Virus record (IMG/VR): IMGVR_UViG_3300029989_000020
Coordinates: 1 to 62,655 of that record
DNA from: a virus
DNA length: 62,655 nucleotides
Strand: one strand, 5' to 3'
Part shown: in pieces, positions 1 to 62,655 of the stretch
How the letters are laid out: each line of letters opens with the position of its first letter
Numbering within the stretch: position 1 is the stretch's first letter
Notes under the pieces: model-generated
Seen by the model: the letters and a program-made list of their open reading frames with translations, nothing else
Databases searched by the model: none
What the model was told of the DNA's origin: nothing
Program-made: the position numbers and the translations under genes

Positions 1-138
1 CGGGGATTCGCAACGTACAGCCTGGCCCCGTGCCGCCTTTCGTATCGGCGTCATGCGTGGCTCCTTACTTTTCATCTTTGACTTGCGCTGCATTTCCTTG
101 CGCGGCTTTCCAGCCTTAGCAAAGCCGCCCGACTTCAT
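1..138 (-). CDS. YbcO-like nuclease, duplicated 5' end (partial)
   Basis: This is the 5' end of the gene read in full at 62264-62647, repeated by the assembly overlap. The start codon is at 138-136. The base missing near position 20 shifts the frame here, whereas the right-hand copy stays open, so coding evidence favours the right copy. It is not a separate gene. Confidence 0.75.
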   Translation of the reverse strand, partial: MKSGGFAKAGKPRKEMQRKSKMKSKEPRMTPIRKAARGQAVRCESP

Positions 139-146
139 CGCAGCGC
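1..146. repeat. Terminal direct repeat, left copy (circular assembly overlap)
   Basis: Bases 1-146 match 62509-62655 except that the right copy has one extra T at 62529. Such a short end repeat is typical of a circular contig left untrimmed. It shows that the molecule closes and that the genes at both ends form one operon. A true short terminal repeat of the virion is possible but less likely, because the repeat lies inside a gene. Confidence 0.9.
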
Positions 147-176
147 CTTGCTTCATGGGAGTTTTGCGGGATAGGC

Positions 177-410
177 TCAAGGGGCAACCTCGCCAGCCAA
201 AGCGCGATCAACGAAGCTTGCTCGGTCATCGGTCGGCACTTTGAAATAGGCCACCGCCAGGCGGGAGAAATGCGCGTCCGTGCGCATCAATTTACCGTTG
301 TAGCGATCCGAGTCCGCCTCGTTGCGCTCGCCCTGCGCTTGGTAGTACTTCCCTGCGCGTTGACGGGCCATGCCTTCGCCCTCTTCGCCAGCATCAAATT
401 TCGTGGTCAT
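177..410 (-). CDS. Small hypothetical protein, 77 aa
   Basis: I do not recognise this protein. It is hydrophilic and charged, with no membrane segment or cysteine motif. The ATG at 410 forms an ATGA overlap with the stop of the upstream gene; a longer frame back to 527 is open but its added part looks non-coding and overlaps that gene. It lies between the 62-aa gene and, across the circle junction, the YbcO-like nuclease gene. Confidence 0.65.
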   Translation of the reverse strand: MTTKFDAGEEGEGMARQRAGKYYQAQGERNEADSDRYNGKLMRTDAHFSRLAVAYFKVPTDDRASFVDRALAGEVAP

Positions 411-595
411 TTCGACTCCTGCAGCGCATAGGCTCCAACACGGTGCGCACGGTCGGAAATTCGCTGATGCCGCTCTGCATCTTCGACTTCTTGCGCTTGG
501 CGCTGGCGGTCGAACTGGGCAAGCCATTGGCGCGATTGCTCGCAGCCACTTGCTGCGCGGGATTCTGCTGTTTTGATTTTTACGATTTCGCTCAT
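407..595 (-). CDS. Small hypothetical protein, 62 aa
   Basis: A Lys/Arg/Gln/Glu-rich, probably helical protein without a family I can name. It is linked by ATGA overlaps on both sides (592-595 upstream, 407-410 downstream), the usual sign of translational coupling in this operon. The gene is supported mainly by this packing. Confidence 0.65.
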   Translation of the reverse strand: MSEIVKIKTAESRAASGCEQSRQWLAQFDRQRQAQEVEDAERHQRISDRAHRVGAYALQESK

Positions 596-945
596 GCTAT
601 TTTTGCTCCAAATGTTTTAAGCATCGCTTTCAATTCATCGATGCGGGTTTTATCAACAGACACGGAAATATAGGCCGTGGTTTGTGCTTTACGCCAGCGC
701 TTGAAATGCGTCACAAGTTCGATTGGATCGCGGTCTGCCACAGATTTATAATACGATCCGCACTCCAAGATAACTGAGTCTGCATCATTCAACTTCATAT
801 AATCAAAGTCGAAATTGTCTTCGCCCACTTCTTTTCCGTTGACTAAAAGAACTTCGTCATCCATCCATGCGCCTTCTGGCCAGAATTGTGGATCAGTATC
901 ATTTAGATAGGCTTTGTATTCAGCGCCTGTAGTTTTAACGCTCAT
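592..945 (-). CDS. Hypothetical protein, 117 aa
   Basis: An acidic soluble protein (N-terminal half rich in Asp/Glu, e.g. WPEGAWMDDEV), unrecognised. The last 40 residues are basic and could form a helix. The start overlaps the end of the upstream gene and the end overlaps the next start (ATGA), so it is an integral member of the early minus-strand operon. Confidence 0.7.
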   Translation of the reverse strand: MSVKTTGAEYKAYLNDTDPQFWPEGAWMDDEVLLVNGKEVGEDNFDFDYMKLNDADSVILECGSYYKSVADRDPIELVTHFKRWRKAQTTAYISVSVDKTRIDELKAMLKTFGAKIA

Positions 946-1154
946 TCTTTTTCTCCAATGTATGGTTTATTTACGCCGCGTGCCGAAAACCAAGCATCGC
1001 GGGCCATCTCCTCGAACGCTTTAAACATGGCGCAGTTATTTTCCGTCAAGTCTGCGTATTGGAACCCAAGGTAACGGGAACATGATTCCAAATATGCTTG
1101 AAATTCCTTCATTGTCGCAATGCGAAGCGCACGATTGTCTTTTGCCTGCCCCAT
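942..1154 (-). CDS. Hypothetical protein, 70 aa
   Basis: Begins MGQAKDNRALRIATMKEF. I prefer the ATG at 1154 to the upstream one at 1178 because it shares its A with the stop of the preceding gene (TAATG), the coupling pattern used throughout. No known domain; mixed charged helical character. Confidence 0.65.
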   Translation of the reverse strand: MGQAKDNRALRIATMKEFQAYLESCSRYLGFQYADLTENNCAMFKAFEEMARDAWFSARGVNKPYIGEKE

Positions 1155-1543
1155 TATTTCCCCTCCAGCGTATCGCATGCGTCGAGATATTCCGTTATGC
1201 GAGACTCCAATGTATCGGAACCTTTAGCCCACATTTTCGGCGCTATGCCAAGACTTTTTACCTCGCGCAGCAGCGCACGGGCGGCGTTGAGTTCAAACTG
1301 GTAGCCGTTAGAGCGCTCGCAGATATCAACTAGCGTGGCGCCATTCTCCAACGATTCTGTGTCGATTCCTTCGCAGACGTTCCATGCGGCAGCAAGACGG
1401 CGCGCATTTCCTTCTTCCAAGCCGCCCGCAATCAATAAGACTTCTGAATCATCAGGGCGAATGAAATTATCCCCGATCAATTCCCATTCATTTGTATGCG
1501 GCAAGATTGATGCGTGAATTTTTCCTTGCGTATGCTTGCTCAT
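1154..1543 (-). CDS. Phage accessory protein of the MSKHT- family, 129 aa
   Basis: Begins MSKHTQGKIHA and contains EEGNARRLAAAWN followed by a C-terminal helical part ending in a leucine-rich stretch. These match the MSKHTPGPW...NARLIAAAPE class of accessory proteins common in temperate-type phages; their function is unknown. It overlaps the upstream HTH gene by four bases and the downstream gene by one. Confidence 0.75.
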   Translation of the reverse strand: MSKHTQGKIHASILPHTNEWELIGDNFIRPDDSEVLLIAGGLEEGNARRLAAAWNVCEGIDTESLENGATLVDICERSNGYQFELNAARALLREVKSLGIAPKMWAKGSDTLESRITEYLDACDTLEGK

Positions 1544-1755
1544 CCCGCCACCTTTTCACTCAACTTCTCGATTAGCGAAATCTTCATATCCGTCTTCTTG
1601 TGGATGATGATGGTCAGCTCGGCGGAGACTTTACCGGCATCGCGGGACTTGCTCACAACTGCAGGCCCAACGCCAAGAAACAGACTCAGGGCGCGATCAT
1701 TTTTCAGGCCGCGATCATTGATGATCTTGTCGAACAGTGCGTATGGCTTCTTCAT
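1540..1755 (-). CDS. Small HTH (Cro-like) regulator, 71 aa
   Basis: First gene of the minus-strand operon, facing a divergent plus-strand operon. Residues about 17-45 (GLKNDRALSLFLGVGPAVVSKSRDAGKVS) read as a helix-turn-helix of the XRE/Cro type. It aligns over its length with the 76-aa protein at 15879-16109 (both have a LFD..I.. start, .LKND.AL..., and a second basic segment), so the two are paralogues placed at two divergent control regions. Probably a repressor binding the operator-like sequences next to its own promoter; DNA binding is inferred. Confidence 0.75.
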   Translation of the reverse strand: MKKPYALFDKIINDRGLKNDRALSLFLGVGPAVVSKSRDAGKVSAELTIIIHKKTDMKISLIEKLSEKVAG

Positions 1756-1790
1756 TATTTTCCTTGGTTATGTGTGGATGTGACAGACAA

Positions 1791-1819
1791 ATTATGGCAT
1801 GCAAATTTACAACAGGCAA
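1791..1819 (-). promoter_or_regulatory. Putative promoter of the early minus-strand operon
   Basis: On the minus strand TTGCCT (1819-1814), a 17-base spacer and CATAAT (1796-1791) lie 36 bases upstream of the HTH gene start at 1755. The spacer contains ATTTGCATGC, resembling the TTGCAT elements of the other promoters described here. Sequence-based only. Confidence 0.5.
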
Positions 1820-1852
1820 GATGATTTTGTGGCGCTGCGAGAATTAAATGTG

Positions 1853-1881
1853 TTGACTTACTTGATGCCATGGCGCAAACT
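1853..1881 (+). promoter_or_regulatory. Putative divergent promoter of the left plus-strand operon
   Basis: TTGACT (1853-1858), 17 bases, CAAACT (1876-1881) on the plus strand, about 70 bases before the first plus-strand gene. The -10 is weak (3 of 6). It lies back to back with the minus-strand promoter at 1791-1819, giving a control region for the HTH protein at 1540. Confidence 0.35.
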
Positions 1882-1951
1882 GGAATTTCTGAATCGAAAC
1901 AATATAACCAGTATGGCTGCAACCGCAGCACGTAACCACAAGGAGAGATAG

Positions 1952-2128
1952 ATGCCTACTAAAGCACAAGAAATTTTGCACCAGTTCGGGACTTATGAGC
2001 AAAAAAGAACATGGGCCGAGGGGAATTGCATCCGTCAAGAGCATGACTCTCAGCGTGGCTTTTCCGCCTTTTATTTTGCTGATGGGAGCAAGATTATTGA
2101 TCGTAGCGGAAGGCTGCGCGCAGCATGA
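1952..2128 (+). CDS. Small hypothetical protein, 58 aa
   Basis: ATG at 1952 follows an AGGAGAG ribosome site (1941-1947); the frame runs 58 codons and ends in an ATGA overlap with the next start at 2125. The protein begins MPTKAQEILHQFGTYEQ and ends RSGRLRAA. Unrecognised, soluble. The ribosome site and coupling make it a convincing gene despite its size. Confidence 0.75.
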   Translation: MPTKAQEILHQFGTYEQKRTWAEGNCIRQEHDSQRGFSAFYFADGSKIIDRSGRLRAA

Positions 2129-2316
2129 ATACTTCTAACGCCATCCTTCACACACTCCGCGACAGCGGCCCCGCAGACATAACCGAACTGTGCCGCACGC
2201 TGGCAGCAACTGAGCCAAGCGCGGCAAGGGAGCATGTTTGCCAGGAGCTGCACGGGCTGATTCGGGCGGACAAGGTAGCCGTATCTTGTGGAATCTATAA
2301 ATTGAAAGGGGAATGA
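2125..2316 (+). CDS. Winged-helix-like small protein, 63 aa
   Basis: MNTSNAILHTLRDSG followed by ELCRTLA..., a recognition-helix-like region and a wing-like end (KVAVSCGIYKLKG). This is the layout of small winged-helix proteins seen in phage accessory operons. Probably DNA binding; target unknown. Coupled to the 58-aa gene upstream and followed by a GTG-started gene after one base. Confidence 0.6.
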   Translation: MNTSNAILHTLRDSGPADITELCRTLAATEPSAAREHVCQELHGLIRADKVAVSCGIYKLKGE

Positions 2317-2317
2317 A

Positions 2318-2545
2318 GTGGCTTCCAAAGAATGGCTGGTACATATCACCACAAAAGATTGGGTTCCGGGAGATCGCCATCTTGGCTATGAGGAAGTCAT
2401 TGCAGAGACTGAGATTGGCGCACGGCATATCGCCGCTAGCCAATTTGCAACGCGCATTCAGTATGAGCCAATAATTCGGCGCAAGTTTGAAGCAAGAAAG
2501 CTTACGCATGGCGACTGGTGCGCACCAGAAGCAATCGAAATTTAA
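2318..2545 (+). CDS. Hypothetical protein, 75 aa (GTG start)
   Basis: Starts with GTG at 2318, one base after the previous stop and preceded by AAAGGGGAA. The product (MASKEWLVHITTKDW...) is soluble with a mixed alpha/beta look and a His/Arg-rich centre. No family recognised. No ATG alternative is in frame near the start. Confidence 0.65.
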   Translation: MASKEWLVHITTKDWVPGDRHLGYEEVIAETEIGARHIAASQFATRIQYEPIIRRKFEARKLTHGDWCAPEAIEI

Positions 2546-2587
2546 CCAACAGCCGGGCCGCGTGGCTCGGCATAACGAGGGGGATTT

Positions 2588-2977
2588 ATGAGAAAGTTTG
2601 ATGAATTGAAAGTGAAGGCGACAGCCGCAACGCAGTTACTATGGGAAGTAACAGGGCATACCGTCTACGCGCTGGAGCATGATAGATGGCGCAAGGGTGT
2701 TGAACAGATGCGCAATCGTTTCTCGTTCTCGGTACAGCGCGGCCCCGATACGCCCGAAAGCGAATTGCAGGCTATCGCAGAATTCTGCCAAGCCGCTAAC
2801 CCTGACGCTATCCTTGAACTGCTGGCCATCCAGGCGCAGCTGGTGGCAGCGCTGAAAGGTCTGGATGATTCGTTCTGCTCGATCAACGAATTCAGCAACA
2901 AGGAAGAGCGCCACCAAGCACGCATGAACTTGATCGCCGCCCGCGCCGCCGTTGCTGCAACAGAGGTGAAGCCATGA
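2588..2977 (+). CDS. Ead/Ea22-like accessory protein, 129 aa
   Basis: Carries EFCQAANPDAILELLA, a motif shared by the Ead/Ea22-type proteins of lambdoid accessory regions, followed by a helical QLVAALKGLDD region. The role of this class is unknown. Ribosome site GAGGGGG before ATG 2588; the end overlaps a small membrane-protein gene by ATGA. Confidence 0.7.
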   Translation: MRKFDELKVKATAATQLLWEVTGHTVYALEHDRWRKGVEQMRNRFSFSVQRGPDTPESELQAIAEFCQAANPDAILELLAIQAQLVAALKGLDDSFCSINEFSNKEERHQARMNLIAARAAVAATEVKP

Positions 2978-3102
2978 AAATCCGCACGCAATCGCGCTTC
3001 AAGCCCCTGCGCGACTTTATCCGCCAGCCAGCCGTGTTAGCAGCCTTCGCATTTATCGCGGCTCTGGCCATCATCGAATACTTTTCTAAGGCGCCACAAT
3101 GA
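2974..3102 (+). CDS. Single-pass membrane mini-protein, 42 aa
   Basis: Frame 2974-3102, with ATGA overlaps at both ends. Residues about 19-36 (PAVLAAFAFIAALAIIEY) form one hydrophobic segment after a basic N-terminus (RTQSRFK...R), so it should be an inner-membrane protein with the N-terminus inside. Function unknown. One of several such mini-membrane proteins in this phage. Confidence 0.7.
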   Translation: MKIRTQSRFKPLRDFIRQPAVLAAFAFIAALAIIEYFSKAPQ

Positions 3103-3989
3103 GCCATAAATGCCAAAATTGCGAAGACACGGGTCATAGCAACCCTGACGTTTTCGACCTTGACTGCACGGATTGCGACGTAGCATCGCAACGCTATGCA
3201 CTGAACAAGTTCGCATCGGATGCGCGGCGCAAGTCGCCTGATGTTGGCGATCTGTATTGGGCCATCCATCAGCGGGCGCTTGCCATGGCGCCGAAGCAGG
3301 AAGAACTGGACGCGATGCGCGAGGCATTGCGCAATGCAAACCATAAATTTTTTGCAGCAAACGAGAAATTGCAATCGCTCGCAGCCCCGGCAGCCGCCAA
3401 TGGCGCGCTGCCCGATCTGCCAGAGGTTCAGATGGATCATTTAAATGTACTGGCACAGCACTACACCGCCGACCAGATGCGCGCCTACGGCCAAGCCTGC
3501 GCCGCCGCTGGCCCGGATGCTGCTCTGGTGAAGGCGCTGGAAGCTATGCTTGAGCAGTTCAACTTCAATACAATCACTGGCATCGTTCACGACGAATCGG
3601 CAGCGATTGCGCAGGCACGCGCCGCCTTGCAAGCCGTCCCGGTACAGGATGCTGCGCTTACCGACGCATACCGCGCATTGCAAAATACCTTACTGGTCGT
3701 TCCTGATGGCGATTTCAAGCGGAAAATGGACGATTGGCTGTCGCAACGCTTGGGCGTGATTGACGGCGCGCTCCTTCCAGTTCCGAGCGGCTGGAAGCTG
3801 GTGCCAATCGAACCGACCGACGCGATGGCTGTTGCTGCTATCGAAGTGACGTTGGGAAATCCGGCGATCAACGGCGTGGCTCAATACCGCGCAATGATTG
3901 CTGCCTCGCCAGTAGCGCAACCAGAAGTCCGCAAGCCTATTATGTGGGCTGCGCTGAGCATGGATGGCAAGGCCGTTTGCGCCAATTAA
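3099..3989 (+). CDS. Mosaic accessory protein with zinc-ribbon-like N-terminus, 296 aa (possibly truncated)
   Basis: Residues 5-27 hold CQNC...CTDC, a likely zinc knuckle. The middle has YTADQMRAYGQACA and an ARAALQAVPVQ segment also present in the 295-aa protein at 16638; the C-terminus has GWKLVPIEPTDAM, a common tail of phage accessory proteins. The frame stops with TAA at 3987, but the same frame stays open 29 more codons to TAG 4077 and encodes a plausible family-like ending (TIVPLYAGASEP). A nonsense change or stop readthrough is possible. Confidence 0.75.
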   Translation: MSHKCQNCEDTGHSNPDVFDLDCTDCDVASQRYALNKFASDARRKSPDVGDLYWAIHQRALAMAPKQEELDAMREALRNANHKFFAANEKLQSLAAPAAANGALPDLPEVQMDHLNVLAQHYTADQMRAYGQACAAAGPDAALVKALEAMLEQFNFNTITGIVHDESAAIAQARAALQAVPVQDAALTDAYRALQNTLLVVPDGDFKRKMDDWLSQRLGVIDGALLPVPSGWKLVPIEPTDAMAVAAIEVTLGNPAINGVAQYRAMIAASPVAQPEVRKPIMWAALSMDGKAVCAN

Positions 3990-4079
3990 GACAAGCAGGC
4001 CTGCGACATTGAGCGGTTATGTATCAAGACGCCAACAACCATCGTTCCACTGTATGCAGGCGCATCCGAGCCACAGTAG
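3990..4079 (+). other. In-frame continuation after the stop of the 296-aa gene
   Basis: Directly after TAA 3987-3989 the same frame continues 29 codons without interruption: DKQACDIERLC..., then TIVPLYAGASEPQ and TAG. VPLY-A endings are what I expect at the end of this mosaic family, so this piece was probably once part of the protein. The rest of the gap to 4204 holds only the promoter described next. Confidence 0.5.
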
Positions 4080-4112
4080 CTGTTGCAAATCCGCCAAAGA
4101 GAATCGCAGACG

Positions 4113-4154
4113 CATAAATAATTTACTTGCATTATTCAATGCGTCTGATATGAT
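4113..4154 (+). promoter_or_regulatory. Promoter P1 of the recT operon, with repeated upstream box
   Basis: TTGCAT (4127-4132), 16 bases, TATGAT (4149-4154). Bases 4113-4141 are repeated at 8494-8522 with 28 of 29 identities. The box contains GCATT-ATTC-AATGC, an inverted repeat lying between -35 and -10 and suited to a repressor. The leader runs about 45 bases to the recT ATG at 4205, preceded by GGAGAG. Confidence 0.7.
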
Positions 4155-4204
4155 TTACCCATTCCCGCAGTGAGCGGAAAACGCAGTTCAACACGGAGAG
4201 AAAT

Positions 4205-5326
4205 ATGAGCGAAGTTACGAATGAAGGCCAAGCCTCGATGCAGTTGGCCCCGATGCCAATGACCAGCACCGCATCGCTGGTTTTGGACGTTGCCAGCATG
4301 GAAAGCATCATGCGCATGGCCGATGTGATGGCTGGAAGCCGCACGACGATTCCAGCGCACCTCAAGGGTAGCTCGTCCGATTGCGCGGCTGTGATCATGC
4401 AAGCGATGCAATGGAAAATGAACCCTTTCGCAGTTGCTCAGAAAACGCATATCGTCAACGGCACATTGGGCTATGAAGGCCAGTTGGTCAATGCTGCCAT
4501 CACGGCCAGCGGTGTGACAAAGGATCGTTTCAACTATGAATGGTTCGGAGCATGGGAGCGCATCATTGGTAAGACTAAGGTTGTCAACGTGCCAGAAAAA
4601 GGCACAAGGGGCAAAGACGATTATAAAAAGGCGTATCAGTTTCACGCATCAGACTATGACCTGAATCTGGAAACTGGCCTTGGCATTCGCATATGGGCAA
4701 CCTTACGCGGCGAAACAGAGCCACGCGAATTGACCCTGCTTCTGGCGCAGGCTACCGTGCGTAACTCGCCACTGTGGGCCACCGACCCACGCCAGCAACT
4801 CGCATATCTGGCCGTGAAACGCTGGGCGCGCCTGTACGCTCCAGATGTAATCTTGGGCGTCTATACGCCCGACGAGTTGGAAGAAGGAAATCGTGAAATC
4901 CGAGATATCACGCCTGTTGGCGCCGACACTACGCAAAGCATCGCCGCCGCGCCAGAAGCATCGGCAGACCTGGTGGCTCAAGCAAAATCCGCCGCAAGCA
5001 AAGGCGTTGCCGCATATCAGCAGTTCTGGAAAGATGCTGGCGCTCAAGGCCGCAAGTCGTTGGCTGCGCATCATGAAGGCTGGAAGGCAGACGCAACCGC
5101 CGCTGACCAGTCCCGCACCATTGATGCCGAGCCAGTACTTAATGACAAGAAAACTCTTTCGGCCGACATGCAGACGATGCTGGACGACTTGAAAAATGAC
5201 GCGGCAGGCGGCGTGGAAATGCTTGGCGCCATGTGGGAGCGCCTGTCGGATGCCACGAAGGATGCCTTGTCCGATGAGTATCCTAAGCTGATGGCCATTG
5301 CCGAGGCTACGGGCGGCGTGAAATGA
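4205..5326 (+). CDS. recT: RecT-family single-strand annealing recombinase, 373 aa
   Basis: RecT proteins anneal complementary strands and work with a 5'-3' exonuclease in phage recombination and genome circularisation. The core (about residues 35-230) shows family features: AAVIMQAMQWKMNPFAVAQK, GYEGQLVNAAI, and AYLAVKRWARLYAPDVILGVYTPDE. The C-terminal third is an Ala/Asp-rich linker and helix that typically recruits partners. Start ATG 4205 has GGAGAG; the end overlaps the exonuclease gene by four bases, as expected of a recombination pair. Driven by promoter P1. Confidence 0.93.
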   Translation: MSEVTNEGQASMQLAPMPMTSTASLVLDVASMESIMRMADVMAGSRTTIPAHLKGSSSDCAAVIMQAMQWKMNPFAVAQKTHIVNGTLGYEGQLVNAAITASGVTKDRFNYEWFGAWERIIGKTKVVNVPEKGTRGKDDYKKAYQFHASDYDLNLETGLGIRIWATLRGETEPRELTLLLAQATVRNSPLWATDPRQQLAYLAVKRWARLYAPDVILGVYTPDELEEGNREIRDITPVGADTTQSIAAAPEASADLVAQAKSAASKGVAAYQQFWKDAGAQGRKSLAAHHEGWKADATAADQSRTIDAEPVLNDKKTLSADMQTMLDDLKNDAAGGVEMLGAMWERLSDATKDALSDEYPKLMAIAEATGGVK

Positions 5327-6090
5327 TTATCCTGACTTGCGAGCAAGGAAGTGAATCTTGGCATAAAGCAAGGGCAGGAGTAATAACCGCAAGTATGTTC
5401 ACTGTAGCTCGTTCGCGTACTGGCGGCCTGGATGAAAAGCAGCAGGCCTATGTTGACGCAATCCGGCAGGGCATGAGTGAAAGCTATGCGCGAGAAATTG
5501 CCGGATACCGCGCCACACCAAAGGCAGCCTCTATTCAGCGTGGCATTGAAGGCTTGCCAGTGGGCGACTTTTCTGAGGCGGCGAAGAATTATGCTTTCCG
5601 CCTTGCCATTGAACGCATCAGCGGCGAACCGCTAGATGAAGGCTTTGAAACTTTCGCCATGCGGCGCGGCCACGATCTTGAACCGGCTGCACGGCAAGAG
5701 CATGAGATTGCTAGTGGTCATATGGTTGAGCGCGCCGGGTTCGTTCTTTCGGAAGATCGTCTTTTCGGCGCCAGCGCGGACGGCCTTATCGGGAGCGATG
5801 GCGGAAGTGAATACAAATGCTTGATTTCTCCTGAGCGTCTGCAGCGAATTTACATCGAAGGCGACACAAGCGAATTCATGGATCAGGTGCAGGGATGCAT
5901 GTGGCTCACAGCAAGAAAATGGTGGGATTTCTGTGTGTATTGCCCAGCGATGGAAATCATCGACAAGCAATTATGGATACGAACCTATCAGCGGGACGAT
6001 GAGTACATTGACCAGATGGTAAATGAACTTGCCGAGTTTGAAAAATTGGTCACTCACTACGAAGTAACTTTACGGAAGAAAGACGCATAA
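5323..6090 (+). CDS. YqaJ/lambda-exonuclease-type recombination nuclease, 255 aa
   Basis: A PD-(D/E)XK 5'-3' exonuclease that generates single strands for RecT. Visible motifs: EQGSESWHKARAGVITAS at the start (YqaJ fold), RRGHDLEPAARQEHE, FGASADGLIG with the catalytic Asp, then SEYKC with the E-x-K pair, and QVQGCMWLTARKW. Length fits the family. The ATG overlaps recT and the stop abuts the next start, so the three genes form one unit. Confidence 0.92.
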   Translation: MIILTCEQGSESWHKARAGVITASMFTVARSRTGGLDEKQQAYVDAIRQGMSESYAREIAGYRATPKAASIQRGIEGLPVGDFSEAAKNYAFRLAIERISGEPLDEGFETFAMRRGHDLEPAARQEHEIASGHMVERAGFVLSEDRLFGASADGLIGSDGGSEYKCLISPERLQRIYIEGDTSEFMDQVQGCMWLTARKWWDFCVYCPAMEIIDKQLWIRTYQRDDEYIDQMVNELAEFEKLVTHYEVTLRKKDA

Positions 6091-7451
6091 TGAACACTCA
6101 AGAAAACGAAGTAAGCAGCGCTGTTGCAACCCAAGCGGCACCAGTTTCAAGCCAACTGATCACCCTGGACCCAGCGACCTATGTCACCGAAGTATTCCAG
6201 CCATTCCTGGATAAATTCGCGGCACTGAAAGCCGAAGCGGATGCGATCACGCCTGACGCAAGTACGCCGGCCGGCATGGAAATCTGCATCAAGTACCGCG
6301 CCAGCTTCCGCGACGATGTACGTATTGCTGGCGAGAAGGCCCGCGTTGACCGTAAGGCGCCAATCCTCGCCATCGGGAAATTGCTGGATTCCCGCTACGC
6401 CGAACTGAAAACCGAAGTTCTGCCATACGAAGCCAAGTTCGATGCCGCCATCGAGGCCGAGAAAAAACGCAAGGAAGACATCAAGGCCGCTGAAAAAGCC
6501 CGCGAAGAACAGACCCGCCTGCGCCTGGTCGCCATGCGCGAGTTGCCGCTTGGCGCCATTGGCAAGAGTTCGGCCGACATCGGCGCCATGCTGGAAGCGC
6601 TGGCTGCCGATGAGCCTGGCGAAGATTTCGGCATGCTGCTGGATGCAGCCAAGACGGCGCACGCTGATGCAATGGCTAAATTGACGACGGCACGCGATGC
6701 GGCGCAGGCTAGCGAAGCCGAGGCGGCACGCGTCGCGGCAGAACGCGCCGAACTGGCCGAATTGCGTGAAGCCGCTGCAGCCCGTGCGCGCTTGGCTCAG
6801 GAAGAGGCAGAACGCGTGGCCGCAGTACAAAGGGCAGAAGAAGACCGCATTAAAGCTCTGGCCGCCGAGCGGGAAGCCGCCGCGCTGCGCGAACGTGAAG
6901 CCGCTGCTATCCAACTGAAAAAAGAAGCCGACGCACAGGCAGAAAAGAATCGCTTGGCACAAGCCGAAATCGACCGTCAAATGGCTGAACTGAATGCCGC
7001 CAAGGCTGCGCAGGCTAAAGCCGATGCAGACCGTCAGGCCGCTGCAGATCAGGCTGAACGCGACCGTGCGGCAGCAGAGCAGGCGCGTGTCGATGCCGAA
7101 GCACAAGCGGCACTGGATGCGCGCCTGAAAGAAGAGAGCGCTGCCGAAGCCGAACGGCAGGCAGCAATTGTCGTTGCGCAGCCAGCGCCAGTAGCAGTTG
7201 AGACAGCGCCAGTGGCGGATCTGCTGCAATCGCAAGATGACGTGATTGCAGTGCCGCCAAGCCTGCGCCTGGGCCACATCAACGAACGCATCGCGCCTCT
7301 GTCCATCAATGCCGATGGCCTGCGCCAACTGGGCTTTGAGCATGCCGCGACTGAAAAGGCCGCCAAGCTGTTCAATGAGTCTGATTTCCCGGCCATGTGC
7401 GCAGCTATCATCGCTCACGTCTCCGCTGCACAATCGAAGCACACCGCTTAA
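6090..7451 (+). CDS. Long coiled-coil recombination-operon protein, 453 aa
   Basis: Residues about 120-360 are a near continuous Ala/Glu/Arg/Lys coiled coil (e.g. AEREAAALREREAAAIQLKKE). Flanks are globular: the N-terminal 110 residues, and a C-terminal 65-residue domain (LRLGHINERIAPLSINADGL). Position right after recT and exonuclease suggests a structural partner of recombination, such as a DNA-end or exonuclease organiser. The family is commonly found there but I know no activity. Start ATG 6090 overlaps the exonuclease stop. Confidence 0.75.
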   Translation: MNTQENEVSSAVATQAAPVSSQLITLDPATYVTEVFQPFLDKFAALKAEADAITPDASTPAGMEICIKYRASFRDDVRIAGEKARVDRKAPILAIGKLLDSRYAELKTEVLPYEAKFDAAIEAEKKRKEDIKAAEKAREEQTRLRLVAMRELPLGAIGKSSADIGAMLEALAADEPGEDFGMLLDAAKTAHADAMAKLTTARDAAQASEAEAARVAAERAELAELREAAAARARLAQEEAERVAAVQRAEEDRIKALAAEREAAALREREAAAIQLKKEADAQAEKNRLAQAEIDRQMAELNAAKAAQAKADADRQAAADQAERDRAAAEQARVDAEAQAALDARLKEESAAEAERQAAIVVAQPAPVAVETAPVADLLQSQDDVIAVPPSLRLGHINERIAPLSINADGLRQLGFEHAATEKAAKLFNESDFPAMCAAIIAHVSAAQSKHTA

Positions 7452-7467
7452 CTACAGGAGCAATATC

Positions 7468-7770
7468 ATGAATGCGAATAACATCAAACTGACGCCCGTA
7501 AAATCCAACAAGCTTGCAGCCATCGGCTATGACGCTGCCCGCCAGGTTCTCGCCGTGCAATTTTTCAGCAAGGGCCAGCCCGGTAGCGTTTATCATTACG
7601 CCAATTTCTCATCGGATGACTGGGCGGTATTTGCCTATGCCGAATCGCACGGCAAGCATTTCATTGCGCATATCCAGTCGCAGAAAGAAAAGTACCCATA
7701 TACCAATATGGGCGTGCCGACGGCTGAACCTCAGTCGGCAATCAAGGTCGAAGAGGCGGCGCCGGAATGA
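7468..7770 (+). CDS. KTSC-domain protein, 100 aa
   Basis: VKSNKLAAIGYDAARQVLAVQF ... GSVYHYANFSSDDWAVFAYAESHGKHF matches the KTSC domain (named from its Lys-Thr-Ser-Cys signature; here KSN-A variants). The domain is often found next to phage recombination genes and may bind RNA or DNA. ATG 7468 with CAGGAG at 7455-7460 fixes the start; the longer frame from 7246 overlaps the preceding gene and is not used. Confidence 0.8.
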   Translation: MNANNIKLTPVKSNKLAAIGYDAARQVLAVQFFSKGQPGSVYHYANFSSDDWAVFAYAESHGKHFIAHIQSQKEKYPYTNMGVPTAEPQSAIKVEEAAPE

Positions 7771-7988
7771 ACGCCCGTCAACGCAACCAGAATCGCCGCA
7801 CTGCTGCCGCCCTAGCGGAAGAGGTGTATGAGGCGAACTTGCCGGATGGCTTGCGGCTTCGCAAAGGCAGCCTGTATTACGATTGCGTGGGCTGCGAACG
7901 CGAGTGCGAGTGGTACGGAACGCCCGAAGATTTCGACCATCCTGACGCAATCAAGTTGGGCGGCTGTTCCGAGCGCTGCTGTCCATAA
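7767..7988 (+). CDS. Cys-rich small protein, 73 aa
   Basis: Basic N-terminus (MNARQRNQNRRTAAAL) followed by CVGCERECEW and a C-terminal GGCSERCCP: six to seven cysteines in CxxC-like pairs, probably a zinc ribbon. Nucleic-acid binding is likely by composition. ATGA overlap with the KTSC gene. Confidence 0.7.
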   Translation: MNARQRNQNRRTAAALAEEVYEANLPDGLRLRKGSLYYDCVGCERECEWYGTPEDFDHPDAIKLGGCSERCCP

Positions 7989-8013
7989 ATAAACCAACTA
8001 AAGGAGCGCCACT

Positions 8014-8475
8014 GTGGCAGAAATAGTCCTCATGAAAACCGCAGGCGGCGTGCTGGCTCCAGTTGATCAGGCCGGCATCGACTACTTGCAAAAGCTCAAG
8101 GTCGGGGCTGGTGTCAGCGTGACGATCAAGCGACATAACAATGTCAAGTACCATCGTAAATTGTTTGCCCTTGCAAACTACGCTTTCGACTGCTGGGAGC
8201 CGCAAGCCATTGAGCATCGCGGCCAGGTGGTCGAAAAGCAATTTGACCAGTTTCGGGATGACATTACAATTTTGGCAGGATTCTACTCCACCCGCGTGAG
8301 GCTGGATGGAACTGTGCGCCTGATCGCTGATAGCTGGTCTTTCGCCAAGATGGACGATGACAAAAAGGAGGCTCTTTTTAATGGAATTATTAACGCCGTC
8401 CTCAAGCATATCTTGACGAAATCGACCCGCGAAGACATCGACAACATCATTGAAAATCTGCTGCGCTACGATTGA
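8014..8475 (+). CDS. DUF1367-type protein, 153 aa (GTG start)
   Basis: Begins MAEIVLMKTAGGVLAPVD with GTG 8014 behind AAAGGAGCG. The KYHRKLFALANYAFDCWEP segment, a beta-rich centre and an acidic C-terminus are the pattern of DUF1367, found in phage nin/recombination regions; function unknown. Last gene of the recT operon. Confidence 0.8.
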   Translation: MAEIVLMKTAGGVLAPVDQAGIDYLQKLKVGAGVSVTIKRHNNVKYHRKLFALANYAFDCWEPQAIEHRGQVVEKQFDQFRDDITILAGFYSTRVRLDGTVRLIADSWSFAKMDDDKKEALFNGIINAVLKHILTKSTREDIDNIIENLLRYD

Positions 8476-8493
8476 TGTCGCGTAGTTGCAACA

Positions 8494-8577
8494 CATAAAT
8501 AATTTACTTGCATTATGCAATGTAAGGCGTATAGTTCTACTCATGGGCAGCGCACACGGCGCGGCGAAAATAGAGAA
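8494..8577 (+). promoter_or_regulatory. Promoter P2 with duplicated upstream box and leader
   Basis: Box 8494-8522 repeats 4113-4141. TTGCAT (8508-8513), 16 bases, TATAGT (8530-8535). The following leader to 8577 is nearly identical to the leader at 53005-52960 on the minus strand (shared TATAGTTCTACTCAT, GGCAGCGCA, GCGCGGCGAAAAT, GAGAA). It drives the small gene at 8584 and probably the 530-aa gene. Confidence 0.7.
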
Positions 8578-8583
8578 ACGATC

Positions 8584-8763
8584 ATGGCACTTGAAATTGC
8601 GCTTCGCCCGCTGGGCCACGTAGAGCGCGGCGACCCAAAAATTATCTGGACTGAGGCTAAAGGAACAAGCCTCTATAGCCTGGAAATTCTGCTTAAATAT
8701 TTTTGGTGCCCAATGACTCCAGAAGGAGCGGATGGGCCGGCAACCATGATTCGTTTTATCTAG
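8584..8763 (+). CDS. Small hypothetical protein, 59 aa
   Basis: Start chosen at ATG 8584 (MALEIALRPLGHVERG) behind GAGAAACG; an upstream in-frame ATG at 8515 would lie inside promoter P2. The sequence is mildly beta-like and ends GPATMIRFI. Unrecognised. Confidence 0.6.
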   Translation: MALEIALRPLGHVERGDPKIIWTEAKGTSLYSLEILLKYFWCPMTPEGADGPATMIRFI

Positions 8764-8836
8764 TAAAAATCCCCAAGCGATATAGCTTTACTACCAGTAG
8801 CCGGCATCCGCTGGCCGATACAAAAAGGAGAAGAAA

Positions 8837-10429
8837 ATGAGCGCAGTATTAGAGCAAAATTCGCATCAGTCGTATGATGCATTTATTCAACGTATCAATG
8901 ATCGTTTCAATGCCATCGAAACAACGGTCTTTGAAACGGATGCAGCTGGCCTGTACGAAGCCTACCTTGCCAGTTTCAAAGATGGCGATGAGCGTCAGTA
9001 TCATACCTGCTCGTGCTGCCGCCAGTTTATCGAGCGCTTCGGCGCCCTGGTAATCGTGGCCAATGATGGTCGCATTGTTTCGGCGATGTGGGACGAAGAA
9101 GATGCGCCAGCCAACTACGCTAAAGCCGTTTCAGCGATGGCGCGCATTGTCGCCCGTGCAAAAATCACCAAGCCATTCATTTCCAGCGAGCGCCAATACG
9201 GCACGGCAAAAAGCACCGTTCCGGCAACCGGCCATGTTTGGACGCACTTCGCCGTGAAGCCGGAAGCAACGCGCATCTATAAGCCATCTGGCCTGACTAC
9301 CGCGTTTGCAGCGGCATCGGTTAAGCGTGAAGAATTCGGCAGCGTTTTGCACGCATTATCCGAATATAGTAAGAAAACAGTCGTTCTTGCCTTGAAGCTT
9401 TTGCAAGATGACCAGCTCGGCAATAGCGCTGCAGTCGTCGGACAGGCTCAGTTCCTCGCTGATCTGCATCGGATCATGGAAGAAAACATCGGCCTGACAC
9501 TCCGAAAAAACCTGATCTATCGCGCAGTGTCGCAAGCCCCATCTGGCTTTTGCCATCCTCGCGCCAGCATGATTGCAACGCTGCTTGACGATATTGAAGG
9601 CGGCAAAAGCTTTGAACAGGCTCAACGCAGCTGGAATGCCAAGATGCATCCGTTGGCTTATCAGCGTCCGCAAGCCGCGCCTACTGCTGGCGCCATTGAG
9701 CAGGCTGAACGTCTGTTCGCAGCAATGGGCCTTGCTCCCGCTCTCAAGCGCCGCATTGCCCGTCTGGAAGAAATCCCTAAACTTTGGGAGCCAAAGAAAG
9801 CGGATGAAGTTAAATCTTCCGGCGTGTTTGGTCACTTGCAACCGAAAAGCGCCGCGCAAGCCCCAGCAATGTCCGCGCCAACTATCGCTATCACGATGGA
9901 AAAGTTTGTTCGCACGGTCTTCGGGACTGCTGAAAAAATGGAAGTACAACTTGGCCGTACCGCTAATTTCATTTCCATCACCACGGCCGAAGAAATTGAC
10001 TCGCCGAAGCTGTTCCAGTGGGATCATTCTTTCGCATGGTACGTATGGAACGGCGGCGCGGCACCATCACAATACGGCCTGCAAGCTGGCTGGGCATCGG
10101 TGGCTGCGATAACGCGCCTGCCTGCACGCTGGGGAGATGAAGCCGAGCAGAAGTTCCAGCATCACGGCGATGGAATTATCTTGCTGATCGATGGCGCACG
10201 CGAAACGCGCACGCCTGGCGCGGCCTTGTTTCCCTCATTGTTACGTGCGGAATTGCGGGAAGTCCGCAGCGTGATCGAAAGCTATTCCAATACCGCAAAG
10301 ATGGGCGGCTTTATGGACGGCTCGGCAATTGGCATTGATGTTCGCCAGGGCAATCCATTCAATCCGGCTACCGTCCGCGTAACCTCTGCTGGAATTTCGC
10401 AGATTTACAAGATCGACCGTTGGGACTAA
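8837..10429 (+). CDS. Conserved-looking large protein of unknown function, 530 aa
   Basis: A strong AAAAAGGAG ribosome site precedes ATG 8837. An N-terminal part has CSCCRQFIERFG (a CxCC cluster, about residue 55); the centre (200-300) is helical; residues 350-530 look globular and beta-rich (FQWDHSFAWYVWNGG, DGIILLIDGARETRTPG, LFPSLLRAELREVRSVIE). No polymerase, helicase or nuclease motif is visible. It stands alone between promoter P2 and a UUCG hairpin and is the largest early gene, so it probably has an important role. Family not identified. Confidence 0.75.
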   Translation: MSAVLEQNSHQSYDAFIQRINDRFNAIETTVFETDAAGLYEAYLASFKDGDERQYHTCSCCRQFIERFGALVIVANDGRIVSAMWDEEDAPANYAKAVSAMARIVARAKITKPFISSERQYGTAKSTVPATGHVWTHFAVKPEATRIYKPSGLTTAFAAASVKREEFGSVLHALSEYSKKTVVLALKLLQDDQLGNSAAVVGQAQFLADLHRIMEENIGLTLRKNLIYRAVSQAPSGFCHPRASMIATLLDDIEGGKSFEQAQRSWNAKMHPLAYQRPQAAPTAGAIEQAERLFAAMGLAPALKRRIARLEEIPKLWEPKKADEVKSSGVFGHLQPKSAAQAPAMSAPTIAITMEKFVRTVFGTAEKMEVQLGRTANFISITTAEEIDSPKLFQWDHSFAWYVWNGGAAPSQYGLQAGWASVAAITRLPARWGDEAEQKFQHHGDGIILLIDGARETRTPGAALFPSLLRAELREVRSVIESYSNTAKMGGFMDGSAIGIDVRQGNPFNPATVRVTSAGISQIYKIDRWD

Positions 10430-10439
10430 TAATCACAAA

Positions 10440-10455
10440 GCGCCCTTCGGGGCGC
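10440..10455 (+). terminator. GCGCCC-UUCG-GGGCGC hairpin
   Basis: Six G-C pairs closing a UUCG loop just after the 530-aa gene. No T-run follows, so it is more likely an RNA-end stabiliser or processing hairpin than a full terminator; the next gene starts 17 bases later. Confidence 0.6.
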
Positions 10456-10471
10456 ATCACAGGAGAAACAA

Positions 10472-10657
10472 ATGGGCGCTAAAACATCGCCAGAAATGAT
10501 TAAGGCGCGAAAGCTGATTATGCTGGGAGTATGGCCAGCGGAAGCGGCGCGTAAAAGCGGCGTTACAGCCAATGCGATCTATATTAGCAAATGGTATAAA
10601 GATCACATCAAAGAACAGCGGGCAGCATTGCAAAATGAAGCGGCGCCTGTGCCATGA
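10472..10657 (+). CDS. Small HTH protein, 61 aa
   Basis: PEMIKARKLIMLGVWPAEAARKSGVTANAIYISKWYKD is a homeodomain-like/resolvase-type helix-turn-helix. Likely a small DNA-binding protein. CAGGAGAAAC before ATG 10472; ATGA overlap with the next gene. Confidence 0.7.
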   Translation: MGAKTSPEMIKARKLIMLGVWPAEAARKSGVTANAIYISKWYKDHIKEQRAALQNEAAPVP

Positions 10658-10779
10658 AAGACGGCCAAAGCTTTGAATCGTACATGCTGCGCCTCGCTGA
10701 CTGCCTGCCAGTAGCCGAGCGCGCAAAATATCAATGGGCTTATGCCCAAGTGCTGTTATCTAATGGGAGTGGGAAATGA
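10654..10779 (+). CDS. Small hypothetical protein, 41 aa
   Basis: Open frame MKDGQSFESYMLRLADCLP...NGSGK with ATGA overlaps at both ends (10654-10657, 10776-10779). Helical, soluble, unrecognised. Coupling is the main support. Confidence 0.6.
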   Translation: MKDGQSFESYMLRLADCLPVAERAKYQWAYAQVLLSNGSGK

Positions 10780-10988
10780 ACAACAAATATGAGACTTTGG
10801 CTATGCAAATTTTCTTTAACGGCAGGCTGGATGACGCCATGATGAAAAAGGCCAATGTGGAATTCAAGCCAGGGAAAGAGAGAGCGGATGTTATCCGAGC
10901 ATTTAACAAAGGCTGGAGTGCGGGCGCTGGAAAATTTGAGCGCGAGGCAATGATGGCTGGAAATGAAATCGCCAAAGTGTGCCAATGA
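10776..10988 (+). CDS. Small hypothetical protein, 70 aa
   Basis: MNNKYETLAMQIFFNG... , a Lys/Met-rich helical protein ending AKVCQ. Preceded by GGGAGTGGG and coupled on both sides by ATGA. No family recognised. Confidence 0.65.
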   Translation: MNNKYETLAMQIFFNGRLDDAMMKKANVEFKPGKERADVIRAFNKGWSAGAGKFEREAMMAGNEIAKVCQ

Positions 10989-11140
10989 ACCGCTACACAA
11001 GCCGCCCACGTCGCGGCATCCCTATGCAGCGCCCGCGCATCAACTGGGAATACATGGCAATTGCAATAATCGTCATCTGCATTTGCATCGTCGGCAATGC
11101 GGATTTTCAAGATGCAGTAATCATGGCAGGGAGTAAATGA
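10985..11140 (+). CDS. Single-pass membrane mini-protein, 51 aa
   Basis: Basic N-terminus (MNRYTSRPRRGIPMQRPR), then a hydrophobic stretch MAIAIIVICICIVG around residues 24-37 and a short tail. Predicted N-in inner-membrane protein. ATGA overlaps on both sides. Function unknown. Confidence 0.65.
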   Translation: MNRYTSRPRRGIPMQRPRINWEYMAIAIIVICICIVGNADFQDAVIMAGSK

Positions 11141-11559
11141 TGAATCCAGAAACACACAGTTGCGATTGCGGCTATACCTGGCGTCATGGACATAGCGGCA
11201 CGCATCTTTGCGGCCCGCAATACCGCGCCACCATTGAGCGCCAGGCGAAGGAGATTGCGGCGCTGAAAGCGACCGAGCCAGTAGCGATGCCAAACGATGG
11301 GCTTGTTCCCCGCAGTGTAGATGGGAAATATGTTTGGCTTGAAGGTATTGGCGCAGTATCACTTGATTATTCCAATGTGAAATCACTGTCGGATATTCAA
11401 GATGCTGCCACGCCAGTAGTGAATCAGGGTGCCATTGACGCGGCATTTTCCGAATTCTGCGAACGCGAAGGCTATCCTAGCGATGGCCCGATGGACTCGG
11501 CTTTCCGCAAGATATTTCAGGCTGGTATCGATGCAGCCAGCACCAAAGATCAACTGTAA
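11137..11559 (+). CDS. Mosaic accessory protein, 140 aa
   Basis: N-terminal CDCGYTWRHGHSGTHLCG is a His/Cys cluster likely to bind zinc; residues 30-45 (ERQAKEIAALKATEP) form a short coil; the C-terminal half ends AFRKIFQAGIDAAST, shared by many phage accessory proteins. It looks like a domain shuffle of the same pool as the proteins at 3099, 16638 and 17951. Two adjacent ATGs; the first overlaps the upstream stop. Confidence 0.7.
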   Translation: MMNPETHSCDCGYTWRHGHSGTHLCGPQYRATIERQAKEIAALKATEPVAMPNDGLVPRSVDGKYVWLEGIGAVSLDYSNVKSLSDIQDAATPVVNQGAIDAAFSEFCEREGYPSDGPMDSAFRKIFQAGIDAASTKDQL

Positions 11560-11586
11560 TAACCACCAAAATCAACGAGGATAACC

Positions 11587-12837
11587 ATGTTCAAGAATCT
11601 CCAGATGTACCGCCTGAGCGGCTTCAAAATGACGGCTGATGAACTGTCGGCCGCGCTAAAGTCGAATGAATTCACTCCAGCAAGCAGCGTTGAACTGATG
11701 CGCCAAGGCTGGGACTCGCCGCGTCCTAATGGCCCGCTGGTTCATGCCGTTAATGGGCAATACCTGCTCAAGCTGAAAACCGAAAAGCGCCTGCTGCCTT
11801 CGTCCGTTATCAACCAAGTGGCAAAAGAGCGCGCCGCCGAACTGGAAGAAGCGCAGGGCTTTGCGCCGGGCAAGAAGGCAATGAAGGAAATCAAAGAGCG
11901 CGTGGCTGATGATCTGCTGCCGCAAGCCTTCCGCATCAATACCGCAATCCTTGCATGGATCGATTCTATCAGTGGTTGGCTGATGATCGACACAGCAAGC
12001 CCGAGTAAGGCCGATGATGTTGTCAAGTACCTTCTGAAATCCGTTGACCGCCTGCCGTTGGAAAGTCTGCGCGTCATGCGCTCGCCGGTCGCCGCGATGA
12101 CCGAGTGGCTGCAGGAAGATGAAGCACCAGCAGGCTTTACCATCGACCAGGATGCCACGTTGCGCGCTACGGGCGAGAGCAAGGCTCAGGTGCAATACAA
12201 GCGGCATACGCTTTACGCTGGCGAAATGAAACAACACATCGCCGATGGCAAGCAATGCAAGCGCTTGGCCATGACCTGGATCGACAAGATCAGCTTTCAA
12301 CTGGACGAAAGCTTGACCATCAAGACCATCAAGATGCTGGACGTTCTCAAGGAAACCGAAGCCAGCACCAAGAACGACGACGAGCGTTTCGATAGCGACA
12401 TGGCGCTCTTTACCGGCGAGCTGGCCAAGATGGCGGCCGACCTGGTTGACGCGCTAGGCGGCGAAGCTGTAACGGATGCGCCAGCACCATCGGCGCCAGA
12501 AGGGCCGGCAAAGGGCGATGAGCCAGTTCGTAAGCAAAGTGTAGTGGGCGTAAGCATCAAAGAATTTCAACCTATCCCAGGGAATGATTTCGGCGCCCAA
12601 TACGCTGCAGCTAATTGGCTCTCAGAGCGCGGTTTTTCATATGGGCCATCATCCGTTGACGGCCCGCAAGCAATCTGGCATGGCGACTGCTCTATCAGCA
12701 AGTGGCGCAACCTGAGCGCTGATGAACAATGCGATGCCCACGCCATCATGAGCGGCAAGCGCGGCGGAACTGTTCTCATCACTTTACGGGCGCACGCACC
12801 AGCGGAAGCTGTCGCCGCGTTTAACCAAGCCGATTAA
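11587..12837 (+). CDS. rdgC: RdgC-like recombination protein with C-terminal extension, 416 aa
   Basis: RdgC is a ring-forming double-strand DNA binder that limits RecA access. Residues 1-300 fit: MFKNLQMYRLSGF at the start, LLPSSVINQVAKERAAELEE, RRR-less GKKAMKEIKERVADDLLPQAF, AWIDSISGWLMIDTASPSKADDVVKYLL and LAMTWIDKISFQLDE. After an Ala/Pro linker (about 300-315) come 100 extra residues with a compact domain (GNDFGAQYAAANWLSERGF...) not part of cellular RdgC. Followed by a clear terminator. The extension may be a phage-specific partner domain. Confidence 0.88.
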   Translation: MFKNLQMYRLSGFKMTADELSAALKSNEFTPASSVELMRQGWDSPRPNGPLVHAVNGQYLLKLKTEKRLLPSSVINQVAKERAAELEEAQGFAPGKKAMKEIKERVADDLLPQAFRINTAILAWIDSISGWLMIDTASPSKADDVVKYLLKSVDRLPLESLRVMRSPVAAMTEWLQEDEAPAGFTIDQDATLRATGESKAQVQYKRHTLYAGEMKQHIADGKQCKRLAMTWIDKISFQLDESLTIKTIKMLDVLKETEASTKNDDERFDSDMALFTGELAKMAADLVDALGGEAVTDAPAPSAPEGPAKGDEPVRKQSVVGVSIKEFQPIPGNDFGAQYAAANWLSERGFSYGPSSVDGPQAIWHGDCSISKWRNLSADEQCDAHAIMSGKRGGTVLITLRAHAPAEAVAAFNQAD

Positions 12838-12854
12838 TCAGCGCCTGATATTAG

Positions 12855-12876
12855 GCCCGGACTTTCCGGGCTTTTT
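12855..12876 (+). terminator. Rho-independent terminator after rdgC
   Basis: GCCCGGA (12855-12861), CTT loop, TCCGGGC (12865-12871) followed by TTTTT. Strong seven-pair stem directly downstream of the rdgC stop at 12837. Confidence 0.9.
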
Positions 12877-12985
12877 CGCGTTTAGAGTACAATGAGCAAT
12901 GCGCGCCTAGGCTGATCCCCGAACACCGACTCGTCACCGGCTGGCGTTGCACCTCTCAGACGATACTCTCAGGCGAAAGAAAATC
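12877..12985 (+). promoter_or_regulatory. Leader region of the Rha-type gene
   Basis: About 110 bases between the terminator and the regulator gene. TACAAT (12888-12893) could be a -10 but has no good -35. The leader is GC-rich, contains CTGA/TCAG and CCGG-type short pairings and repeats CTCTCAG twice (around 12952 and 12967). Its position before a Rha/antirepressor-type gene recalls C4-type antisense leaders, but I cannot demonstrate the complementarity that would define one. Confidence 0.3.
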
Positions 12986-13504
12986 ATGAACAATATTGAA
13001 CAAGGCTTCCTATCTGGACTTCTCGCAATCGACAATGATGGCGAGCCAAGGGCGTCATCCGTAATTCTAGCTTTTGGTCTAAAGCAAAGCCATGCCTCTG
13101 TTATTAAGCTGATCCGCCGTCAAATGGATGCTCTTGAACAGTTTGGAAGGGTAAGATTTGAGAACCAAACCTTTCAAACCAATGGCGGCCCACAAGATCG
13201 AGAAGTAGCAATGCTTAATGAGCAGCAGGCTACGATATTGATATGCTGCATGCGAAACCTTGGCGATGTCATGAAATTCAAGATCGGCCTCGTGAAAGAG
13301 TTTTACCGTATGCGCGATGAGATTGGACGGCGAAATCAGAACCTCTGGCAGCAAATGCAGGACTTGGTCGCCAAAGAGATTAGCTCGCAGGTCAAGGCCT
13401 CGTTTGGCTCGCACTTAATGCTACAACGAAAGAAAGAAATCCCGCCTCTGCGCACTGAGCGGGAAATACTGGAAGCGGCGATTCAGCCCTCCCTATTGAA
13501 CTAA
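12986..13504 (+). CDS. Rha-family phage regulatory protein, 172 aa
   Basis: Rha proteins are phage regulators, several acting as antirepressors or interfering with host factors. The layout fits: HASVIKLIRRQMDALEQFGRV (DNA-binding-like start), REVAMLNEQQATILICCMRN and FKIGLVKEFYRMRDE. The C-terminal 55 residues (QKRK, PPLRTEREI) are extra. I start at ATG 12986 (MNNIEQGF) because the earlier ATG at 12947 adds an unlikely leader; the ribosome site is weak. Confidence 0.8.
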   Translation: MNNIEQGFLSGLLAIDNDGEPRASSVILAFGLKQSHASVIKLIRRQMDALEQFGRVRFENQTFQTNGGPQDREVAMLNEQQATILICCMRNLGDVMKFKIGLVKEFYRMRDEIGRRNQNLWQQMQDLVAKEISSQVKASFGSHLMLQRKKEIPPLRTEREILEAAIQPSLLN

Positions 13505-13509
13505 GAAGA

Positions 13510-13533
13510 AAGCCAGCATATAGCTGGCTTTTT
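13510..13533. terminator. Bidirectional terminator between convergent operons
   Basis: AAGCCAGC (13510-13517), five-base loop, GCTGGCTT (13523-13530), followed by T's on the plus strand and, because of the flanking A's, partly on the minus strand. It separates the plus-strand Rha gene from the minus-strand block ending at 13556. Confidence 0.88.
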
Positions 13534-13555
13534 ATTACCTGGAAATTTATTCAGA

Positions 13556-13774
13556 CTATGCTTTGTGACCACGATCAATGAACCAGTCCAAGGCATCGCA
13601 AACTAGCACGTCATCATACCAGTCCTCAAACACGCGGCGGCATGCACGGTCGCGGAATATGCTCGGGCCGAGATACGAATGCCACTCCATGAAAACGCGC
13701 CGGCCGTCAGCCAGGCGCAACCGATAGACCGGCGACCAGCAAACTACGCCGCCATACATGTGCGTGCAAGTCAT
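13556..13774 (-). CDS. Hypothetical protein, 72 aa
   Basis: MTCTHMYGGVVCWSPVYRL..., rich in Arg/Trp/Asp and with several Cys, followed by an acidic-aromatic C-terminus (FEDWYDDVLVCDALDWF). ATG 13774 with GTGGAG is chosen; the upstream ATG at 13816 lies inside the preceding gene. Unrecognised, last gene of the 13.5-16.1 kb block. Confidence 0.65.
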   Translation of the reverse strand: MTCTHMYGGVVCWSPVYRLRLADGRRVFMEWHSYLGPSIFRDRACRRVFEDWYDDVLVCDALDWFIDRGHKA

Positions 13775-13775
13775 T

Positions 13776-14624
13776 TTAATCTCCACAAAAACATGATATG
13801 GCCTCTTCATTTTCATCGAATCCGTACATATCCGATTGAGATTTCACAAATGATTGCATGCTTTGATATGTTGGCCTATCAATTCTGAATTTAGCGCCAT
13901 TTCCGTTAGTAACATATTCAGCGGAACGTTCTTGATTGGCCCACCAAATAGCACGATCCGGCCTCTCCGCGATAAGGCTGACTAAGGATGCCCCAGTCTT
14001 AAGGAAACATAAATCACAATTCCCATGAACTGTTTTCCCGCCATTGTTCGGCAGTCCAAGGTCAAAATCTTGCTTTCGCCAGAATTCACCAACCTCGCCA
14101 GCAGTAACATTCGCATCAGCAAGTGGAATACGTATATTCTCATCGGGAGTTTCAGGCCGAGGATTTGAACGGAACTTTGCCACTCGCCTTTGCTCATCTG
14201 CGCGGATTCCCAAAATTGTTTCCCATTCATCAATTCCTAAAGATCTCAAATAACGATGAATAGTACGAGTTTTCATTTCTGATGAGCAGTATCTAGCCCT
14301 AGGATTTGGCAGAACCCCGCCGCGTTGCTTGATAATCGCCTCAAAAGGCTCTCCGTTTCTACTGGCCGTATCGAAGTTGACAATTTCAAAATTTGCGCCT
14401 TCCCGATATTCAAGCCAAGCAATATCAACTCCCCATTGTTTTCCGATATCGCGCACAAAAAGAAGTGTCGCCTCATCCTCTTTACCTGTATTGCAAAATA
14501 CTAAATGAGTGCCGTCAGGTATTCCGCAATTAGCGTCAATCACTTTCTTGACGAGATATGCAGAAGTTCTTCCACCACTTACATTTAAGCAAGTATTGCC
14601 GCTTACTTTGAAATAGCTCATCAT
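13776..14624 (-). CDS. PAPS-reductase-like PP-loop protein, 282 aa
   Basis: The family adenylates or reduces sulfur compounds, or acts in nucleic-acid thiolation-type chemistry. Seen here: LNVSGGRTSAYLVKKV (PP-loop; R replaces the usual K of SGGKDS), HLVFCNTGKEDEATLLFV, NPRARYCSSEMKTRTIHRYL, LGIRADEQRRVAK and paired cysteines CDLC and CFC near the C-terminus that could ligate a cluster. Such proteins are common phage cargo; DNA or tRNA modification, sulfur metabolism or anti-defence are all possible. Start by TGATG overlap with the upstream gene. Confidence 0.82.
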   Translation of the reverse strand: MMSYFKVSGNTCLNVSGGRTSAYLVKKVIDANCGIPDGTHLVFCNTGKEDEATLLFVRDIGKQWGVDIAWLEYREGANFEIVNFDTASRNGEPFEAIIKQRGGVLPNPRARYCSSEMKTRTIHRYLRSLGIDEWETILGIRADEQRRVAKFRSNPRPETPDENIRIPLADANVTAGEVGEFWRKQDFDLGLPNNGGKTVHGNCDLCFLKTGASLVSLIAERPDRAIWWANQERSAEYVTNGNGAKFRIDRPTYQSMQSFVKSQSDMYGFDENEEAISCFCGD

Positions 14625-14773
14625 CAATCCTTCGCAAAAAGAGCATCAAGGCCAATACCAACAAAAAACAGGCCTACCGCCACGCCGAATATCCAGTCGC
14701 CAAAGCTGGCCGTAACAGCAGCGGCCGATAGGGCGCACCAAGCGGCAAGGGCGATGGTTTGTAGGACTTTCAT
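14624..14773 (-). CDS. Membrane mini-protein, 49 aa
   Basis: Frame from ATG 14773 with two hydrophobic stretches (ALAAWCALSAAAVTASF and FGVAVGLFFVGIGLDALF). Probably a small inner-membrane hairpin. It starts by ATGA overlap with the gene at 14770 and ends by TGATG overlap with the PP-loop gene, so it is translated between them. Confidence 0.65.
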   Translation of the reverse strand: MKVLQTIALAAWCALSAAAVTASFGDWIFGVAVGLFFVGIGLDALFAKD

Positions 14774-15426
14774 TTGACGCCCGTAAGACGACTGTGCAAA
14801 TGTTTGGCGATGGCGATGGCGATGGCCGGATCAGTTCGGCTACGCTCTTTTTCTCGGTTCGGCCCTGGTGGCATCAGATGACAGGCCGCCTTGATTTCCC
14901 CCTTGGTATAATCGGCTTTCGTGTGCGTAGTAGGCACTTCATCAATACCCTTGAGCCAAAGATAAGCGCCTTTAGTGAATGGCGATCCAAGCATCCATGG
15001 CTGCAAAATCTGGTTGTATCGACCAAGGTGCTGCATTGCCAATCCATGAGGCTGTGAGTTCTCGATAATTTGAATTGGAATTTCGCTTTTTTGATGCGCC
15101 TTGAAAAATTCAATGCCCTTGAGGAAGTCGTCCATTCGGCTGGGGTAGCGCGGATGCCGGCGCCTCCGCTCGGGATTCAATGCCGTATCTTCTGGATGAT
15201 ATAGCCATTGCACTCCAGATAGCGCATTGAAAGTACAATAAGGATGCGCCACCAGCGCATCAAAGCTCTCTGCGCCGCTGCGCAATACATCCACCACATC
15301 GCCTTGAATATGCCAGCCGCGTGTTTTTGCTGGCCGCAAATCGCACGATACTGCTGTGTGGCCAAGGGCGGTAAGCGCATCGCGAATTCTTCCAGAATAT
15401 TCGCATGAAACAAGAATTCGGCTCAT
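14770..15426 (-). CDS. C5-cytosine-methyltransferase-like protein, 218 aa
   Basis: MSRILVSCEYSGRIRDALTALGH resembles the SAM-binding motif I of phage C5-methyltransferase-like proteins (ACE-SG-VRDA), followed by IQGDVVDVL and AHPYCTFNALSGVQWLYHPED. The usual motif IV is PPCT; here it is PYCT, keeping the Cys. IIENSQPHGLAMQHL and QILQPWMLGSPFTKGAYLWLKG match later family motifs. Whether it methylates DNA is uncertain because relatives lack a clear target-recognition domain. Confidence 0.75.
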   Translation of the reverse strand: MSRILVSCEYSGRIRDALTALGHTAVSCDLRPAKTRGWHIQGDVVDVLRSGAESFDALVAHPYCTFNALSGVQWLYHPEDTALNPERRRRHPRYPSRMDDFLKGIEFFKAHQKSEIPIQIIENSQPHGLAMQHLGRYNQILQPWMLGSPFTKGAYLWLKGIDEVPTTHTKADYTKGEIKAACHLMPPGPNREKERSRTDPAIAIAIAKHLHSRLTGVK

Positions 15427-15875
15427 GTTTGCTCCCTCATAGCTGGCCCCGATCCAAACAGCGCCGTAACAAGTTCATCCCTGGCGCAAACTACTTTCGG
15501 CCGCTTGATCTGATAATGCGTGTCATCGCTCATGATGTGGACAGTGACGCCGCAAGGTTGAGGCGAACCATTCTTTACTGGCAACGCCGAGCGCGGCTTT
15601 TGCGCCAGCGCTAGAGCAGACTCAAATGCTTCCACCAGGTTTGCACTGTGCAGCGAATAAACACGGTGATCGACCTCGCGTAAGACATCGGCATCGATCA
15701 ATTCGCGCACGTATTTGCGTGTGCCGCTGGGCGACATGCGCAGATGCTCGCTGATGCTGTCAAACGTCATCTTGTCGTTTTTGCGAAGCACGGCAATCAG
15801 GCCGGTGATGTTCGCCGTGCGCCGCGCCGTCGCCGATGTGACGCGAGTTCGGATATGTGGACTTTTACCGTGCAT
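15423..15875 (-). CDS. Winged-helix protein, 150 aa
   Basis: Residues about 20-70 (ANITGLIAVLRKNDKMTFDSISEHLRMSPSGTRKYVRELIDADVLREV) are a winged helix-turn-helix; the rest is low-complexity with HIMSDDTHYQIKRPKVV. Likely a regulator of this block or a DNA-binding accessory protein. ATGA overlap with the methyltransferase-like gene. Confidence 0.75.
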   Translation of the reverse strand: MHGKSPHIRTRVTSATARRTANITGLIAVLRKNDKMTFDSISEHLRMSPSGTRKYVRELIDADVLREVDHRVYSLHSANLVEAFESALALAQKPRSALPVKNGSPQPCGVTVHIMSDDTHYQIKRPKVVCARDELVTALFGSGPAMREQT

Positions 15876-15878
15876 GGC

Positions 15879-16109
15879 TCAGTCCTTTATGCCAGCCAGA
15901 AGACGGCGCACGCGAGGCAGCGAGAAGTGGCCATGCTCGATAGCTGCCAGGATGATTGTGGGGCCGACCTTGACGCGGCCTGCGCGCATGTTGCTGATCG
16001 TCGGCGGAAGCGATTCCAGCAGCTTTGCCAAAGCAGCATCGTTCTTGAGATTCAACTCTTCGATCATCGTGTCAAACAGCAGGTTTGCGTCGTTAATTTC
16101 TTGGTTCAT
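15879..16109 (-). CDS. Small HTH regulator, paralogue of the 1540-1755 protein, 76 aa
   Basis: LLFDTMIEELNLKNDAALAKLLESLPPTISNMRAGRVKVG gives a helix-turn-helix like that of the 71-aa protein at 1540. First gene of the minus-strand block, next to the divergent control region 16110-16288, so probably a repressor of one or both directions. Two such paralogues at two divergent promoters suggest two related switches. Confidence 0.75.
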   Translation of the reverse strand: MNQEINDANLLFDTMIEELNLKNDAALAKLLESLPPTISNMRAGRVKVGPTIILAAIEHGHFSLPRVRRLLAGIKD

Positions 16110-16288
16110 ATAGGCTCCGTAGTGGATGATTGGTCACGGCCCTATGTTAGCATGATTGAATTGGATTATCTATGTTGTTTGCATTGAATATTTCAAATAA
16201 AGTTGTTGACATTAAAATGCAAGTGGCGATATAGTTTGTCTGTCGGCGGCAAGTGCTGCTTGAAAAATCAACCAACATGGAGGCGGCT
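16110..16288. promoter_or_regulatory. Divergent control region with promoter P3
   Basis: Plus strand: TTGACA (16206-16211), 18 bases containing ATGCAAG, TATAGT (16230-16235). Minus strand: TTGAAA near 16195 and an ATAGATAAT element downstream of it. GCATTGAATATTTCAAA at 16181-16197 includes TTGAATATTTCAA, nearly palindromic, and GCATTGAATA is the reverse complement of a ten-base part of the P1 box. It probably holds operators for the HTH protein at 15879. Confidence 0.55.
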
Positions 16289-16486
16289 ATGACAGTTAAA
16301 GATTTGATTGATCTTCTGAAAAAATTCCCGGAAGATATGCCAGTGGTATACCAAGAGTACAGTGATTATTCTGAATTAACCGAAGGGGCAATAACAGTCC
16401 AAGAATTGCAATTTCCTCGCGGAGATGGCTATGTTGGAGGCTTTCGCGCCGACAAGCCATCACAAAAATGGCTTGCTATCGCATGA
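16289..16486 (+). CDS. Small hypothetical protein, 65 aa
   Basis: MTVKDLIDLLKKFPEDMPVVYQEYSDY... ATG 16289 with GGAGG six bases upstream is the start, not the ATG at 16253. The type (short helix then ELTEGAITVQ strands) is widespread in phage accessory regions; function unknown. Confidence 0.75.
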   Translation: MTVKDLIDLLKKFPEDMPVVYQEYSDYSELTEGAITVQELQFPRGDGYVGGFRADKPSQKWLAIA

Positions 16487-16590
16487 GCCGCGCCTACATC
16501 ACCGCCAGCCTGATTTACGTTGCCGCCAGTGCTGCCGCTCTTGCGCTGATGTGGGCAGCGCCGGAAGTCGCGGCGCAACTGGTATCGTAA
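16483..16590 (+). CDS. Single-pass membrane mini-protein, 35 aa
   Basis: MSRAYITASLIYVAASAAALALMWAAPEVAAQLVS: one hydrophobic segment over residues 6-26. ATGA overlap with the 65-aa gene. Translation is plausible by coupling; function unknown. Confidence 0.55.
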   Translation: MSRAYITASLIYVAASAAALALMWAAPEVAAQLVS

Positions 16591-16603
16591 AAAATAACCG
16601 TCA

Positions 16604-16620
16604 GGCCCGCGCTTCGGGCC
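16604..16620 (+). terminator. GGCCCG-CGGGCC hairpin between genes
   Basis: Six G-C-rich pairs (16604-16609 with 16615-16620) preceded by an A-run and followed by GCACATTGG rather than T's. Like the hairpin at 10440, it lies between coupled gene groups and may stabilise RNA ends or allow partial termination. Confidence 0.5.
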
Positions 16621-16637
16621 GCACATTGGAGAAGAGA

Positions 16638-17525
16638 ATGAGTAAAGAATCAGTAAAACGTGTGAAGGAATACATTGCGCGCCGCAAGATAGTGCGCGGG
16701 TTGGATTTCGAGCACATTCATGCTTTTGATCTTGGTGGAAATCATGGAGTTGAATTATTGCTGTCTGATATGGAGGCAATTATTTCCGCCGCCGCGCCCC
16801 AAGTGGTAGCGGATGAACTGACTAATGAACAGATTAAAGCGCTGGTCATTAAAGTAGGAAACGAAGTTTTTGCAGAAGGTTACGAAAACTACACGCAAGA
16901 AGACGAGGAATTCTATCCAGCATTGATCCGCGCCGCCTTGCAAGCCGCCCCGGTGCAGGCGCAAGAGCAGAGCAATCAAACGCTGATGAATAAGGAAATT
17001 GAACTGGCTATTGCGCTGGGAAAAGCACAAGGCACCCTGCGCTTTATCGCCACGGTATCGAAAGATAAGCACATAGCAGAAAAAGCCCTGGAAGCTGCGA
17101 CAGCATCGCCAGATTTCGCCCCGGTGCAGCCCGTGGCCGTGCCGGATGGCCCAAGCGCCGAGGATTACAGCGATATGCTGCGCGACTTCTTTTTTCGATA
17201 CGCTGCTGGCGGCTACAACGATGACGGCGGCCTTGTCCCTCTTGCAAAGGCAAAGGACAAACTGCAATGGGTAATTGACGAAGAAGGCAAGCATGCCGCC
17301 CCAGCAGCGCAGGGCGATGCCGAGACAGATATGTTCCTGCGTGGCGTCATTGCGGCGCTTGGCGCGCTTGCCCCGCACTGCCAGCACGGCGACGTTATAC
17401 ATGATGAAATAGTCCGGTCCGTAGGTAAAGAAGCGCTCTACCGCACGGCTGAACCTGAAGATGTAGTATGGGCGGGCCTTGACCCTGAATTCTACGCCGC
17501 TATCTCTGCCAAGGCGGCATCATGA
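16638..17525 (+). CDS. Mosaic accessory protein, 295 aa
   Basis: MSKESVKRVKEYIARRKIV... ATG 16638 with GGAGAAGAG sets the start. It carries LIRAALQAAPVQAQ, also present in the 3099 protein, and VALEYR-type C-terminal motifs (DPEFYAAISAKAAS). The middle has CQHGDVIHDEIVRSVGKEALYR. Such accessory proteins recombine by domain; activity unknown. Confidence 0.7.
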   Translation: MSKESVKRVKEYIARRKIVRGLDFEHIHAFDLGGNHGVELLLSDMEAIISAAAPQVVADELTNEQIKALVIKVGNEVFAEGYENYTQEDEEFYPALIRAALQAAPVQAQEQSNQTLMNKEIELAIALGKAQGTLRFIATVSKDKHIAEKALEAATASPDFAPVQPVAVPDGPSAEDYSDMLRDFFFRYAAGGYNDDGGLVPLAKAKDKLQWVIDEEGKHAAPAAQGDAETDMFLRGVIAALGALAPHCQHGDVIHDEIVRSVGKEALYRTAEPEDVVWAGLDPEFYAAISAKAAS

Positions 17526-17755
17526 GCGAAGTGAAAATTATAGTATCTGGCGACGTAGGCTGCGGAAAATCGGCACTTTTAGGCGAAATTGAAATAATGC
17601 TGCGCGCCATTGGAATTCCAGTGCGTTATGAGAATGAAGCAGCGGCACAGGCCGAAAAGAACATGACGCATGCAGACTGGATTGGGGAGCTTGAGCGCAC
17701 AAAGCCAAGCGTTGTTCTTGTGGAAGATATGCCTTGGTTGAAAGGGAAGAAATGA
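17522..17755 (+). CDS. Minimal P-loop protein, 77 aa
   Basis: IIVSGDVGCGKSALLGEI is a Walker A and TKPSVVLVEDMPW a Walker B-like strand, within only 77 residues. It looks like a stripped-down P-loop NTPase or nucleotide-binding accessory protein. ATGA overlap with genes on both sides. No partner domain is visible. Confidence 0.7.
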   Translation: MSEVKIIVSGDVGCGKSALLGEIEIMLRAIGIPVRYENEAAAQAEKNMTHADWIGELERTKPSVVLVEDMPWLKGKK

Positions 17756-17949
17756 AGTTACGTACAAAATACGGATGGCCTGTAACGACGTTTTCAGGTC
17801 ATCGCCCAGTTTCAAATTTCATCCGCAAGATGATCCACGCCAATCTGCGGATGACCTGGAAATATCGAAATACATTGGGGAATGCCCCTATCCCGACGTG
17901 TTCAAGTGACGTTACAACCCCAGCGCCCACGGGCGAGAAAGGAAAATAA
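17752..17949 (+). CDS. Small hypothetical protein, 65 aa
   Basis: MKLRTKYGWPVTTFSGHRP..., basic first half, Thr/Pro-rich end. Start at ATG 17752 by ATGA overlap with the P-loop gene. Unrecognised. Confidence 0.55.
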   Translation: MKLRTKYGWPVTTFSGHRPVSNFIRKMIHANLRMTWKYRNTLGNAPIPTCSSDVTTPAPTGEKGK

Positions 17950-17950
17950 A

Positions 17951-18514
17951 ATGATACACAAATGTGATTTTGCTTGCAACCATGACCCTATCGAGGCCAT
18001 CGCCCCGCCAGTAGATGCAGGGAGCGTGGATACGGAAGAGTTCTCCGCTTTGGCGGCGCGGTATGGGAATAGCAAGGCAGGCAAGGACTATATGGCCCTG
18101 GTAGCCAATGCCGCCGCCTGGGGCGCGCAGCAGCTACATGAGGGCGCGCTTATATCGTTAAAAAATTATGATGTGGCATGTGACGATTACCGAAAGCAGA
18201 TCGTAGCCTTAACCGAGCGCGCCGAGAAAGCCGAAGCCCGCGTGAAGGAGCTGGAAGCGGAAGTGGAGAAGATTCGATATAGCGAAAGTGTTTGGCAGGA
18301 AGCCCACTCAATCGCTGCGGCTCGTATTAAGAGGATGACGGTGGATATGGCCGTATCGTGCGATTGCCACTCATGCCATCCGATCACGATGGACAACAAC
18401 CGTATGATCCTGTGTTCGACATGCGGCAATAAACGTTGCCCACATGCGAACGATCACCGGAACGCATGCACGGGCAGTAACGAGCCTGGACAGGCTGGAA
18501 GCGCCTACGCATAA
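17951..18514 (+). CDS. Coiled-coil and zinc-binding accessory protein, 187 aa
   Basis: Start ATG 17951 (MIHKCDFACNHD) behind GAAAGGAAAA. A coiled coil (ALTERAEKAEARVKELEAEVEKI) is followed by CDCHSCHPITM...CSTCGNKRCPHANDHRNACTGSNEPGQ, a multi-Cys/His zinc-binding end typical of a widespread phage accessory family. Function unknown. Confidence 0.78.
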   Translation: MIHKCDFACNHDPIEAIAPPVDAGSVDTEEFSALAARYGNSKAGKDYMALVANAAAWGAQQLHEGALISLKNYDVACDDYRKQIVALTERAEKAEARVKELEAEVEKIRYSESVWQEAHSIAAARIKRMTVDMAVSCDCHSCHPITMDNNRMILCSTCGNKRCPHANDHRNACTGSNEPGQAGSAYA

Positions 18515-18554
18515 CCCGCCACCGCGACGGCCTCGCGGCTTAAAGGAGAACATC

Positions 18555-18806
18555 ATGGAGTACGGCTTTGAATTTTTTGCACTTGTTTTATTTGTTGTGG
18601 TGTTGGCTGCGGGTCTGGAGGTCTGGAGCCGCATGTCGGAAGCTGGGCGCAACATCATGGCCACGCTGGATTCGGTGGATAGTGACGAACAGCAGGTTGC
18701 CGAAGACTTGGCGTACCGCAATCGTGTTATCTACGAAGCTGATCAGTACAACGAAGCATGCGGCAAGGAACCACTTCCCATGACCACTTTAGCCAAGGAG
18801 ATTTAA
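18555..18806 (+). CDS. Membrane-anchored small protein, 83 aa
   Basis: MEYGFEFFALVLFVVVLAAGLEVW is a single N-terminal membrane segment; the remainder is an acidic soluble tail. ATG 18555 with AAAGGAGAA; an upstream ATG at 18444 lies inside the previous gene. Unknown role. Confidence 0.7.
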   Translation: MEYGFEFFALVLFVVVLAAGLEVWSRMSEAGRNIMATLDSVDSDEQQVAEDLAYRNRVIYEADQYNEACGKEPLPMTTLAKEI

Positions 18807-18989
18807 ATGTTTGGAAACTTACTCAAAGCAGCAGTTGCTGTAGTCGCCGCGCCAGTTGCGCTTGTCGTAGATATTGTGACGCTGCCGGCTAGCGCAGAGC
18901 ATCCAACACGCGGCGCATTTGATCGTACTGCCGCGATGCTTGATGCGGTCGGCGACAATATTAAACAAGCCATTGAAAAGGATGCATGA
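18807..18989 (+). CDS. Small phage protein with hydrophobic N-terminus, 60 aa
   Basis: MFGNLLKAAVAVVAAPVALVVDIVTLPAS followed by a polar helix. I recognise the MFG-LLKAAV-VV type as frequent in phages of Proteobacteria, with no known activity. AAGGAGA before the ATG, which follows the previous stop directly. Confidence 0.7.
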   Translation: MFGNLLKAAVAVVAAPVALVVDIVTLPASAEHPTRGAFDRTAAMLDAVGDNIKQAIEKDA

Positions 18990-19094
18990 ATGGACGTTAT
19001 AAACTGGCTAGGGGAATCGATTCCTATTGCTCGATGGGAATGGGGTATTATGGTGGCGATTATAATTTGCCAAACATGCCAGAGACGTAAGTGA
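18990..19094 (+). CDS. Membrane mini-protein with CxxC, 34 aa
   Basis: ATG 18990 directly after the previous TGA, with AAGGA eight bases upstream. MDVINWLGESIPIARWEWGIMVAIIICQTCQRRK has one hydrophobic segment and a CQTC end. An overlapping frame from ATG 18986 is also 34 codons but lacks sense as a protein. Last plus-strand gene before the convergent lysis genes. Confidence 0.5.
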   Translation: MDVINWLGESIPIARWEWGIMVAIIICQTCQRRK

Positions 19095-19118
19095 AAAATT
19101 CTCACTATATGGAGATTT

Positions 19119-19622
19119 TCATTTCTTGATGGTCATTTCTCTAGCGTCGTCATATTGCTGGTAGCAGGCGGCAAGGGCGGCGCGCTGTTCGTCGGCTCTT
19201 GCAGCGATCCGCGCAAGAAATTCGCCATCGCCTCGGTATAGCTCGGCCCCAGTGGCGCCCTTACAATCGGCGGAAGCGCTGGACAACTGACCGGCAGACG
19301 CGGGACGCTCGGGGCGGTTCCGCAGGCTTGCAAGAGCAGCAGACAGGCGAGCATTGATAGTGGCGATTTCATTTTGCTTTCCTTGCTCGGTGGCGATTGC
19401 TTTTGTGGATAAGTCATGCTCATTTGCTCGGGCGATACGCTCATCATCTGCGCGCACGGCCTGCATCTGGCTTTCAGTTTCGGCCTGCATTTGGCGCATT
19501 TCGGCGATGACGGCGCCCAGCCGCCAATGCTCAACGCCAAAGCCGCCAGCGAAGCCCAGCACAAGCAAAAGGAGCACCGTAGCGACCTTTGCATAGGCTG
19601 TCACGACTGCTCGCCCATGCAA
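19119..19622 (-). CDS. Rz: Rz-like inner-membrane spanin, 167 aa
   Basis: Spanins fuse inner and outer membranes at lysis. Residues 10-30 (AKVATVLLLLVLGFAGGFGVEHW) form the single membrane anchor, followed by a long periplasmic helical region (QMQAETESQMQAVRADDERI...). An outer-membrane partner is encoded inside it in another frame. Overlaps the endolysin gene by 22 bases, last gene of the lysis cassette. Confidence 0.88.
   Translation of the reverse strand: MHGRAVVTAYAKVATVLLLLVLGFAGGFGVEHWRLGAVIAEMRQMQAETESQMQAVRADDERIARANEHDLSTKAIATEQGKQNEIATINARLSAALASLRNRPERPASAGQLSSASADCKGATGAELYRGDGEFLARIAARADEQRAALAACYQQYDDAREMTIKK
19133..19372 (-). CDS. Rz1: Rz1-like outer-membrane lipoprotein spanin, nested in Rz, 79 aa
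   Basis: ATG 19372 with AAGGAAAGC; begins MKSPLSMLACLLLLQACGT, a short signal sequence ending in the lipobox LLQAC, then a Pro-rich chain (RLPVSCPALPP...). Entirely inside Rz in a different frame, as in lambda. The lipidated Cys would place it in the outer membrane facing Rz. Confidence 0.88.
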   Translation of the reverse strand: MKSPLSMLACLLLLQACGTAPSVPRLPVSCPALPPIVRAPLGPSYTEAMANFLRGSLQEPTNSAPPLPPATSNMTTLEK

Positions 19623-20110
19623 GTGTTGTATCGCGCCTGGGACCGCAACCAGACGCCACGGCAGTTACTTGATGCGATAGAACAATCGCGGCCGGAAACC
19701 ATCTTGTATTGCAAATATGCCGCGCAAGCCTGCGCATAGTTTCCTGCATTGGTCAAGCGCACCATACTGGACTTGCAAGTGGTGGCTACGCCGTATTGAT
19801 AGCTAAAATCCACCAGCAAATCATATTCACCCTGAGTGAGAGGCGCCGTGATGCACTGCTTGAGGCCGCGCTCATCCTTCTGGATATGCCACAGCGCACG
19901 CGCAGCAGCTTTCTGTGGCGTGGTCGTGTCGGCCATCGTTACGGGCTTACCATCCTCGCGCACAGTGGAGCCAAAGCCGACTGTCGGAACGTCGCCCTTA
20001 ACGGGGATAACGGCGCGATCAGTGTAACCCTCATGCGCAATCAGGCCAATGAAGGCGCTGGCACTCAGCACAAGACCGGCTATCCCGGCGCGCTGCTTAT
20101 TGGTCGCCAT
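19601..20110 (-). CDS. SAR-type endolysin, phage lysozyme (GH24), 169 aa
   Basis: Degrades peptidoglycan. N-terminal AGIAGLVLSASAFIGLIAHEG is a weakly hydrophobic signal-anchor-release segment; the catalytic triad E (in HEGYTD), D (GYTD) and T (VGFGST) is spaced as in P22/P21-type lysozymes. The rest (TQGEYDLLVDFSYQYG) matches the family. Export by the SAR segment means that a pinholin-type protein could release it, fitting the small membrane proteins next door. Confidence 0.9.
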   Translation of the reverse strand: MATNKQRAGIAGLVLSASAFIGLIAHEGYTDRAVIPVKGDVPTVGFGSTVREDGKPVTMADTTTPQKAAARALWHIQKDERGLKQCITAPLTQGEYDLLVDFSYQYGVATTCKSSMVRLTNAGNYAQACAAYLQYKMVSGRDCSIASSNCRGVWLRSQARYNTCMGEQS

Positions 20111-20315
20111 TGCCAGTTACCGAAGGTTGCGAAACGATACGTGCGAAGGCAGCGCAAAGCGAACCAAGGCCCGCAGCAATTACCAACTTAGGGGCCGTGC
20201 CAGTGGAATACATATTGAACGATACCTCAGCAGCCGATGCCAGCGCGGCCAGGAACGAGAAACGCACGCTCCACAGTTTTGGAAATTGCTTCTTCCAGTC
20301 TTCAATGAGTTCCAT
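20097..20315 (-). CDS. Putative holin, 72 aa
   Basis: MELIEDWKKQFPKLWSVRFSFLAALASAAEVSF...: charged start then two hydrophobic stretches and a C-terminal SQPSVTGNG. This resembles small holins in phages of Burkholderiales. Start ATG 20315 with GAGGATA; the longer frame up to 20498 overlaps the next gene. Overlaps the endolysin start by 14 bases. Confidence 0.75.
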   Translation of the reverse strand: MELIEDWKKQFPKLWSVRFSFLAALASAAEVSFNMYSTGTAPKLVIAAGLGSLCAAFARIVSQPSVTGNGDQ

Positions 20316-20637
20316 TTTTATCCTCTTCACGCGTTTCAATTGACATTGCGCGCATCTGTTCGCGCACGATACGCTGCTGCATCTTGGCTGTTTCAGTTTC
20401 AATACCTTCACGCTGTGCCTTTTTCCAGTTGGCATGCGCCAAAATAATAGTTCCGATGAAGCCGGCCAGCATGCAAAGATTAGGCAGGACTCCAACAATC
20501 CATCCCATCACCGAAGATAGTCCGCCCATGAATGTATAAGAATAGACGGCAATCGACGGCTTAGGCGTCTCTATCAACTTCTCCAGCCCGATCTGCAGCA
20601 ATTCCCTTGAGTCGTTCAGTATGCTTGATAATTTCAT
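20302..20637 (-). CDS. Holin/antiholin-like membrane protein, 111 aa
   Basis: Two membrane segments (SYTFMGGLSSVMGWIVGVL and LCMLAGFIGTIILAHA) framed by a charged N-terminus and a basic Glu/Arg-rich tail. Likely a second holin or holin regulator. ATG 20637 (MKLSSILND) with AAGGCGGA. Confidence 0.7.
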   Translation of the reverse strand: MKLSSILNDSRELLQIGLEKLIETPKPSIAVYSYTFMGGLSSVMGWIVGVLPNLCMLAGFIGTIILAHANWKKAQREGIETETAKMQQRIVREQMRAMSIETREEDKNGTH

Positions 20638-21062
20638 TTTTCCGCCTTTTGAGCCATGTAGCTCTGACGTCGTAAAACAACCCCACGAAGCAGGCCACGC
20701 CAATCAGTGTTGTTAAAAGCATTACCGCCGCCTGTGGTGATGAGTTTAAATGCAAGTACATAGTTGATAGCCTTGATCGTCCAATTATGGAAGTATGGCG
20801 GATACCAAACCATGTAAAGTGCAAAACCAATCGCATGTGTGAACATCGACGCAATACACAGTAGTTCAACGTCCCTGCATAGTTTACCCGCAATTAGATG
20901 CGGGGTAGCGCGATACATCAGCCAGTCGATGGTTGCTGCGCCCACGAAGTACGCGACATCCCACTCTTCGCCAGGTGGCCGCAGCTTGGCGACAACCTCA
21001 AACAGTTTGAACGTCAGCCAAAACAAAACGGCCAGGACGACCACTGAGCGCAGCTTATTCAT
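20634..21062 (-). CDS. Multi-pass membrane protein, 142 aa
   Basis: Four hydrophobic stretches (VVVLAVLFWLTFKLF; VAYFVGAATIDWLMY; IASMFTHAIGFALYMVW; INYVLAFKLIT). Located in the lysis cassette, so lysis timing or membrane action is plausible, but I know no family. ATGA overlaps on both sides. Confidence 0.7.
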   Translation of the reverse strand: MNKLRSVVVLAVLFWLTFKLFEVVAKLRPPGEEWDVAYFVGAATIDWLMYRATPHLIAGKLCRDVELLCIASMFTHAIGFALYMVWYPPYFHNWTIKAINYVLAFKLITTGGGNAFNNTDWRGLLRGVVLRRQSYMAQKAEK

Positions 21063-21160
21063 TTTTTAGGTGGAACAGGTTGCGTCGTCGGTGTTTGTTT
21101 TTTCGGGCGTTGCGGTGCGTCATCGCCCGTTGCAGGTGCAGCCATGTAGATAGGTTTCAT
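21059..21160 (-). CDS. Pro-rich mini-protein, 33 aa
   Basis: MKPIYMAAPATGDDAPQRPKKQTPTTQPVPPKK, with ATGA overlap to the membrane-protein gene at 21062. Hydrophilic, low complexity. It may serve mainly to couple translation between the tail-fibre part and the lysis genes. Confidence 0.55.
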   Translation of the reverse strand: MKPIYMAAPATGDDAPQRPKKQTPTTQPVPPKK

Positions 21161-21165
21161 GATAG

Positions 21166-21654
21166 TTAATCCCAGTTGATTGCGTAAATAGAAACGACGG
21201 TGGGTGCAGCATTTATTTCTACGACACGATCATCAAATTTCTGTTGAGCAGCGTCGCGGAACGGCATCCAATCGTCGTTGACCGTTTTGATTTGCGCGAC
21301 AGTGTGTGGAACCATCACCCTGTCATCACCATCGATGCACAGTAAGGGCGCTGGCTGATTGGCGGTCATCGCATTTTGGAAATTGACTTGGTCCACATCG
21401 GCGGATGCGTACATGTGCGGGGTGCCGAGCGCAGACGACGAGAAGCCGCCCCACCATGTGTCATTTCGCTTCATGCGCATCTGCATCGTGCGAATCGCGC
21501 GGGCGTTGTCCATTTGATCAGGGTCCGCAGGGTCTGCGACATTCCCCTCGGCACACCATTGCAGGTAAATCTGGTATGCCGTATTTTCCGGGTCCAATGG
21601 GATGCTAGCCCTGTCGGATAGGCGAATGATGTTGTTTTGTCCAATGATGTACAT
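21166..21654 (-). CDS. Tail-fibre-associated protein (DUF4376-like), 162 aa
   Basis: Directly downstream of the tail-fibre gene. It contains an ARAIRTMQMRMKRNDTWWGG-type helix and a C-terminal MVPHTVAQIKTVNDDWMPFRDAAQQKFDD helix, the typical end of fibre-associated DUF4376 proteins. Likely a chaperone or distal part of the fibre. Confidence 0.72.
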   Translation of the reverse strand: MYIIGQNNIIRLSDRASIPLDPENTAYQIYLQWCAEGNVADPADPDQMDNARAIRTMQMRMKRNDTWWGGFSSSALGTPHMYASADVDQVNFQNAMTANQPAPLLCIDGDDRVMVPHTVAQIKTVNDDWMPFRDAAQQKFDDRVVEINAAPTVVSIYAINWD

Positions 21655-21659
21655 AATTT

Positions 21660-23156
21660 TTATAACCTCGCGTCAAAAACTGCCACGCCCGGTGTGGCGG
21701 TCACTACGATAGAATCCCCTGCTGCTAGCCCTGTCCAGTTTCCACCAATACTAAAGGCTAACGCGTTTGAGGTGGTGCTAACAACAGCGGTGGTAGCGTT
21801 CGTCGTACTAGCTACGCCAACACCAGATTTACTGACTGTCATGGTCAATCCAGCAAGATTAATAATCGGAGTTGACCGGAACGATGTTGGCGTACTTACA
21901 CATAACGAAACGAACGTCGAAGGGCCACCGTAAGTCCCGATCATCCCGATGAAGTTGACCACATAGAGATACCGCTGCGCCAGGGCTATTTCTGCCGATG
22001 GGAAACGCTGCTCGAATGCGGTTTTCATGGTCCCCGCTTCAAACTGGACAAAGTCAAGGGTTCCGTTGGTATATTCAGTTACCACATTCTGCGTACCATC
22101 GAGCGCGACAGTGATCGGCGAAGAGGCGTATGCCGGGGCGCTCGACCCGAAGTTGTACACGCGAGCTTGCGCGGTCCCCACCCATGACAGCGTATACTGC
22201 CCTGCTGCAATGTTTGGGCGCTCCAGCACCTGCTGGAACGATCCGACGACGGTCACTTGTTGGCCTTGGGGCGAAGGGGTAAAAGTCATTGACGAGTTCG
22301 TAGTGGACGACTTCCACAGGTCAAAGGCGTATGCGCCAATCGCCAATGCCGTACCGCTGGTATACGCTGTTTGGTTGGTTACGAAATGGCCGCCGATGAT
22401 CTTGTTTTTGCCTGGAATCTGACCAATCTGCGGGGCTTGCACAGCAGTGGTTGCCGCGCCGACAAGTAGACCCTGTGCGGAGTTTCCTGCGGTCGGATTC
22501 AGGTTAGTGCCGTTGCCCCAAAAAAATTGTTGACCACCGCCTTGCGAAACCACCCCGCCAGTACCTGACGCTGTTTTGCATGTGACGCTGAACGCACCGG
22601 TCGTGTTGTTGATGACCAACCATTGCTGGCTCGCAGTCGGGAAAATGATTTGAATATTCCCCGTCAACGTGCCGGACAGAACAATGATGGATTTCCCATA
22701 CTGCGCCGGGGTCAACGTCACATTCGCGTTAGTCAACCCTGACACGGATGCAGCGCCGTATGCATTGAGCGTTACCCAGTTGGCAGCGCCGCCTGAATCG
22801 GGGTTGGTGGTGTTATCTTCAGCCAAGTTCAGCCAGATCGTGGCCGAGTCCGTGCTCATCAGCATCGCGCCTTTCGGATAGCCCCCGATGATCGTGGAGA
22901 ACGCCGAGTCGTATTTGAAAACGCCGCCTGCATTCTGCCATTGCTGGACAGCTGTGATGGCGTTAAAAATGCCATTCATGTCCAAGCCAGCAGGCGGAAT
23001 GCCGCCAGCTGGAATCGGCGTACGCGTGAGCGCCGGGAATCCGTTTGGAAAGTCCGCGCCCCCTGGCGTTGGGTTGGTCGTGTTGGGGATGGTATTCTTC
23101 CCTCCCGTTGCAGCAAACGGAATGGGGATCAATGTTGGAAGTGCAGTGGATTGCAT
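21660..23156 (-). CDS. Tail fibre protein, 498 aa
   Basis: The N-terminal part (TLIPIPFAATGGKNTIP..., GGADFPNGFPALTRTPI, PAGLDMNGIFNAITAVQQWQNAGG) matches the tail-fibre attachment region of many phages; the rest is Thr/Ser/Gly-rich beta structure with a globular C-terminal part likely to bind receptor. Located after the DUF2612 baseplate gene, as expected. Together with the spike at 46063 it gives the phage two adhesins. Confidence 0.85.
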   Translation of the reverse strand: MQSTALPTLIPIPFAATGGKNTIPNTTNPTPGGADFPNGFPALTRTPIPAGGIPPAGLDMNGIFNAITAVQQWQNAGGVFKYDSAFSTIIGGYPKGAMLMSTDSATIWLNLAEDNTTNPDSGGAANWVTLNAYGAASVSGLTNANVTLTPAQYGKSIIVLSGTLTGNIQIIFPTASQQWLVINNTTGAFSVTCKTASGTGGVVSQGGGQQFFWGNGTNLNPTAGNSAQGLLVGAATTAVQAPQIGQIPGKNKIIGGHFVTNQTAYTSGTALAIGAYAFDLWKSSTTNSSMTFTPSPQGQQVTVVGSFQQVLERPNIAAGQYTLSWVGTAQARVYNFGSSAPAYASSPITVALDGTQNVVTEYTNGTLDFVQFEAGTMKTAFEQRFPSAEIALAQRYLYVVNFIGMIGTYGGPSTFVSLCVSTPTSFRSTPIINLAGLTMTVSKSGVGVASTTNATTAVVSTTSNALAFSIGGNWTGLAAGDSIVVTATPGVAVFDARL

Positions 23157-23167
23157 TTTGTACCTCG

Positions 23168-23830
23168 TTAGTTTGCCGTTACCAAATTTGATGCAGGATT
23201 ATAAAACACCCCTGAGTCGAAAGGCTGCGCGTCCCCAGCTTCGCTAAAACCAAACGTCGTGCTTAAATCAATTTGCATCACTTCGGCCAGCACAGCTGCG
23301 GGCCTCGGAACGGCGGTTGATTTTGTCAAAATAGCCACCTCGTATGGCAACAGCGCGAATTCAAAGACAAAACGAATACGCATGTTTCCAACGTCCGTAA
23401 CATAGCACCGGCCCCGACCTTTGAACATATTTTGCAATAAGCGGTTGATCGATGGAGCGCTACTATTGGAAATATTTAATAGCGCCTTCATGAGTATCAG
23501 CGTTCGATACGCATCATCGGCCAGCGTGTACACATCTGATTCGGGCACGCCGTTGTAGAACGGTGCTTGGTCAAATGGCAGGTAATCGATACCCTCGTTG
23601 AAACCAAAATACTTTATGTTTGCCGGTATCGTAAGCTGGCGGCCGATATTGACGATTCGACCCAGGATATCCAGGCCGAAACCTTGGGCCGTCTCAACAT
23701 TCCACACGTAGTCATAAAATGCTGCAAAGTCCGTCGCCGGATCGATATACCCGTTCATGCTCTGAATCAGCTGTACGATTGTCGCGCTGTTCGCGTACTG
23801 ACTGATAATCGTCTGTTCGACATTTTCCAT
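23168..23830 (-). CDS. DUF2612-type baseplate protein, 220 aa
   Basis: MENVEQTIISQYANSATIVQLIQSMN then GFGLDILGRIVNIGR and DDAYRTLILMKALLNISN, as in DUF2612/gpI-like wedge proteins that link baseplate J-like protein to fibres. Overlap-free, three bases from the J-like gene. Confidence 0.85.
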   Translation of the reverse strand: MENVEQTIISQYANSATIVQLIQSMNGYIDPATDFAAFYDYVWNVETAQGFGLDILGRIVNIGRQLTIPANIKYFGFNEGIDYLPFDQAPFYNGVPESDVYTLADDAYRTLILMKALLNISNSSAPSINRLLQNMFKGRGRCYVTDVGNMRIRFVFEFALLPYEVAILTKSTAVPRPAAVLAEVMQIDLSTTFGFSEAGDAQPFDSGVFYNPASNLVTAN

Positions 23831-23832
23831 GA

Positions 23833-25044
23833 TTAGACAATCGTGACGGTTATATCGGAATCGGTGACAGTGGGTGCCTGGCCGATGCCCATCGTCAGTG
23901 TGTTCAGTGTGGGCGACGATGTGCCCAGTAGAATTGACAGGATCGATATGGGGGTGGGCGACGCCGCTGCGACTGGTGCATAGAATCGGCTGGCATACAA
24001 CGTCGAACCGATACGGGCACGCTGACCGCCGTCACCGCCAAAGAACGCGTTGATGATCGCGGCTTTGACGAGTGCTACGATGTTACTTGGCAATGTCGCA
24101 GAATTGGCTATCTGCACCGAAAATTTGATGGGAGTTGGCGTCGGTATCTGGAACTTCACCGTGTACGATGGAACAGGTGCGTCGTATCCGCTGTTATCCC
24201 CCACCACGACGGACGTGTTTCCGTTCCAGTTTGCACCAACCGATTTCTTTTTCCATATTGCTGTTGCGATGTCCAGCGCCAATCCGCCGACTGCTGCGAC
24301 ATAAACGGAATGTGCAACAAGGGTCTGCCCGCCAACCGTGATCGGCGCATCAGTGACATTTTCAGCCACATAGACATCGACCACGCCATCGACATTGAAC
24401 GCGGCGGCGTAGATGGACGGGAGCGACCCCACAGCATTTAGGGCAACGGATTGCTGACGGCGATATTCAAAGTCTGCACGGCTTTCAACGTTGCTTCCAA
24501 CGATTCCGGCCAATGGATTTGTTGCGCTATCCCATCCAGGAATCGTTTGATAAATCGTTGTAATCGCTCCCGGAGGGCATTGAATCGGACCGGCAGTAAT
24601 CGCTTGAAATGTCAGCGTGATAGAGCCTGATGGCGGTATCGTGTCGCCTTGCGTGCAAAGGTAGCGGACACTATTCAAATCAACTACTGACGCGCCAACC
24701 GGGATCACAACGCCGACTAGCCCTGTGCAAAGTACTTGCACCGTAGTCGAAGTTGCGGGAAGGCGATCAAGGAAATATATTTTCCCAATAGCATCCTGCA
24801 TAAACCCGCTGGCTGTGGCGGGATCAATCTGAGTCAGGAAATATGCGAATTGGTCGTTTTTCTCGCCGATGATAGCCGCTGTACTACTGCAAAGTTGGCC
24901 TTGAGGCGTAGAAAGGCCGGGATTCAGATTTCCACCGAATGCAGCGTTGTAATCAGCTTGCACTCCCGCAAGTATCTCCGATTCAGATGGGAATACTGCG
25001 CCGGTCGGGGTGAATACAATATCAGGAACGCTACTGGTTGACAT
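23833..25044 (-). CDS. Baseplate J-like wedge protein, 403 aa
   Basis: Begins PDIVFTPTGAVFPSESEILAGVQADYNAAFGG and has ESRADFEYRRQQSVALNAVGSLPSIYAAAFNVDGVVDV..., the characteristic baseplate J signature, then VYVAENV. Forms the baseplate wedge that triggers sheath contraction. Length and position fit. Confidence 0.92.
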   Translation of the reverse strand: MSTSSVPDIVFTPTGAVFPSESEILAGVQADYNAAFGGNLNPGLSTPQGQLCSSTAAIIGEKNDQFAYFLTQIDPATASGFMQDAIGKIYFLDRLPATSTTVQVLCTGLVGVVIPVGASVVDLNSVRYLCTQGDTIPPSGSITLTFQAITAGPIQCPPGAITTIYQTIPGWDSATNPLAGIVGSNVESRADFEYRRQQSVALNAVGSLPSIYAAAFNVDGVVDVYVAENVTDAPITVGGQTLVAHSVYVAAVGGLALDIATAIWKKKSVGANWNGNTSVVVGDNSGYDAPVPSYTVKFQIPTPTPIKFSVQIANSATLPSNIVALVKAAIINAFFGGDGGQRARIGSTLYASRFYAPVAAASPTPISILSILLGTSSPTLNTLTMGIGQAPTVTDSDITVTIV

Positions 25045-25052
25045 CGGGCGCC

Positions 25053-25406
25053 TTAAAATGTAACGGTTTGAACTGTGCCGGCAGCATCAGTTATTTGAAC
25101 AAATCCGACAAGTTCACGATTTTCAAATTTTGTTATGGTGCATTTTGCAAGCACGATTGTCGGAACAGTCAATGCCGCCTTTTCAACCTGGATTCTAACA
25201 TATTGCAGCGGAGGTCTATGTCCCAAGATATTCTCAAAATATGGAATGCCTTGTGTCGTGTCGTACCATAGCTCACCGATGAAAAGACGAATAGCGCTGG
25301 CTACGTCTTGCACTAGGGAGTATGGATCGGTGGCCATAGCTATATTCCCCTGTGCATCTGTTATCAGATCCCATGTAGATTGATCAAGAATTAGCGTTGA
25401 GGCCAT
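25053..25406 (-). CDS. gp25-like baseplate wedge protein, 117 aa
   Basis: DAQGNIAMATDPYSLVQDVASAIRLFIGELWYDTTQGIPY is the GPW/gp25 pattern (NI-A---LAQDV-SAI--F-GE-W-D---GIPY). The gp25 family initiates sheath assembly at the baseplate. Next to the spike and J-like genes as in related phages. Confidence 0.88.
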   Translation of the reverse strand: MASTLILDQSTWDLITDAQGNIAMATDPYSLVQDVASAIRLFIGELWYDTTQGIPYFENILGHRPPLQYVRIQVEKAALTVPTIVLAKCTITKFENRELVGFVQITDAAGTVQTVTF

Positions 25407-25415
25407 TGTATTCCT

Positions 25416-26108
25416 TTAGACTGGGGTGCTAGTTTGCGACCCACCAGATGAAACACCGCCATGCTTATGCGTATGCAGCGAAGTTCCTTGCCCAGTTACA
25501 TCGCCAGAGAATGCAGCGCCAGCAGTGCCAGTTACAGGGCCGTCAAGGACGATGCTGGCCGATTGTAATGTCACGCTCTCGGCGCCAATCATATTGATAG
25601 TGGGAGCGCGCATAGTTATATTTGTCGGTGATACAACTTCGATGCCGCTATCTGTAAAGCGAACGTATTGCGTAGGCACAGCATTAAGAAAGCCGCCAGT
25701 GTACAGGCCATCAGCTATATCAGCACGACGCTTAGAGCCTGGATTCGATATGGCGCGATTGGCTTTCACCGATGAAATATCACGGTCTGCAAACGTGGCC
25801 ATGCCGATATCTCCCACTTGAGGATCGATGATCACGGCATTTGCGCCGCCCTGCAACCGGAAGTAAGGCACGTTGTTGACGATACCATGCGGCATTGAAT
25901 TGCCAGCCGCGTCAATCTGATTAAGCATGATCTGCACGTCCACAAAGCCGACTGGCGCCACTTCGCCAGCGCTACGCACAGCCATAACCTGAACGAGCGT
26001 CGTGTAATTCCTTTTGTTCAGCAGTTGCGTAATGACGAACTCGACTGCGTTGAATTCATTGGCCCGCGACTCTGGGCCTTGCGTTCCGACATATCCCTCA
26101 GAAGACAC
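25416..26108 (-). CDS. Baseplate spike/puncturing protein (Gp138/gpV-like), 230 aa
   Basis: N-terminal OB-like domain (FVITQLLNKRNYTTLVQVMAV... GFVDVQIMLNQ), then GDIGMATFADRDIS, and an apex ending LHTHKHGGVSSGG whose His cluster can hold an iron ion at the needle tip. I start at GTG 26108 with GAGGTG five bases upstream; the ATG at 26141 would overlap the hub gene by 44 bases. Confidence 0.87.
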   Translation of the reverse strand: MSSEGYVGTQGPESRANEFNAVEFVITQLLNKRNYTTLVQVMAVRSAGEVAPVGFVDVQIMLNQIDAAGNSMPHGIVNNVPYFRLQGGANAVIIDPQVGDIGMATFADRDISSVKANRAISNPGSKRRADIADGLYTGGFLNAVPTQYVRFTDSGIEVVSPTNITMRAPTINMIGAESVTLQSASIVLDGPVTGTAGAAFSGDVTGQGTSLHTHKHGGVSSGGSQTSTPV

Positions 26109-26979
26109 GGTACACCTCAATTCTCGTGAAAAATGGACCATCCGGCATTTCGCAAGACAGGGAATGCGAGACGTTGAAAATATTCCATTCGCCGCATGCC
26201 ATAGGAAGCGCGCTTTCCACCATTACATTCCCACCTAGGCGCATGTTCCAATTGAAAGCCATTCGGATATCCATCCCTTTACTCGATAGAGAAGGATAAC
26301 CGATCATGCCAGTTTCAGACGATACAATCGGAACTTCGCCGCCTCTTGCGCCATTGCGCGGCCAAATAGCCAGAACTTGGCGATCCATTGCCCAACGAAA
26401 ATCTGCCGCTGTTGCCAGGGCGCGCACGCGGTCAAGATTTGTGCCGGGCAGATAAGGGTTGGACAGTTTTACATCCACTCCGTTATTTTCAAAGATCAAC
26501 CCCATTTCGTTTGAAATGGTTTGCATGATCCCGCCGACATCCGTTGCGCCCTGGTAGCTGATCGCGCCGACAGGCTTCAATGCCGCGTCATAGGCCGCGT
26601 AAGCAATCACGTTAAATGGCACGTCAGGGGCCGCATTGTAATCGCCGAATGCTTCGGATATGACGCCCTGAAAAACGTTCTGCATTCCTGTCTCGGCGTC
26701 GCCGGCCGCAATCAAAATCGTATTCTTGACACGAATGGCATTATTGATGACGCCGATTGTGGTCAGCTTGTTCATCATTTCAAATGGCAATCCGTAGACG
26801 CGCAATGTGGCCATACCCATCGATGGGCCGCCAGCATTGACGACATCGACCATCATGCGCAATCTGTCGTCCATGGAATTATTAATGGTCACTGTATCGC
26901 CAAGGTCGGCGCCAAAGTCGCCAACACCTAACGTAATCGTCAGTTCGATTAACTTTTTTGTGAATCCAGTATCACTCAT
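26098..26979 (-). CDS. Baseplate hub protein (gpD-like), 293 aa
   Basis: Positioned between plug and spike genes. Shows VNAGGPSMGMATLRVYGL, AAGDAETGMQNVFQGVISEAFGDY, DVGGIMQTISNEMGLIFENNGVDV and LGGNVMVES...WNIFNVSHSLSCEMPDG, the pattern of hub proteins that bridge tail tube and spike. Overlaps the spike gene by 11 bases. Confidence 0.82.
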   Translation of the reverse strand: MSDTGFTKKLIELTITLGVGDFGADLGDTVTINNSMDDRLRMMVDVVNAGGPSMGMATLRVYGLPFEMMNKLTTIGVINNAIRVKNTILIAAGDAETGMQNVFQGVISEAFGDYNAAPDVPFNVIAYAAYDAALKPVGAISYQGATDVGGIMQTISNEMGLIFENNGVDVKLSNPYLPGTNLDRVRALATAADFRWAMDRQVLAIWPRNGARGGEVPIVSSETGMIGYPSLSSKGMDIRMAFNWNMRLGGNVMVESALPMACGEWNIFNVSHSLSCEMPDGPFFTRIEVYRVF

Positions 26980-27260
26980 GGCTGATACACCAATTTATAG
27001 CGGGTATTGAAGCCCGTATATTCAGGATCATTTCGGCCTTGAGTATCGACAAAGCGAAGCGTGCCAACCAGACCAGGCAGCCGCACAATCGAAACTCTGT
27101 CAAGGCATATGGATGAATTGCAAACATCAGTTGTTCCCACGGTCAAGCTCAGGAAGACGCCTGTACTCTTTTGCGCGATCTGCATTTTACAGAACTGCCC
27201 AGCCAAGGTAACAGAGAGGGTCTGCGACGGCGTAGCAGTCAATGGGATGGTAAGCATCAA
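26976..27260 (-). CDS. Baseplate plug protein (Pam3 gp18-like), 94 aa
   Basis: MLTIPLTATPSQTLSVTLAGQFC..., LRFVDTQGRNDPEYTGFNTRYKLVYQ: the small all-beta plug family seen in contractile tails with short hubs. Two neighbouring ATGs; the second may be used. ATGA overlap with the hub gene. Confidence 0.8.
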   Translation of the reverse strand: MMLTIPLTATPSQTLSVTLAGQFCKMQIAQKSTGVFLSLTVGTTDVCNSSICLDRVSIVRLPGLVGTLRFVDTQGRNDPEYTGFNTRYKLVYQP

Positions 27261-27886
27261 GCGAACCCGCTTACATCAATGGCGGGGTCATCAACCGTCT
27301 GAACTTGGCCTTGCGCTTGCGGGTCGGAAGCACTAATACTCTTGGCTTGAGAATACTTCGCCGCCTTCTTCTGGCGGATTTCCACAAAAGTAAGGGATGC
27401 CTTAATCATGCCGGCTCCATTCGTAGTTTCTCGCACGTAATCAAATGCCTCAATGTTCGCGTTTTCGTAGGTGGCTTCCGGCGTGACAATCGTAAACAGA
27501 TCAAGCGAGTCAGTTGCAGATTCCAGTTTATCAATGAACTCTTGGCGCTGAGTTTCCGTACCTGTACGCACGCCAATTACGCGGGCATCAAACGGGTTCG
27601 CAACCTTATTGTACGATTTGAAGCTACCATTCTCAACTGGGTAGTTTGAAATCCGGGAACTGTTGCGCATATCCACAGATATGATGGAATCAAAATCTGC
27701 AACTGGATCACCATCTTTATTTAGGATTGTCCAACGTACAGGCTCTTGCCCTAGAATATTTCCGATACCCAGCACGCCAAGCGTCAACGTGTCCAGAATT
27801 TGAGCAGAGTTACGCAGCAACGCAGGAACGCCGGCCACGTTCGGCACAAGCGGGTATAGGCTTTTAGGGATTATTGGCAGAGGCAT
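27257..27886 (-). CDS. Dit-like baseplate/tail protein, 209 aa
   Basis: After a short N-terminal part, residues about 60-170 (VADFDSIISVDMRNSSRISNYPVENGSF..., DARVIGVRTGTETQRQEFIDKLESATDSLDLFTIVTPEATYENANI) match the Dit-like N-terminal domain of baseplate proteins. ATGA-type overlap with the tape-measure stop. Confidence 0.78.
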   Translation of the reverse strand: MPLPIIPKSLYPLVPNVAGVPALLRNSAQILDTLTLGVLGIGNILGQEPVRWTILNKDGDPVADFDSIISVDMRNSSRISNYPVENGSFKSYNKVANPFDARVIGVRTGTETQRQEFIDKLESATDSLDLFTIVTPEATYENANIEAFDYVRETTNGAGMIKASLTFVEIRQKKAAKYSQAKSISASDPQAQGQVQTVDDPAIDVSGFA

Positions 27887-29763
27887 TATTGCATCCCGCT
27901 ATTGGCTTGGTCAGAGAACCTGAATTTAGCACGTAAAGCATTAGCTGCATCAGCAGCCATGCCCTGCGCGTCCGTCGCCTGAGTCTGCACGTTGACAGTT
28001 CCAATTTTCACGTCTGATGTGCTAGTCGATGTGCTGTTATTTCCGCGCTGCGCCGCATTGCTGGCGCCCATGCGGCCCATAACGCTTCCGATATAGTCCC
28101 GCGTCTCCTTTGGCGCAGCGCCCATGCCTTGACGCGCCAAATTGCCGCTTCCCCAGTTATAACTAGCCAATGCGCCAGGAAGATTCCCGCCATTCGATTT
28201 CAATAAATCGCGGTACATACGCGCTGCAGCGTCGCTTGACTCTGCCAAGTCATTCGGGTCTTTCAGTCCATAAGCCGCCGCAGTCTTTGGCATGAACCCG
28301 AAATGACCTTGCGCGCCTTTCGGTGACAGCATATTTTTCCCGCGTGAGGACTCTTGCTGCCAAACGGAATCCAGCAAGCCAGATGGAAGGCCATATTTCT
28401 TCTCAAGAGCAGAGAAATTCCCGCCGCCAGATGACGATGCTTTACCTGCGCCAAACTCATCTACGCCGGTACTATCACGAATGAATTCTTTGGCCTCTTT
28501 ATCTCCGAATCGCGCAGCCATACGCTGAGTAAAATAATCAAACCAACTATATTGACTTGGTTTTCCTGCTTTTTTGTTCGCATTGTCTTTAGCCACCTCT
28601 TCCGGGCTATACCGCTGTTTCATTGCGGCAGCATGCTCCCCCTTTGGATCAATAGTGTTTTTAGACCACGTCCCAATTTTTCCAGTTTCGCCCTTCTTCC
28701 CAATCCATTCATTCCACAGGTCTATCACTTTGCTCAGAGCATCAGCAATCTTGACGATTGCATCGCCTACCAGCTTGAGCCGATTAGCCGCGCCTTCCCA
28801 ATCCAAATCAGCAAGGAACTTGCCAATTTTTTGCATTACTGGAATCGCCTTCGTTACGAAATCAGCTACCCATGCTCCGATCAAATCCTTGTTGTCCGTC
28901 ACCCAGCCGGCAACAGTCTGCAGCCAGTTCATGAGCTGCGAGAATGCCGGTATCAGCGCCACGAGAATCTTTGTCCCTGTAGCTGTCATAGCCTGGCTAA
29001 AATCGAGCCATTTGTTTTTTAGCTCAAGAGCGCCTTCCGCATCTTTGGCACTGATCACAGAGTTCTTCATCTGTGCATCTGTCAACCGTTTGATAGCATC
29101 TGGCCCCTGCTTAATCAGATTGAACTGGTCTTCGCTGATACCCATCTGCTTTGAGATGAGCATCGCCCGCTGTGGATCACGGTTGAACATTTCGGAAATG
29201 ATCTTGCTGCGCGCCATCAGGTACGTATTGCCGTCCTTTAGGTCATCGCTTGACCCGCCCATGCGAAAGAACCATTGCATGCCTTCGTTCGGGCCAAGGC
29301 CAGAGCGTAATGCAGCCAGCGAATCAGCCGACTCGCGCAGTTGCGCGAAAGCGCCCTCAGTCGTGCCGCCAGCGCGCTCTGCTGCGCGTCCGTAGGCTTG
29401 CAGCGATTCAATGCTTGTTTTGAGATTCTGAGATAGATAGCCAAGCTGGACAGCGCTTTCTACCGTGTTGGCGATGAAGTTCTTGATGCCCACGCCAGCC
29501 GTAAAGAGAGCGAACAGAGACAGCGCCTCATTGCGCACTTTTCGGAAGCCATCGGCCATAGCCTTTGCGCGAGCATCTGCCTCTTTTCCGCGCTTCGCTT
29601 GTTCTGCCGCTAGCTTCTTTTCGCGTGCGGATGTCTCCGCATCCTGGCGTCTATTCGTATCCCCGAGTGTATTGCGCGCTCGCGTTGCATCGGCCGTGCC
29701 GCGCCGGAAGTTGGTAGCGTCAAGGCCAAGCGTGACAATCAGGGACTCGATTACTATAGCCAC
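27886..29763 (-). CDS. Tape measure protein with lytic transglycosylase domain, 625 aa
   Basis: Starts with GTG 29763 after AAAAGGAATAGC. Structure: conserved N-terminal MAIVIESLIVTLGLDATNF, coiled region, a hydrophobic segment (LFALFTAGVGIKNF), long helices, and at about residues 455-580 an SLT domain (KYGLPSGLLDSVWQQESS..., GAQGHFGFMP, ALASYNWGSGN) with the catalytic Glu. It sets tail length and helps DNA cross peptidoglycan. It is the longest structural gene. Confidence 0.92.
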   Translation of the reverse strand: MAIVIESLIVTLGLDATNFRRGTADATRARNTLGDTNRRQDAETSAREKKLAAEQAKRGKEADARAKAMADGFRKVRNEALSLFALFTAGVGIKNFIANTVESAVQLGYLSQNLKTSIESLQAYGRAAERAGGTTEGAFAQLRESADSLAALRSGLGPNEGMQWFFRMGGSSDDLKDGNTYLMARSKIISEMFNRDPQRAMLISKQMGISEDQFNLIKQGPDAIKRLTDAQMKNSVISAKDAEGALELKNKWLDFSQAMTATGTKILVALIPAFSQLMNWLQTVAGWVTDNKDLIGAWVADFVTKAIPVMQKIGKFLADLDWEGAANRLKLVGDAIVKIADALSKVIDLWNEWIGKKGETGKIGTWSKNTIDPKGEHAAAMKQRYSPEEVAKDNANKKAGKPSQYSWFDYFTQRMAARFGDKEAKEFIRDSTGVDEFGAGKASSSGGGNFSALEKKYGLPSGLLDSVWQQESSRGKNMLSPKGAQGHFGFMPKTAAAYGLKDPNDLAESSDAAARMYRDLLKSNGGNLPGALASYNWGSGNLARQGMGAAPKETRDYIGSVMGRMGASNAAQRGNNSTSTSTSDVKIGTVNVQTQATDAQGMAADAANALRAKFRFSDQANSGMQ

Positions 29764-29764
29764 G

Positions 29765-30372
29765 CTATTCCTTTTGATTCAAAAGATTCTTATTGTGATT
29801 GTCGATAGCTATAATTTCCAGCATATCGAACACGTCCTCAAGGCCATACACAGTATCAAGCTCATGCAGGGAGGCCATCCCTGCCGATACCACCGTAGCA
29901 ATGTATGGCGGTATATTCGTGTACTCTAGCAGCCGGGCATTACCGGCCCCGTCGCTTACTCCAAAATCGACTGAGCGACGGGAATCGAAAAACCCGTGTG
30001 CAGGCGCAGCACTTCAAATTGAAGCTTGAAGATTGTCGCCGCTTCTTCCACATCCGATTCCCAATCAGCGCGCAACAGGCCTGGCTTGGATGGATCGGGC
30101 ATGACCTGTACGCACGTCAACAATTCATCCAGCAATGGGCCACCGATTTCAGGCCGCACATTACCCAATGCTTTGATGCCCACTTGCGCCAAGCCAGCGA
30201 AGCCACCATTCAGAACATCGTCATCAATGTCCACGCCGCCATTCATGACGGCGAACAATGCTCGTGTGGCCCATTTGTGGCCATCACGAGGCGACATTTC
30301 AGTTAGAATGAAAACCTTGTTCTTGTCGCGGTTCTCGTCGGTTACTTTATAGGTCAGTGTTTTACGTGCCAT
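29765..30372 (-). CDS. Tail assembly chaperone, programmed -1 frameshift product, about 202 aa
   Basis: Reading through the slippery heptamer GGGTTTT (29995-29989) in the -1 frame avoids the TAA at 29956 and continues 74 codons to TAG 29765. The extension (ARLLEYTNIPPYIATVVSAGM, ELDTVYGLEDVFDMLEIIAIDN) is the tape-measure-contacting T-domain (DUF6889-like) seen downstream of chaperones in related phages and has no start codon of its own. Equivalent to lambda gpG/gpGT. Heptamer and open frame are seen directly; efficiency is unknown. Confidence 0.8.
29956..30372 (-). CDS. Tail assembly chaperone, unshifted product, 138 aa
   Basis: MARKTLTYKVTDENRDKNKVFILTEMSP..., an alpha/beta protein with DWESDVEEAATIFKLQFEVL near the end. 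Position between tube and tape measure is that of gpG-like chaperones. ATG 30372 is preferred to 30396, which would overlap the tube gene by 22 bases, though the ribosome site is weak. Confidence 0.85.
   Translation of the reverse strand: MARKTLTYKVTDENRDKNKVFILTEMSPRDGHKWATRALFAVMNGGVDIDDDVLNGGFAGLAQVGIKALGNVRPEIGGPLLDELLTCVQVMPDPSKPGLLRADWESDVEEAATIFKLQFEVLRLHTGFSIPVAQSILE
29989..29995 (-). promoter_or_regulatory. Programmed -1 ribosomal frameshift site GGGTTTT
   Basis: In frame 0 the codons are ACG-GGT-TTT-TCG, so the heptamer reads G-GGT-TTT, an exact X-XXY-YYZ slippery site located 11 codons before the chaperone stop. The -1 frame after it is open for 74 codons and encodes the expected T-domain. 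Confidence 0.8.
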
Positions 30373-30374
30373 GA

Positions 30375-30806
30375 TTAAACAGGTGCCTTCGCGCAAGATT
30401 CAAATTGGAACCCGAACTTACGCGGGCCGAGAACTTTACCGCCTTTCGGAATCGCCGTTGCCGTGAGCATTGGGCCATTCGTCAGCGCCCATTTTTCGCC
30501 CGTGGCGCGAATGATGATGATGACGTTCGTCGGGTACAGATCATTGCCTCGCGTATCCTGGGCGGCTTTGATGTTGTCAAATACCACATTGGACTTGGAG
30601 TCAGCCTGCAGCGTGACGTTAAGCGGCGTCAGGTATGGAACCTTACCGAAAGACGCCCTGCCATCGACGCCCATTTGCGCCTCGCCCATGGTCACGTCAT
30701 CCGACATGAAAGATTCGTCAACCGAAAAACCCTCGATGACTTGCGGAACCGGATACAGACCCGGAACCTGAATAGTGAAAATGGCATCTGCTGATGTAAT
30801 CGACAT
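30375..30806 (-). CDS. Tail tube protein, 143 aa
   Basis: IFTIQVPGLYPVPQVIEGFSVDESF, MGVDGRASFGKVPYLTP, VNVTLQADSKSNVVF, ending GPRKFGFQFESCAKA. This is the beta-sandwich tube family (DUF3277-like) that follows the sheath in DUF3383 phages. It is separated from the sheath gene by an HNH gene. Confidence 0.87.
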   Translation of the reverse strand: MSITSADAIFTIQVPGLYPVPQVIEGFSVDESFMSDDVTMGEAQMGVDGRASFGKVPYLTPLNVTLQADSKSNVVFDNIKAAQDTRGNDLYPTNVIIIIRATGEKWALTNGPMLTATAIPKGGKVLGPRKFGFQFESCAKAPV

Positions 30807-30825
30807 TTTTATTGCTCCTGTGCAG

Positions 30826-31542
30826 TTAAGGCATATCCGGCCAGTACCGGTTTGATTTTTTCAGATTTTCCAGCGCTGGCAAAACTCTTAAATTTGCCTC
30901 GCAATGAAGTCCACATACATACTTACTTTTCAAAGGCACTATATGATCAACATGATGAAATTCACCAGTCGCCATACCTAAAAAATTTGCCGCGAAGTAA
31001 AAATCTTGCATTTTTTCTTTGTTTGCCCATGTAGGAGTTGCCTGCATTTTATATGCGTATCTTCTGCGCTTTTTTTCGTTAATTTTATGCTTGTTCTGTG
31101 ACGCCCAAAGCCTTCTTGCTGCTGCTGATTTTTCTGGATTGATTGCTCTATATTTGCTGGCGTATTCAGCACATTTATTTTTGTTGTTTTTCTGCCATAT
31201 TTTTGCAGCAATTGACAATTTTTCTGTGTGTGTTTTTTGGTACTTGGCTATGTCTGCATTATCTTTTTCTTTATTTCTTAATCGCCAATTTTTCCGTGTT
31301 TCAGATGCCTTTTCTTTGTTTTCTCGATACCAATCGGATGATTTCGCAGAAAGTTTTTCAGCATTTCTCGCATGGTATTTTCTACATGTTTCTTTTCTTT
31401 TTTCTGGATTTTTTTCTATGTATGCTTTATTCGCAATTGATGCGCATTCTTTGCACGATGGATTAAAACCAGATTTATTTTGTTTTGTTTTGCCAAAACT
31501 GGTGAGTTCTTTTTCAATTTTACATTTCGTACATGTTTTCAT
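30826..31542 (-). CDS. HNH homing endonuclease-like protein, 238 aa
   Basis: N-terminal zinc ribbon CTKC...CKEC, a Lys/Asn-rich repeat region (RKETCRKYHARNAEKLSAKSSDWYRENKEK) binding DNA, and C-terminal HNH motif HHVDHIVPLKSKYVCGLHCEANLRVLP...N. It is very AT-rich compared with its neighbours and splits the sheath and tube genes, so it is a free-standing mobile gene, placed 29 bases after a terminator. Confidence 0.92.
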   Translation of the reverse strand: MKTCTKCKIEKELTSFGKTKQNKSGFNPSCKECASIANKAYIEKNPEKRKETCRKYHARNAEKLSAKSSDWYRENKEKASETRKNWRLRNKEKDNADIAKYQKTHTEKLSIAAKIWQKNNKNKCAEYASKYRAINPEKSAAARRLWASQNKHKINEKKRRRYAYKMQATPTWANKEKMQDFYFAANFLGMATGEFHHVDHIVPLKSKYVCGLHCEANLRVLPALENLKKSNRYWPDMP

Positions 31543-31570
31543 TACTACCCCTAAAGTAGCCTAGATAAAA

Positions 31571-31620
31571 ATGCGGGAAATCAGCTAGGGACTGACTTTC
31601 GGATGCCTCCTATCCCGCAT
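31571..31620 (-). terminator. Terminator with branched loop after the sheath gene
   Basis: Minus-strand ATGCGGG (31620-31614) pairs with CCCGCAT (31577-31571) followed by TTTTATC. The 36-base loop holds an inner AGTCAG...CTGATT hairpin. It ends the sheath transcript just before the HNH gene at 31542. Confidence 0.8.
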
Positions 31621-31636
31621 GCAGAACTATATCATT

Positions 31637-33112
31637 TTACTGAATGGCAATCGACGCCATCTCAATATGTTGAACGCTGCCCCCATCGCAATAGAAAAAT
31701 TTAATGGGCGGTGTACCGCGAGCAGCGCGAACTTGCGCAGTGGCCGGCAGGATTTGCAGATACCAACCACGCGAGGAAAGCACTGTATCAATTTGCACTC
31801 CAGCGGCTGCATTCACCAGCGCTTTTTGTTGCGACGACAGCGGAATATTTGCGCGGATCGAGCCGAAGTTCAACGCCTCGTTAATCGGGTCCATGCACGC
31901 AGCTTCGATCAAGCTGTAGCCTGCATCGGTGTATGGAATCGAAGTCGAGGCGATCAGCAAATTAATCAGCGCCAATTGGAACTGACTGTTCAGGCGAATC
32001 TGATTGATGTAGCTGTCGATGTAGTCGAAATCGCCCGATACAACGCCATCCATCATGAACTGGAAGCTGTCTGCAGCGGTGGCAACGTAGCCGTAATAAT
32101 TGTAGCCGTTCGTTTTCAGGTTCGCTGCGGTAGCGCCATCCGTGACGCTGGCAGGCAGGCCGCCTTGCGACTTGTATGCAAACGTGATGCGGCCATTCGT
32201 AGCGGCGAAGTCAATCGATGCAGCCGTGCCGCAAACGAAGGCAGCATGCACAGCAGTGCCGTAGAAGGGGCTGGAGCCGGATTGATTGAGCGTGTTGACG
32301 ATGACGCCGAACGAAGAGGCATTGCCAGGCTGCGTCGCGGTGATGTCCGTATCCCACTCCGAATACAGGAAGCGCTTGCCTTGTGCATTCGTCCACGTAG
32401 CGAAGGCCAGCTTGTCGGCAATGACAGGCTCCCACATCGTCATGAAGGTTGCCCAGTTCAGCGTGACGGCCGTAATGGCGTCCATGGCTGCGGCTGGCGT
32501 GCTTGCAAGGGAGCCTTGCGAGGTGACTGCGCCCATGACCTGGCTCAAGCGCAGGCTATTGGCCATCGTGCCAGTGACATAGCTGATGGTCGATGTGGCG
32601 CCGGTCGTACTGGATGTGATGACGAAGGCCTGACGAATCGAATCGTATGTGACGGTGCCGCCCAGCGAAGTAAATGCCGCCTGGATGATCGTTGCAGCGT
32701 TCGAAAAGCTAGTCGCAGCCGTCAGCGTGATAACGCTCGATGTTTTGGTTGTGCCGTCAATCGTGACGATCAGCGTGCCGGTCATGGCCTTCAACTGGTC
32801 AAGCGTTACAGCCGCCAGCGATGCGCCACGGGTATAGGCTGCGACTGGCGCGGTGGCATATTGCGAGAAGTACAGATTGCCAGGCTTCGCCGTGGAATTC
32901 TCGTAGCCCGCGAAATACACGTCAGCCAATGCCTTCTCGCTGCTTGATGGGCCGAAGAACGTGCCAACATCATTAGCTGTTGGGAATGGCTGCACAGCAC
33001 CAATAGGCACGGCAGCGTTATTTGTCAGCATTACGGCAGTCATCGCCATTGCTGCACCACCCCCGCTAATAACCGCCGGGTTAATCTTTACATAAGCGCT
33101 TGCTGGAATCAT
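31637..33112 (-). CDS. Tail sheath protein (DUF3383-like), 491 aa
   Basis: MIPASAYVKINPAVISGGGAAMAM, KALADVYFAGYENSTAKPGNLYFSQ, MTAVTLNWATFMTMWEP, KDGTAAN-type TDGATAANLKTNGYNYYG and C-terminal LPATAQVRAARGTPPIKFFYCDGGSVQ are those of DUF3383 sheath-like proteins. Contraction of this sheath drives injection. Followed by tube, chaperone and tape measure. Confidence 0.88.
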   Translation of the reverse strand: MIPASAYVKINPAVISGGGAAMAMTAVMLTNNAAVPIGAVQPFPTANDVGTFFGPSSSEKALADVYFAGYENSTAKPGNLYFSQYATAPVAAYTRGASLAAVTLDQLKAMTGTLIVTIDGTTKTSSVITLTAATSFSNAATIIQAAFTSLGGTVTYDSIRQAFVITSSTTGATSTISYVTGTMANSLRLSQVMGAVTSQGSLASTPAAAMDAITAVTLNWATFMTMWEPVIADKLAFATWTNAQGKRFLYSEWDTDITATQPGNASSFGVIVNTLNQSGSSPFYGTAVHAAFVCGTAASIDFAATNGRITFAYKSQGGLPASVTDGATAANLKTNGYNYYGYVATAADSFQFMMDGVVSGDFDYIDSYINQIRLNSQFQLALINLLIASTSIPYTDAGYSLIEAACMDPINEALNFGSIRANIPLSSQQKALVNAAAGVQIDTVLSSRGWYLQILPATAQVRAARGTPPIKFFYCDGGSVQHIEMASIAIQ

Positions 33113-33118
33113 TTTGAA

Positions 33119-33619
33119 TTACTCCGGTGGATATTCGACATCAACGTTGATCAACTCAACAGTCGCACGGTCAAAAAAATCTTGTGGTACGGTTACAACA
33201 GGATTGTATTGCAAAACAGCGTTTAGCATCCAGCGCTGTTCAAAGTTAGCTTCTCCGTCTACAATCGGGAGTTGCTTTGGGTCATCTGCATAAAGCGGCG
33301 CGCAAGTCGGCGCCATTTTATCCACTGCATAATCGTCGCGCCACGTAGCGCAGATAGTCGCTGCCCAGTCGCTTGACAGCGGGCCATAGCAATCAATCTG
33401 GATTGAGTAATCCATGTTGGTCTGAATGTTCTTGTTAGCTAGGCCATCGTATGAACGCTGATTCGTGGCAAGCCGATTGCTCATGATCGGCGTGAGGCAG
33501 ATAAACGGCTGCTTGGGCATCGGGACACCGTTATCAAGCCCGCGCACCACTTCGCAATCAATCAGGCTCAAGATGTAGGCCCGAACGGCGATAAAGATTG
33601 CTTGCTGATTAGGCGTCAT
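33119..33619 (-). CDS. Neck/tail-terminator-like protein (LIC_12616-like), 166 aa
   Basis: MPKQPFICLTPIMSNRLATNQRSYDG and DYSIQIDCYGPLSSDWAATICATWRDDYAV... match a neck protein family located just before sheath genes. Likely joins head and tail. Overlaps the next gene upstream by 11 bases. Confidence 0.75.
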   Translation of the reverse strand: MTPNQQAIFIAVRAYILSLIDCEVVRGLDNGVPMPKQPFICLTPIMSNRLATNQRSYDGLANKNIQTNMDYSIQIDCYGPLSSDWAATICATWRDDYAVDKMAPTCAPLYADDPKQLPIVDGEANFEQRWMLNAVLQYNPVVTVPQDFFDRATVELINVDVEYPPE

Positions 33620-33998
33620 TTTGCAGCACCACGAAAACGGCCGACCATTGTGGCCAAGTCTCCATCACATTCGTAATCTTCCACGATTGCACAGGCGCAC
33701 CAGGGACTTGTGGGAACATGAGGAAATCGCCGCCCTTGCCATCAGGACGCACGATGCCTTGCTTATTGCCGTAGTCGTACACCTTTCGCACGACGCCCTG
33801 AATGCCGAGATTGTTCAATCGCTCGATGTCCTTGCCACTTGCAGCTTGCGCTTGGATGACAACCGGAACTAGGTCATAGCCAGGCGTGCGCGTGCCATCC
33901 AGTGCGGTCACGTACAGCCCCGTGCTGCGCTTCCACGTCGCCGCGATATCAGGATTCACTTGCGGGATATGCCCGCGTACCATCGCGTGCAAATTCAT
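33609..33998 (-). CDS. Head-tail connector/collar protein, 129 aa
   Basis: A beta-rich protein (GLYVTALDGTRTPGYDLVPVVIQAQ, IRPDGKGGDFLMFPQVPGAPVQSWKITNVMETW). Position between the gp10-like and neck genes is that of collar proteins in similar phages. ATGA overlap upstream. Confidence 0.65.
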   Translation of the reverse strand: MNLHAMVRGHIPQVNPDIAATWKRSTGLYVTALDGTRTPGYDLVPVVIQAQAASGKDIERLNNLGIQGVVRKVYDYGNKQGIVRPDGKGGDFLMFPQVPGAPVQSWKITNVMETWPQWSAVFVVLQNDA

Positions 33999-34444
33999 TC
34001 CACATTCCCCACTATGCTAGTGCAGGTCGCAATCATGTAACCGGTGCGGTTCAATGGCTCATCCGTGAAACCGTCGCGGTGACGCTGGGCCTTTGTGGAT
34101 TCCGCAAGCTCGGGCGAGGATACATCGCTGATCGCCTTACGGATATCGCCGGCTGCTTTTTGCCCCACAATTGTAAGAACGTTTTCCGCCGTGGTCGCAC
34201 CACGCAAAACAGCCTTGACGCCCTTTTCGATATCCTCAGTCCATTTTTCTTTTTGAGCATTGAACGTGGGGCGGATGAATGGGCGCGGCGGAATATTCGC
34301 GCCAGGCGCGCCAAATTCTTGAATGATCGCTATTTCTGCGACTTTCTTACCATTGGGATATTCTGCCGATTCAAACCAGCCTACTTTTGCCTGGCGCCCA
34401 TTGAACCCCTCAAGGCGCCGCGCAAGTTCCTCTTCCATGCTCAC
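33995..34444 (-). CDS. Tail completion protein (HK97 gp10-like), 149 aa
   Basis: KVGWFESAEYPNGKKVAEIAIIQEFGAPGANIPPRPFIRPTF is the signature of the gp10-like family; C-terminal SPELAESTKAQRHRDG...PLNRTGYM fits. The start is GTG 34444 overlapping the upstream stop (GTGA) or ATG 34438. Confidence 0.8.
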   Translation of the reverse strand: MSMEEELARRLEGFNGRQAKVGWFESAEYPNGKKVAEIAIIQEFGAPGANIPPRPFIRPTFNAQKEKWTEDIEKGVKAVLRGATTAENVLTIVGQKAAGDIRKAISDVSSPELAESTKAQRHRDGFTDEPLNRTGYMIATCTSIVGNVE

Positions 34445-34878
34445 TGGAACACCCCATAGGTGCGACGGAAGCCGGCAGTCTCAGGCAGGCCACCAATGGT
34501 GAAGCCACCCACAGTCAGTGTTTGCAGAAGCGCCCAAAGTTGCATGCCGTAAGGCGTGGATGCCAGCCAGAACTGCCAGCCGCTCTTTGTCGGAGGTGCG
34601 GCCATGGAAATGCTCACACTTCCCTCCGTAGCGCCTGTGACGATTCCAGGCGCCTGCCCATTCCCAATCATCAGGAAGGATTGCGCCAAGTGCGCCGTGA
34701 TCAGGTTAAGCGCGAGCTGCAACGTGTCGCCACAGATCAGACAATTGTCGTAGCTGTATATGTACTGATTCCCCATCGTCCACCACATTTGAATGGACGC
34801 GTCAGGGAATTTAGTAGGATCGGCAAACGCCGGAAACATGGCCCGGAATGCCGGTAGGTCTAGGGTATGCTGGGCCAT
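34441..34878 (-). CDS. DUF4054-like head completion protein, 145 aa
   Basis: LPAFRAMFPAFADPTKFPDASIQMWWTMGNQYI and LNLITAHLAQSFLMIGNG, then VTGATEGSVSISMA: the DUF4054 adaptor family that attaches below the portal. Ends by overlap with the gp10-like gene. Confidence 0.85.
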   Translation of the reverse strand: MAQHTLDLPAFRAMFPAFADPTKFPDASIQMWWTMGNQYIYSYDNCLICGDTLQLALNLITAHLAQSFLMIGNGQAPGIVTGATEGSVSISMAAPPTKSGWQFWLASTPYGMQLWALLQTLTVGGFTIGGLPETAGFRRTYGVFQ

Positions 34879-34887
34879 GTTATCGCC

Positions 34888-35259
34888 TTATTTCTTGCCT
34901 TTTGGCACAACGTCCATCATGCCGCCTGGCTCGTAATCGGACGGCACGATCTGCGCCGACTTGTCGCGGGTGGACATATCGCTGATGACTTTATCGGCAT
35001 CGCCTTTTTTCTTGTCGAACGTGATGAAACCATTTGCAACGTGTTCCTTGAACATGTTGACGGTCTGCAGGAACTCCAGTTCTTCATCTGTCACTTCGGT
35101 GACGACGGCGCCTTGTGGCGTGACGAAGTTCTTGTTCATCAGACCATGACCGCCCGCGATCTTGACGGTGCGGCGGATAATTTGTTGATCGCCCTGGCCG
35201 CTCTTGACGTAATCGGCGTATTCATTGTCGCAGGTCAGTGCGCTGTAAACGTATGGCAT
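34888..35259 (-). CDS. Structural-region hypothetical protein, 123 aa
   Basis: MPYVYSALTCDNEYADYVKSG..., GGHGLMNKNFVTPQGAVVTEVTDEELEFLQ. The type is regularly found after the capsid gene in DUF2184 phages; function unknown, perhaps a minor head protein. GGAGAAGAAAAG before the ATG. Confidence 0.7.
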   Translation of the reverse strand: MPYVYSALTCDNEYADYVKSGQGDQQIIRRTVKIAGGHGLMNKNFVTPQGAVVTEVTDEELEFLQTVNMFKEHVANGFITFDKKKGDADKVISDMSTRDKSAQIVPSDYEPGGMMDVVPKGKK

Positions 35260-35307
35260 CTTTTCTTCTCCGGGTCGGTAATTAGGTAAATAAACCAGAT
35301 TCTATCA

Positions 35308-36240
35308 TTAACAACGACTTACTTTTCCATCTTTCACATATCTACTAATTGATGCCTCGCTAACTCCCAGCGCCTTAGCCATCGCTCTCTGAGAATCATA
35401 AATTTCACCAGTGTTCTTGTCTATGACTTTTTTACTGCACTTTTCAGCAGCTAGTTTTGCCATTTTTCGGCATTGTATCTTGTTCGCATCAGATGCGCGC
35501 CAAATATCCTGTCCTGCGCGGGCCGCCGCGAGATTCGCTGGGTTAGATGCAAAGGCTTTATATCCTTTTTTTGTAGACGCCTGCCCTTCTGGCGTGGCGG
35601 AATACGCGATTACCTTCTGCCGTTGCAATTCTTTTCCCTCTGCGCTCCTAGGGTCTTTTCTTCCCGCAAATATTCTTTTTAAGTGATCCGCCCCGCCTTC
35701 GGCCATCTGTTTTTTTGTTGCCGCTGATTTCATTGCTCGGTATTCTGGTCGCCTCCATGCTATCTTGCCCACCTCAGATTTTAATGGGGTTTTACAAAAT
35801 TCAGCATACCCTTTTTTTGTTTCATGGGATACCTGCCTACCTTTTAATGCAGCACTTAACTTTGCTCGCCAAGCAGGGTTATCCCATACTCTTTCACGCA
35901 TTAGAGCATGCATCACTGGGTTTGTAGCGGAATCTTGGCCTTGCCCTCCTTTGAGGATGTTATAGCCTTTTTTGTTGTTTGTTGAATCACGCAAATCAAT
36001 CTCGGATATTTCCGCAGAACAGCATTCATCGCGGCTATTGTGAGTGCTAATTATATGCATAATAGGCGCTCCGTGTTTTCTCCATGCACAGTAGACGGGG
36101 AGTTTTTTACCCGATCTAGCCGCGTACTTATGACTTTTATATCGAGACTCATAAAGTCCATTGGAATCCGTTTTACTCATTCCAATATAAACTTTTCCAT
36201 TATTAAAAGTCAGCGCATAAACAAAATAAACTACATCCAT
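35308..36240 (-). CDS. GIY-YIG homing endonuclease, 310 aa
   Basis: GIY-YIG nuclease core at residues 1-90 (VYFVYALTFNNGKVYIGMSKTDSNGLYESRYKSHKY...), Arg/Lys-rich NUMOD-type repeats (KKGYAEFCKTPLKSEVGKIAW), and a C-terminal DNA-binding helix-turn-helix (SQRAMAKALGVSEASISRYVKDG). AT-rich, inserted between the capsid and downstream head genes, with its ATG directly after the T-run of a terminator. Confidence 0.92.
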   Translation of the reverse strand: MDVVYFVYALTFNNGKVYIGMSKTDSNGLYESRYKSHKYAARSGKKLPVYCAWRKHGAPIMHIISTHNSRDECCSAEISEIDLRDSTNNKKGYNILKGGQGQDSATNPVMHALMRERVWDNPAWRAKLSAALKGRQVSHETKKGYAEFCKTPLKSEVGKIAWRRPEYRAMKSAATKKQMAEGGADHLKRIFAGRKDPRSAEGKELQRQKVIAYSATPEGQASTKKGYKAFASNPANLAAARAGQDIWRASDANKIQCRKMAKLAAEKCSKKVIDKNTGEIYDSQRAMAKALGVSEASISRYVKDGKVSRC

Positions 36241-36245
36241 AAAAA

Positions 36246-36271
36246 AATCCCCACGGTTTAAGATGGGGATT
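36246..36271 (-). terminator. Terminator after the capsid gene
   Basis: Minus strand: AATCCCC (36271-36265), 12-base loop, GGGGATT (36252-36246), then a T-run to 36241. The GIY-YIG start codon follows the T-run directly at 36240. Confidence 0.85.
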
Positions 36272-36295
36272 AGTGTAACACTCTTTTCGCTGTCG

Positions 36296-37432
36296 CTACG
36301 CGCCCGACCTTCTGATCACCGCAAATGGACGTTTAAGCATCACGCCCGCGCTCGCATTGGCGAAGACTTCTTCGTAGCCCTTCGTCAGTTGCTGCGCGCC
36401 GATGGTGACGAACTTGGCCGGAACCATCTGCATGAACACCTTGCCGTCGTCGGTGCTGCCTTCTGGATACGAATCGGCATACACGTAGAACACGTTTGCG
36501 CCACCGTTGGCGGCGTCCAATTCAGGGGCCGATTCAACTCGTACGTTCGGGTAGTTCTTCGACAGCCATTCTTGCACCGAGTAGCCCAGTTGCGTCGGGA
36601 TCGAGATGTAATCGACCGACGATGGACCCATCGCCCAGGTGATAGGCGTTTTCTTCGGATCGATGACGTTACCCGATTGCACACGCAGGGCGTTCAGGGC
36701 CGACAGAATATCGGCGATGATTTCCAGCGTTGTCTTCGTGGCGAACGTGGACGTACCGGCTGCACCGTTCGGCAGGTTGACGTAGGCAGGCAGCGACGGA
36801 TCGTTCAGGAAGCCATACGTGCGGCCGGCGCCGTTGTTGAAGCCGTAGAAGCCGATGTAGTTACGCTGCACTTCCAAGCCCATGACAGCAGCCACGCGCT
36901 TTTCAGCGGCGCTGTTGTAGTTCATGGCCGATGCGCGCTTTTCTTCCAGGTAGCCGACTTGCAGGCCTTCTTGGTGGCGCACGATGGAGCGGCGTTCCCA
37001 GTTGGTGTTCCAGTTGGTCATCGGGACGTTGTTGCTGTCCTGGTAGATCGACGCGTTACCCGTGCGCTCGCTGAAACCTTGAACGATTTCTTCGTCCTCG
37101 ATGCGGCCCATGGTAGTCTCGCCGATCAGGCGGTCAATGGCTCGGTCACGGGTGGTGACGAACACGAAGCCTGGCGCAAAATGCTGCAGGAACTGGATCG
37201 GCGTGGTGATCGATGGCGTGCTCAGTGGCGCGGTCAGGTTGGTATCCATCGCGCTGTTGATCATGTGCGCACCGTCCTTGTACGCAGAGTACATCTGGCC
37301 AATGGCCCGCTGCGTGAAGGTGATGCCGATGTTGTCCAGGGCGGCAACGTCTGCCATGGATTGAACTGGGTAATCGCTCAGTGCGCCCACTTTTCGGGCA
37401 GAGCGATGACCACGGATTTTTGTTTCTTCCAT
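36296..37432 (-). CDS. Major capsid protein (DUF2184-like), 378 aa
   Basis: FLQHFAPGFVFVTTRDRAIDRLIGETTMGRIEDEEIVQGFSE, ERRSIVRHQEGLQVGYLEEKRASAMNYNSAAEKR, GFNNGAGRTYGFLNDPSLPAYV and MVPAKFVTIGAQQLTKGYEEVFANASAGVMLKRPFAVIR match the DUF2184 capsid family. Length, position and good codon use all fit the main coat protein. Confidence 0.92.
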   Translation of the reverse strand: MEETKIRGHRSARKVGALSDYPVQSMADVAALDNIGITFTQRAIGQMYSAYKDGAHMINSAMDTNLTAPLSTPSITTPIQFLQHFAPGFVFVTTRDRAIDRLIGETTMGRIEDEEIVQGFSERTGNASIYQDSNNVPMTNWNTNWERRSIVRHQEGLQVGYLEEKRASAMNYNSAAEKRVAAVMGLEVQRNYIGFYGFNNGAGRTYGFLNDPSLPAYVNLPNGAAGTSTFATKTTLEIIADILSALNALRVQSGNVIDPKKTPITWAMGPSSVDYISIPTQLGYSVQEWLSKNYPNVRVESAPELDAANGGANVFYVYADSYPEGSTDDGKVFMQMVPAKFVTIGAQQLTKGYEEVFANASAGVMLKRPFAVIRRSGA

Positions 37433-37444
37433 TTTTTGCCCCTA

Positions 37445-37948
37445 TTAGCTGTTAAGCAGTTGGATGATTGCCAGCGAATTGGCAGTCGTGATATTGCGCA
37501 AGATGAACGATGCGCCAGGGATCAACGTGTGGCTTGCTGGTGGCGTTCCGCCTGGCGCTGCGGCGATGATGCCGGTAGCATTCGCGTAGGCCACGCCATC
37601 GCCGATATTCGCGGTCGTGGACGTGATGATGAACACGCCTGGAATGGTCGTGGTCGCTTCGACTGGCAGCTCATTAGGCAGCGTCAGGGTAGGCGACAGC
37701 GGGCCGGTAGCGCCACCGAGCGATGCGTATTGCTTGCTGTTGGTCAGGATGCCGGCGAAGACGCCAGTGCCACCAGCGACAGCAACGCCATCGGTAGCAG
37801 CAACCATCGTCACAGCGCGGCCGATGACGTTTTGGGTAGGATCGGTGGTGCGCAGAACAACGTTCTTTGCGCGCACTGGGCCGTCAAGGGCGCGGTCGCC
37901 GACGATGCCATCCGCAGGGAATTGGCGTACAACTGATTGAAATGCCAT
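37445..37948 (-). CDS. Capsid cement/decoration-like protein, 167 aa
   Basis: Small beta-rich protein directly before the capsid gene (VVRQFPADGIVGDRALDGPVRAKN..., GVFAGILTNSKQYASLGG, VEATTTIPGVFIITST). This is the usual position and style of decoration proteins in DUF2184 phages. Confidence 0.78.
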   Translation of the reverse strand: MAFQSVVRQFPADGIVGDRALDGPVRAKNVVLRTTDPTQNVIGRAVTMVAATDGVAVAGGTGVFAGILTNSKQYASLGGATGPLSPTLTLPNELPVEATTTIPGVFIITSTTANIGDGVAYANATGIIAAAPGGTPPASHTLIPGASFILRNITTANSLAIIQLLNS

Positions 37949-37960
37949 GGTTGCTGCTCC

Positions 37961-39226
37961 TTACTTAACGTGCGTAGCCAGGTAGGCCGCGCCGGTGGAT
38001 TTTTGAACGTCGATGGAATCCATGCCGTATGCCTGCGATGGCGATGGACGGCCGGCCAGGTAGCTTTCGACGCGGATTTCGGCATTGTCTTTCGGCAGCT
38101 TCAATTGATCTGCGATATATTCCGCCGTCTGCTTGAGTGTCATCGAGTCATGGGCAAAACTGCCAATGAAATGGCTGGCACGCGAAGCCAAGTCATTCTT
38201 TTTGGCGATTTCCACCATGATGGCTGCCGAGTCCATTGCTGCAGGCTTGGCTTCCAAAGCTGTGATTTTCGCCGTCAGTTCTTTGACATGCTTCAAGGCC
38301 GCGTCCATGGCTTCGGATTTTTTGCCGTCTTCTTCTTCTTTAGCTTTCCGTGCGGCTTCTTCCTCGGCCGCTTTCTTTTCGGCCTCGGCATCATCCATGG
38401 CCTTTTTATCGGCCTCTTCCTTCGCTTTCTTTTCGTCTTCGTCCTTGGCCGCTTTTTTCTCGCCCTCGGCTTCGTCCATTGCGCCTTGCATCTTATCGAC
38501 GGTCGCAGTGAGCGCAGCGACGGCCTTTACCAGTTCTTCCAGTTCCATTTGTTGCTCCTTACTTTCAAGTTTGAATGTCATGCTGTCCATGACTGACACA
38601 TCCGGGCCGCTGCGACCCTTTACAACTAATGCACTGTGATTGCCGCGTATCCGGCGCTGGACGTATTCATACGCCTGGCCATCAAACACTCCGCTTTCTT
38701 TTGACCATTTGCAACTATAGCCGGCTGAAACCTGTTCTTTGCCAATTTCAATTGAATCGAGCGTTTGTGCGGAATATACACGCAAATTGGCGCGGAGGTA
38801 TGGGAATTCAAAATATACCTTTTCCCCGATTACTCCTTCGACGCGCTTATTGTCTGTTTTGACAAGGGTTCCGATATTGCCTAGCAGGTTCTCGGGATGC
38901 TCGTTTATGAATGGCGTGAGCTTGAATGACTCGATGGTTTCAGGATCATTCAATTCCTCTTGCGGACGAAGCACCATGTAAATCTTGCTTTTGTCATCCG
39001 CGCCGATTTGCGAGCCGAGATAGGGGAATACGCCAACCTTGGAGATTGGATTGTCTTCGATGGTCATCCAGCCGAAGTCATCGAACTTGCGGGCGCTTTC
39101 GTCCATGGCCGCGCCAGCTTCTTTATAAGCAATTGCAGCGGCCTGCTCGGGGCTATGTCCCGCTGCAATCAGCTCCTCTATATTGGCCTGGATAATTTCT
39201 TTGGAACTGCCTTTTTTCAGCGGCAT
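37961..39226 (-). CDS. DUF2213 prohead protease/scaffold protein, 421 aa
   Basis: Residues 1-45 form an EL-IAAGHS-EQAAAIAYKEAG helix; 50-230 is the DUF2213 domain (NPISKVGVFPYLGSQIG, QVSAGYSCKWSKESG, GNHSALVVKGRSGPDVSVMD, with probable catalytic His and Ser); 235-330 is an Ala/Lys/Glu coiled scaffold (EEADKKAMDDAEAEKKAAEEEA). A protease fused to scaffold is standard in these phages. Confidence 0.85.
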   Translation of the reverse strand: MPLKKGSSKEIIQANIEELIAAGHSPEQAAAIAYKEAGAAMDESARKFDDFGWMTIEDNPISKVGVFPYLGSQIGADDKSKIYMVLRPQEELNDPETIESFKLTPFINEHPENLLGNIGTLVKTDNKRVEGVIGEKVYFEFPYLRANLRVYSAQTLDSIEIGKEQVSAGYSCKWSKESGVFDGQAYEYVQRRIRGNHSALVVKGRSGPDVSVMDSMTFKLESKEQQMELEELVKAVAALTATVDKMQGAMDEAEGEKKAAKDEDEKKAKEEADKKAMDDAEAEKKAAEEEAARKAKEEEDGKKSEAMDAALKHVKELTAKITALEAKPAAMDSAAIMVEIAKKNDLASRASHFIGSFAHDSMTLKQTAEYIADQLKLPKDNAEIRVESYLAGRPSPSQAYGMDSIDVQKSTGAAYLATHVK

Positions 39227-39227
39227 T

Positions 39228-39383
39228 TTAAACTTTCCATCCGGCTATCTGGTAGCCCATCAGAAACAACATGCGATTACATGGCTTCTCATCCATGTTG
39301 ATTGTCAGCAGCATGAGAGCGGGGCCAATCAGTTTCTTGACGGTCAGCGATAAGGTAACGATCATTTCATCTGCGATATTCAT
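39228..39383 (-). CDS. Small hypothetical protein, 51 aa
   Basis: ATG 39383 behind GAGGGCAATAG; begins MNIADEMIVTLSLTVKK and ends MGYQIAGWKV. Weakly hydrophobic. Stop TAA is two bases before the DUF2213 ATG. Its role, perhaps head assembly, is unknown. Confidence 0.6.
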   Translation of the reverse strand: MNIADEMIVTLSLTVKKLIGPALMLLTINMDEKPCNRMLFLMGYQIAGWKV

Positions 39384-39401
39384 CTATTGCCCTCACATGC
39401 C

Positions 39402-39533
39402 CTAAAAATCAATGCCAAGAATTTGATATTGACGGCCCGCTTTGCAGAACACCAATCGACCAAAAATCTTCATCACCGAGCATGCGCCAGCTTTGGCATA
39501 TTCAAATCCAGCAAACTTGTAATGCTTATACAT
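39402..39533 (-). CDS. Small hypothetical protein, 43 aa
   Basis: ATG 39533 behind GAGGGATGCC; MYKHYKFAGFEYAKAGACSVM..., a basic aromatic protein ending ILGIDF. It lies nine bases after the head morphogenesis stop and is followed by the 51-aa gene. Unrecognised. Confidence 0.6.
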   Translation of the reverse strand: MYKHYKFAGFEYAKAGACSVMKIFGRLVFCKAGRQYQILGIDF

Positions 39534-39541
39534 GGCATCCC

Positions 39542-40369
39542 TCACATATCGTCAAAATTAATTACCGGCAGGAAACTACAGCGGCAAAATGGACTTTCAC
39601 CGGGGATAACATTTTCTCCCTTGTCCCCAATTGGCGCACCTTCGGATAAAACGAATTCTTTCCCATTATATGCTTTATGCAAAGGACGCGGCTCTTTCGT
39701 TCCGCCAGTGTGAATCCAGATTCCTTTTTTCACGCCGGCCGCTTTTGCCCGTTCAATGTTGACAGTATTGTATGCTTTTCGTGACTGATCCAGAGCGATA
39801 TTCCGCGACCTACGTTCCGACATTCCGCCGTATTTCTTAATCTCTTCCTGCAGCGGCCCAATGCCACCAGTTCCAGTAATCGAGCGGTTCACCGCGCCCT
39901 TGATGCGATCAAGGTATTGCGTCGGGATCGACTTAATCAAATCCACGTTTTCGCTGATACTGGCCTCAAACATGTCGCGCATACCCTGCGGCATATCCTC
40001 GACTTTGAGTGTTACCTCGCCAGTCATCTTCTTGAATGAGCGTTTCAGATTCGCTTTGCTCTGCTCGTCAACCTCTCCCAGCATCCTGCGCGCTAGGCGG
40101 CTTGCATAGCTCGTGTACAGGCGGTCAAAACGCGAGGTAAGCAGATTGAGCATCTGCCGCGCCTGCAGTGCAATGCTGGCATCCTGCGCGAAGAACTCCT
40201 TTGCGTCGGGCGTGCGGAAAAGTTCCTTGACGGCCTCTTGCGTGGCCTTGGTCATTTCCCGCGCCAGCTTGCGCAGCTCCCGCGAGTATCGCTCTTCGAT
40301 CCCCACGGGGTTATGCAGCGCCAGGCCGCGCAGTTGCTTAGGCTGTTGCGGTGGCGTCGTCTTGGTCAT
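39542..40369 (-). CDS. Mu F-like/SPP1 gp7-like head morphogenesis protein, 275 aa
   Basis: Helical protein with NIALDQSRKAYNTVNIERAKAAGVKKGIWIHTGG, PLHKAYNGKEFVLSEG and C-terminal GESPFCRCSFLPVI, the family end motif (C-R-C). Minor head protein associated with the portal. Start ATG 40369 (MTKTTPPQQ) is my choice; 40402 or 40387 would overlap the portal gene more. Confidence 0.87.
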   Translation of the reverse strand: MTKTTPPQQPKQLRGLALHNPVGIEERYSRELRKLAREMTKATQEAVKELFRTPDAKEFFAQDASIALQARQMLNLLTSRFDRLYTSYASRLARRMLGEVDEQSKANLKRSFKKMTGEVTLKVEDMPQGMRDMFEASISENVDLIKSIPTQYLDRIKGAVNRSITGTGGIGPLQEEIKKYGGMSERRSRNIALDQSRKAYNTVNIERAKAAGVKKGIWIHTGGTKEPRPLHKAYNGKEFVLSEGAPIGDKGENVIPGESPFCRCSFLPVINFDDM

Positions 40370-41852
40370 CGGGTATATCCAGGTCATCAGGCATATCCGC
40401 ACTCATGCCGGCGAATTCAGATTGCGCGTCCTTCGTCAGTGCTTCGCGGATATCATTGCCATCTATGGCGCCAGTCTGCTGCAGTGCTGCATACGTGTCG
40501 GCCTTGAGCTTGTTGATTTCCGCGATTTCTTTTTCGGTCGGCTCATCCAGCGGGTTCCATACTGGCTCAATGTGATACTTGCCGTTGAATTCCGAGCGCG
40601 ACAAGATTTCATAGTGGCGCTCAAGGAAGGGCGCACCGTCATTCTCTTGCAGGCTGGCCAGCAGTTCGCGGTAGCTCTCGACCTCGTAATCACCCGATGC
40701 GCCGAAGCCCTTGGGAGACGTGCCAAGCAGTTTCGTAGCCGGCACTTCGGCAATCGCGGCCACAAGCTGATACTGCGTCATGATGACTGAATCAACGTCC
40801 GCCAGACTTGTTTCGTGCTGCTCATACTCTTCTTCCTTCCCGATGATGCGAGTTCCGTAGTTATCACGTAAGGAAACTTGCTCTGCCATGCGCTCCATGA
40901 ATCGTTGGGGATTTTGAAAAGCGCTATCAAGATCAAGCTTTACTACATTCATGCGCTTGGTCATCGCCAGTAGCGGCCCTTCATTGGCCGTGCGCTCTGC
41001 TGCATAGATGCGCTCGTAAATCTGTTGCGTAAGCGGCACGCCGCCGTACAGATAGGCAGGCTTGAGAATATCCGGCACCTCGGCATGGCGAACGATAATC
41101 AGGTGCGTGCGGTGATAGCGCTTGCTGCCGATCTGCCACCATGTCGGCTCATAGAAATGGATGCTCGATGCGTCCATGATGGAATCGTCGCCCATGAATG
41201 GCGTCATCCAATACGGGTCTACCTGGCTGATTCCGCGATAGCTGCCAGGCTTGATGCCATCGGGATTATATGGCTTGAGGTAATAGTCGGGATCGTCCGA
41301 CTCGACAACGAATAGAGCGATGCGAATGCCGAAGATGCGCTTATTGCGGATCAACTCAACCAGATTGTGATGCACGCGGAATTGCTTATCGAGCTTGCAT
41401 ATTTCCGCGATCAGTTCGGGTGTCTCTTCGTTTCCGTCGTTGATGGTCGGCTTCCAGCCATTGCGCACGGCGTCCTTGGCCGGCATCGAGCACGCCTTAT
41501 CAATCAACCACTGCTGCGCGAAGATGGCGCAGGCTTGGAAGCCGATAAAGCCTTGGCTTGCATACCAGGACATAAGCGAGTCAGGCATGCGCTGCGTAGC
41601 CGAAACGAAAGCATTCTTGCTGGCGTATGGATTACTGCCGGGGTCACAGAAGGCGTCCATGGCGTGCTGCCTGCCATCCTGCGAGCCTTTGAATGTCGGC
41701 GCCTTGATCATCGCGTCATACATGGCCCCACGGTCAAGAGGCTCCATGGAGATATCCGTACTGAACTGGCCAGGGCGCCCAACGTTATTCACAGCCTCAG
41801 CCTCTTGCACTGGCTTGCCTTCTTTGCCGCGCACCCAATCGAAAAATCCCAT
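40338..41852 (-). CDS. Portal protein (DUF1073/Phage_portal_3-like), 504 aa
   Basis: MGFFDWVRGKEG, CAIFAQQWLIDKACSMPAKDAVRNGW, LIRNKRIFGIRIALFVVESDDPDYY, TYEPTWWQIGSKRYHRTHL-like segment and KLLGTSPKGFGASGDYEVESYRELLASLQ are features of this portal family, which databases also link by name to Acb1-type anti-CBASS proteins. Start ATG 41852 with GAGGAACAT. Confidence 0.9.
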   Translation of the reverse strand: MGFFDWVRGKEGKPVQEAEAVNNVGRPGQFSTDISMEPLDRGAMYDAMIKAPTFKGSQDGRQHAMDAFCDPGSNPYASKNAFVSATQRMPDSLMSWYASQGFIGFQACAIFAQQWLIDKACSMPAKDAVRNGWKPTINDGNEETPELIAEICKLDKQFRVHHNLVELIRNKRIFGIRIALFVVESDDPDYYLKPYNPDGIKPGSYRGISQVDPYWMTPFMGDDSIMDASSIHFYEPTWWQIGSKRYHRTHLIIVRHAEVPDILKPAYLYGGVPLTQQIYERIYAAERTANEGPLLAMTKRMNVVKLDLDSAFQNPQRFMERMAEQVSLRDNYGTRIIGKEEEYEQHETSLADVDSVIMTQYQLVAAIAEVPATKLLGTSPKGFGASGDYEVESYRELLASLQENDGAPFLERHYEILSRSEFNGKYHIEPVWNPLDEPTEKEIAEINKLKADTYAALQQTGAIDGNDIREALTKDAQSEFAGMSADMPDDLDIPDDQDDATATA

Positions 41853-41859
41853 ATGTTCC

Positions 41860-43239
41860 TCAATAATCGTAGAAGCTCTTGCCTGCCGAACAAAGTCCTG
41901 CGCTGTTTGCAATAACAAAGCTGTCAGCAATATTTGGAGATGCGACCTCGCGTTTCGCCAAATCTTTTTTTGACTCGACTTTCACCTTGCCGGCATTATC
42001 AAAGTCTCGTTTCGGCGTCGCTAATTCATCCATCAGCTTTTCAAGCAATTTAGAATCGCACTCGCTGGATATGCTAATCATATCATCTGCTGCAAATTCA
42101 ATCCCTTTCGTGACGGCAAGATAGGTGTTTCGGAAGCGGTCAGCAATAAGCCACCAAGCCTGCGCTTTGAGGTTGGAGAAGAAATCCTTATTCTTGATCT
42201 TCGTTTCCCCGTAATTGGAATCTGGCTTTGATACGGCCGCACCGGCATTGAATTTGAAGTGGCTTGACCATCCCAGGCTATTGAGCGTCGATCCCGTCCC
42301 GGCGCCCACGCCAATAGAGTCATAGCCTATTCGCTGCGCATCTTGCGTTTTTGCCGTCAACCGCACTCGCTCTGCGGACTCGCGCAATTCATTCTCGCCA
42401 CCTTTCCATTCATCCAGGCCAGTAGCGATAGAGCCATCCATGGTCGTAGTGGCGTTCTTATCGGCGCCATCGTCTGCAACGTCATAGCCGACTGTCTTGC
42501 CGCCTGACCATGATCCAGAGGCCGGGATAACCGTCTTGTGCGCATCAATAGCATATTGAATCCAGCTGCGCTTGATGATTACGCTTGCGTCATCGTCTTT
42601 TGGCACTCCCAGGTAGATATGGGCAAACTCGTCTGCATCTTCTTCCTTGGCCGCGTTGATGATTTTCAGCATCGTATTAGACAAGAACGGATTCTCATCA
42701 TAGTTGATTTGACGCACGATAGTTTCAGGCGGCGGATTCCGAACGAACCGCTTATACGCAAAATCAGTAGCAAGCTTGGGATTGAATATCACCCAGCATT
42801 GCGAATGGTCTTTACGAATGGTCGGCTCTAGCGTCTTCCATTGAGCCTCTGTGAGATTGTGCGCTTCCTCGATCCAGAGAATATCCACGGACTCTAGCGA
42901 CTTAATCTCGTCAATCGAGCGCCACAGGCCATAGAACATGAACTCCGAACCTGTTGCCGTGTTGTAAATCTTGTCTCGCTGAATATCAAAGCGCGATTGC
43001 AGGCCGAAGCGTTCAATCTGAATCTTGAGCAGGGCATAAACTGATTCGCTGATGCGATTCTGAAATTGTCGAACGCACAACACGCGAAGTTTATATTTGT
43101 TCGCCAGGAATGTAACGAAGCCGGCCGCATCCCATGACTTTGAGCTTGCGCGCCCGCCGATCAATACCCGATTGCGCGCTGGCTTCGTCCAGAATTCCTT
43201 TAGGGCAGGATTCAGAGATGCTCGACCTTCACTCGCCAT
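41860..43239 (-). CDS. terL: Terminase large subunit, 459 aa
   Basis: Packages DNA into proheads. ATPase: RVLIGGRASSKSWDAAGFV (Walker A, deviant GGRASSKS) and VDILWIEEAHNL (Walker B). Nuclease: VGYDVADDGADKNATTTMDG with Asp residues, RIGYDSIGVGAG, and a late NIADSFVIA. Start ATG 43239 (MASEGRASLN) overlaps the small-subunit stop by 11 bases. Confidence 0.92.
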   Translation of the reverse strand: MASEGRASLNPALKEFWTKPARNRVLIGGRASSKSWDAAGFVTFLANKYKLRVLCVRQFQNRISESVYALLKIQIERFGLQSRFDIQRDKIYNTATGSEFMFYGLWRSIDEIKSLESVDILWIEEAHNLTEAQWKTLEPTIRKDHSQCWVIFNPKLATDFAYKRFVRNPPPETIVRQINYDENPFLSNTMLKIINAAKEEDADEFAHIYLGVPKDDDASVIIKRSWIQYAIDAHKTVIPASGSWSGGKTVGYDVADDGADKNATTTMDGSIATGLDEWKGGENELRESAERVRLTAKTQDAQRIGYDSIGVGAGTGSTLNSLGWSSHFKFNAGAAVSKPDSNYGETKIKNKDFFSNLKAQAWWLIADRFRNTYLAVTKGIEFAADDMISISSECDSKLLEKLMDELATPKRDFDNAGKVKVESKKDLAKREVASPNIADSFVIANSAGLCSAGKSFYDY

Positions 43240-43834
43240 AGAAGTGGCCCAAACCATCAGGAATATTCTCAGGAGCCTTATCCTCATTCATGATGCTATA
43301 TGCTTCGCGCTCAAGGCCGACTAGCACGCGCAGAGTATCAGCCAACTGTTTCATGCTGGTGATCCTGCCCGCACTGGATATGACTTTGCTATAAAGATCA
43401 TTCTTCCTGTCCATCCCGTTCTTGTCTTCGCTACGGAGCATTTCGCCCAATTCCTCGTACAGGTCGAGATTGGTTGTCTGCTGCTCCATTTCTTCCAGCA
43501 GCGACAGGCAGAGGTTACGTGATCGCTTAATGTCTCTGCGGTGCGCCATGCGAATATCGGCGATTACCTGCGCATTGGCATCTACAACCCCTTTTTCGGT
43601 TTCCAGTCGTTCAGTGGAAACCAACGTGGAAACCTCCCGCTTGGAAACCAGCGCATCGGCCTTAGCTTGTATCTTTGCTTTTAGGTCGCGCTCCCAGCCT
43701 TCCTTCTTGGCGCGCTTGTTGATCGCCGTGTGAGAGCAGCCGCGAGCCTCTGCTATCTCCCTGATGGAAAGCACGCCGGCCCGGTAATCAAGCTCGATAC
43801 GCTCCCAATCCGTTGTTGCCTTATCGTTAATCAT
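43229..43834 (-). CDS. terS: Terminase small subunit, 201 aa
   Basis: Helix-turn-helix at residues 9-45 (WERIELDYRAGVLSIREIAEARGCSHTAINKRAKKEGWERD), then a long helical oligomerisation region and a C-terminal tail. Position before terL and the HTH with GWER motif fit. Overlaps the end of the GIY-YIG-like gene by eight bases. Confidence 0.88.
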   Translation of the reverse strand: MINDKATTDWERIELDYRAGVLSIREIAEARGCSHTAINKRAKKEGWERDLKAKIQAKADALVSKREVSTLVSTERLETEKGVVDANAQVIADIRMAHRRDIKRSRNLCLSLLEEMEQQTTNLDLYEELGEMLRSEDKNGMDRKNDLYSKVISSAGRITSMKQLADTLRVLVGLEREAYSIMNEDKAPENIPDGLGHFYGE

Positions 43835-44435
43835 GATTCAATGTCCCGTTGCGCTGGAAAGGAATGTTGTTCATCGCCAATAGTAACTCAAGGTAGGCGA
43901 TGTAGTCGGCATCAGGCAGAGAGTTGCTTTCCCGATAGGCGGAAACGATGCGATCCATGACCATCGCCCATCCCTTTAACTCAGCCCCTAATCCTACTAA
44001 CTTCAATTTCTTGAGGTCGCTCTCACTCAGATCGAACCATTCTCCTGAGATGCGCTTGCCATCCATCATCACATGCATCATGCGCTCAAGTTGCAATGCG
44101 CCTGGGACGTAGAACGAAGCGACAGTTTCGATATCAAATGGGATTTTGACATTGAACAGCTTTAGCCTATCGTGCATGTCATTCGCCTTGCCGATCTTCA
44201 TGCGCTCTACACCTCCATGCGTGCCTTTGATGATGTAGACATAGGCCCAGCCCTCATCCCTCTGGATGGCCTGCGCAAGATCCATCATCTCACCCCATGA
44301 CTCATGCCTGACGCCTTCGTAAGCTGCATACGCATTGGCTATCATGCCATTGTGGAGGTGCGGTAGATTGATCGCCCACTCCATGCGCTCACCGTTTGCT
44401 CCGAAGATCGCTTCGGCAATATCTCTTTCGCTCAT
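43827..44435 (-). CDS. GIY-YIG/T5orf172-type nuclease-like protein, 202 aa
   Basis: Residues about 65-150 carry AYVYIIKGTHGGVERMKIGKANDMHDRLKLFNVK...LERMMHVMMDGKRISGEWFDLSESDLKKL, the T5orf172/MUG113 variant of GIY-YIG (YVY-IK-KIGK-R, final E-F). C-terminal 50 residues are helical. It precedes terS, where many phages carry a mobile nuclease gene. Start ATG 44435 with GAGGAAAAGC. Confidence 0.85.
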   Translation of the reverse strand: MSERDIAEAIFGANGERMEWAINLPHLHNGMIANAYAAYEGVRHESWGEMMDLAQAIQRDEGWAYVYIIKGTHGGVERMKIGKANDMHDRLKLFNVKIPFDIETVASFYVPGALQLERMMHVMMDGKRISGEWFDLSESDLKKLKLVGLGAELKGWAMVMDRIVSAYRESNSLPDADYIAYLELLLAMNNIPFQRNGTLNHD

Positions 44436-44466
44436 GCTTTTCCTCAAATTTCCCTAAGTTTCCGTT

Positions 44467-44496
44467 ATTTTACACGCGGGATGATGCGGGCAACAA
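44467..44496 (-). promoter_or_regulatory. Putative promoter of the packaging/head operon
   Basis: Minus strand TTGTTG (44496-44491), 18 bases, TAAAAT (44472-44467), located between the terminator at 44499-44528 and the GIY-YIG-like gene. It would start the long structural transcript. Confidence 0.45.
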
Positions 44497-44498
44497 AA

Positions 44499-44528
44499 AA
44501 CCCGACAAGCTTGTGGCTGTGCCGGGTT
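44499..44528 (-). terminator. Terminator before the packaging operon
   Basis: Minus strand AACCCG(GC) at 44528-44521 pairs with (GT)CGGGTT at 44506-44499, followed by a T-run to 44495. It closes the tail-spike/tRNA/ORF-poor transcript. Confidence 0.85.
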
Positions 44529-45181
44529 CGTTGGCGGGCTAGTCCCTGCTGCCTTGTGCATGGATTGGGAGATTGATCGTCCACCTCACTATGGCGAGGG
44601 TATCTAAGCCCATCGCTCGGCCCCATTCTTTCTCGGGCGCTCCATTCATCAGCTAGATTTTTAACCCAATCTAGCTAGGGGTTCTTTCGCGCCCCGCCCT
44701 ATCTGGACGGTAGCGCTGTCGGGTGAATCAAGTTCCAACCCAATTGCCTTCGCACTTCCGATGGCACTGGCGGCGGCGTCCGATCTTCGCGGCGCTGTGC
44801 CATCCAATCCCTCACTTGCTGCTTGTTCGGCTGCACTGTGTTCGTCATGGCTGGCTCCTGGTAGGGAACTGCAAATAGGTGGCTACTCGCTGCAATCTCC
44901 TGGGGTTATTAATCCCGTGCGTTCGCCCAATTTAACGGGCCGCTTTGCAGATCATCCGCTTTCGCCGTTGTGATGGCCAGTGCTACACCTGGCGACGCCT
45001 AAGGTGGTATTTTGCAGGGATTTCGCCCCTTTCCACATTTCACCACACAGAGAACGGCTGGCGTGATTTCAAGTCACGTTTGTCTCGGGCCGGAAGGCTG
45101 CACGTATGCAGTGATCCTCGCATGGCTACCGTCTAAACCGTTCCGTGTGTAGCGACTCTTACGTGAGTCATTCGTGAAACT
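44529..45181 (-). ncRNA. Candidate ornate non-coding RNA next to the tRNA cluster
   Basis: About 650 bases with no convincing gene except one 49-codon frame, bounded by tRNA-Thr and a terminator. Minus-strand pairings seen: CACAC-GAACGG with CCGTTC-GTGTG; CTGCA-TACG-TGCAG; CGTGA/TCACG; GACTC/GAGTC; CTGCAA/TTGCAG enclosing GCCC/GGGC; AGCTAGAT/ATCTAGCT; GCGA-GGG/CCC-TCGC; GGGCGC/GCGCCC. GOLLD- and ROOL-type giant RNAs also sit beside phage tRNAs, but I cannot show membership. Some stems are expected by chance. Confidence 0.4.
44699..44848 (-). CDS. Small hypothetical protein, 49 aa (inside ORF-poor region)
   Basis: ATG 44848 behind CCAGGAGCC; frame begins MTNTVQPNKQQVRDWMAQRRE and ends TALPSR. 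KQQVRDWM-RRE looks like a real small phage protein, so a bicistronic or mosaic RNA is possible. Competes with the structured-RNA reading of this stretch. Confidence 0.5.
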   Translation of the reverse strand: MTNTVQPNKQQVRDWMAQRREDRTPPPVPSEVRRQLGWNLIHPTALPSR

Positions 45182-45257
45182 TGGTGCCGCTCAAAGGAAT
45201 CGAACCCTTGACCCACTGCTTACGAAGCAGTCGCTCTGCCATCTGAGCTAGAGCGGC
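45182..45257 (-). tRNA. tRNA-Thr (anticodon CGT), CCA encoded
   Basis: 76 bases. Acceptor GCCGCTC/GAGCGGC with discriminator A, anticodon arm ACTGC-TTCGTAA-GCAGT, T-arm with GGTTCGATTCC, encoded CCA at 45184-45182. Reads ACG codons, fairly frequent in this GC-balanced phage. Confidence 0.93.
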
Positions 45258-45265
45258 GAAACTAG

Positions 45266-45338
45266 TTGTCGATGCTGGTATCGAACCAGCGACCTAGCGA
45301 TTATGAGCCGCTTGCTCTACCGTCTGAGCTAATCGACA
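45266..45338 (-). tRNA. tRNA-Met (anticodon CAT)
   Basis: 73 bases. Acceptor TGTCGAT/ATCGACA, anticodon arm AGCGG-CTCATAA-TCGCT, T-arm GCTGG-TTCGATA-CCAGC. No CCA is encoded (ACT follows). The T1-A72 pair argues against an initiator tRNA; a lysidine-type Ile tRNA with the same anticodon cannot be excluded. Confidence 0.9.
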
Positions 45339-45339
45339 A

Positions 45340-45413
45340 TGGAGCGGATATCGGGAATCGAACCCGAGTCGTAAGCTTGGAAGGCTTCTGCTGTGCCAAT
45401 CAGCTATACCCGC
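45340..45413 (-). tRNA. tRNA-Gly (anticodon TCC), CCA encoded
   Basis: 74 bases. Acceptor GCGGGTA/TATCCGC, anticodon loop CTTCCAA, T-arm with GGGTTCGATTCCC, discriminator T and CCA. The first anticodon-stem pair is G-A, a slight irregularity. Confidence 0.9.
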
Positions 45414-45421
45414 TTTGAAAC

Positions 45422-45507
45422 TGGTGCCGGGGGCGGGGTACGATCCCGCAATCCCTAGGGCGGCAGATTTTAAGTCTGCTGTGTATGCCAAATTCCACCA
45501 CCCCGGC
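45422..45507 (-). tRNA. tRNA-Leu (anticodon TAA), odd T-loop
   Basis: 86 bases with long variable arm. Acceptor GCCGGGG/CCCCGGC, anticodon arm GCAGA-CTTAAAA-TCTGC, CCA encoded. The T-arm is GCGGG-ATCGTAC-CCCGC: the loop starts with A and has T at the fifth position, so the usual T54-A58 pair is inverted. It may be a weak or decaying tRNA. Confidence 0.87.
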
Positions 45508-45512
45508 AAATC

Positions 45513-45596
45513 TGGTGCGCAATGAGGGACTTGAACCCCCAATCCTTTCGGCACTGGTTTCTAAGACCAGCGTGTATGCCATTCCACCAATTGCGC
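45513..45596 (-). tRNA. tRNA-Leu (anticodon TAG), CCA encoded
   Basis: 84 bases. Acceptor GCGCAAT/ATTGCGC, anticodon arm CTGGT-CTTAGAA-ACCAG, long variable arm, normal T-loop TTCAAGT, CCA encoded. Reads CTA/CTG-type Leu codons. Confidence 0.93.
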
Positions 45597-45602
45597 ATTA
45601 TT

Positions 45603-45688
45603 TGGTGCATCAGGATGGATTCGAACCATCGCGCTTTTTACAGAACGGGGTTACAGCCCGTCGCCTTCAACCACTCGGCCACCGATAC
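45603..45688 (-). tRNA. tRNA-Tyr (anticodon GTA), CCA encoded
   Basis: 86 bases with long variable arm. Acceptor GTATCGG/CTGATGC with two G-T pairs, anticodon arm ACGGG-CTGTAAC-CCCGT, T-loop TTCGAAT, CCA encoded. First tRNA of the minus-strand cluster. Confidence 0.92.
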
Positions 45689-45741
45689 ATTAATCTTAGA
45701 CCGCGTAAAGCCGGTCACTGCTACGATCTATTTGCTCGCCG

Positions 45742-45906
45742 TCAGGAATTATGGCTATCCAAGCGCCCTAGCCTTTTTCGATAGGTTTCGCATTCACGCC
45801 CTGCGGATACCTCCGAAGGGATCAGGAACATACATTCACCCGGATTTAATTCCCAGTACGGTATGCCAGCGCTGTCGGAAGTCTTTACTGCTGCAATTAT
45901 TTCCAT
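45742..45906 (-). CDS. Small hypothetical protein, 54 aa
   Basis: ATG 45906 behind GGGGAGCG; MEIIAAVKTSDSAGIPYWELNPGECMF... ending RLDSHNS. The start lies within the last codons of the 41-aa frame upstream. Plausible by ribosome site and composition; unrecognised. Confidence 0.55.
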   Translation of the reverse strand: MEIIAAVKTSDSAGIPYWELNPGECMFLIPSEVSAGRECETYRKRLGRLDSHNS

Positions 45907-46022
45907 CGCTCCCCGCTCTCGTCATCTGCCAAAGCCTCGTGACTACCGTTGATGCGATGTTCTAAGGCTTCATTCTGCACGAAACTTTCAACGATTGCAA
46001 GCGATGTGCGCAAATACAACAT
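45897..46022 (-). CDS. Small hypothetical protein, 41 aa
   Basis: ATG 46022, 40 bases after the tail-spike stop; MLYLRTSLAIVESFVQNEAL...ESGERWK. The ribosome site is weak. Overlaps the 54-aa gene by ten bases. Without it the 370 bases between spike and tRNAs would be empty. Confidence 0.45.
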   Translation of the reverse strand: MLYLRTSLAIVESFVQNEALEHRINGSHEALADDESGERWK

Positions 46023-46062
46023 ATGCGGGTCTTTTAAAGTCGCCCGATTGCTATAAATTTAA

Positions 46063-47826
46063 TCAATAGCCATCGAATGCGCCAATGGTGGCCGAAGCTG
46101 TTACATACGGCTGCCCATCGTTATACCGCGACCCGATAGTGGTCAATGTCGTCAAGCCAGGCGCCATAGTTTTAATCGGCCGGTTCGTTGCCTCATTGTA
46201 TCCAAGCTGAGCACGCTTCAATGGCGCATTCGATTCTGGTGCGTACAGCAGCGAATTCTGGTCAAGAGCAATGCTGGCTGTCGCCAAAGATGACTGCCAC
46301 AACGTGAAATAGTAATCAGACTTGGCGGCGGCCTCCCACGCATAAGACCCCGCACCAGATGGGCAATAGATGTTCTTTTGCCCAATAGGATTCGATTTTG
46401 CCGCTCCAATACCGGCGCGTAACGAGCCACAAATAGGGTAGCGAACATTCACTGAATTCTTAGTGTAGAACAGGTTATTGGAGATATTGCAGAAACCCGT
46501 TGCCGCGTTGCCCTCGGTGAACCAGTAACTAGCACCTTCATACGATAAGCCATTACAGCGGTCGTCATCAAGCACAACAGTATTCTGCGTGAACGAATGA
46601 CCCGAGCCGCCACTGGCGGCAAAGCCGCGACGTTGAGGTGCGATGATCAAGTTGAAGCTGGCCTTGTTGTTGGTGTTGACAGTGTTGGCAGTGTCCGTAG
46701 ACTCAACACCAGCAACCGTCTTGACATTGGCGAACCAGATGCCACCCAACGCCGAGTTGGTCGCGTAACGGTTGCGCGACAGATCGCCAACGTTGTATTG
46801 AATGGTGCAATTGTCATTGTCCGACCATAGCTCAACGATGCTGTTTCCCGATACGTCCTGACCAATATTCTTGAGCACCTTGCCGCCCGAAGTGAACGAG
46901 AACTCAACAACGTTGTTCGTGATGTCCTGCCCGCGACAACCCTGCACGATGGCGTTCGTTGCACGTTTGCTGGTGGTCGCACCAAATATTTGGAACGCAT
47001 CGCCCGAACCAGTCACGACCAGCCCATCAGTGCCGATATGCGACCCGCTGCAACCGGTGAACATCAGGTCATTGACCGTCGCCACGTTAGTTGTTGATGC
47101 TGAACCGATTTGCGCGGCGCACTCATAGCCGAGCATCGTGTCAAGGCCAGCCACATGCACATATCCTGTCGCAGCGACATCGCTCAACAGAACACGGAAT
47201 GGCGTCTTGGCCTTGGCCAGTTCCATCATCCCCAAGCGTGGGTCAGCGCCATCAAACGGGCGGATATACAGCACGCCGGACTGATACGTGGCCGTGCCTG
47301 GCGCTGTTAGGCTGACGGCCGGGCTGGTGTTGTATGCCACTTTGATCAGGCGAACAAGCGACTGAAAGCAGGGGACTTCGGTGGCCATAGCAATCGACCA
47401 GATGTTAAGCTGCGCATCGACGCTTGCCCATCCCAGTTCAACCGTGCCACCTGTGATGATAGGCAGCGTCTGTGCGTCGCCATAGGGGCATACGGTGAAG
47501 GGCCGACCATTCGACCCATTTGCGGTCATCGTCAAGCCTGCACCCGTCACCCGCGTTGTGGTGCCGCGCTTGATGCCCAGCGTCTCGTTTGACATGTCAC
47601 CCCGGCAAACGCTTTCAAGCTGCGCCTGCGTGAAATATGGGTGCTTGAACGTGCCATAGCCAAAGCTAGTCGCAGCGGCGGTTGGGTCAAAGTAAATGGT
47701 AGGGCGCAGAATGAACCCGCCCGCGTACAAGTCGATGCCGTTAAGTGTGTCGGGAAGCCAGAATAAGCCAGGGGGGCTTACGGGAAGCGCAGTAGAGCGA
47801 TTAGGGTAGCTCACCGAGCGCTCCAA
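46063..47826 (-). CDS. Tail spike with parallel beta-helix, 587 aa
   Basis: Short head-like N-terminus (LPVSPPGLFWLPDTLNG...), then long runs of beta-helix turns (VVTGSGDAFQIFGATTSKRATNAIVQGCRGQDITNNVVEF-type, split by NxS/NxT), ending in a globular C-terminus. Such spikes bind and often cleave surface polysaccharide. Placed apart from the tail operon, with the small 85-aa protein as partner. Overlaps it by 16 bases. Confidence 0.82.
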   Translation of the reverse strand: MERSVSYPNRSTALPVSPPGLFWLPDTLNGIDLYAGGFILRPTIYFDPTAAATSFGYGTFKHPYFTQAQLESVCRGDMSNETLGIKRGTTTRVTGAGLTMTANGSNGRPFTVCPYGDAQTLPIITGGTVELGWASVDAQLNIWSIAMATEVPCFQSLVRLIKVAYNTSPAVSLTAPGTATYQSGVLYIRPFDGADPRLGMMELAKAKTPFRVLLSDVAATGYVHVAGLDTMLGYECAAQIGSASTTNVATVNDLMFTGCSGSHIGTDGLVVTGSGDAFQIFGATTSKRATNAIVQGCRGQDITNNVVEFSFTSGGKVLKNIGQDVSGNSIVELWSDNDNCTIQYNVGDLSRNRYATNSALGGIWFANVKTVAGVESTDTANTVNTNNKASFNLIIAPQRRGFAASGGSGHSFTQNTVVLDDDRCNGLSYEGASYWFTEGNAATGFCNISNNLFYTKNSVNVRYPICGSLRAGIGAAKSNPIGQKNIYCPSGAGSYAWEAAAKSDYYFTLWQSSLATASIALDQNSLLYAPESNAPLKRAQLGYNEATNRPIKTMAPGLTTLTTIGSRYNDGQPYVTASATIGAFDGY

Positions 47827-48068
47827 ACGTCACCATTAATGCCAGTAAAGCGAGCATGGCTCACGGGGGCAAAGATGCTAACAGAAATACTTCCAGCGCT
47901 GGAGTTATCGTATGTCGGCGTGAAGTACGTTGCGCCGCCATCGGTTGAAAGCTCAATCAATCGGCCGGCAGCAGAGCTAATCAGCGAGACAGTAGCGGGC
48001 CAATTCCATAAGGCAATGTTTACGGGGAATGGCGTGGAATCCGCCAGGGCTGCGCTTTTGAAAGCCAT
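47811..48068 (-). CDS. Small beta-rich spike-associated protein, 85 aa
   Basis: FPVNIALWNWPATVSLISSAAGRLIELSTDGGATYFTPTYDNSSAGSISVSIFAPVSH... fits a small beta-sandwich. Immediately before the spike gene; perhaps an adaptor or cap. Ribosome site AAAAGGTCAAGCG. Confidence 0.7.
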   Translation of the reverse strand: MAFKSAALADSTPFPVNIALWNWPATVSLISSAAGRLIELSTDGGATYFTPTYDNSSAGSISVSIFAPVSHARFTGINGDVWSAR

Positions 48069-48105
48069 CGCTTGACCTTTTTATGGTAGAGATTTAGATT
48101 CCCCA

Positions 48106-48133
48106 ATTCTACCAGCATACCGCGCCAAGCAAA
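48106..48133 (-). promoter_or_regulatory. Putative promoter of the spike/tRNA operon
   Basis: Minus strand TTTGCT (48133-48128), 16 bases, TAGAAT (48111-48106), lying just behind the terminator 48137-48168 and 38 bases before the 85-aa gene. Confidence 0.5.
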
Positions 48134-48136
48134 CAA

Positions 48137-48168
48137 AAATCCCCGGAACCTTGCAGCTCCGGGGATTT
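48137..48168 (-). terminator. Strong terminator upstream of the spike operon
   Basis: AAATCCCCGGA (48137-48147) and TCCGGGGATTT (48158-48168) form 11 perfect pairs; on the minus strand TTTTTG follows. It ends the transcript coming from the 49-48.3 kb genes. Confidence 0.92.
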
Positions 48169-48277
48169 CAGTATGCAATCACCGCCAAGGAATCACGCAT
48201 GGAGGATTTAACGGCTTGCACTGCGGAAGTTTCCGACTATCCGCTGCGGCGAGTAATCGTCTTGTGCTAATTATGCA

Positions 48278-48385
48278 TCATTTTTTGTATGGCCATGTTG
48301 CGTTGCTCGGTGCGCGAGGCTCGCTAGGCACTGAGCTAGGTCGCTCAACGCTCCACAGAATCATCATCATGGCGAAAAGTGACAT
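48278..48385 (-). CDS. Mini-protein, 35 aa
   Basis: ATG 48385 shares its A with the stop of the 83-aa gene (TAATG). MSLFAMMMILWSVERPSSVPSEPRAPS...: hydrophobic N-terminus, Pro/Ser-rich tail. Coupling supports translation. From 48277 to 48169 I see only short stems and no gene. Confidence 0.5.
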   Translation of the reverse strand: MSLFAMMMILWSVERPSSVPSEPRAPSNATWPYKK

Positions 48386-48636
48386 TATTTAATCTTCCTT
48401 GTGATGCTAATCGGCGATTTCAGGATGGCATGCGAAGGCATAAAGTAAGCGGCAATACCATGCGCGAAATCGGCCAACATGCACCATGCATGAAGCGCTG
48501 GAATCTTTGGTGTAGCCATAGCGATTTCACCATCATCATCGCCGTCGAACCAGGCTGGCACGCCGAACAATTTACCCTCATGCGTCAAGCCGGATTCTTT
48601 TGCAGTCACGGCCGTAATATAGATAAGGTGCATCAT
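48385..48636 (-). CDS. Hypothetical protein, 83 aa
   Basis: AGGAGG directly upstream of ATG 48636 is the best ribosome site of the window. MMHLIYITAVTAKESGLTHEGKLFG..., then FDGDDDGEIAMATPKIPALHAWC and a hydrophobic end. Unrecognised; might be membrane-associated. Confidence 0.72.
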   Translation of the reverse strand: MMHLIYITAVTAKESGLTHEGKLFGVPAWFDGDDDGEIAMATPKIPALHAWCMLADFAHGIAAYFMPSHAILKSPISITRKIK

Positions 48637-49115
48637 GCCGTTTTTATCCTCCTATTATTTCATTTCAGGTTGAAGCATCAGCGCAAGAATTATTTGTGGC
48701 GCGGGCGGTGAATGCCCCGCTTGAACTATTACGGTGTTAGCTGACACTGCCGAAGCAGGATATTTCGATTTTCACCGTTATTACTGGACAGCCCCATCTT
48801 CCGGCTATTTATTCAGCTTGTCTTCCAACATGGGCTTCTGCTCTATCCATTCGGACTGATTAAGTCACTCCCAATCACCACTTGGGACTAGCCACAACCA
48901 TGATTTTTCCCCACCGTTCCGCCCATGCACTGCACCAGCATTACCTGTGTGTGTTCTCATTCCTCGGAAAAATCATGGTTGTGGCGACTGCTTAAGGCAG
49001 TCAATCTAGCACTACTAGGCTGCGTTTCCGCTATTTGAATGGCCTTTGTGGTGCGCTTTTACTTCTTGCTTTCGCTACCGAACCTCAGTTCGATATCGGC
49101 GCCGGCCAGGTTATT
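48637..49115 (-). ncRNA. ORF-poor region with 20-base perfect inverted repeat
   Basis: 480 bases without a convincing gene (a 31-codon frame and a GTG-started 30-codon frame are possible). GCCACAACCATGATTTTTCC at 48891-48910 is repeated inverted at 48966-48985, closing a 55-base loop; next to it GACTGC/GCAGTC. Further on lie TCCCAA/TTGGGA, ACGGTG/CACCGT enclosing GTGT/ACAC, and GCGGG/CCCGC. No T-run follows, so it is not a simple terminator. Candidate structured RNA or leader of the 83-aa gene. Confidence 0.45.
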
Positions 49116-49454
49116 TTATGCGCTCAGGATTTTCGCCTGTCGGCCAGGGTCGATGTGCAGCATCTTGGTTGCCGAGAATCCGGCGCCGGTCGATTCGTTT
49201 TTCATGATCAATTTGCTTTCTCTGGCGACCTGCCAACTTCGTGCGCCCGAGACTTCCAGCGCGGCGCGCACGTTGATGGTTTTCGGTGCCAAGGCGGCGC
49301 CGGATTTTTCGACGGTCGCATGGCTGGCTTGCTCGGTACTAGCGACGATGGCCGGGTACGCTGCGTTCGCCTCGATGGGCGGGGCGGCAATCGAGGCGGC
49401 GCTGGCAAATGCCATTGCTGCAAAGATTGCCAAGGTGCGAAACATGCGCTTCAT
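49116..49454 (-). CDS. Secreted or periplasmic protein, 112 aa
   Basis: MKRMFRTLAIFAAMAFASAASIAAPPIEA is a standard Sec signal peptide with cleavage after AAP or similar (A-S-A); the mature part is small, basic and Ala/Ser-rich. Ribosome site AAAGGAGC. Possibly a cargo gene acting in the envelope; no family recognised. Confidence 0.75.
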   Translation of the reverse strand: MKRMFRTLAIFAAMAFASAASIAAPPIEANAAYPAIVASTEQASHATVEKSGAALAPKTINVRAALEVSGARSWQVARESKLIMKNESTGAGFSATKMLHIDPGRQAKILSA

Positions 49455-49597
49455 AATGCTCCTTTACATGGTTTAACTACGGGTAAATCTGATCCAGAAC
49501 TATCTGTTAAGTGAACGATTCAAGAACTTCACTTTACCGCAAAAACACTTTTTATTCAACTGCTGCGATTTTTATTTTTATAAGTGTTGCGCCAATG
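49455..49597 (-). promoter_or_regulatory. Intergenic region with two inverted repeats
   Basis: Minus strand AACACTT...AAGTGTTTTT gives a terminator-like hairpin at the end of the 49598 operon, followed by AAGTGAA/TTCACTT, a seven-pair palindromic hairpin close to the next promoter zone. Start of the 112-aa gene transcript is probable here. Confidence 0.5.
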
Positions 49598-50101
49598 TCA
49601 CACTTGCTCTGCCGCCTCTTCCTTTGCAAGTTCGGCGCGAACATTGGTCGAATTGATGCGATGCCGGATACGGCGCAGTACTTCATCGGCAGCGCGCTCA
49701 ATATCAATTGCTCGGACGTTTGTTACCTGCGCATCATGCGCATCAAGAAATTCATTCAGCAATGCAATTTCATCACCTTTAAGCAAGAATTTCTGGCCTC
49801 CTGATTTCATGGCGCGTTTGCCGCATTCGCATAGCGCATCCCTGGCTGCGATCATTATCTGGCGAAACTCGTCGCCGATGCCCTGCTCACACATGACATT
49901 GGCCATATTCACCGCGCCCACCAATCGGTCCCAGTCATCGCGGGATCCTGTTCCGACCATCATATTTGCCATGGCACCATGGTTTTTGATGCGCAATGCT
50001 TGCAGATGTTCGGCATGCTCGATGCTCATACCGCCAAGGAATGTTGACATAGGATTGACTGCTACATATTTCGGGCGATATTTTTTGCTGCGCTTTTTCA
50101 T
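49598..50101 (-). CDS. Conserved phage hypothetical protein, 167 aa
   Basis: Begins MKKRSKKYRPKYVAVNPMSTFLGG and has MANMMVGTGSRDDWDRLVGAVNMANVMCEQGIGDEFR. I know similar proteins with a KKYKPK- start and a central RDD-D-L--A-NM-E motif from phages of Burkholderiales; function unknown. Ends in an acidic helix. ATGA overlap upstream. Confidence 0.72.
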   Translation of the reverse strand: MKKRSKKYRPKYVAVNPMSTFLGGMSIEHAEHLQALRIKNHGAMANMMVGTGSRDDWDRLVGAVNMANVMCEQGIGDEFRQIMIAARDALCECGKRAMKSGGQKFLLKGDEIALLNEFLDAHDAQVTNVRAIDIERAADEVLRRIRHRINSTNVRAELAKEEAAEQV

Positions 50102-50412
50102 GCCAATTCCTTTACTCGGTCAGGCTGCTGATAAAACATAGCCAGCACATCTTCCAGGCCAGTCATGGGCGGCTTGCGGCGACGCAGATTCTTTGGCTCT
50201 ATTGATGACTCATAGCCATCCTGCCATTCAACTCCATACACGGCATCATAAAAGTTTTTGCGTGTTATCATGTTACGTGTTGGTCGAACTTGAAGTCCGA
50301 TTGCAATTACGCCACTCATCCCATTTCTCTCAGGATGATAGACAAACCCATATCCCTCCACCACATCGCCAACTTTAAACGGCCCATAGTCCCATTCGTC
50401 GCGGCCGCTCAT
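50098..50412 (-). CDS. Hypothetical protein, 104 aa
   Basis: FKVGDVVEGYGFVYHPERNGMSGVIAIGLQV suggests an SH3/OB-like beta barrel, with a C-terminal helix. Coupled by ATGA on both sides. Unrecognised. Confidence 0.65.
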   Translation of the reverse strand: MSGRDEWDYGPFKVGDVVEGYGFVYHPERNGMSGVIAIGLQVRPTRNMITRKNFYDAVYGVEWQDGYESSIEPKNLRRRKPPMTGLEDVLAMFYQQPDRVKELA

Positions 50413-50750
50413 TTCCCCACCTCATCGACTGTATCCCCGAACTTGCTGGCCACGAATGCGCGCATGGCGGCGATAAGAGGCGTGGGGCCGCGACCAGTGC
50501 AGCACGTAATGTGCTCTTCGGCTTGCCATTCGGCATCACTGATTGGATGAAAGCCAATGGCGTATTCTTCCAGCAGCGGCCCTGCCTGCGCCCAGTCTTC
50601 GTGCGGTGAGTATACTTCCGGCGTGATACCGCTATGGCCGCCAGTGATGATGTATTCGCCCTGGTTGCAGTCAGGCCTAAAGTCAGCGCCATCAGCACGG
50701 CCCGCCCAAAGCGAAAGCTCCACGCCTTCCAACTCAGCAACGCGCTTCAT
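50409..50750 (-). CDS. DUF2591-like protein, 113 aa
   Basis: MKRVAELEGVELSLWAGRADG..., YSPHEDWAQAGPLLEEYAI and MRAFVASKFGDTVDE are the DUF2591 pattern (EL-G--LD-WV, YSPS--WAQGGPI). Unknown function, common in phages. Start ATG 50750, not 50834. Confidence 0.8.
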   Translation of the reverse strand: MKRVAELEGVELSLWAGRADGADFRPDCNQGEYIITGGHSGITPEVYSPHEDWAQAGPLLEEYAIGFHPISDAEWQAEEHITCCTGRGPTPLIAAMRAFVASKFGDTVDEVGK

Positions 50751-51052
50751 TTCGCCACCTCGCGGCAGATTTGCTTGCCGTCTGCGCCCATGCGCGGAGT
50801 CGGCGCCGTTTGGAATATTGACAGGTATTGGCAACCAGTCTCAACGTCGGTGTAGACTTGAAGGCCTGGATTTACGTCCGCCTTCGGCCCTTGCGCGGAC
50901 CGGTCAATATTGCCGCACCCGGCGCACAGCAGCGCCAGCAGAATGAACATAACGGAAGTCACAGCGGCACGTAATTTCCTTGTCTTCGGAGTGCCAAGGA
51001 ATAAGCAGCATAAAACTGAACCAATACCGAGCAGAATGATCGATGCCTTCAT
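50747..51052 (-). CDS. Membrane/lipoprotein-like protein, 101 aa
   Basis: Two hydrophobic stretches (IILLGIGSVLCCLFLG and SVMFILLALLCAGCG), the second ending in a lipobox-like LCAGC; soluble tail VYTDVETGCQYLSIFQTAPTPRMGADGKQIC, a motif known from small phage proteins. Possibly envelope anchored. ATGA overlaps both sides. Confidence 0.68.
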   Translation of the reverse strand: MKASIILLGIGSVLCCLFLGTPKTRKLRAAVTSVMFILLALLCAGCGNIDRSAQGPKADVNPGLQVYTDVETGCQYLSIFQTAPTPRMGADGKQICREVAK

Positions 51053-51969
51053 TGCGCGCCCTCCTTCGCATCCTCGGAAAAACGATCTTTAGTCATGCCT
51101 GCGACTGGCCACACAACAGTAGCTCCAGTCGGGGAAAGCTTTACAGCGATAGCTTTCAGCGCCCAATTGATATTAACCACTTCCACAGGCTCCTTTCCTC
51201 CGCCCCATGTTTTTCTATACACCATGTCGCCTTTCTCGATGCTGAAATCAATCGGCTGCGCATCCTTGGTGCCGGTTACGCTGGCGATGATGGATGGAAG
51301 ATCAAGCCCAAAAACAAAATTCCTTGCCAGTGCAATCTCAGCAACGGCATTATTCACCGCCACAGCAACCGCTAGATCACGTGCAGCGCGGCCTCCGGCT
51401 TCATGCTTGTAGGCGATGGCTTGCCCATCAGCATAAGCCTTTCGCACCGATTCCGCCGACGCGTCAGCCGGCACTACCTGGCCCGCGTCAATGGCGTGGC
51501 GCAGGGCAGCGTTGGCGACGGCTTTAAGGTCTGTTGCATTTTCAGGGCCGCAGCTGACAAATGCAAGATGAAGGTCATCTTCCCCAATTTGCGTTTCAGG
51601 ATATGTTGGCGTTGGCGCGGGCCAACGACAATGACTGAAATTCTTATCGTCCGGCTCTACAAATGTTATTCGTCCAGAAGAAATGCATACCAGCTCATCG
51701 CCGACGAATATCGGCTTGCCATCAATGAAGCCCAGGGGGAGCATTACGAGACGCTGGACAACGGCTGGATGGCCATGATCAGTCGTGCCATCAATGCGAA
51801 ACGCAGCGGCCTCTTGGTCGCCATCTACTTCAATAGCGATGATCGGATGGGTTGGATGCTTGCGATCCCATTTTATGACTTGCACGGCCTCGCCGCGCTC
51901 ACCACTAAACGGCGCGCCCGCCTTCGCATGCTCCAGGTTAAAAGGCCGGCTGAATTCTGGCTTGCTCAT
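51049..51969 (-). CDS. Hypothetical protein, 306 aa
   Basis: N-terminal part (FNLEHAKAGAPFSGERGEAVQVIKW) with a barrel-like strand pattern repeated at the C-terminus (GDMVYRKTWGGGKEPVEVVN..., IAVKLSPTGATVVWPVAGM), helical middle (AVANAALRHAIDAGQVVPAD). Looks assembled from accessory domains; unknown function. Confidence 0.65.
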   Translation of the reverse strand: MSKPEFSRPFNLEHAKAGAPFSGERGEAVQVIKWDRKHPTHPIIAIEVDGDQEAAAFRIDGTTDHGHPAVVQRLVMLPLGFIDGKPIFVGDELVCISSGRITFVEPDDKNFSHCRWPAPTPTYPETQIGEDDLHLAFVSCGPENATDLKAVANAALRHAIDAGQVVPADASAESVRKAYADGQAIAYKHEAGGRAARDLAVAVAVNNAVAEIALARNFVFGLDLPSIIASVTGTKDAQPIDFSIEKGDMVYRKTWGGGKEPVEVVNINWALKAIAVKLSPTGATVVWPVAGMTKDRFSEDAKEGAQ

Positions 51970-52142
51970 TTGCTCTCTCCAGTTTTGTCACGATTCTTCC
52001 ACCACGCAGAGCGGTAGACAGTGGTGATGTTGATCTTGAATTTCTTCGCAAGCGTCGGAGCTTCCGTTCCGGGATTCTTGGCAAGGTGCTTTGCTGCGTC
52101 GATTGAGGCGGCTGATGGGCCGCGACGGGTTTTGGTTTGCAT
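51966..52142 (-). CDS. Small HTH protein, 58 aa
   Basis: MQTKTRRGPSAASIDAAKHLAKNPGTEAPTLAKKFKINITTVYRSAWWK: resolvase/homeodomain-like helix-turn-helix. ATG 52142 with AGGAGTAACA is used, not 52217. ATGA overlap with the 306-aa gene. Confidence 0.72.
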   Translation of the reverse strand: MQTKTRRGPSAASIDAAKHLAKNPGTEAPTLAKKFKINITTVYRSAWWKNRDKTGESK

Positions 52143-52197
52143 TGTTACTCCTATATTATTTCTTATTGGTAAAGCCGCGACATGCGCTGCTTGCGGT

Positions 52198-52950
52198 TTA
52201 TTCGGGGATAACAACAATCACGGTGCTGACGTTTGTTCCTGATGTCTTAAACGAAGCTGCCGGCAGTTCTTCTATATGGCCGCCTCGCGCCGACACAAGA
52301 TCACGGAACTCGACTGTCAAGCGGTTTTCGCGGAACGCCACGCCAGCCGCCATGACCGAAACCAAGCGACCGCCCGACTTCAAAAACTTCAGCGCATGCA
52401 AAACATGTTTGATATCGGCCTGCTTTCCAAATGGCGGGTTCATTACCACGCGGTCATAAATTGGCGTCGGCACGATATCGAGAAAATTGCATGGTGCGGC
52501 CACGCCGGACAGCGGAAGATTCAACTCCGCGAGCGCGTCGCAGTTGGCCGGCATCAAGTCATACATGTCCACCGCTACACCTGATGCGGCCGCTTGGGCC
52601 GGTACGGCAAGTGCGCCGCGTCCCGCGCTAGGCTCCAGGACCATGGCGCCATCACGGATATCTGCAAGGTCAATCACTTGGCGGGCAACGATTTCTGGCG
52701 TCGGGAAAAATTCAAATTCATCCTTCGGCACAACAACGTCACCGGTCAGGATGATTTGTTCGATGCGGTCGGATGCATCGCTGTCGAAAATGTGAGCCTT
52801 CTTTGATCGGTTCCATTTACCGCCCGCCGCTTCCAGCACCTTGTTTGTGCGCTCGTACAGCTTGCGATCTAATTGACCGACCAAAAACAACGCTTGGCCA
52901 TCAATGCGGGCATTGCTCAAAACATTCATTACTTCACGATCAACTTGCAT
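52198..52950 (-). CDS. SAM-dependent DNA methyltransferase-like protein, 250 aa
   Basis: Residues 75-235 give motif I (VLEPSAGRGALAVPA), a VDMYDLMPAN acidic strand and catalytic NPPF (RVVMNPPFGKQADIKHV), typical of N6-adenine methyltransferase-type folds; an FFPTPEIVA motif precedes it, as in phage restriction-methylase-like proteins. The N-terminal 70 residues look like an accessory domain. Start ATG 52950 with GGAGAAG, driven by promoter P4. Confidence 0.82.
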   Translation of the reverse strand: MQVDREVMNVLSNARIDGQALFLVGQLDRKLYERTNKVLEAAGGKWNRSKKAHIFDSDASDRIEQIILTGDVVVPKDEFEFFPTPEIVARQVIDLADIRDGAMVLEPSAGRGALAVPAQAAASGVAVDMYDLMPANCDALAELNLPLSGVAAPCNFLDIVPTPIYDRVVMNPPFGKQADIKHVLHALKFLKSGGRLVSVMAAGVAFRENRLTVEFRDLVSARGGHIEELPAASFKTSGTNVSTVIVVIPE

Positions 52951-52959
52951 TTTCACTTC

Positions 52960-53028
52960 TCCATTTTCGCCGCGCTGTGTTGCGCTGCCTATGAGTAGAA
53001 CTATAGCAAACGCCACATGCAAATGCAA
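52960..53028 (-). promoter_or_regulatory. Promoter P4 with leader shared with P2
   Basis: Minus strand TTGCAT (53028-53023), 17 bases with a second TTGCAT, TATAGT (53005-53000). From TATAGT onward about 45 bases match the P2 leader almost base for base. Located 50 bases before the methyltransferase gene. Confidence 0.7.
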
Positions 53029-53035
53029 GCACAAT

Positions 53036-53383
53036 TTACCCGATGGACTGAATTTTTTCACGAGCTGCCGCAAGTTCAGCGTAAAGCTCTTGCCGATTCC
53101 GATCAACCTTGAGCGGCCGATTGCTGACGAACTTGGTGCTCATGCGTGCCTCCGCTTCAAGTTGCGCCTGAGTCGGCATGTAATACGCCTGCGCCCTGTT
53201 TCTAGCCATGCTGGCGCGAATCCTGCCCGAATGCGCAAGACTTGCCAGCGCCAGGCCCATAGCCGAACGATTCACCTTGAACCGTTTTGCCATTTCGGTG
53301 ATGTTGTAGAATTTTCCGGCGTTATCGGAAAGGAGTTGGACGATTTCGCCGGTATGCTCGGCAATTTGGGTATCAGTGTTCAT
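53036..53383 (-). CDS. Winged-helix protein, 115 aa
   Basis: MNTDTQIAEHTGEIVQLLSDNAGKFYNITEMAKRFKVNRSAMGLALASLAHSGRIRA is a winged helix-turn-helix, followed by a basic helix (VDRNRQELYAELAAAREKI). Starts at ATG 53383 by ATGA overlap and GGGGGAA. Possible regulator. Confidence 0.72.
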   Translation of the reverse strand: MNTDTQIAEHTGEIVQLLSDNAGKFYNITEMAKRFKVNRSAMGLALASLAHSGRIRASMARNRAQAYYMPTQAQLEAEARMSTKFVSNRPLKVDRNRQELYAELAAAREKIQSIG

Positions 53384-53607
53384 AAATTCCCCCATGCTTT
53401 TGATATTCCGATATCTTCACCAATGCGCGAACTTTCATATTTCCCATTAGAGACGCAAAGGTTCATGATGGATATAGCCGATGATAATGGAGTCTCACCA
53501 ACATATTCCCATCGACTTCCTCCGTTGTCCTTTACTCCGACAATGATTTTTATTGTTCCTTTAGGCGGATTGCCTTTTGAAATGCTAGCGTTAAATCTTT
53601 TTTTCAT
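53380..53607 (-). CDS. Hypothetical protein, 75 aa
   Basis: MKKRFNASISKGNPPKGTIKIIVGVKDNGGSRWEYVG..., basic and beta-like. Unrecognised; coupled downstream by ATGA. Confidence 0.6.
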   Translation of the reverse strand: MKKRFNASISKGNPPKGTIKIIVGVKDNGGSRWEYVGETPLSSAISIMNLCVSNGKYESSRIGEDIGISKAWGNL

Positions 53608-53623
53608 ATTGCCCCCGTCAATC

Positions 53624-53752
53624 TCAGTTAAATTTCAAATTGGCCAGCATCCACCACAGGCAGAATACCGATCCGCCAAGTGTCGTTATTCCAGCGAGCG
53701 CAGCCAGCCAGATCAGCGGCTTGATGATGCGCATGATTTCTTCGTGGCTCAT
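53624..53752 (-). CDS. Single-pass membrane mini-protein, 42 aa
   Basis: ATG 53752 overlaps the stop of the 114-aa gene (ATGA). MSHEEIMRIIKPLIWLAALAGITTLGG... carries one hydrophobic segment and a WWML end. Same style as the mini-proteins at 2974 and 10985. Confidence 0.68.
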   Translation of the reverse strand: MSHEEIMRIIKPLIWLAALAGITTLGGSVFCLWWMLANLKFN

Positions 53753-54093
53753 GGCATGGCCCTCCCGATTTCGGCGGCAGCTAAGACGATTGCGCGGCGC
53801 ATATCAGCATAACTGTCTCCCGACATTTTTACTTCTCCAAGCCGCCCAGCGCCATCCCCTACGGCACAACCTGCCCATCCGCTGCCAATACGTGCAGATG
53901 CATTCATACGTAAGCCGAGTTCAACAGCTAGACGTAAAGCATCGCCATCGTCAGTCAGCGCGTTCCACCATGCTTTTACAGACCCAAATCTTGTTTTCTC
54001 AAAACCATATTTTCCTAAGCATTGAGCATCAAAATCCACATCAAATCCGGCCGCCTTTGCCGCCAGGCGCAGCAGTTCGATATCGGCGCTCAT
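53749..54093 (-). CDS. Phage accessory protein, 114 aa
   Basis: IELLRLAAKAAGFDVDFD... WWNALTDDGDALRLAVELGLRM ... YADMRRAIVLAAAEIGRAMP: this NPL-DDGDALRLAVKL-L pattern is frequent in phage accessory proteins of unknown function. Coupled both ways by ATGA. Confidence 0.78.
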   Translation of the reverse strand: MSADIELLRLAAKAAGFDVDFDAQCLGKYGFEKTRFGSVKAWWNALTDDGDALRLAVELGLRMNASARIGSGWAGCAVGDGAGRLGEVKMSGDSYADMRRAIVLAAAEIGRAMP

Positions 54094-54398
54094 GCAGCGC
54101 CCATTGCGGCTTCAATTCCTTGATCCCGTCCAACTCGACGCGATGCCATAAAAATTTCCGGCTCAATAAAACACAGCATCGGAACAAGTTTGTTTTCGTA
54201 GCAATGAGGCGCATGCGCTGCGCGAATGTCATCGATGGGCGACTCAAGGGATGCAAGATCAAGAGCAATAGGCGTCTTGATAATCCCTTTCTTGTTGATG
54301 CTCACAGTGCCGTCAGTGAATTTCGACAGCGAATGCAAGTACACGCCAGGTATTGCCATTACCGCATCTGCGGCAATAAAAAGTTCTTCTTTACTCAT
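54090..54398 (-). CDS. Hypothetical protein, 102 aa
   Basis: MSKEELFIAADAVMAIPGVYLHSLSKF..., compact alpha/beta, with HAPHCYENK and C-terminal Gly-rich helix. ATG 54398 with GGGAGAAATAGC. Unrecognised. Confidence 0.62.
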   Translation of the reverse strand: MSKEELFIAADAVMAIPGVYLHSLSKFTDGTVSINKKGIIKTPIALDLASLESPIDDIRAAHAPHCYENKLVPMLCFIEPEIFMASRRVGRDQGIEAAMGAA

Positions 54399-54399
54399 G

Positions 54400-54603
54400 C
54401 TATTTCTCCCTGTCAAACTTCAAAGACCACGATACCCGAGCATCCGCTTTCTCGCTAGGCAATTGCTCGTATTTTTTACATGCCGTTGCGCGAGTGCTAC
54501 AAAACGTCGCGCCCGGTAAATTCTTGCATCGGCCATAGCCTACCTTTGCGTGTGCGCTGTAGTCGTGCAGGTTTAGGCTGGTGCAGGTTAGGCAGGTGCT
54601 CAT
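54400..54603 (-). CDS. Cys-rich small protein, 67 aa
   Basis: CLTCTSLNLHDYSAHAKVGYGRCKN...FCSTRATACKKYEQL: spaced cysteines (CxxC...C...C...C) suggest a zinc-finger fold. This LxDYSxHAKVGYGRCK type recurs in phages of Proteobacteria. ATGA overlap with the DUF6475-like gene. Confidence 0.72.
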   Translation of the reverse strand: MSTCLTCTSLNLHDYSAHAKVGYGRCKNLPGATFCSTRATACKKYEQLPSEKADARVSWSLKFDREK

Positions 54604-55253
54604 GGCTTGGGCGCTTCAATCTGCGCTGGGGCAATGAATTCTTGCGCGCATTGCATCTGGATCAATGGGGCGCTTGTGCCACCAGCCATGACAGCTTGCG
54701 CCTTCGCCTTGTCGCCAATCAGCAACGGCTTGAACATGAAATTAGCCGCCGCCTTGCTGTTGTGCGCGTTCGCCTGGCCGATCAGGATGGGCGCGTAGTC
54801 TGGTATCTCGCCGCGCATACGGTATCCCTTGTAACGCGTCTTGAAGTCATTCCCAACGAATGGCCACGCTTTGTCATCCTGCGAACAAAGCCAGATCCAG
54901 CCGCCCATATCGGCAAGCACGCGGTGAATGATTGCGTCATCGAAAACAACGTCCTGATATGGGCCGGCGCGCCTTACTGCCTCTTCCGCCTTAGACCATG
55001 CAATAGCCGACTGGTCGCCGGTGCTGCCTTGCATCATCTTGACGAACTCGGATACCTTGGGAAGGAATGAGCCTGACGTATCCGGGTTCTGTACGTGCGC
55101 CCATGCTGCTTTACGAATGTCCGGGAACTCGTACACTTTCAAGCTGTTCCAGTAAACGTCGATCACACCGTCCGATATTTCCTTGCCGTAATAGTCGCTA
55201 AGGCTCGTCATCAGCGTGGCAAACTGAATCTGCTGCTCAGGAGTGTTCTGCAT
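54600..55253 (-). CDS. Replication-region protein (DUF6475-like), 217 aa
   Basis: Residues 1-150 show LMTSLSDYYGKEISDGVIDVYWNSLKVYEF, AAWAHVQNPDTSGSFLPKVSEFVKMMQG and RVLADMGGWIWLC..., close to DUF6475 proteins adjacent to phage replication genes. Could act as helicase loader. Overlaps the next gene by 17 bases. Confidence 0.75.
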   Translation of the reverse strand: MQNTPEQQIQFATLMTSLSDYYGKEISDGVIDVYWNSLKVYEFPDIRKAAWAHVQNPDTSGSFLPKVSEFVKMMQGSTGDQSAIAWSKAEEAVRRAGPYQDVVFDDAIIHRVLADMGGWIWLCSQDDKAWPFVGNDFKTRYKGYRMRGEIPDYAPILIGQANAHNSKAAANFMFKPLLIGDKAKAQAVMAGGTSAPLIQMQCAQEFIAPAQIEAPKP

Positions 55254-55563
55254 TTTTCATCCTCTCCAGCCACGCCATAGCGTTGTTTGCGGTCGCTTGG
55301 CCTACCTTTCCTAAGCGGCTCATGTTCGGGCCGCTGGCGGGCGCTTGGCGCTTATCCTGACGCACCTGGAAGACGTCCTGCCAGTTGTTCATGGTGGACT
55401 GGTCCAGCACGGCGCCGATATCCTCACCAGCAGAACGGTAGCCGTCCAGCTTCTTGATAAGCAGCGTGACAGCGCGATCAGTCGGCACCTTCTTGATCTT
55501 CTTTCGCATGGCAAGGAAGCCTTCCCATTCAGGCAGTGGGAGCCAGTCGGGTAGTGGGTTCAT
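55237..55563 (-). CDS. Replication-protein C-terminal-like protein, 108 aa
   Basis: LPDWLPLPEWEGFLAMRKKIKKVPTDRAVTLLIKKLDGYRSAGEDIGAVLDQSTMNNWQDVFQVR is the helical motif found at the C-terminus of phage replication proteins, here stand-alone without an N-terminal HTH. ATG 55563 has AAGGA at five bases; 55569 overlaps the RtcB stop. Confidence 0.75.
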   Translation of the reverse strand: MNPLPDWLPLPEWEGFLAMRKKIKKVPTDRAVTLLIKKLDGYRSAGEDIGAVLDQSTMNNWQDVFQVRQDKRQAPASGPNMSRLGKVGQATANNAMAWLERMKNAEHS

Positions 55564-55565
55564 GC

Positions 55566-56789
55566 TCATCCTTTTACGCATACAACTTGGCGCAAGGTGT
55601 GCTCAATGCTGACAAGATCGGCTTGCGCAGCCATAACCGCATCAATATCTTTGTAGGCGGCTGGAGTCTCATCGATTACTTCATCGTCCTTGCGGCACTC
55701 AATACCAGCCGTAGCGGCTTCATGGTCGGCTAGCGTAAAACGGCGGCGAGCCTCCGCACGCGACATGGACCGGCCGGCACCATGCGAGCATGAGCAGAAA
55801 GAATCGGGATTCCCCTTACCTCGCACAATGAATGACTTGGCGCCCATACTGCCGGGGATGATCCCCAGGTCGCCCATGCGCGCTTGGACGGCACCTTTTC
55901 GCGTCACTAAAACATTCTGGCCGAAGTGGTTTTCATGCGATACGTAGTTGTGGTGGCAGTTGACGGCACCACAATCACAGGTAAAAGCCTTCGGCACAGC
56001 ACGCGACAAGGCGCCCAACGCGGCCACCATCATCAATTCTCGATTTGCTTTGGCAAAGTCCTGCGCCCAATGAACGGCTTTCAAATAGTCGTTAAACAGT
56101 GCGGAGCCTTCTGGAATATAAGCCAGATCCTTATCAGGTAGATTAATGAACCAGCGTTCCATATCCTTCTTAGCCAACTCAATGAAGTGTGACCCAATCT
56201 TGTTTCCGACACCGCGTGAGCCACTGTGCAACATGATCCAAACGCGATCAGATTCATCGAGGCAGATTTCTACAAAGTGATTTCCGCCACCGAGCGTGCC
56301 AAGGTGCGCTGCTGAACGCATGGCCGCTGCGCCAATTGCTGGGTGCTTGTCAATCAGGGGCTGCAATCCTGGCAGCATGCCGCCAAAGATACGCAACTGC
56401 TGATCTGGCACATTTGCCCATGCGCCACGATCACCCGCCATACCATTATTGGTCCTGCCATGCGGAATTACACGCTCCAATTCAGAACGCAGAGCGTGCA
56501 GGCTATCGGGAAGATCGCTAGCAGTAAGTGTCGTGCGCTGAGCCACCATTCCACAACCGATATCCACGCCAACTGCAGCCGGGATGATGGCTCCACGCGT
56601 GGCAATGACGCTGCCGATGGTAGCGCCCATACCCCAATGAACATCAGGCATGATGGCTATATGCTTATGGATGAATGGCATCGCCGCCATATTATCGAGT
56701 TGCTGGCGCGCAGCGTCTTCCAGTTGTACGCCATTTACCCATGCCTTAATAAGGCCGCCTTTTGATCCTTCGATTGCTTGAAATGACAT
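55566..56789 (-). CDS. rtcB: RtcB RNA ligase, 407 aa
   Basis: Joins 2',3'-cyclic phosphate and 5'-hydroxyl RNA ends. Diagnostic motifs: MPDVHWGMGATIGSVIA, GVDIGCGM (metal Cys), HLGTLGGGNHFVEI, HSGSRGVGNKIG, HNYVSHE, GSMGAKSFIVRG and CSHGAGR with the guanylated His. Full length. In this phage it may repair tRNAs cut by host anticodon nucleases, in line with its six tRNA genes. Ribosome site AAGGAGATAGC. Confidence 0.95.
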   Translation of the reverse strand: MSFQAIEGSKGGLIKAWVNGVQLEDAARQQLDNMAAMPFIHKHIAIMPDVHWGMGATIGSVIATRGAIIPAAVGVDIGCGMVAQRTTLTASDLPDSLHALRSELERVIPHGRTNNGMAGDRGAWANVPDQQLRIFGGMLPGLQPLIDKHPAIGAAAMRSAAHLGTLGGGNHFVEICLDESDRVWIMLHSGSRGVGNKIGSHFIELAKKDMERWFINLPDKDLAYIPEGSALFNDYLKAVHWAQDFAKANRELMMVAALGALSRAVPKAFTCDCGAVNCHHNYVSHENHFGQNVLVTRKGAVQARMGDLGIIPGSMGAKSFIVRGKGNPDSFCSCSHGAGRSMSRAEARRRFTLADHEAATAGIECRKDDEVIDETPAAYKDIDAVMAAQADLVSIEHTLRQVVCVKG

Positions 56790-56825
56790 GCTATCTCCTT
56801 GGTTGCATGTGTTGAACTACAGAAA

Positions 56826-57503
56826 TTACATTAAGCCTACTGGTGTTGCATATTTGCGCACCAAGAACACTTGGCCGGCGCCAGTAACCATTGTTGTAAA
56901 AGTCGGATGCGACACTTCTTGGCTGTCAACATATGGACGACCTTCAACAACGGTAAAGTACAGTTTGTCAATATATCGCTGATAAGGCATATTGCCTTTC
57001 ATCAGAATGCCATCATCGCGCAGGCGCTTGAAAAACTTCGTGCGACCAATCTTAAGCATCTTAGCGACTTTTTCGATATGGCAGACGCCATCAATTGCCC
57101 GGATTACTTCGGCAAACTCCACCTTTGGCTTGTCGGCCTCAATTTTTGCCGCCAGCGCAATATTCTCAGTTTCTGCTTTCAGCGCAAGTTGGATTAACTC
57201 CATGCGCGTCAATTCACGCGAAACTGAATTTTCCAATTCCTGCCAACGATCCACAAGACGCGCCGTGAAGGCCGGCGAAAGTTGCGCAACAATCACATAC
57301 GAGTCGCGCTTGCAGACTTGATAGACCTGCTCGACCACGCCATTTGCAGCTTTATTCCCATCCTCAATTTGAGGCTTGGAAATCAGGCCATCATGAAACA
57401 GGCTTTCAATCGTACGGCGCACATTGTCGTGGCGCTTTTCGGTCAGGTCAGCCATTTCCCGGCTGGTCATTGTTTGCGGCTGTCCTGCAATCATCATTTC
57501 CAT
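56826..57503 (-). CDS. Rha-KilAC regulator (antirepressor), 225 aa
   Basis: N-terminal Rha-type domain (MTSREMADLTEKRHDNVRRTIESL..., YVIVAQLSPAFTARLVDRWQELE), then KilAC/ANT domain at about 115-225 (EVIRAIDGVCHIEKVAKMLKIGRTKFFKRLRDDGIL...). Together an antirepressor-type protein. Starts inside the end of the 68-aa gene. It is the second Rha-type gene in the phage. Confidence 0.88.
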   Translation of the reverse strand: MEMMIAGQPQTMTSREMADLTEKRHDNVRRTIESLFHDGLISKPQIEDGNKAANGVVEQVYQVCKRDSYVIVAQLSPAFTARLVDRWQELENSVSRELTRMELIQLALKAETENIALAAKIEADKPKVEFAEVIRAIDGVCHIEKVAKMLKIGRTKFFKRLRDDGILMKGNMPYQRYIDKLYFTVVEGRPYVDSQEVSHPTFTTMVTGAGQVFLVRKYATPVGLM

Positions 57504-57700
57504 TTTAGCCCCTTGAAAGCGTGGTCTTTACGGTCACACATCACACATGTCGGAAGCGTCGATTCTTCTACGACCTCGTAATTACTTTTGTTCAGGCCGC
57601 CTGTAGAGTACTGGTGACAGACTGTATCTCCTTCCTTCATATCGCCGCCAGGCTTCCACAAGTGCTTAGTCTTAGGTTTGTTTATCCGCACTAGGTACAT
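57494..57700 (-). CDS. Small CxxC protein, 68 aa
   Basis: MYLVRINKPKTKHLWKPGGDMKEGDTVCHQY...TCVMCDRKDHAF: a CVMC and a Cys-His pair suggest zinc binding. AAGGAGAAGC eight bases upstream of ATG 57700. Follows the structured region 57737-57920. Confidence 0.68.
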   Translation of the reverse strand: MYLVRINKPKTKHLWKPGGDMKEGDTVCHQYSTGGLNKSNYEVVEESTLPTCVMCDRKDHAFKGLKWK

Positions 57701-57736
57701 TCATGCTTCTCCTTTAAGTCTTTAGTAGTTGTTTCG

Positions 57737-57920
57737 TATAATCCGAGAGGCTTGGTAGGCGCACCAGTCCCTAAGCAGAACTGGCCTTTAGATTTGATCT
57801 ATCCGGTGAGGAAGGTCGCGTCACACAACAGTCGTTCGCTAGGTCGGCACTATCTTCGCCACCGACATGTGAGGTTTTTCACTAGCTTTCAGCCCCGAGT
57901 ACCTCTATCAAGCCTATGCC
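57737..57920 (+). ncRNA. Candidate structured RNA between HNH and the Rha operon
   Basis: 260 bases with no gene. On the plus strand TATAAT (57737-57742) precedes AGGCTT (57748-57753), which pairs with AAGCCT (57911-57916). Inside: CCAGT/ACTGG or ACTGG/CCGGT with TAGAT/ATCTA; TCACA/TGTGA enclosing GTCGG/CCGAC; GAGGT/ACCTC. This is a closed multi-branch layout of about 170 bases. 6S RNA has similar size and closing stem, but I cannot show homology. Orientation is inferred from the -10 only. Confidence 0.4.
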
Positions 57921-57960
57921 GCTCAGGGTTTCAGTTCCCCAGCATAAACCGTCAAACAAA

Positions 57961-58416
57961 TTACAAATATCCAGCAACTTTCTTAGCAGTCAAGTAAGCC
58001 TGATGAGCTTCCTGACTTGTTTCAAAATATCCAAGATGTTTATTTTTAAATCTTGCCCTCCATTTAAGGAGAGGAATATAAAAATTCACACCTAAAATTC
58101 CTGCCTTATTGTTGCTAAATGCTTTTTTACGATTATGGTTATTTTCGGACGCACTAACATCACGCAAATTCGAAAATATATTGTTGATCCTATTTCCGTC
58201 AATGTGATCTATCGTACTTTCCGGCCATTTCCCCGTCACATAAAACCACGCAATCCTATGAACTAAATAGGTTTGACTTCTAAGGGATATTTGTAGATAC
58301 CCTCTTTGGCTTAGATTCGGGTGACATTTTTTAGGATCATGCCTAGAAAGGATTCCTGTATGCCTGTCATAAAATACTAAACTCAGAAGTTCATCGTGAG
58401 TAATTTTATTTCTCAT
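57961..58416 (-). CDS. HNH homing endonuclease with AP2-like domain, 151 aa
   Basis: HNH core: YLVHRIAWFYVTGKWPESTIDHIDGNRINNIFSNLRDVSASENNHNRKK; C-terminal GVNFYIPLLKWRARFKNKHLGYFETSQEAHQAYLTAKK is an AP2/integrase-like DNA-binding domain. Full-length, AT-rich and different in composition from its neighbours, hence recently acquired. Little ribosome site; starts 13 bases behind the T-run of the 58429-58507 hairpin. Confidence 0.93.
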   Translation of the reverse strand: MRNKITHDELLSLVFYDRHTGILSRHDPKKCHPNLSQRGYLQISLRSQTYLVHRIAWFYVTGKWPESTIDHIDGNRINNIFSNLRDVSASENNHNRKKAFSNNKAGILGVNFYIPLLKWRARFKNKHLGYFETSQEAHQAYLTAKKVAGYL

Positions 58417-58428
58417 ATAGTACAGACG

Positions 58429-58507
58429 AAAAAAAGCTTCACCTACGCACTCCGGTTCCCCGGTTGGCCGAACGGGTCAGTACCCGCCAGTGCGTATGTG
58501 AAGCTTT
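58429..58507 (-). terminator. Long branched terminator hairpin / small RNA
   Basis: Arms 58433-58451 and 58489-58507 pair in 18 of 19 positions, and on the minus strand a T-run (58435-58429) follows. The 37-base loop contains CGGGT/ACCCG and CCGG/CCGG mini-stems. With the promoter at 58540-58568 it would define a transcript of about 105 bases in front of the HNH gene. Confidence 0.75.
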
Positions 58508-58539
58508 ACTGATTGTGTGCCGGCCAAGGCGATAGAAGG

Positions 58540-58568
58540 ATTATGCTATGTATATAGCCGAACAGCAA
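58540..58568 (-). promoter_or_regulatory. Putative promoter before the branched hairpin
   Basis: Minus strand TTGCTG (58568-58563), 17 bases, CATAAT (58545-58540). Nothing but the hairpin lies between it and the HNH gene. The stretch 58569-58700 shows no gene. Confidence 0.45.
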
Positions 58569-58707
58569 GAACTATTTTGCGCACGATGCAAGATTCCAGA
58601 TAACTAAACGACAGTTTCGACATGCGCCAGACGAAGGACGAAGCATCCATGCGGGTTTGCGGCCAGTTTTTCAACTTACCTTAGACGACTATTTGAGATA
58701 GTGGGCC

Positions 58708-58732
58708 AAAAAAAAGGCCGCTCATGCGACCT
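58708..58732 (-). terminator. Terminator of the 58.75-60.1 kb genes
   Basis: Minus strand AGGTCGC (58732-58726), loop, GCGGCCT (58721-58715) with one G-U pair that forms only in this orientation, then eight or nine T's. Lies 18 bases after the stop of the 56-aa gene. Confidence 0.9.
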
Positions 58733-58750
58733 GTTTTCAATGCTATGGCA

Positions 58751-58921
58751 TCAATCTGGCACGCCACATATCAGCCATTCGACCACCAGGGCCGCGCTGT
58801 CAACGGAACCATTGATGGCAAAGCCGCCTTCTATATCGCGCACCTCAAAGCCTGCGGCTTCAAATAGGGCTAGGACGGAATCGCGCAGGGTGGCATCGGC
58901 CGGCAACGTGGCAGCGCTCAT
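58751..58921 (-). CDS. Small hypothetical protein, 56 aa
   Basis: ATG 58921, AAAAGG upstream; MSAATLPADATLRDSVLALFEAAGFEVRDI... LVVEWLICGVPD. Acidic alpha/beta mini-protein, unrecognised. Coupled by ATGA to an 11-codon frame before it. Last gene before the terminator. Confidence 0.65.
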   Translation of the reverse strand: MSAATLPADATLRDSVLALFEAAGFEVRDIEGGFAINGSVDSAALVVEWLICGVPD

Positions 58922-58953
58922 GGTTTGGCCTTTTGGCGCTTGACGGCACTCAT
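58918..58953 (-). CDS. Bridging micro-ORF, 11 aa
   Basis: ATG 58953 overlaps the stop of the 86-aa gene (ATGA) and its stop overlaps the 56-aa start (ATGA): MSAVKRQKAKP. Possibly only a coupling device between the two genes. Confidence 0.35.
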   Translation of the reverse strand: MSAVKRQKAKP

Positions 58954-59210
58954 GCTACGCGTTCAGGAAGAATTGCATCAAGGCGCGTATTGCCATCACC
59001 GCCATATGGAAGGCACTGACCGTCCCAGTCTTCGGGAAGGCCAGTCAGTGCCGTTATTTCTGCCAGTACGCCGACAGTGATATGGCGCGGCAACGTATCG
59101 TGCGCCACTTCACGGAATGATTCTTTCGCCACATGCATTGCATGTTCGGCATCGTCGGCTTGAACCAAGGTTGTGACCATGATGCTTACGTTATATATTT
59201 TCTTGCTCAT
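58950..59210 (-). CDS. Hypothetical protein, 86 aa
   Basis: MSKKIYNVSIMVTTLVQADDAEHAMHVAKESF...: a ferredoxin-like alpha/beta strand-helix pattern, ending LDAILPERVA. Unrecognised. ATGA overlap with the 78-aa gene. Confidence 0.65.
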   Translation of the reverse strand: MSKKIYNVSIMVTTLVQADDAEHAMHVAKESFREVAHDTLPRHITVGVLAEITALTGLPEDWDGQCLPYGGDGNTRLDAILPERVA

Positions 59211-59443
59211 TTGACTTGCTCCAGATAGCGGCCGGCGAGCGTCTGGATTTCTTCCAGCGCCTTATCGGATAGATCGCTGGTGTCGAATTGCGTAGGGTCA
59301 TCAGCACGAAGACGGAAATTTACACACATATCGCAATAATGCATTACACGAGCTGCATCATCGCGGTTAAATTCGCCGCGTGGCATTGCGCATAGCGCCT
59401 TCAATTGAGCGCTGCGCAGGGCGTGGAGTTCGGTAGTGGTCAT
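59207..59443 (-). CDS. Hypothetical protein, 78 aa
   Basis: MTTTELHALRSAQLKALCAMPRGEFNRDDAARVMHYCDMCVNF: helical, with a CDMC pair. Unrecognised. AAAGGAATAAGCC before ATG 59443. Confidence 0.65.
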   Translation of the reverse strand: MTTTELHALRSAQLKALCAMPRGEFNRDDAARVMHYCDMCVNFRLRADDPTQFDTSDLSDKALEEIQTLAGRYLEQVK

Positions 59444-59454
59444 GGCTTATTCCT

Positions 59455-59649
59455 TTAATTAGGGTCTGCGTCAATTCCATGCGCAGCAAGGATTAAGCGG
59501 CGCGGGCTACTTGCGCCGATAATAAGAGTGGACAATAGCATCCACCATGCCGACCAGTCGTGATAACAAATGAGATAAACAGTTCCTGCGAGAACTGATA
59601 AATCAAATATGTACATGCTGACGCAGAGCAATATTAGTGTGAGTTTCAT
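59455..59649 (-). CDS. Two-pass membrane protein, 64 aa
   Basis: MKLTLILLCVSMYIFDLSVLAGTVYLICYHDW and SAWWMLLSTLIIGASSP form two membrane helices. CGAGGAATAATC before the ATG. Function unknown. Confidence 0.7.
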   Translation of the reverse strand: MKLTLILLCVSMYIFDLSVLAGTVYLICYHDWSAWWMLLSTLIIGASSPRRLILAAHGIDADPN

Positions 59650-59666
59650 AGATTATTCCTCGTGTC

Positions 59667-59690
59667 CTATTGAGAGGGTATCATTTTCAT
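59667..59690 (-). CDS. Micro-ORF with consensus ribosome site, 7 aa
   Basis: AAGGAGG lies seven bases upstream of ATG 59690; the frame MKMIPSQ ends at TAG 59667. The strong site and short frame suggest a leader peptide or upstream regulatory frame for the membrane protein rather than a product. Confidence 0.35.
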   Translation of the reverse strand: MKMIPSQ

Positions 59691-59716
59691 AAATGACACC
59701 TCCTTGAGAAAATGGG

Positions 59717-60115
59717 TTAGTAGGACTTTCCGCCATCAGCGGCGCGGTTTTCTGGCTTGTGATCTGCACGTTTGGCGTTAAATTCCATTTTTTCAACGAT
59801 GGCCCCGGCCAAGTCCATGCCATAGCCGCCAGCCAAATCGAAGATGCGGATAACTGCGTCGGCCAGCTCGACCTCGCGCATGTCACGATGCGGAAATTTA
59901 TCGTCTTTGAGCTTCTTGCGGTCGCCTTCCATGGCTTCGCTGATTTCCGAATGGATCAAGCACAGCTTATTGCTGAAATGGAGAGGATTTTCCTTGCTGG
60001 TATTTTTGTCGGCATAATTCCACCAGCCGGAAGCTATAGCGGCGCCATGGCATTGATGTTGAAGTTCCTCGGCGGCGTTAAGCAAGCTGACTTGGGTTTG
60101 AGTGTATTCAGGCAT
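59717..60115 (-). CDS. MazG-like nucleotide pyrophosphohydrolase, 132 aa
   Basis: The MazG fold hydrolyses non-canonical or alarmone nucleotides. Visible: KLCLIHSEISEAMEGDRKKLKDDKFPHRDMREVELADAVIRIFDLAGGYGMDLAGAIVEKMEFNAKR with the E-x-x-E (HSEISEA) and E-x-x-D (VELADAVIRIFD) metal sites. Phage MazG may counter ppGpp signalling or clean nucleotide pools. Has a long leader (60118-60278). Confidence 0.9.
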   Translation of the reverse strand: MPEYTQTQVSLLNAAEELQHQCHGAAIASGWWNYADKNTSKENPLHFSNKLCLIHSEISEAMEGDRKKLKDDKFPHRDMREVELADAVIRIFDLAGGYGMDLAGAIVEKMEFNAKRADHKPENRAADGGKSY

Positions 60116-60147
60116 GTTGATCCCTTGGGCCAGCCAACTTAGCGATG

Positions 60148-60313
60148 GTCGTAGCCCAGGTTAGGAAGGCAAGCGCCTTGATTGGGACACCACTAAATTG
60201 ACTGGCCGAAAGAATAAACAGGATTTTGATGACCTAAACCTACCGGCTACGACACCGGGAAACGCATAGTTGCGCCACGGAGAAACTATGCCATGCATCG
60301 GGAGACTTAGCAA
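60148..60313 (-). promoter_or_regulatory. Promoter and structured leader of the MazG-like gene
   Basis: Minus strand TTGCTA (60313-60308), 17 bases, CATAGT (60290-60285). The -10 lies in the inverted repeat GCATAGTT/AACTATGC (60264-60271 with 60284-60291). Downstream GTCGTAGCC (60253-60245) pairs with GGCTACGAC (60156-60148) over 88 bases, reinforced by AGGTTTAGG with CCTAACCT. A structured 5' leader about 160 bases long is likely; whether it is a switch is unknown. Confidence 0.45.
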
Positions 60314-60338
60314 GGGATATTTTGCAGGGATGAAGAAA

Positions 60339-60357
60339 AGGCCGCGATGTGCGGCCT
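60339..60357 (-). terminator. Terminator of the early minus-strand operon
   Basis: AGGCCGC (60339-60345), five-base loop, GCGGCCT (60351-60357); on the minus strand TTTTC follows. Six bases after the stop of the winged-helix gene. Confidence 0.9.
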
Positions 60358-60362
60358 GTGGC

Positions 60363-60797
60363 TTATGCATTCTCCCGCTCGACAGCATCAGGGAAGCGAC
60401 TAGACGGCTTGTGCTTGGTGATAGGCGTTGATAGTAAAGCAAGCCATGACGCCGCTTGTATTTTCGGCGCCTTCAAACGGCCATAGTAAGCATCGCGGAT
60501 TTCAGCGCGACGGCCAGGATGCTTCTCGTTAAAGCGCCGCTGATAGTCTGCATCGGTCTGCGGCGGCGGCTTAGGTGCATCGACCGATGATTCACTCACG
60601 CGTAGCCGATAAAGCGGCACAGGACCGTTACGCAACGAAATCCAGCGACTCACGTATACAAGGCGCTCGACAGCAAGAATAAGCAGCCACTTTCCTACCG
60701 TGGAGCGGCTGACGCCCGAGCGCTTTGCCACTTGGTTGATTGTGCCAGGCAGCGCAGCCAGAACCTTATCACGATGCGATGGGCGGCCAGTTCTCAT
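60363..60797 (-). CDS. Winged-helix regulator at the end of the early operon, 144 aa
   Basis: DKVLAALPGTINQVAKRSGVSRSTVGKWLLILAVERLVYVSRW is a winged helix-turn-helix; middle Pro-rich, C-terminal QRRFNEKHPGRRAEIRDAYYGRLKAPK. Position after nuclease and methyltransferase genes, as Q-type activators in lambdoids, could mean a late regulator, but no Q signature is seen. Confidence 0.7.
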   Translation of the reverse strand: MRTGRPSHRDKVLAALPGTINQVAKRSGVSRSTVGKWLLILAVERLVYVSRWISLRNGPVPLYRLRVSESSVDAPKPPPQTDADYQRRFNEKHPGRRAEIRDAYYGRLKAPKIQAASWLALLSTPITKHKPSSRFPDAVERENA

Positions 60798-61735
60798 AGA
60801 AATGATCCTTGTGCAGTCAAAAGGTGAGCGTCAGCAATGCGCTCATCTTGCAGCGGCTTATAATCAGTATTGAGTTCGCAGCCGATATATTGGCGTCCAT
60901 GCTTAATTGCCACAGCAGCTGTCGTTCCACTCCCCATGAAAGGATCAAGAACCACGTCGCCAGTTCGACTACCGGCCAGAATACACGGCTCAATCAGCGC
61001 CGGCGGGAACGTGGCGAAGTGGGCGCCCTTGTAGGGACGGGTGGCGACGCTCCAGACGCTGCGGCGGTTGCGCGTTTCCGAAATCCCACATGAAGTGAAG
61101 CCGTGATTGCCTTGTTTTTCTTGACCCGTGCCGAGTCCATTTTCTCTAGCCCGTGGGCGCACAATCCCGCTGACACTAGGCTCCTTGATCGCTTCCGAGT
61201 CGAAAAAATAGCGCGGCGACTTCGACAGCAAGAAAATTTGCTCGTGCGCTTTGGTGCAGCGATCAGTTACGCTTTCCGGCATCGGGTTCGGTTTGTGCCA
61301 AATAATTTCTTGACGTAGATACCAGCCGTCGGCGCGCAGGGCGAAAGCAAGCATCCAAGGAATGCCGATCAGGTCTTTCGGCTTCATGCCGTCAGGCACA
61401 ATGGAACCTTTACCGCCAGCGGCTTGACTACCGCTATGCTTCGGGCCGCCCTTTGTGCTCGGGACTTGGTAGCTGCGGTTCGCGGCGTAACTGTCGCCAA
61501 TGTTCACCCAGAGCGTACCGTCGTCGGCCAGCACGTCGCGCACGTAGCGGAACACCTCGACCAGTTCCGCGATAAATTCGTCGGGCGTCGGCTCCAGGCC
61601 AATTTGCCCTGCATGGCCGTAATCGCGTAGGCCGAAGTACGGCGGGGAAGTGACGCAGGTTTGCACCTTGACGCCAGCAGCAGCCATTGCGCGTAGCGAT
61701 TCGCGGCAGTCGCCAAAATGAATCTGGTTAATCAT
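60794..61735 (-). CDS. Site-specific DNA methyltransferase, 313 aa
   Basis: N4-cytosine or N6-adenine type with motif IV first (VTSPPYFGLRDYG) and motif I last (VVLDPFMGSGTTAAVAIKHGRQYIGCELN), i.e. beta-class order; a target-recognition region lies between. Protects phage DNA against host restriction or marks it. ATG 61735 with AAGGA at five bases. Confidence 0.93.
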   Translation of the reverse strand: MINQIHFGDCRESLRAMAAAGVKVQTCVTSPPYFGLRDYGHAGQIGLEPTPDEFIAELVEVFRYVRDVLADDGTLWVNIGDSYAANRSYQVPSTKGGPKHSGSQAAGGKGSIVPDGMKPKDLIGIPWMLAFALRADGWYLRQEIIWHKPNPMPESVTDRCTKAHEQIFLLSKSPRYFFDSEAIKEPSVSGIVRPRARENGLGTGQEKQGNHGFTSCGISETRNRRSVWSVATRPYKGAHFATFPPALIEPCILAGSRTGDVVLDPFMGSGTTAAVAIKHGRQYIGCELNTDYKPLQDERIADAHLLTAQGSFL

Positions 61736-61737
61736 AT

Positions 61738-61914
61738 TCATCCTTTACTTGTTATGTTGCCATACGTGCGATACGTCACCACATCGCGCACAGTAGAAAC
61801 AGCTACGCCAAACTGCCGCGCAAGAGATTCGTATCCAGCGCCGCGCACACCTGGCTTATGGGCTGCGCGTAGGGCGTGGGCTTGTTCGGGCGTCAGGATT
61901 CTTTTGCGGGTCAT
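61738..61914 (-). CDS. Small HTH protein, 58 aa
   Basis: MTRKRILTPEQAHALRAAHKPGVRGAGYESLARQFGVAVSTVRDVVTYRTY is a homeodomain-like HTH typical of phage small DNA-binding proteins. ATG 61914 follows two bases after the upstream stop. Confidence 0.75.
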   Translation of the reverse strand: MTRKRILTPEQAHALRAAHKPGVRGAGYESLARQFGVAVSTVRDVVTYRTYGNITSKG

Positions 61915-61916
61915 GA

Positions 61917-62267
61917 TCAATCAACCTTTTTAATATCCCATCCACCGCCGTCTTTCTTGGCCTTAGCTCGGATTACGAAGAAAGCCAATGGGTACATATC
62001 GGCAGCGATCTTTATTTTTGCGTTGGCATCGTCCATCATGAAGCCCTTGACTTCATGGGCCTCCAGTTCGCCATTGGCAATCATCACGGCAAAATCTGGA
62101 GTGAAAAAAGTATTATCGGCAAGACGGAATTTCAGCCCTTCAAACTTAAACCACAGAACTTCGCCGGCTGATTTGCGCAGCTCAAGCGTTGCCGCATAAG
62201 CCGCTTCGGTTTTGTTCATGGCGCCAGATTTCAATCGACCTAGCGCTTGCACATGCCTTGGAATCAT
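61917..62267 (-). CDS. DUF1064-type nuclease-like protein, 116 aa
   Basis: SGAMNKTEAAYAATLELRKSAGEVLWFKFEGLKFRLADNTFFTPDFAVM...LEAHEVKGFMMDDANAKIKIAADMYP: DUF1064 resembles VRR/archaeal-type PD-(D/E)XK resolvases, with TPDF and EVKG carrying catalytic Asp, Glu and Lys. May resolve recombination junctions. ATGA overlap with the YbcO-like gene. Confidence 0.87.
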   Translation of the reverse strand: MIPRHVQALGRLKSGAMNKTEAAYAATLELRKSAGEVLWFKFEGLKFRLADNTFFTPDFAVMIANGELEAHEVKGFMMDDANAKIKIAADMYPLAFFVIRAKAKKDGGGWDIKKVD

Positions 62268-62647
62268 TCGATCAATCCTTTCTTGCGTAAAATTTCATGA
62301 GTTCGATCCACAGCAGCATCAAAGCCAGTTTGCAACATTTCGTAGCTGATGCCATCAGGACGCGGCGCGGCGCCATCCAGAACAGCATGGCATGCATGGC
62401 AACCGAAGCAGCCGGAAATATCTGGCGCTTTCAGGCCCATGCCCTTGCCATCCGATAGGCGATTGCTATGGCAGAGCACAACTGTTTCGGGATTCCCATT
62501 GCAGACGCCGGGGATTCGCAACGTACAGTCCTGGCCCCGTGCCGCCTTTCGTATCGGCGTCATGCGTGGCTCCTTACTTTTCATCTTTGACTTGCGCTGC
62601 ATTTCCTTGCGCGGCTTTCCAGCCTTAGCAAAGCCGCCCGACTTCAT
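62264..62647 (-). CDS. YbcO-like nuclease (DUF1364), 127 aa
   Basis: CTLRIPGVCNGNPETVVLCHSNRLSDGKGMGLKAPDISGCFGCHACHAVLDG is the DUF1364/YbcO core, a small HNH-type DNase of nin regions with several metal-binding Cys/His. The N-terminus is basic. ATG 62647 lies in the terminal repeat; the full gene reads only with the right-hand copy. Confidence 0.9.
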   Translation of the reverse strand: MKSGGFAKAGKPRKEMQRKSKMKSKEPRMTPIRKAARGQDCTLRIPGVCNGNPETVVLCHSNRLSDGKGMGLKAPDISGCFGCHACHAVLDGAAPRPDGISYEMLQTGFDAAVDRTHEILRKKGLIE

Positions 62648-62655
62648 CGCAGCGC
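62509..62655. repeat. Terminal direct repeat, right copy
   Basis: Matches bases 1-146 with one extra T at 62529. This copy keeps the YbcO-like gene in frame and is probably correct. Confidence 0.9.

Follow-up and report, generated by a model that had tools for sequence, protein, structure and literature searches.

The window, a stretch of 62,655 nucleotides of tailed-phage DNA (IMG/VR record IMGVR_UViG_3300029989_000020, positions 1 to 62,655), contains at 13556-16109 a minus-strand block with genes for a PP-loop protein and a C5-methyltransferase-like protein. An earlier note on this DNA described it as an inserted cargo-like module whose two enzymes possibly act jointly in DNA or RNA modification or anti-defence. 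This raises two questions: whether the two genes belong together, and what each of their products does.

Structure of the block

The block consists of six tightly packed genes. All of them are open reading frames at the coordinates below, and at five of five junctions the genes overlap or are separated by at most 3 nt, so the minus-strand block is real. The features are as follows.

13507-13533, strand not assigned: terminator hairpin between the block and the convergent Rha gene
13556-13774, minus strand: 72-aa protein of phrog_7990 (E 2.9e-34), a family labelled as of unknown function
13776-14627, minus strand: NinC-family PP-loop protein (phrog_424, E 1.2e-41); further ATG starts at 14624 and 14621
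14624-14773, minus strand: hydrophobic mini-protein of 49 aa, overlapping both neighbours
14770-15426, minus strand: C5-methyltransferase-like protein (phrog_757, E 4.6e-35) of the PYCT clade, without a target-recognition domain
15423-15875, minus strand: winged-helix regulator (HTH_24, E 2.4e-6), overlapping the methyltransferase start
15879-16109, minus strand: HTH protein of 76 aa (phrog_4441, 5.6e-5; phrog_638, 9.9e-5), the first gene of the operon
16142-16235, strand not assigned: control region with a plus-strand promoter and imperfect repeats

The hairpin at the left edge is terminator-like on the minus strand in the scan. It folds with -16.4 kcal/mol (z -4.4), and none of 200 shuffled sequences folds equally well, which supports the terminator of the earlier note. 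The divergent promoter postulated at the right edge holds for one side only, because the scan gave no minus-strand promoter; the plus-strand promoter at 16206-16235 is TTGACA-18-TATAGT, with 11 of 12 matches. The scan totals (three promoters and four terminators) are not above those of shuffled sequence (4.1 and 4.5). Imperfect repeats spaced by about 28 nt start at 16142, 16170/16174 and 16202. They may be operators; these are short two-copy families that could also occur by chance. Transcription of the operon would run leftward from this control region (16.1-16.25 kb) to the hairpin at 13.5 kb. The description of the block as an accessory, cargo-like operon is supported. The phage also encodes an RtcB RNA ligase.

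The NinC family of PP-loop proteins

The PP-loop fold is supported. The phrog_424 match covers residues 2-281, PF01507 is hit with E 5.5e-5, just over the Pfam cut-off, and the structure model (pLDDT 90.7) has its nearest solved folds among APS/PAPS reductases (APS reductase, Z 13.7); no SspD or DndC structure is among the listed matches. The protein is 26% identical to lambda NinC (E 2e-17) and matches the PADLOC model of SspD (E 1.8e-16). PDB was also searched by sequence, using every protein or profile, and no credible match emerged; in one of these searches the top hits were integrase zinc fingers, at the CxxC motif, with E of at least 0.05.

The protein contains the PP-loop variant SGGRTS, cysteines C114 and C204xxC207, and a C-terminal CFCGD (tail ISCFCGD). 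Thus it has all the family marks, SGGR[T/S]S, three cluster-type cysteines and a terminal cysteine pair. Relatives were gathered with two patterns, NCDxCFL and FxNTGxE, and the best 80 of 592 loci were considered. The CxxC and NTG counts among these loci are partly built in, because the search patterns contained these motifs, whereas the counts of SGGRTS, C114 and the tail were not favoured by the patterns. SGGRTS occurs in 78 of these best 80 loci and in lambda NinC, and the terminal cysteine pair in all 80. Therefore the replacement of lysine in SGGKDS, singled out in the earlier note, is present but not odd, and the aspartate is lost as well; a PP-loop damaged in just this phage is ruled out. 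An alignment of 33 NinC-like sequences shows no variation at R142, D144, E145 and R148, nor at the cluster cysteines.

The family is represented by 475 records, from phages that infect a wide variety of hosts. Lambda NinC and gp42 of phage Chi (phrog_424) resemble the window protein in length, the PP-loop variant, the three cysteines C114, C204 and C207, and a cysteine pair near the C-terminus, which in lambda NinC lies some 15-20 residues before the end. The genomic setting differs. The window gene belongs to a minus-strand operon with a methyltransferase, and 5.3 kb separate it from the ninB gene, which has the opposite orientation, whereas in lambda ninB is adjacent. A ninB gene is near the PP-loop gene in six of the best 80 of 592 loci. 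To our knowledge, lambda NinC has no known function. Excerpts of PMC10695390 name none, and according to them lambda without the nin genes still forms plaques; therefore NinC has no essential role.

Placement of the NinC family

Trees were built from 16 NinC-type sequences together with SspD, DndC, APS/PAPS reductases, CysD and TtcA. The SspD set comprised six proteins (E 1e-114 to 1e-138). Flanking ORFs were scanned for three of their loci, and each of these encodes SspC or SspE as well. The SspD and DndC sequences came from one bacterial order. A NinC-like match of the SspD search (L233) and one partial BrxP match without the PP-loop motif were excluded.

NinC groups with SspD in three trees with support 94-98; for NinC as a clade of its own the support is lower, 90-92. 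The window protein branches beside the SspD clade, not within it. The AU test rejects grouping of NinC with APS/PAPS reductases (p 0.001), CysD (0.0008) and DndC (0.031). Thus DndC is not favoured as the closest kin, although the SH test leaves this grouping unrejected (0.158). The profiles agree. In hhalign, the 33 NinC-like sequences match the six SspD proteins with E 1.7e-17, compared with 6e-7 for DndC, 9e-4 for APS/PAPS reductases and 4e-3 for CysD. On each of eight NinC-type proteins, the SspD profile scores 31-45 bits and the APS/PAPS reductase profile 4-20 bits. In PADLOC, too, SspD is the model that best fits the window protein and five of its relatives, including lambda NinC (E 1e-13 to 1e-17). 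As judged by these trees and profiles, the NinC family is the sister group of SspD, a DNA-phosphorothioation sulfurtransferase. "PAPS-reductase-like" is the usual name, but a misleading one, and a PAPS reductase is rejected on the AU test and the profile bits.

The conserved cysteines are distributed in the same way. C114, C204 and C207 occur together in 16/16 NinC, 6/6 SspD, 8/8 DndC and 3/3 cluster-type APS reductases; the set is incomplete in E. coli CysH, one further protein (L222) and the two CysD. In excerpts of PMC10853773 and PMC7188994, DndC is described as carrying a 4Fe-4S cluster on three cysteines and a cysteine dyad, and SspD as its equivalent that binds SspA. SspD shares with NinC the RWCT, CxxCF and GIRADE-type motifs, a similar length and the terminal cysteine pair (6/6). 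DndC has the three cysteine columns and a GxR-type motif and belongs to the same larger clade; unlike NinC, the eight DndC proteins retain SGGKDS and measure about 350-560 aa once trimmed, and the terminal pair is missing from all of them. The terminal ECGLH of the CysH proteins compared is absent from all of the best 80 of 592 NinC relatives, whose tails are CFCGD-like.

One difference from SspD is in the PP-loop. SspD has SGGKDS, whereas NinC has SGGRTS with N46 in place of aspartate. The aspartate of SGGxDS is retained in the SspD, DndC, CysD and TtcA sequences and absent from all 16 NinC sequences, and therefore ATP pyrophosphatase activity may be lost. The window gene also differs from SspD in its partners: a PADLOC scan of 19 window proteins, the six of the block included, revealed no Ssp match other than the PP-loop gene itself (no SspA, SspB, SspC or SspE) and no Dnd partner. 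The whole record contains no match to Aminotran_5, the cysteine desulfurase family. Among titles and abstract openings of the open-access literature, no work links NinC to SspD, and the word NinC is absent from PMC10853773.

The C5-methyltransferase-like protein

The methyltransferase-like protein has no Pfam match at E<=1. However, its model (pLDDT 89) has a C5-methyltransferase fold, as proposed earlier: M.HhaI aligns with Z 13.7 and rmsd 3.7 over 193 residues, and other fold matches are DNMT3 and M.HaeIII. The shared fold extends over residues 1-217, with a cysteine after the fourth strand (C64) and Glu-Asn at the end of the fifth (E122-N123). All three residues are invariant in 28 sequences; their equation with motifs IV and VI follows from the strand order of the model and the customary motif names, not from a residue alignment.

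In C5 DNA methyltransferases, proline usually precedes the catalytic cysteine. Here PYCT has tyrosine instead. This changed motif IV was reported in the earlier note and is indeed present, but it is a clade feature rather than an oddity, as PYCT occurs in 20 of 26 viral loci. It occurs in none of the genome loci (best 80 of 427, partly gathered with a pattern containing HP[YP]CT); the first scan for the viral loci used no motif IV pattern. The protein is homologous over nearly its whole length to the phrog_757 "DNA methyltransferases" of Bcep1 (gp12), P-SSP7 (gp12) and Pf-type phages, and its clade is set apart from other phrog_757 members by PYCT together with extra residues inserted behind motif IV. 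It is about 110 residues shorter than M.HhaI, with no room for a target-recognition domain: 193 of the 218 model residues align within M.HhaI residues 11-325 (of 327), and 25 are left over. Lacking this domain and having tyrosine before the cysteine, the protein may therefore be inactive or partner-dependent.

Co-occurrence of the two enzymes

The two enzymes are not a conserved pair. According to profiles, a methyltransferase is present in seven of the best 80 of 592 PP-loop loci, and a NinC-like gene in two of the 26 viral methyltransferase loci and one of the best 80 of 427 genome loci; these counts are lower bounds, because many loci are short contigs (the median for PP-loop loci is 8 kb). 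The seven co-located methyltransferases are only 33-38% identical to that of the window. The earlier note had itself named separate occurrence in relatives, combined with a lack of modification in DNA and tRNA, as speaking against its module; of these two, the separate occurrence is what is seen.

Whole records were compared with a small control of 18 records that was not length-matched. Strong phrog_757 matches occur in eight of the 80 PP-loop records (best 80 of 592) and in none of the 18 control records, a difference that is not significant (Fisher p 0.34). Matches to phrog_424 occur in 4/26 methyltransferase records and 5/18 control records (p 0.45, not significant). All of 14 control genomes also match phrog_424, and therefore the phrog_424 record counts may include PP-loop proteins of cellular type.

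The composition of the block is uneven as well, GC3 being 0.35 in the PP-loop gene and 0.50-0.69 in the rest. This contrast and the scattered relatives speak against a single imported module. In six RdgC-anchored loci, tblastn and the NinC and methyltransferase profiles found no block genes in the flanks, and no empty site was seen; the whole records of two of them, G106 and G110, contain phrog_424 matches. A NinB query found no relative in viral contigs, and megablast of window positions 1-25000 gave no match among phages.

Possible functions

Nucleic-acid modification is still the likeliest field. For the block as a whole, we give about an even chance to a mosaic accessory operon whose two enzymes, an SspD-like sulfurtransferase that stands alone and an orphan C5-methyltransferase of reduced size, would act separately on nucleic acid. 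The NinC-family protein is most likely a sulfurtransferase, to judge from its sequence relationships. Cysteines 114, 204 and 207 would hold an iron-sulfur cluster, and the mobile C-terminal cysteine pair would accept sulfur from a host cysteine desulfurase, e.g. IscS. The altered PP-loop, with threonine or serine for aspartate, may hold the nucleotide or nucleic-acid end under activation. Phage DNA, or else tRNA, would in this way receive a sulfur mark. The methyltransferase would work independently, probably methylating cytosine in phage DNA, and the winged-helix protein may be its regulator or helper.

One alternative is that the NinC-family protein modifies nothing and is a decoy against phosphorothioate defence: mimicking SspD or DndC, it would bind the host cysteine desulfurase or modification complex via its cysteine tail and disturb the host sulfur marks. 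The position beside SspD, the family-wide loss of the PP-loop aspartate and the lack of partner genes found agree with this, as does the SspA-SspD binding described in excerpts of PMC7188994. However, the invariance of R142, D144, E145, R148 and the cluster cysteines probably exceeds the needs of mere binding. Moreover, the hosts of the 475 records are diverse, and most of them probably have neither Ssp nor Dnd (full-length SspD was found in 6/200 genomes and DndC, at E<=1e-30, in 19/300, in one bacterial order). We consider a decoy unlikely.

Still less probable is sulfuration of a tRNA base in the manner of TtcA or NcsA, tuning translation of phage mRNA. In its favour, the fold matches include NcsA, which thiolates U34 of tRNA, and the sulfur transferase LarE, and the phage carries RtcB. 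Against it, the closest kin by sequence, SspD and DndC, work on DNA, and a recombination gene, ninB, accompanies some of the relatives (the six loci above).

A third possibility, that the gene is a true cysH for a PAPS/APS reductase that aids host sulfate assimilation, agrees with the usual annotation (PF01507, the phrog_424 name, phage records), with the nearest solved fold, and with excerpts of PMC7288430 and PMC9301287, which list viral cysH as a globally conserved auxiliary metabolic gene, in the former among 14. Against it are the tree and AU test, the profile bits and the C-termini, and it is very improbable. A joint module in which both proteins make one modification, although their genes lie close together in a single compact operon and strong phrog_757 matches were seen only on the PP-loop side of the record comparison, is hardly credible given the separate relatives, the insignificant record counts in both directions, the GC3 difference and the divergence of the co-located methyltransferases.

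As a tentative generalization of the sulfurtransferase reading, with somewhat less than an even chance, the NinC family from lambda on, including many viral "cysH" genes, may form a branch of the SspD/DndC sulfurtransferases that is carried by phages. Its members would be solitary and use the host cysteine desulfurase, either sulfurating phage DNA or scrambling host phosphorothioate marks, via a PP-loop without aspartate. If this is true, claims of viral sulfur assimilation that are based on NinC-type genes need correction. The placement on the SspD side makes lambda NinC and viral "cysH" directly testable, for sulfur on nucleic acid and for an effect on phosphorothioate-defended hosts.

Smaller genes of the block

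The membrane mini-protein and regulators of the earlier note are all present as ORFs, and the winged-helix and HTH assignments are supported by profile matches. The 49-aa mini-protein has no family at a meaningful E-value in the family searches; its putative membrane location was judged by eye from the sequence. The listed ORF of the 72-aa protein starts at 13816, and the phrog_7990 match begins at residue 15, corresponding to the ATG at 13774. Among 12 relatives of this protein in viral contigs, the flanks contain a distant NinC-like gene in two cases and a methyltransferase relative in none. Homologues of the winged-helix protein are encoded directly upstream of the methyltransferase in three loci (L011, L019, L024), and relatives of the 76-aa HTH protein occur in L011, L020 and L024.

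The PP-loop protein

The finding that reaches beyond the operon itself is that, by sequence, the PP-loop gene (13776-14627, minus strand), and lambda NinC with it, belongs with the DNA-phosphorothioation sulfurtransferases and not with the PAPS reductases, where the earlier note had put it. The protein matches phrog_424 (E 1.2e-41) and, in PADLOC, SspD (E 1.8e-16); lambda NinC is 26% identical to it (E 2e-17). Aligned by hhalign to 33 NinC rows, SspD reaches E 1.7e-17, DndC (eight proteins) 5.8e-7, APS/PAPS reductases (five) 8.6e-4 and CysD (two) 3.8e-3. A search of 200 genomes, all of one order, supplied the six proteins of the SspD set (E 1e-114 to 1e-138); when the flanking ORFs of three SspD loci were scanned, SspC was found in two and SspE in one.

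Trees were built three times, from 34 or 38 proteins and 175-201 columns, under two models and two modes of alignment. Each of them pairs NinC with SspD (support 94, 96, 98) and leaves DndC outside the pair. The AU test keeps this grouping (0.978). DndC as the nearest kin of NinC is rejected by the AU test (0.031), but not by the SH test (0.158). Groupings with APS/PAPS reductases (AU 0.001) or CysD (AU 0.0008) are rejected. The support of the NinC clade itself is 90-92, and thus some NinC lineages could be closer to SspD than others.

The cysteines C114, C204 and C207 occur jointly in 16/16 NinC, 6/6 SspD, 8/8 DndC and 3/3 cluster-type APS reductases; they are not jointly present in E. coli CysH, the protein of locus L222 or either CysD. 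C114 is invariant in 33 aligned NinC-like rows, and the TtcA match at this column varies with the alignment mode. All of the best 80 of 592 relatives from viral contigs have a C-terminal cysteine pair (CxCG[D/E] in 77, CxxCTD in three), which in NinC sits where SspD has CxxC.

The motif SGGRTS, previously taken for an oddity of this protein, is common to 78 of these 80 relatives and lambda NinC. One more relative has SAGRSS, and the extracted stretch of the remaining one starts downstream of this position. Loop residue 4 is R, Q or K and residue 5 is T or S in 16 NinC-type proteins, whereas K and D stand there in the rows of SspD, DndC, CysD and TtcA. Thus the Asp is the residue lost by the whole NinC set.

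In fold comparison, the AlphaFold model (pLDDT 90.7; about 50 in the final ~20 residues) aligns with APS reductase (Z 13.7, rmsd 3.5, 180 residues) and also with PAPS reductases, CysD, LarE and NcsA. The predicted fold is that of a PP-loop enzyme; the sequence places it as a sister of SspD.

In published work, three cysteines of DndC hold a 4Fe-4S centre, and a cysteine dyad is the probable sulfur receiver (PMC10853773). Phosphorothioation is reported to be lost in the DndC C280S mutant, C280 being required for the cluster (PMC11662687). SspD is reported to be bound by SspA (PMC7188994), and a type-4 BREX PAPS reductase is described as lacking the dyad (PMC12839542). Given cysteines at all three cluster columns and a terminal pair at the place of the SspD CxxC, the likeliest chemistry of NinC would be an iron-sulfur cluster with a sulfur relay. 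The main rival explanation, that NinC is a decoy, is favoured by the loss of the PP-loop Asp. As the record lacks an Aminotran_5 match and the 19 window proteins scanned include no Ssp or Dnd partner, a relay of this kind would draw on the desulfurase of the host.

The NinC-like gene L233, from a bacterial genome of the searched order, matches the PADLOC SspD model (2.5e-14). Such NinC-like matches could be miscalled SspD in defence surveys.

A homologue of the NinB/Orf recombination mediator is encoded at 8014-8475, plus strand (phrog_319, 2.5e-42). NinB and NinC are on opposite strands 5.3 kb apart in this phage, whereas in lambda they are adjacent.

The block and its two enzymes

The window is a single IMG/VR virus record, linear and 62,655 bases long. 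PHROGs matches to a tail sheath, a terminase and a major head protein identify the virus as a tailed phage whose tail is contractile. No Phage_integrase match was found, and thus a temperate life style is without support. The block (13556-16109) consists of the following genes:

minus strand, HTH protein, 76 aa
minus strand, winged-HTH protein, 150 aa
14770-15426, minus strand, methyltransferase-like protein (MTase), 218 aa
minus strand, hydrophobic protein, 49 aa
13776-14627, minus strand, PP-loop protein, 283 aa counted from TTG, with ATGs directly after
minus strand, phrog_7990 protein, likely start 13774

Neighbouring genes overlap or are separated by no more than 3 nt at all five junctions, which would fit a single transcript. 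Of the terminator and divergent promoter proposed as its borders, a strong hairpin toward the convergent Rha gene (z -4.4) and a candidate plus-strand promoter at the other side (score 11/12) were found; the promoter scan found no minus-strand promoter.

The overall GC content of the block, 0.506 (rank 111 of 602 windows), is within the usual range of the record. GC3 differs from gene to gene: 0.35 in the PP-loop gene versus 0.67 in its downstream neighbour, 0.52 in the mini-protein, 0.50 in the MTase and 0.62 and 0.69 in the regulators. Thus the operon was probably assembled from pieces; it is a mosaic of ordinary make-up and probably not a single inserted module. A distant NinC-like gene is found in the same locus for two of 12 relatives of the phrog_7990 protein (L206, L211), and this small protein may occasionally travel with NinC.

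The suggested joint action of the two enzymes finds no support in their relatives, where the genes are mostly apart. With profiles built here (E 1e-6, ORFs of fetched loci), an MTase relative was found in seven of the best 80 of 592 PP-loop loci, the same seven by tblastn, and a NinC-like gene in two of 26 viral MTase loci (L020 and L028, the latter being one contig with L069) and one (L135) of the best 80 of 427 genome MTase loci. Among whole records, phrog_757 is present in 10 of the same 80 PP-loop records (two matches weak, ORFs of 459 and 485 aa) and phrog_424 in 4/26 MTase records; the 18 control records contain them in one (weak) and five cases, respectively. In PP-loop records, strong phrog_757 matches are somewhat more frequent than among control records (8/80 vs 0/18, Fisher p 0.34), and phrog_424 is somewhat less frequent in MTase records (4/26 vs 5/18, Fisher p 0.45). 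There is no sign of a pair, albeit against a small control. Both genes are frequent in phages; 475 phage records of 50,697 are counted for the PP-loop family and 134 for the MTase family. cysH and dcm are named among globally conserved viral AMGs (PMC7288430; PMC9301287).

The methyltransferase-like protein

The best match of the MTase model (pLDDT 89) is M.HhaI (Z 13.7 over 193 residues); DNMT3, M.HaeIII and DNMT1 are also among the matches. Judging by the model, the protein is not long enough to include a target-recognition domain. All 28 aligned rows share P62, C64, T65, E122 and N123. The C5-methyltransferase fold and the changed motif IV, PYCT, stand as first noted, but PYCT is not odd, as 20 of 26 viral relatives share it (PPCT in four, PNCT and PTCT in one each). 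The best 80 of 427 genome relatives have PPCT (78), PTCT (one) and PECT (one). The PYCT group is further marked by an insertion after motif IV. Genome matches listed are at most 42% identical to the window MTase, and thus the PYCT clade seems absent from the searched genomes.

A winged-helix homologue is directly upstream of the MTase in three of 21 close-MTase loci (L011, L019, L024). At least four (L008, L012, L020, L031) have a NinG-type endonuclease as the next gene downstream; NinG was found in four of the six downstream proteins scanned. By eye, the position held in the window by the winged-helix gene is taken in seven loci (L006-L010, L012, L014) by a gene for a short protein rich in cysteine, of about 70 aa or more, immediately upstream of the PYCT-clade MTase; the one scanned matched phrog_15529 with E 0.003 only.

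Other genes

Further genes of the phage are:

52198-53106, minus strand, methyltransferase-like protein (phrog_9133, 4e-64; PADLOC model mad2, 3e-13)
60794-61741, minus strand, second, different DNA methyltransferase (phrog_67, 4e-77; PADLOC type II MTase, 1e-102)
55566-56789, minus strand, RtcB-type RNA ligase (phrog_1075, 1.5e-147)
55237-55581, piece similar to replication protein O (2.5e-19), adjoining the RtcB-type gene

In the late region, the minus-strand ORFs 30826-31542 and 35308-36240 look by eye like free-standing endonucleases of the HNH and GIY-YIG types; GC content around them is low, 0.42 and 0.47.
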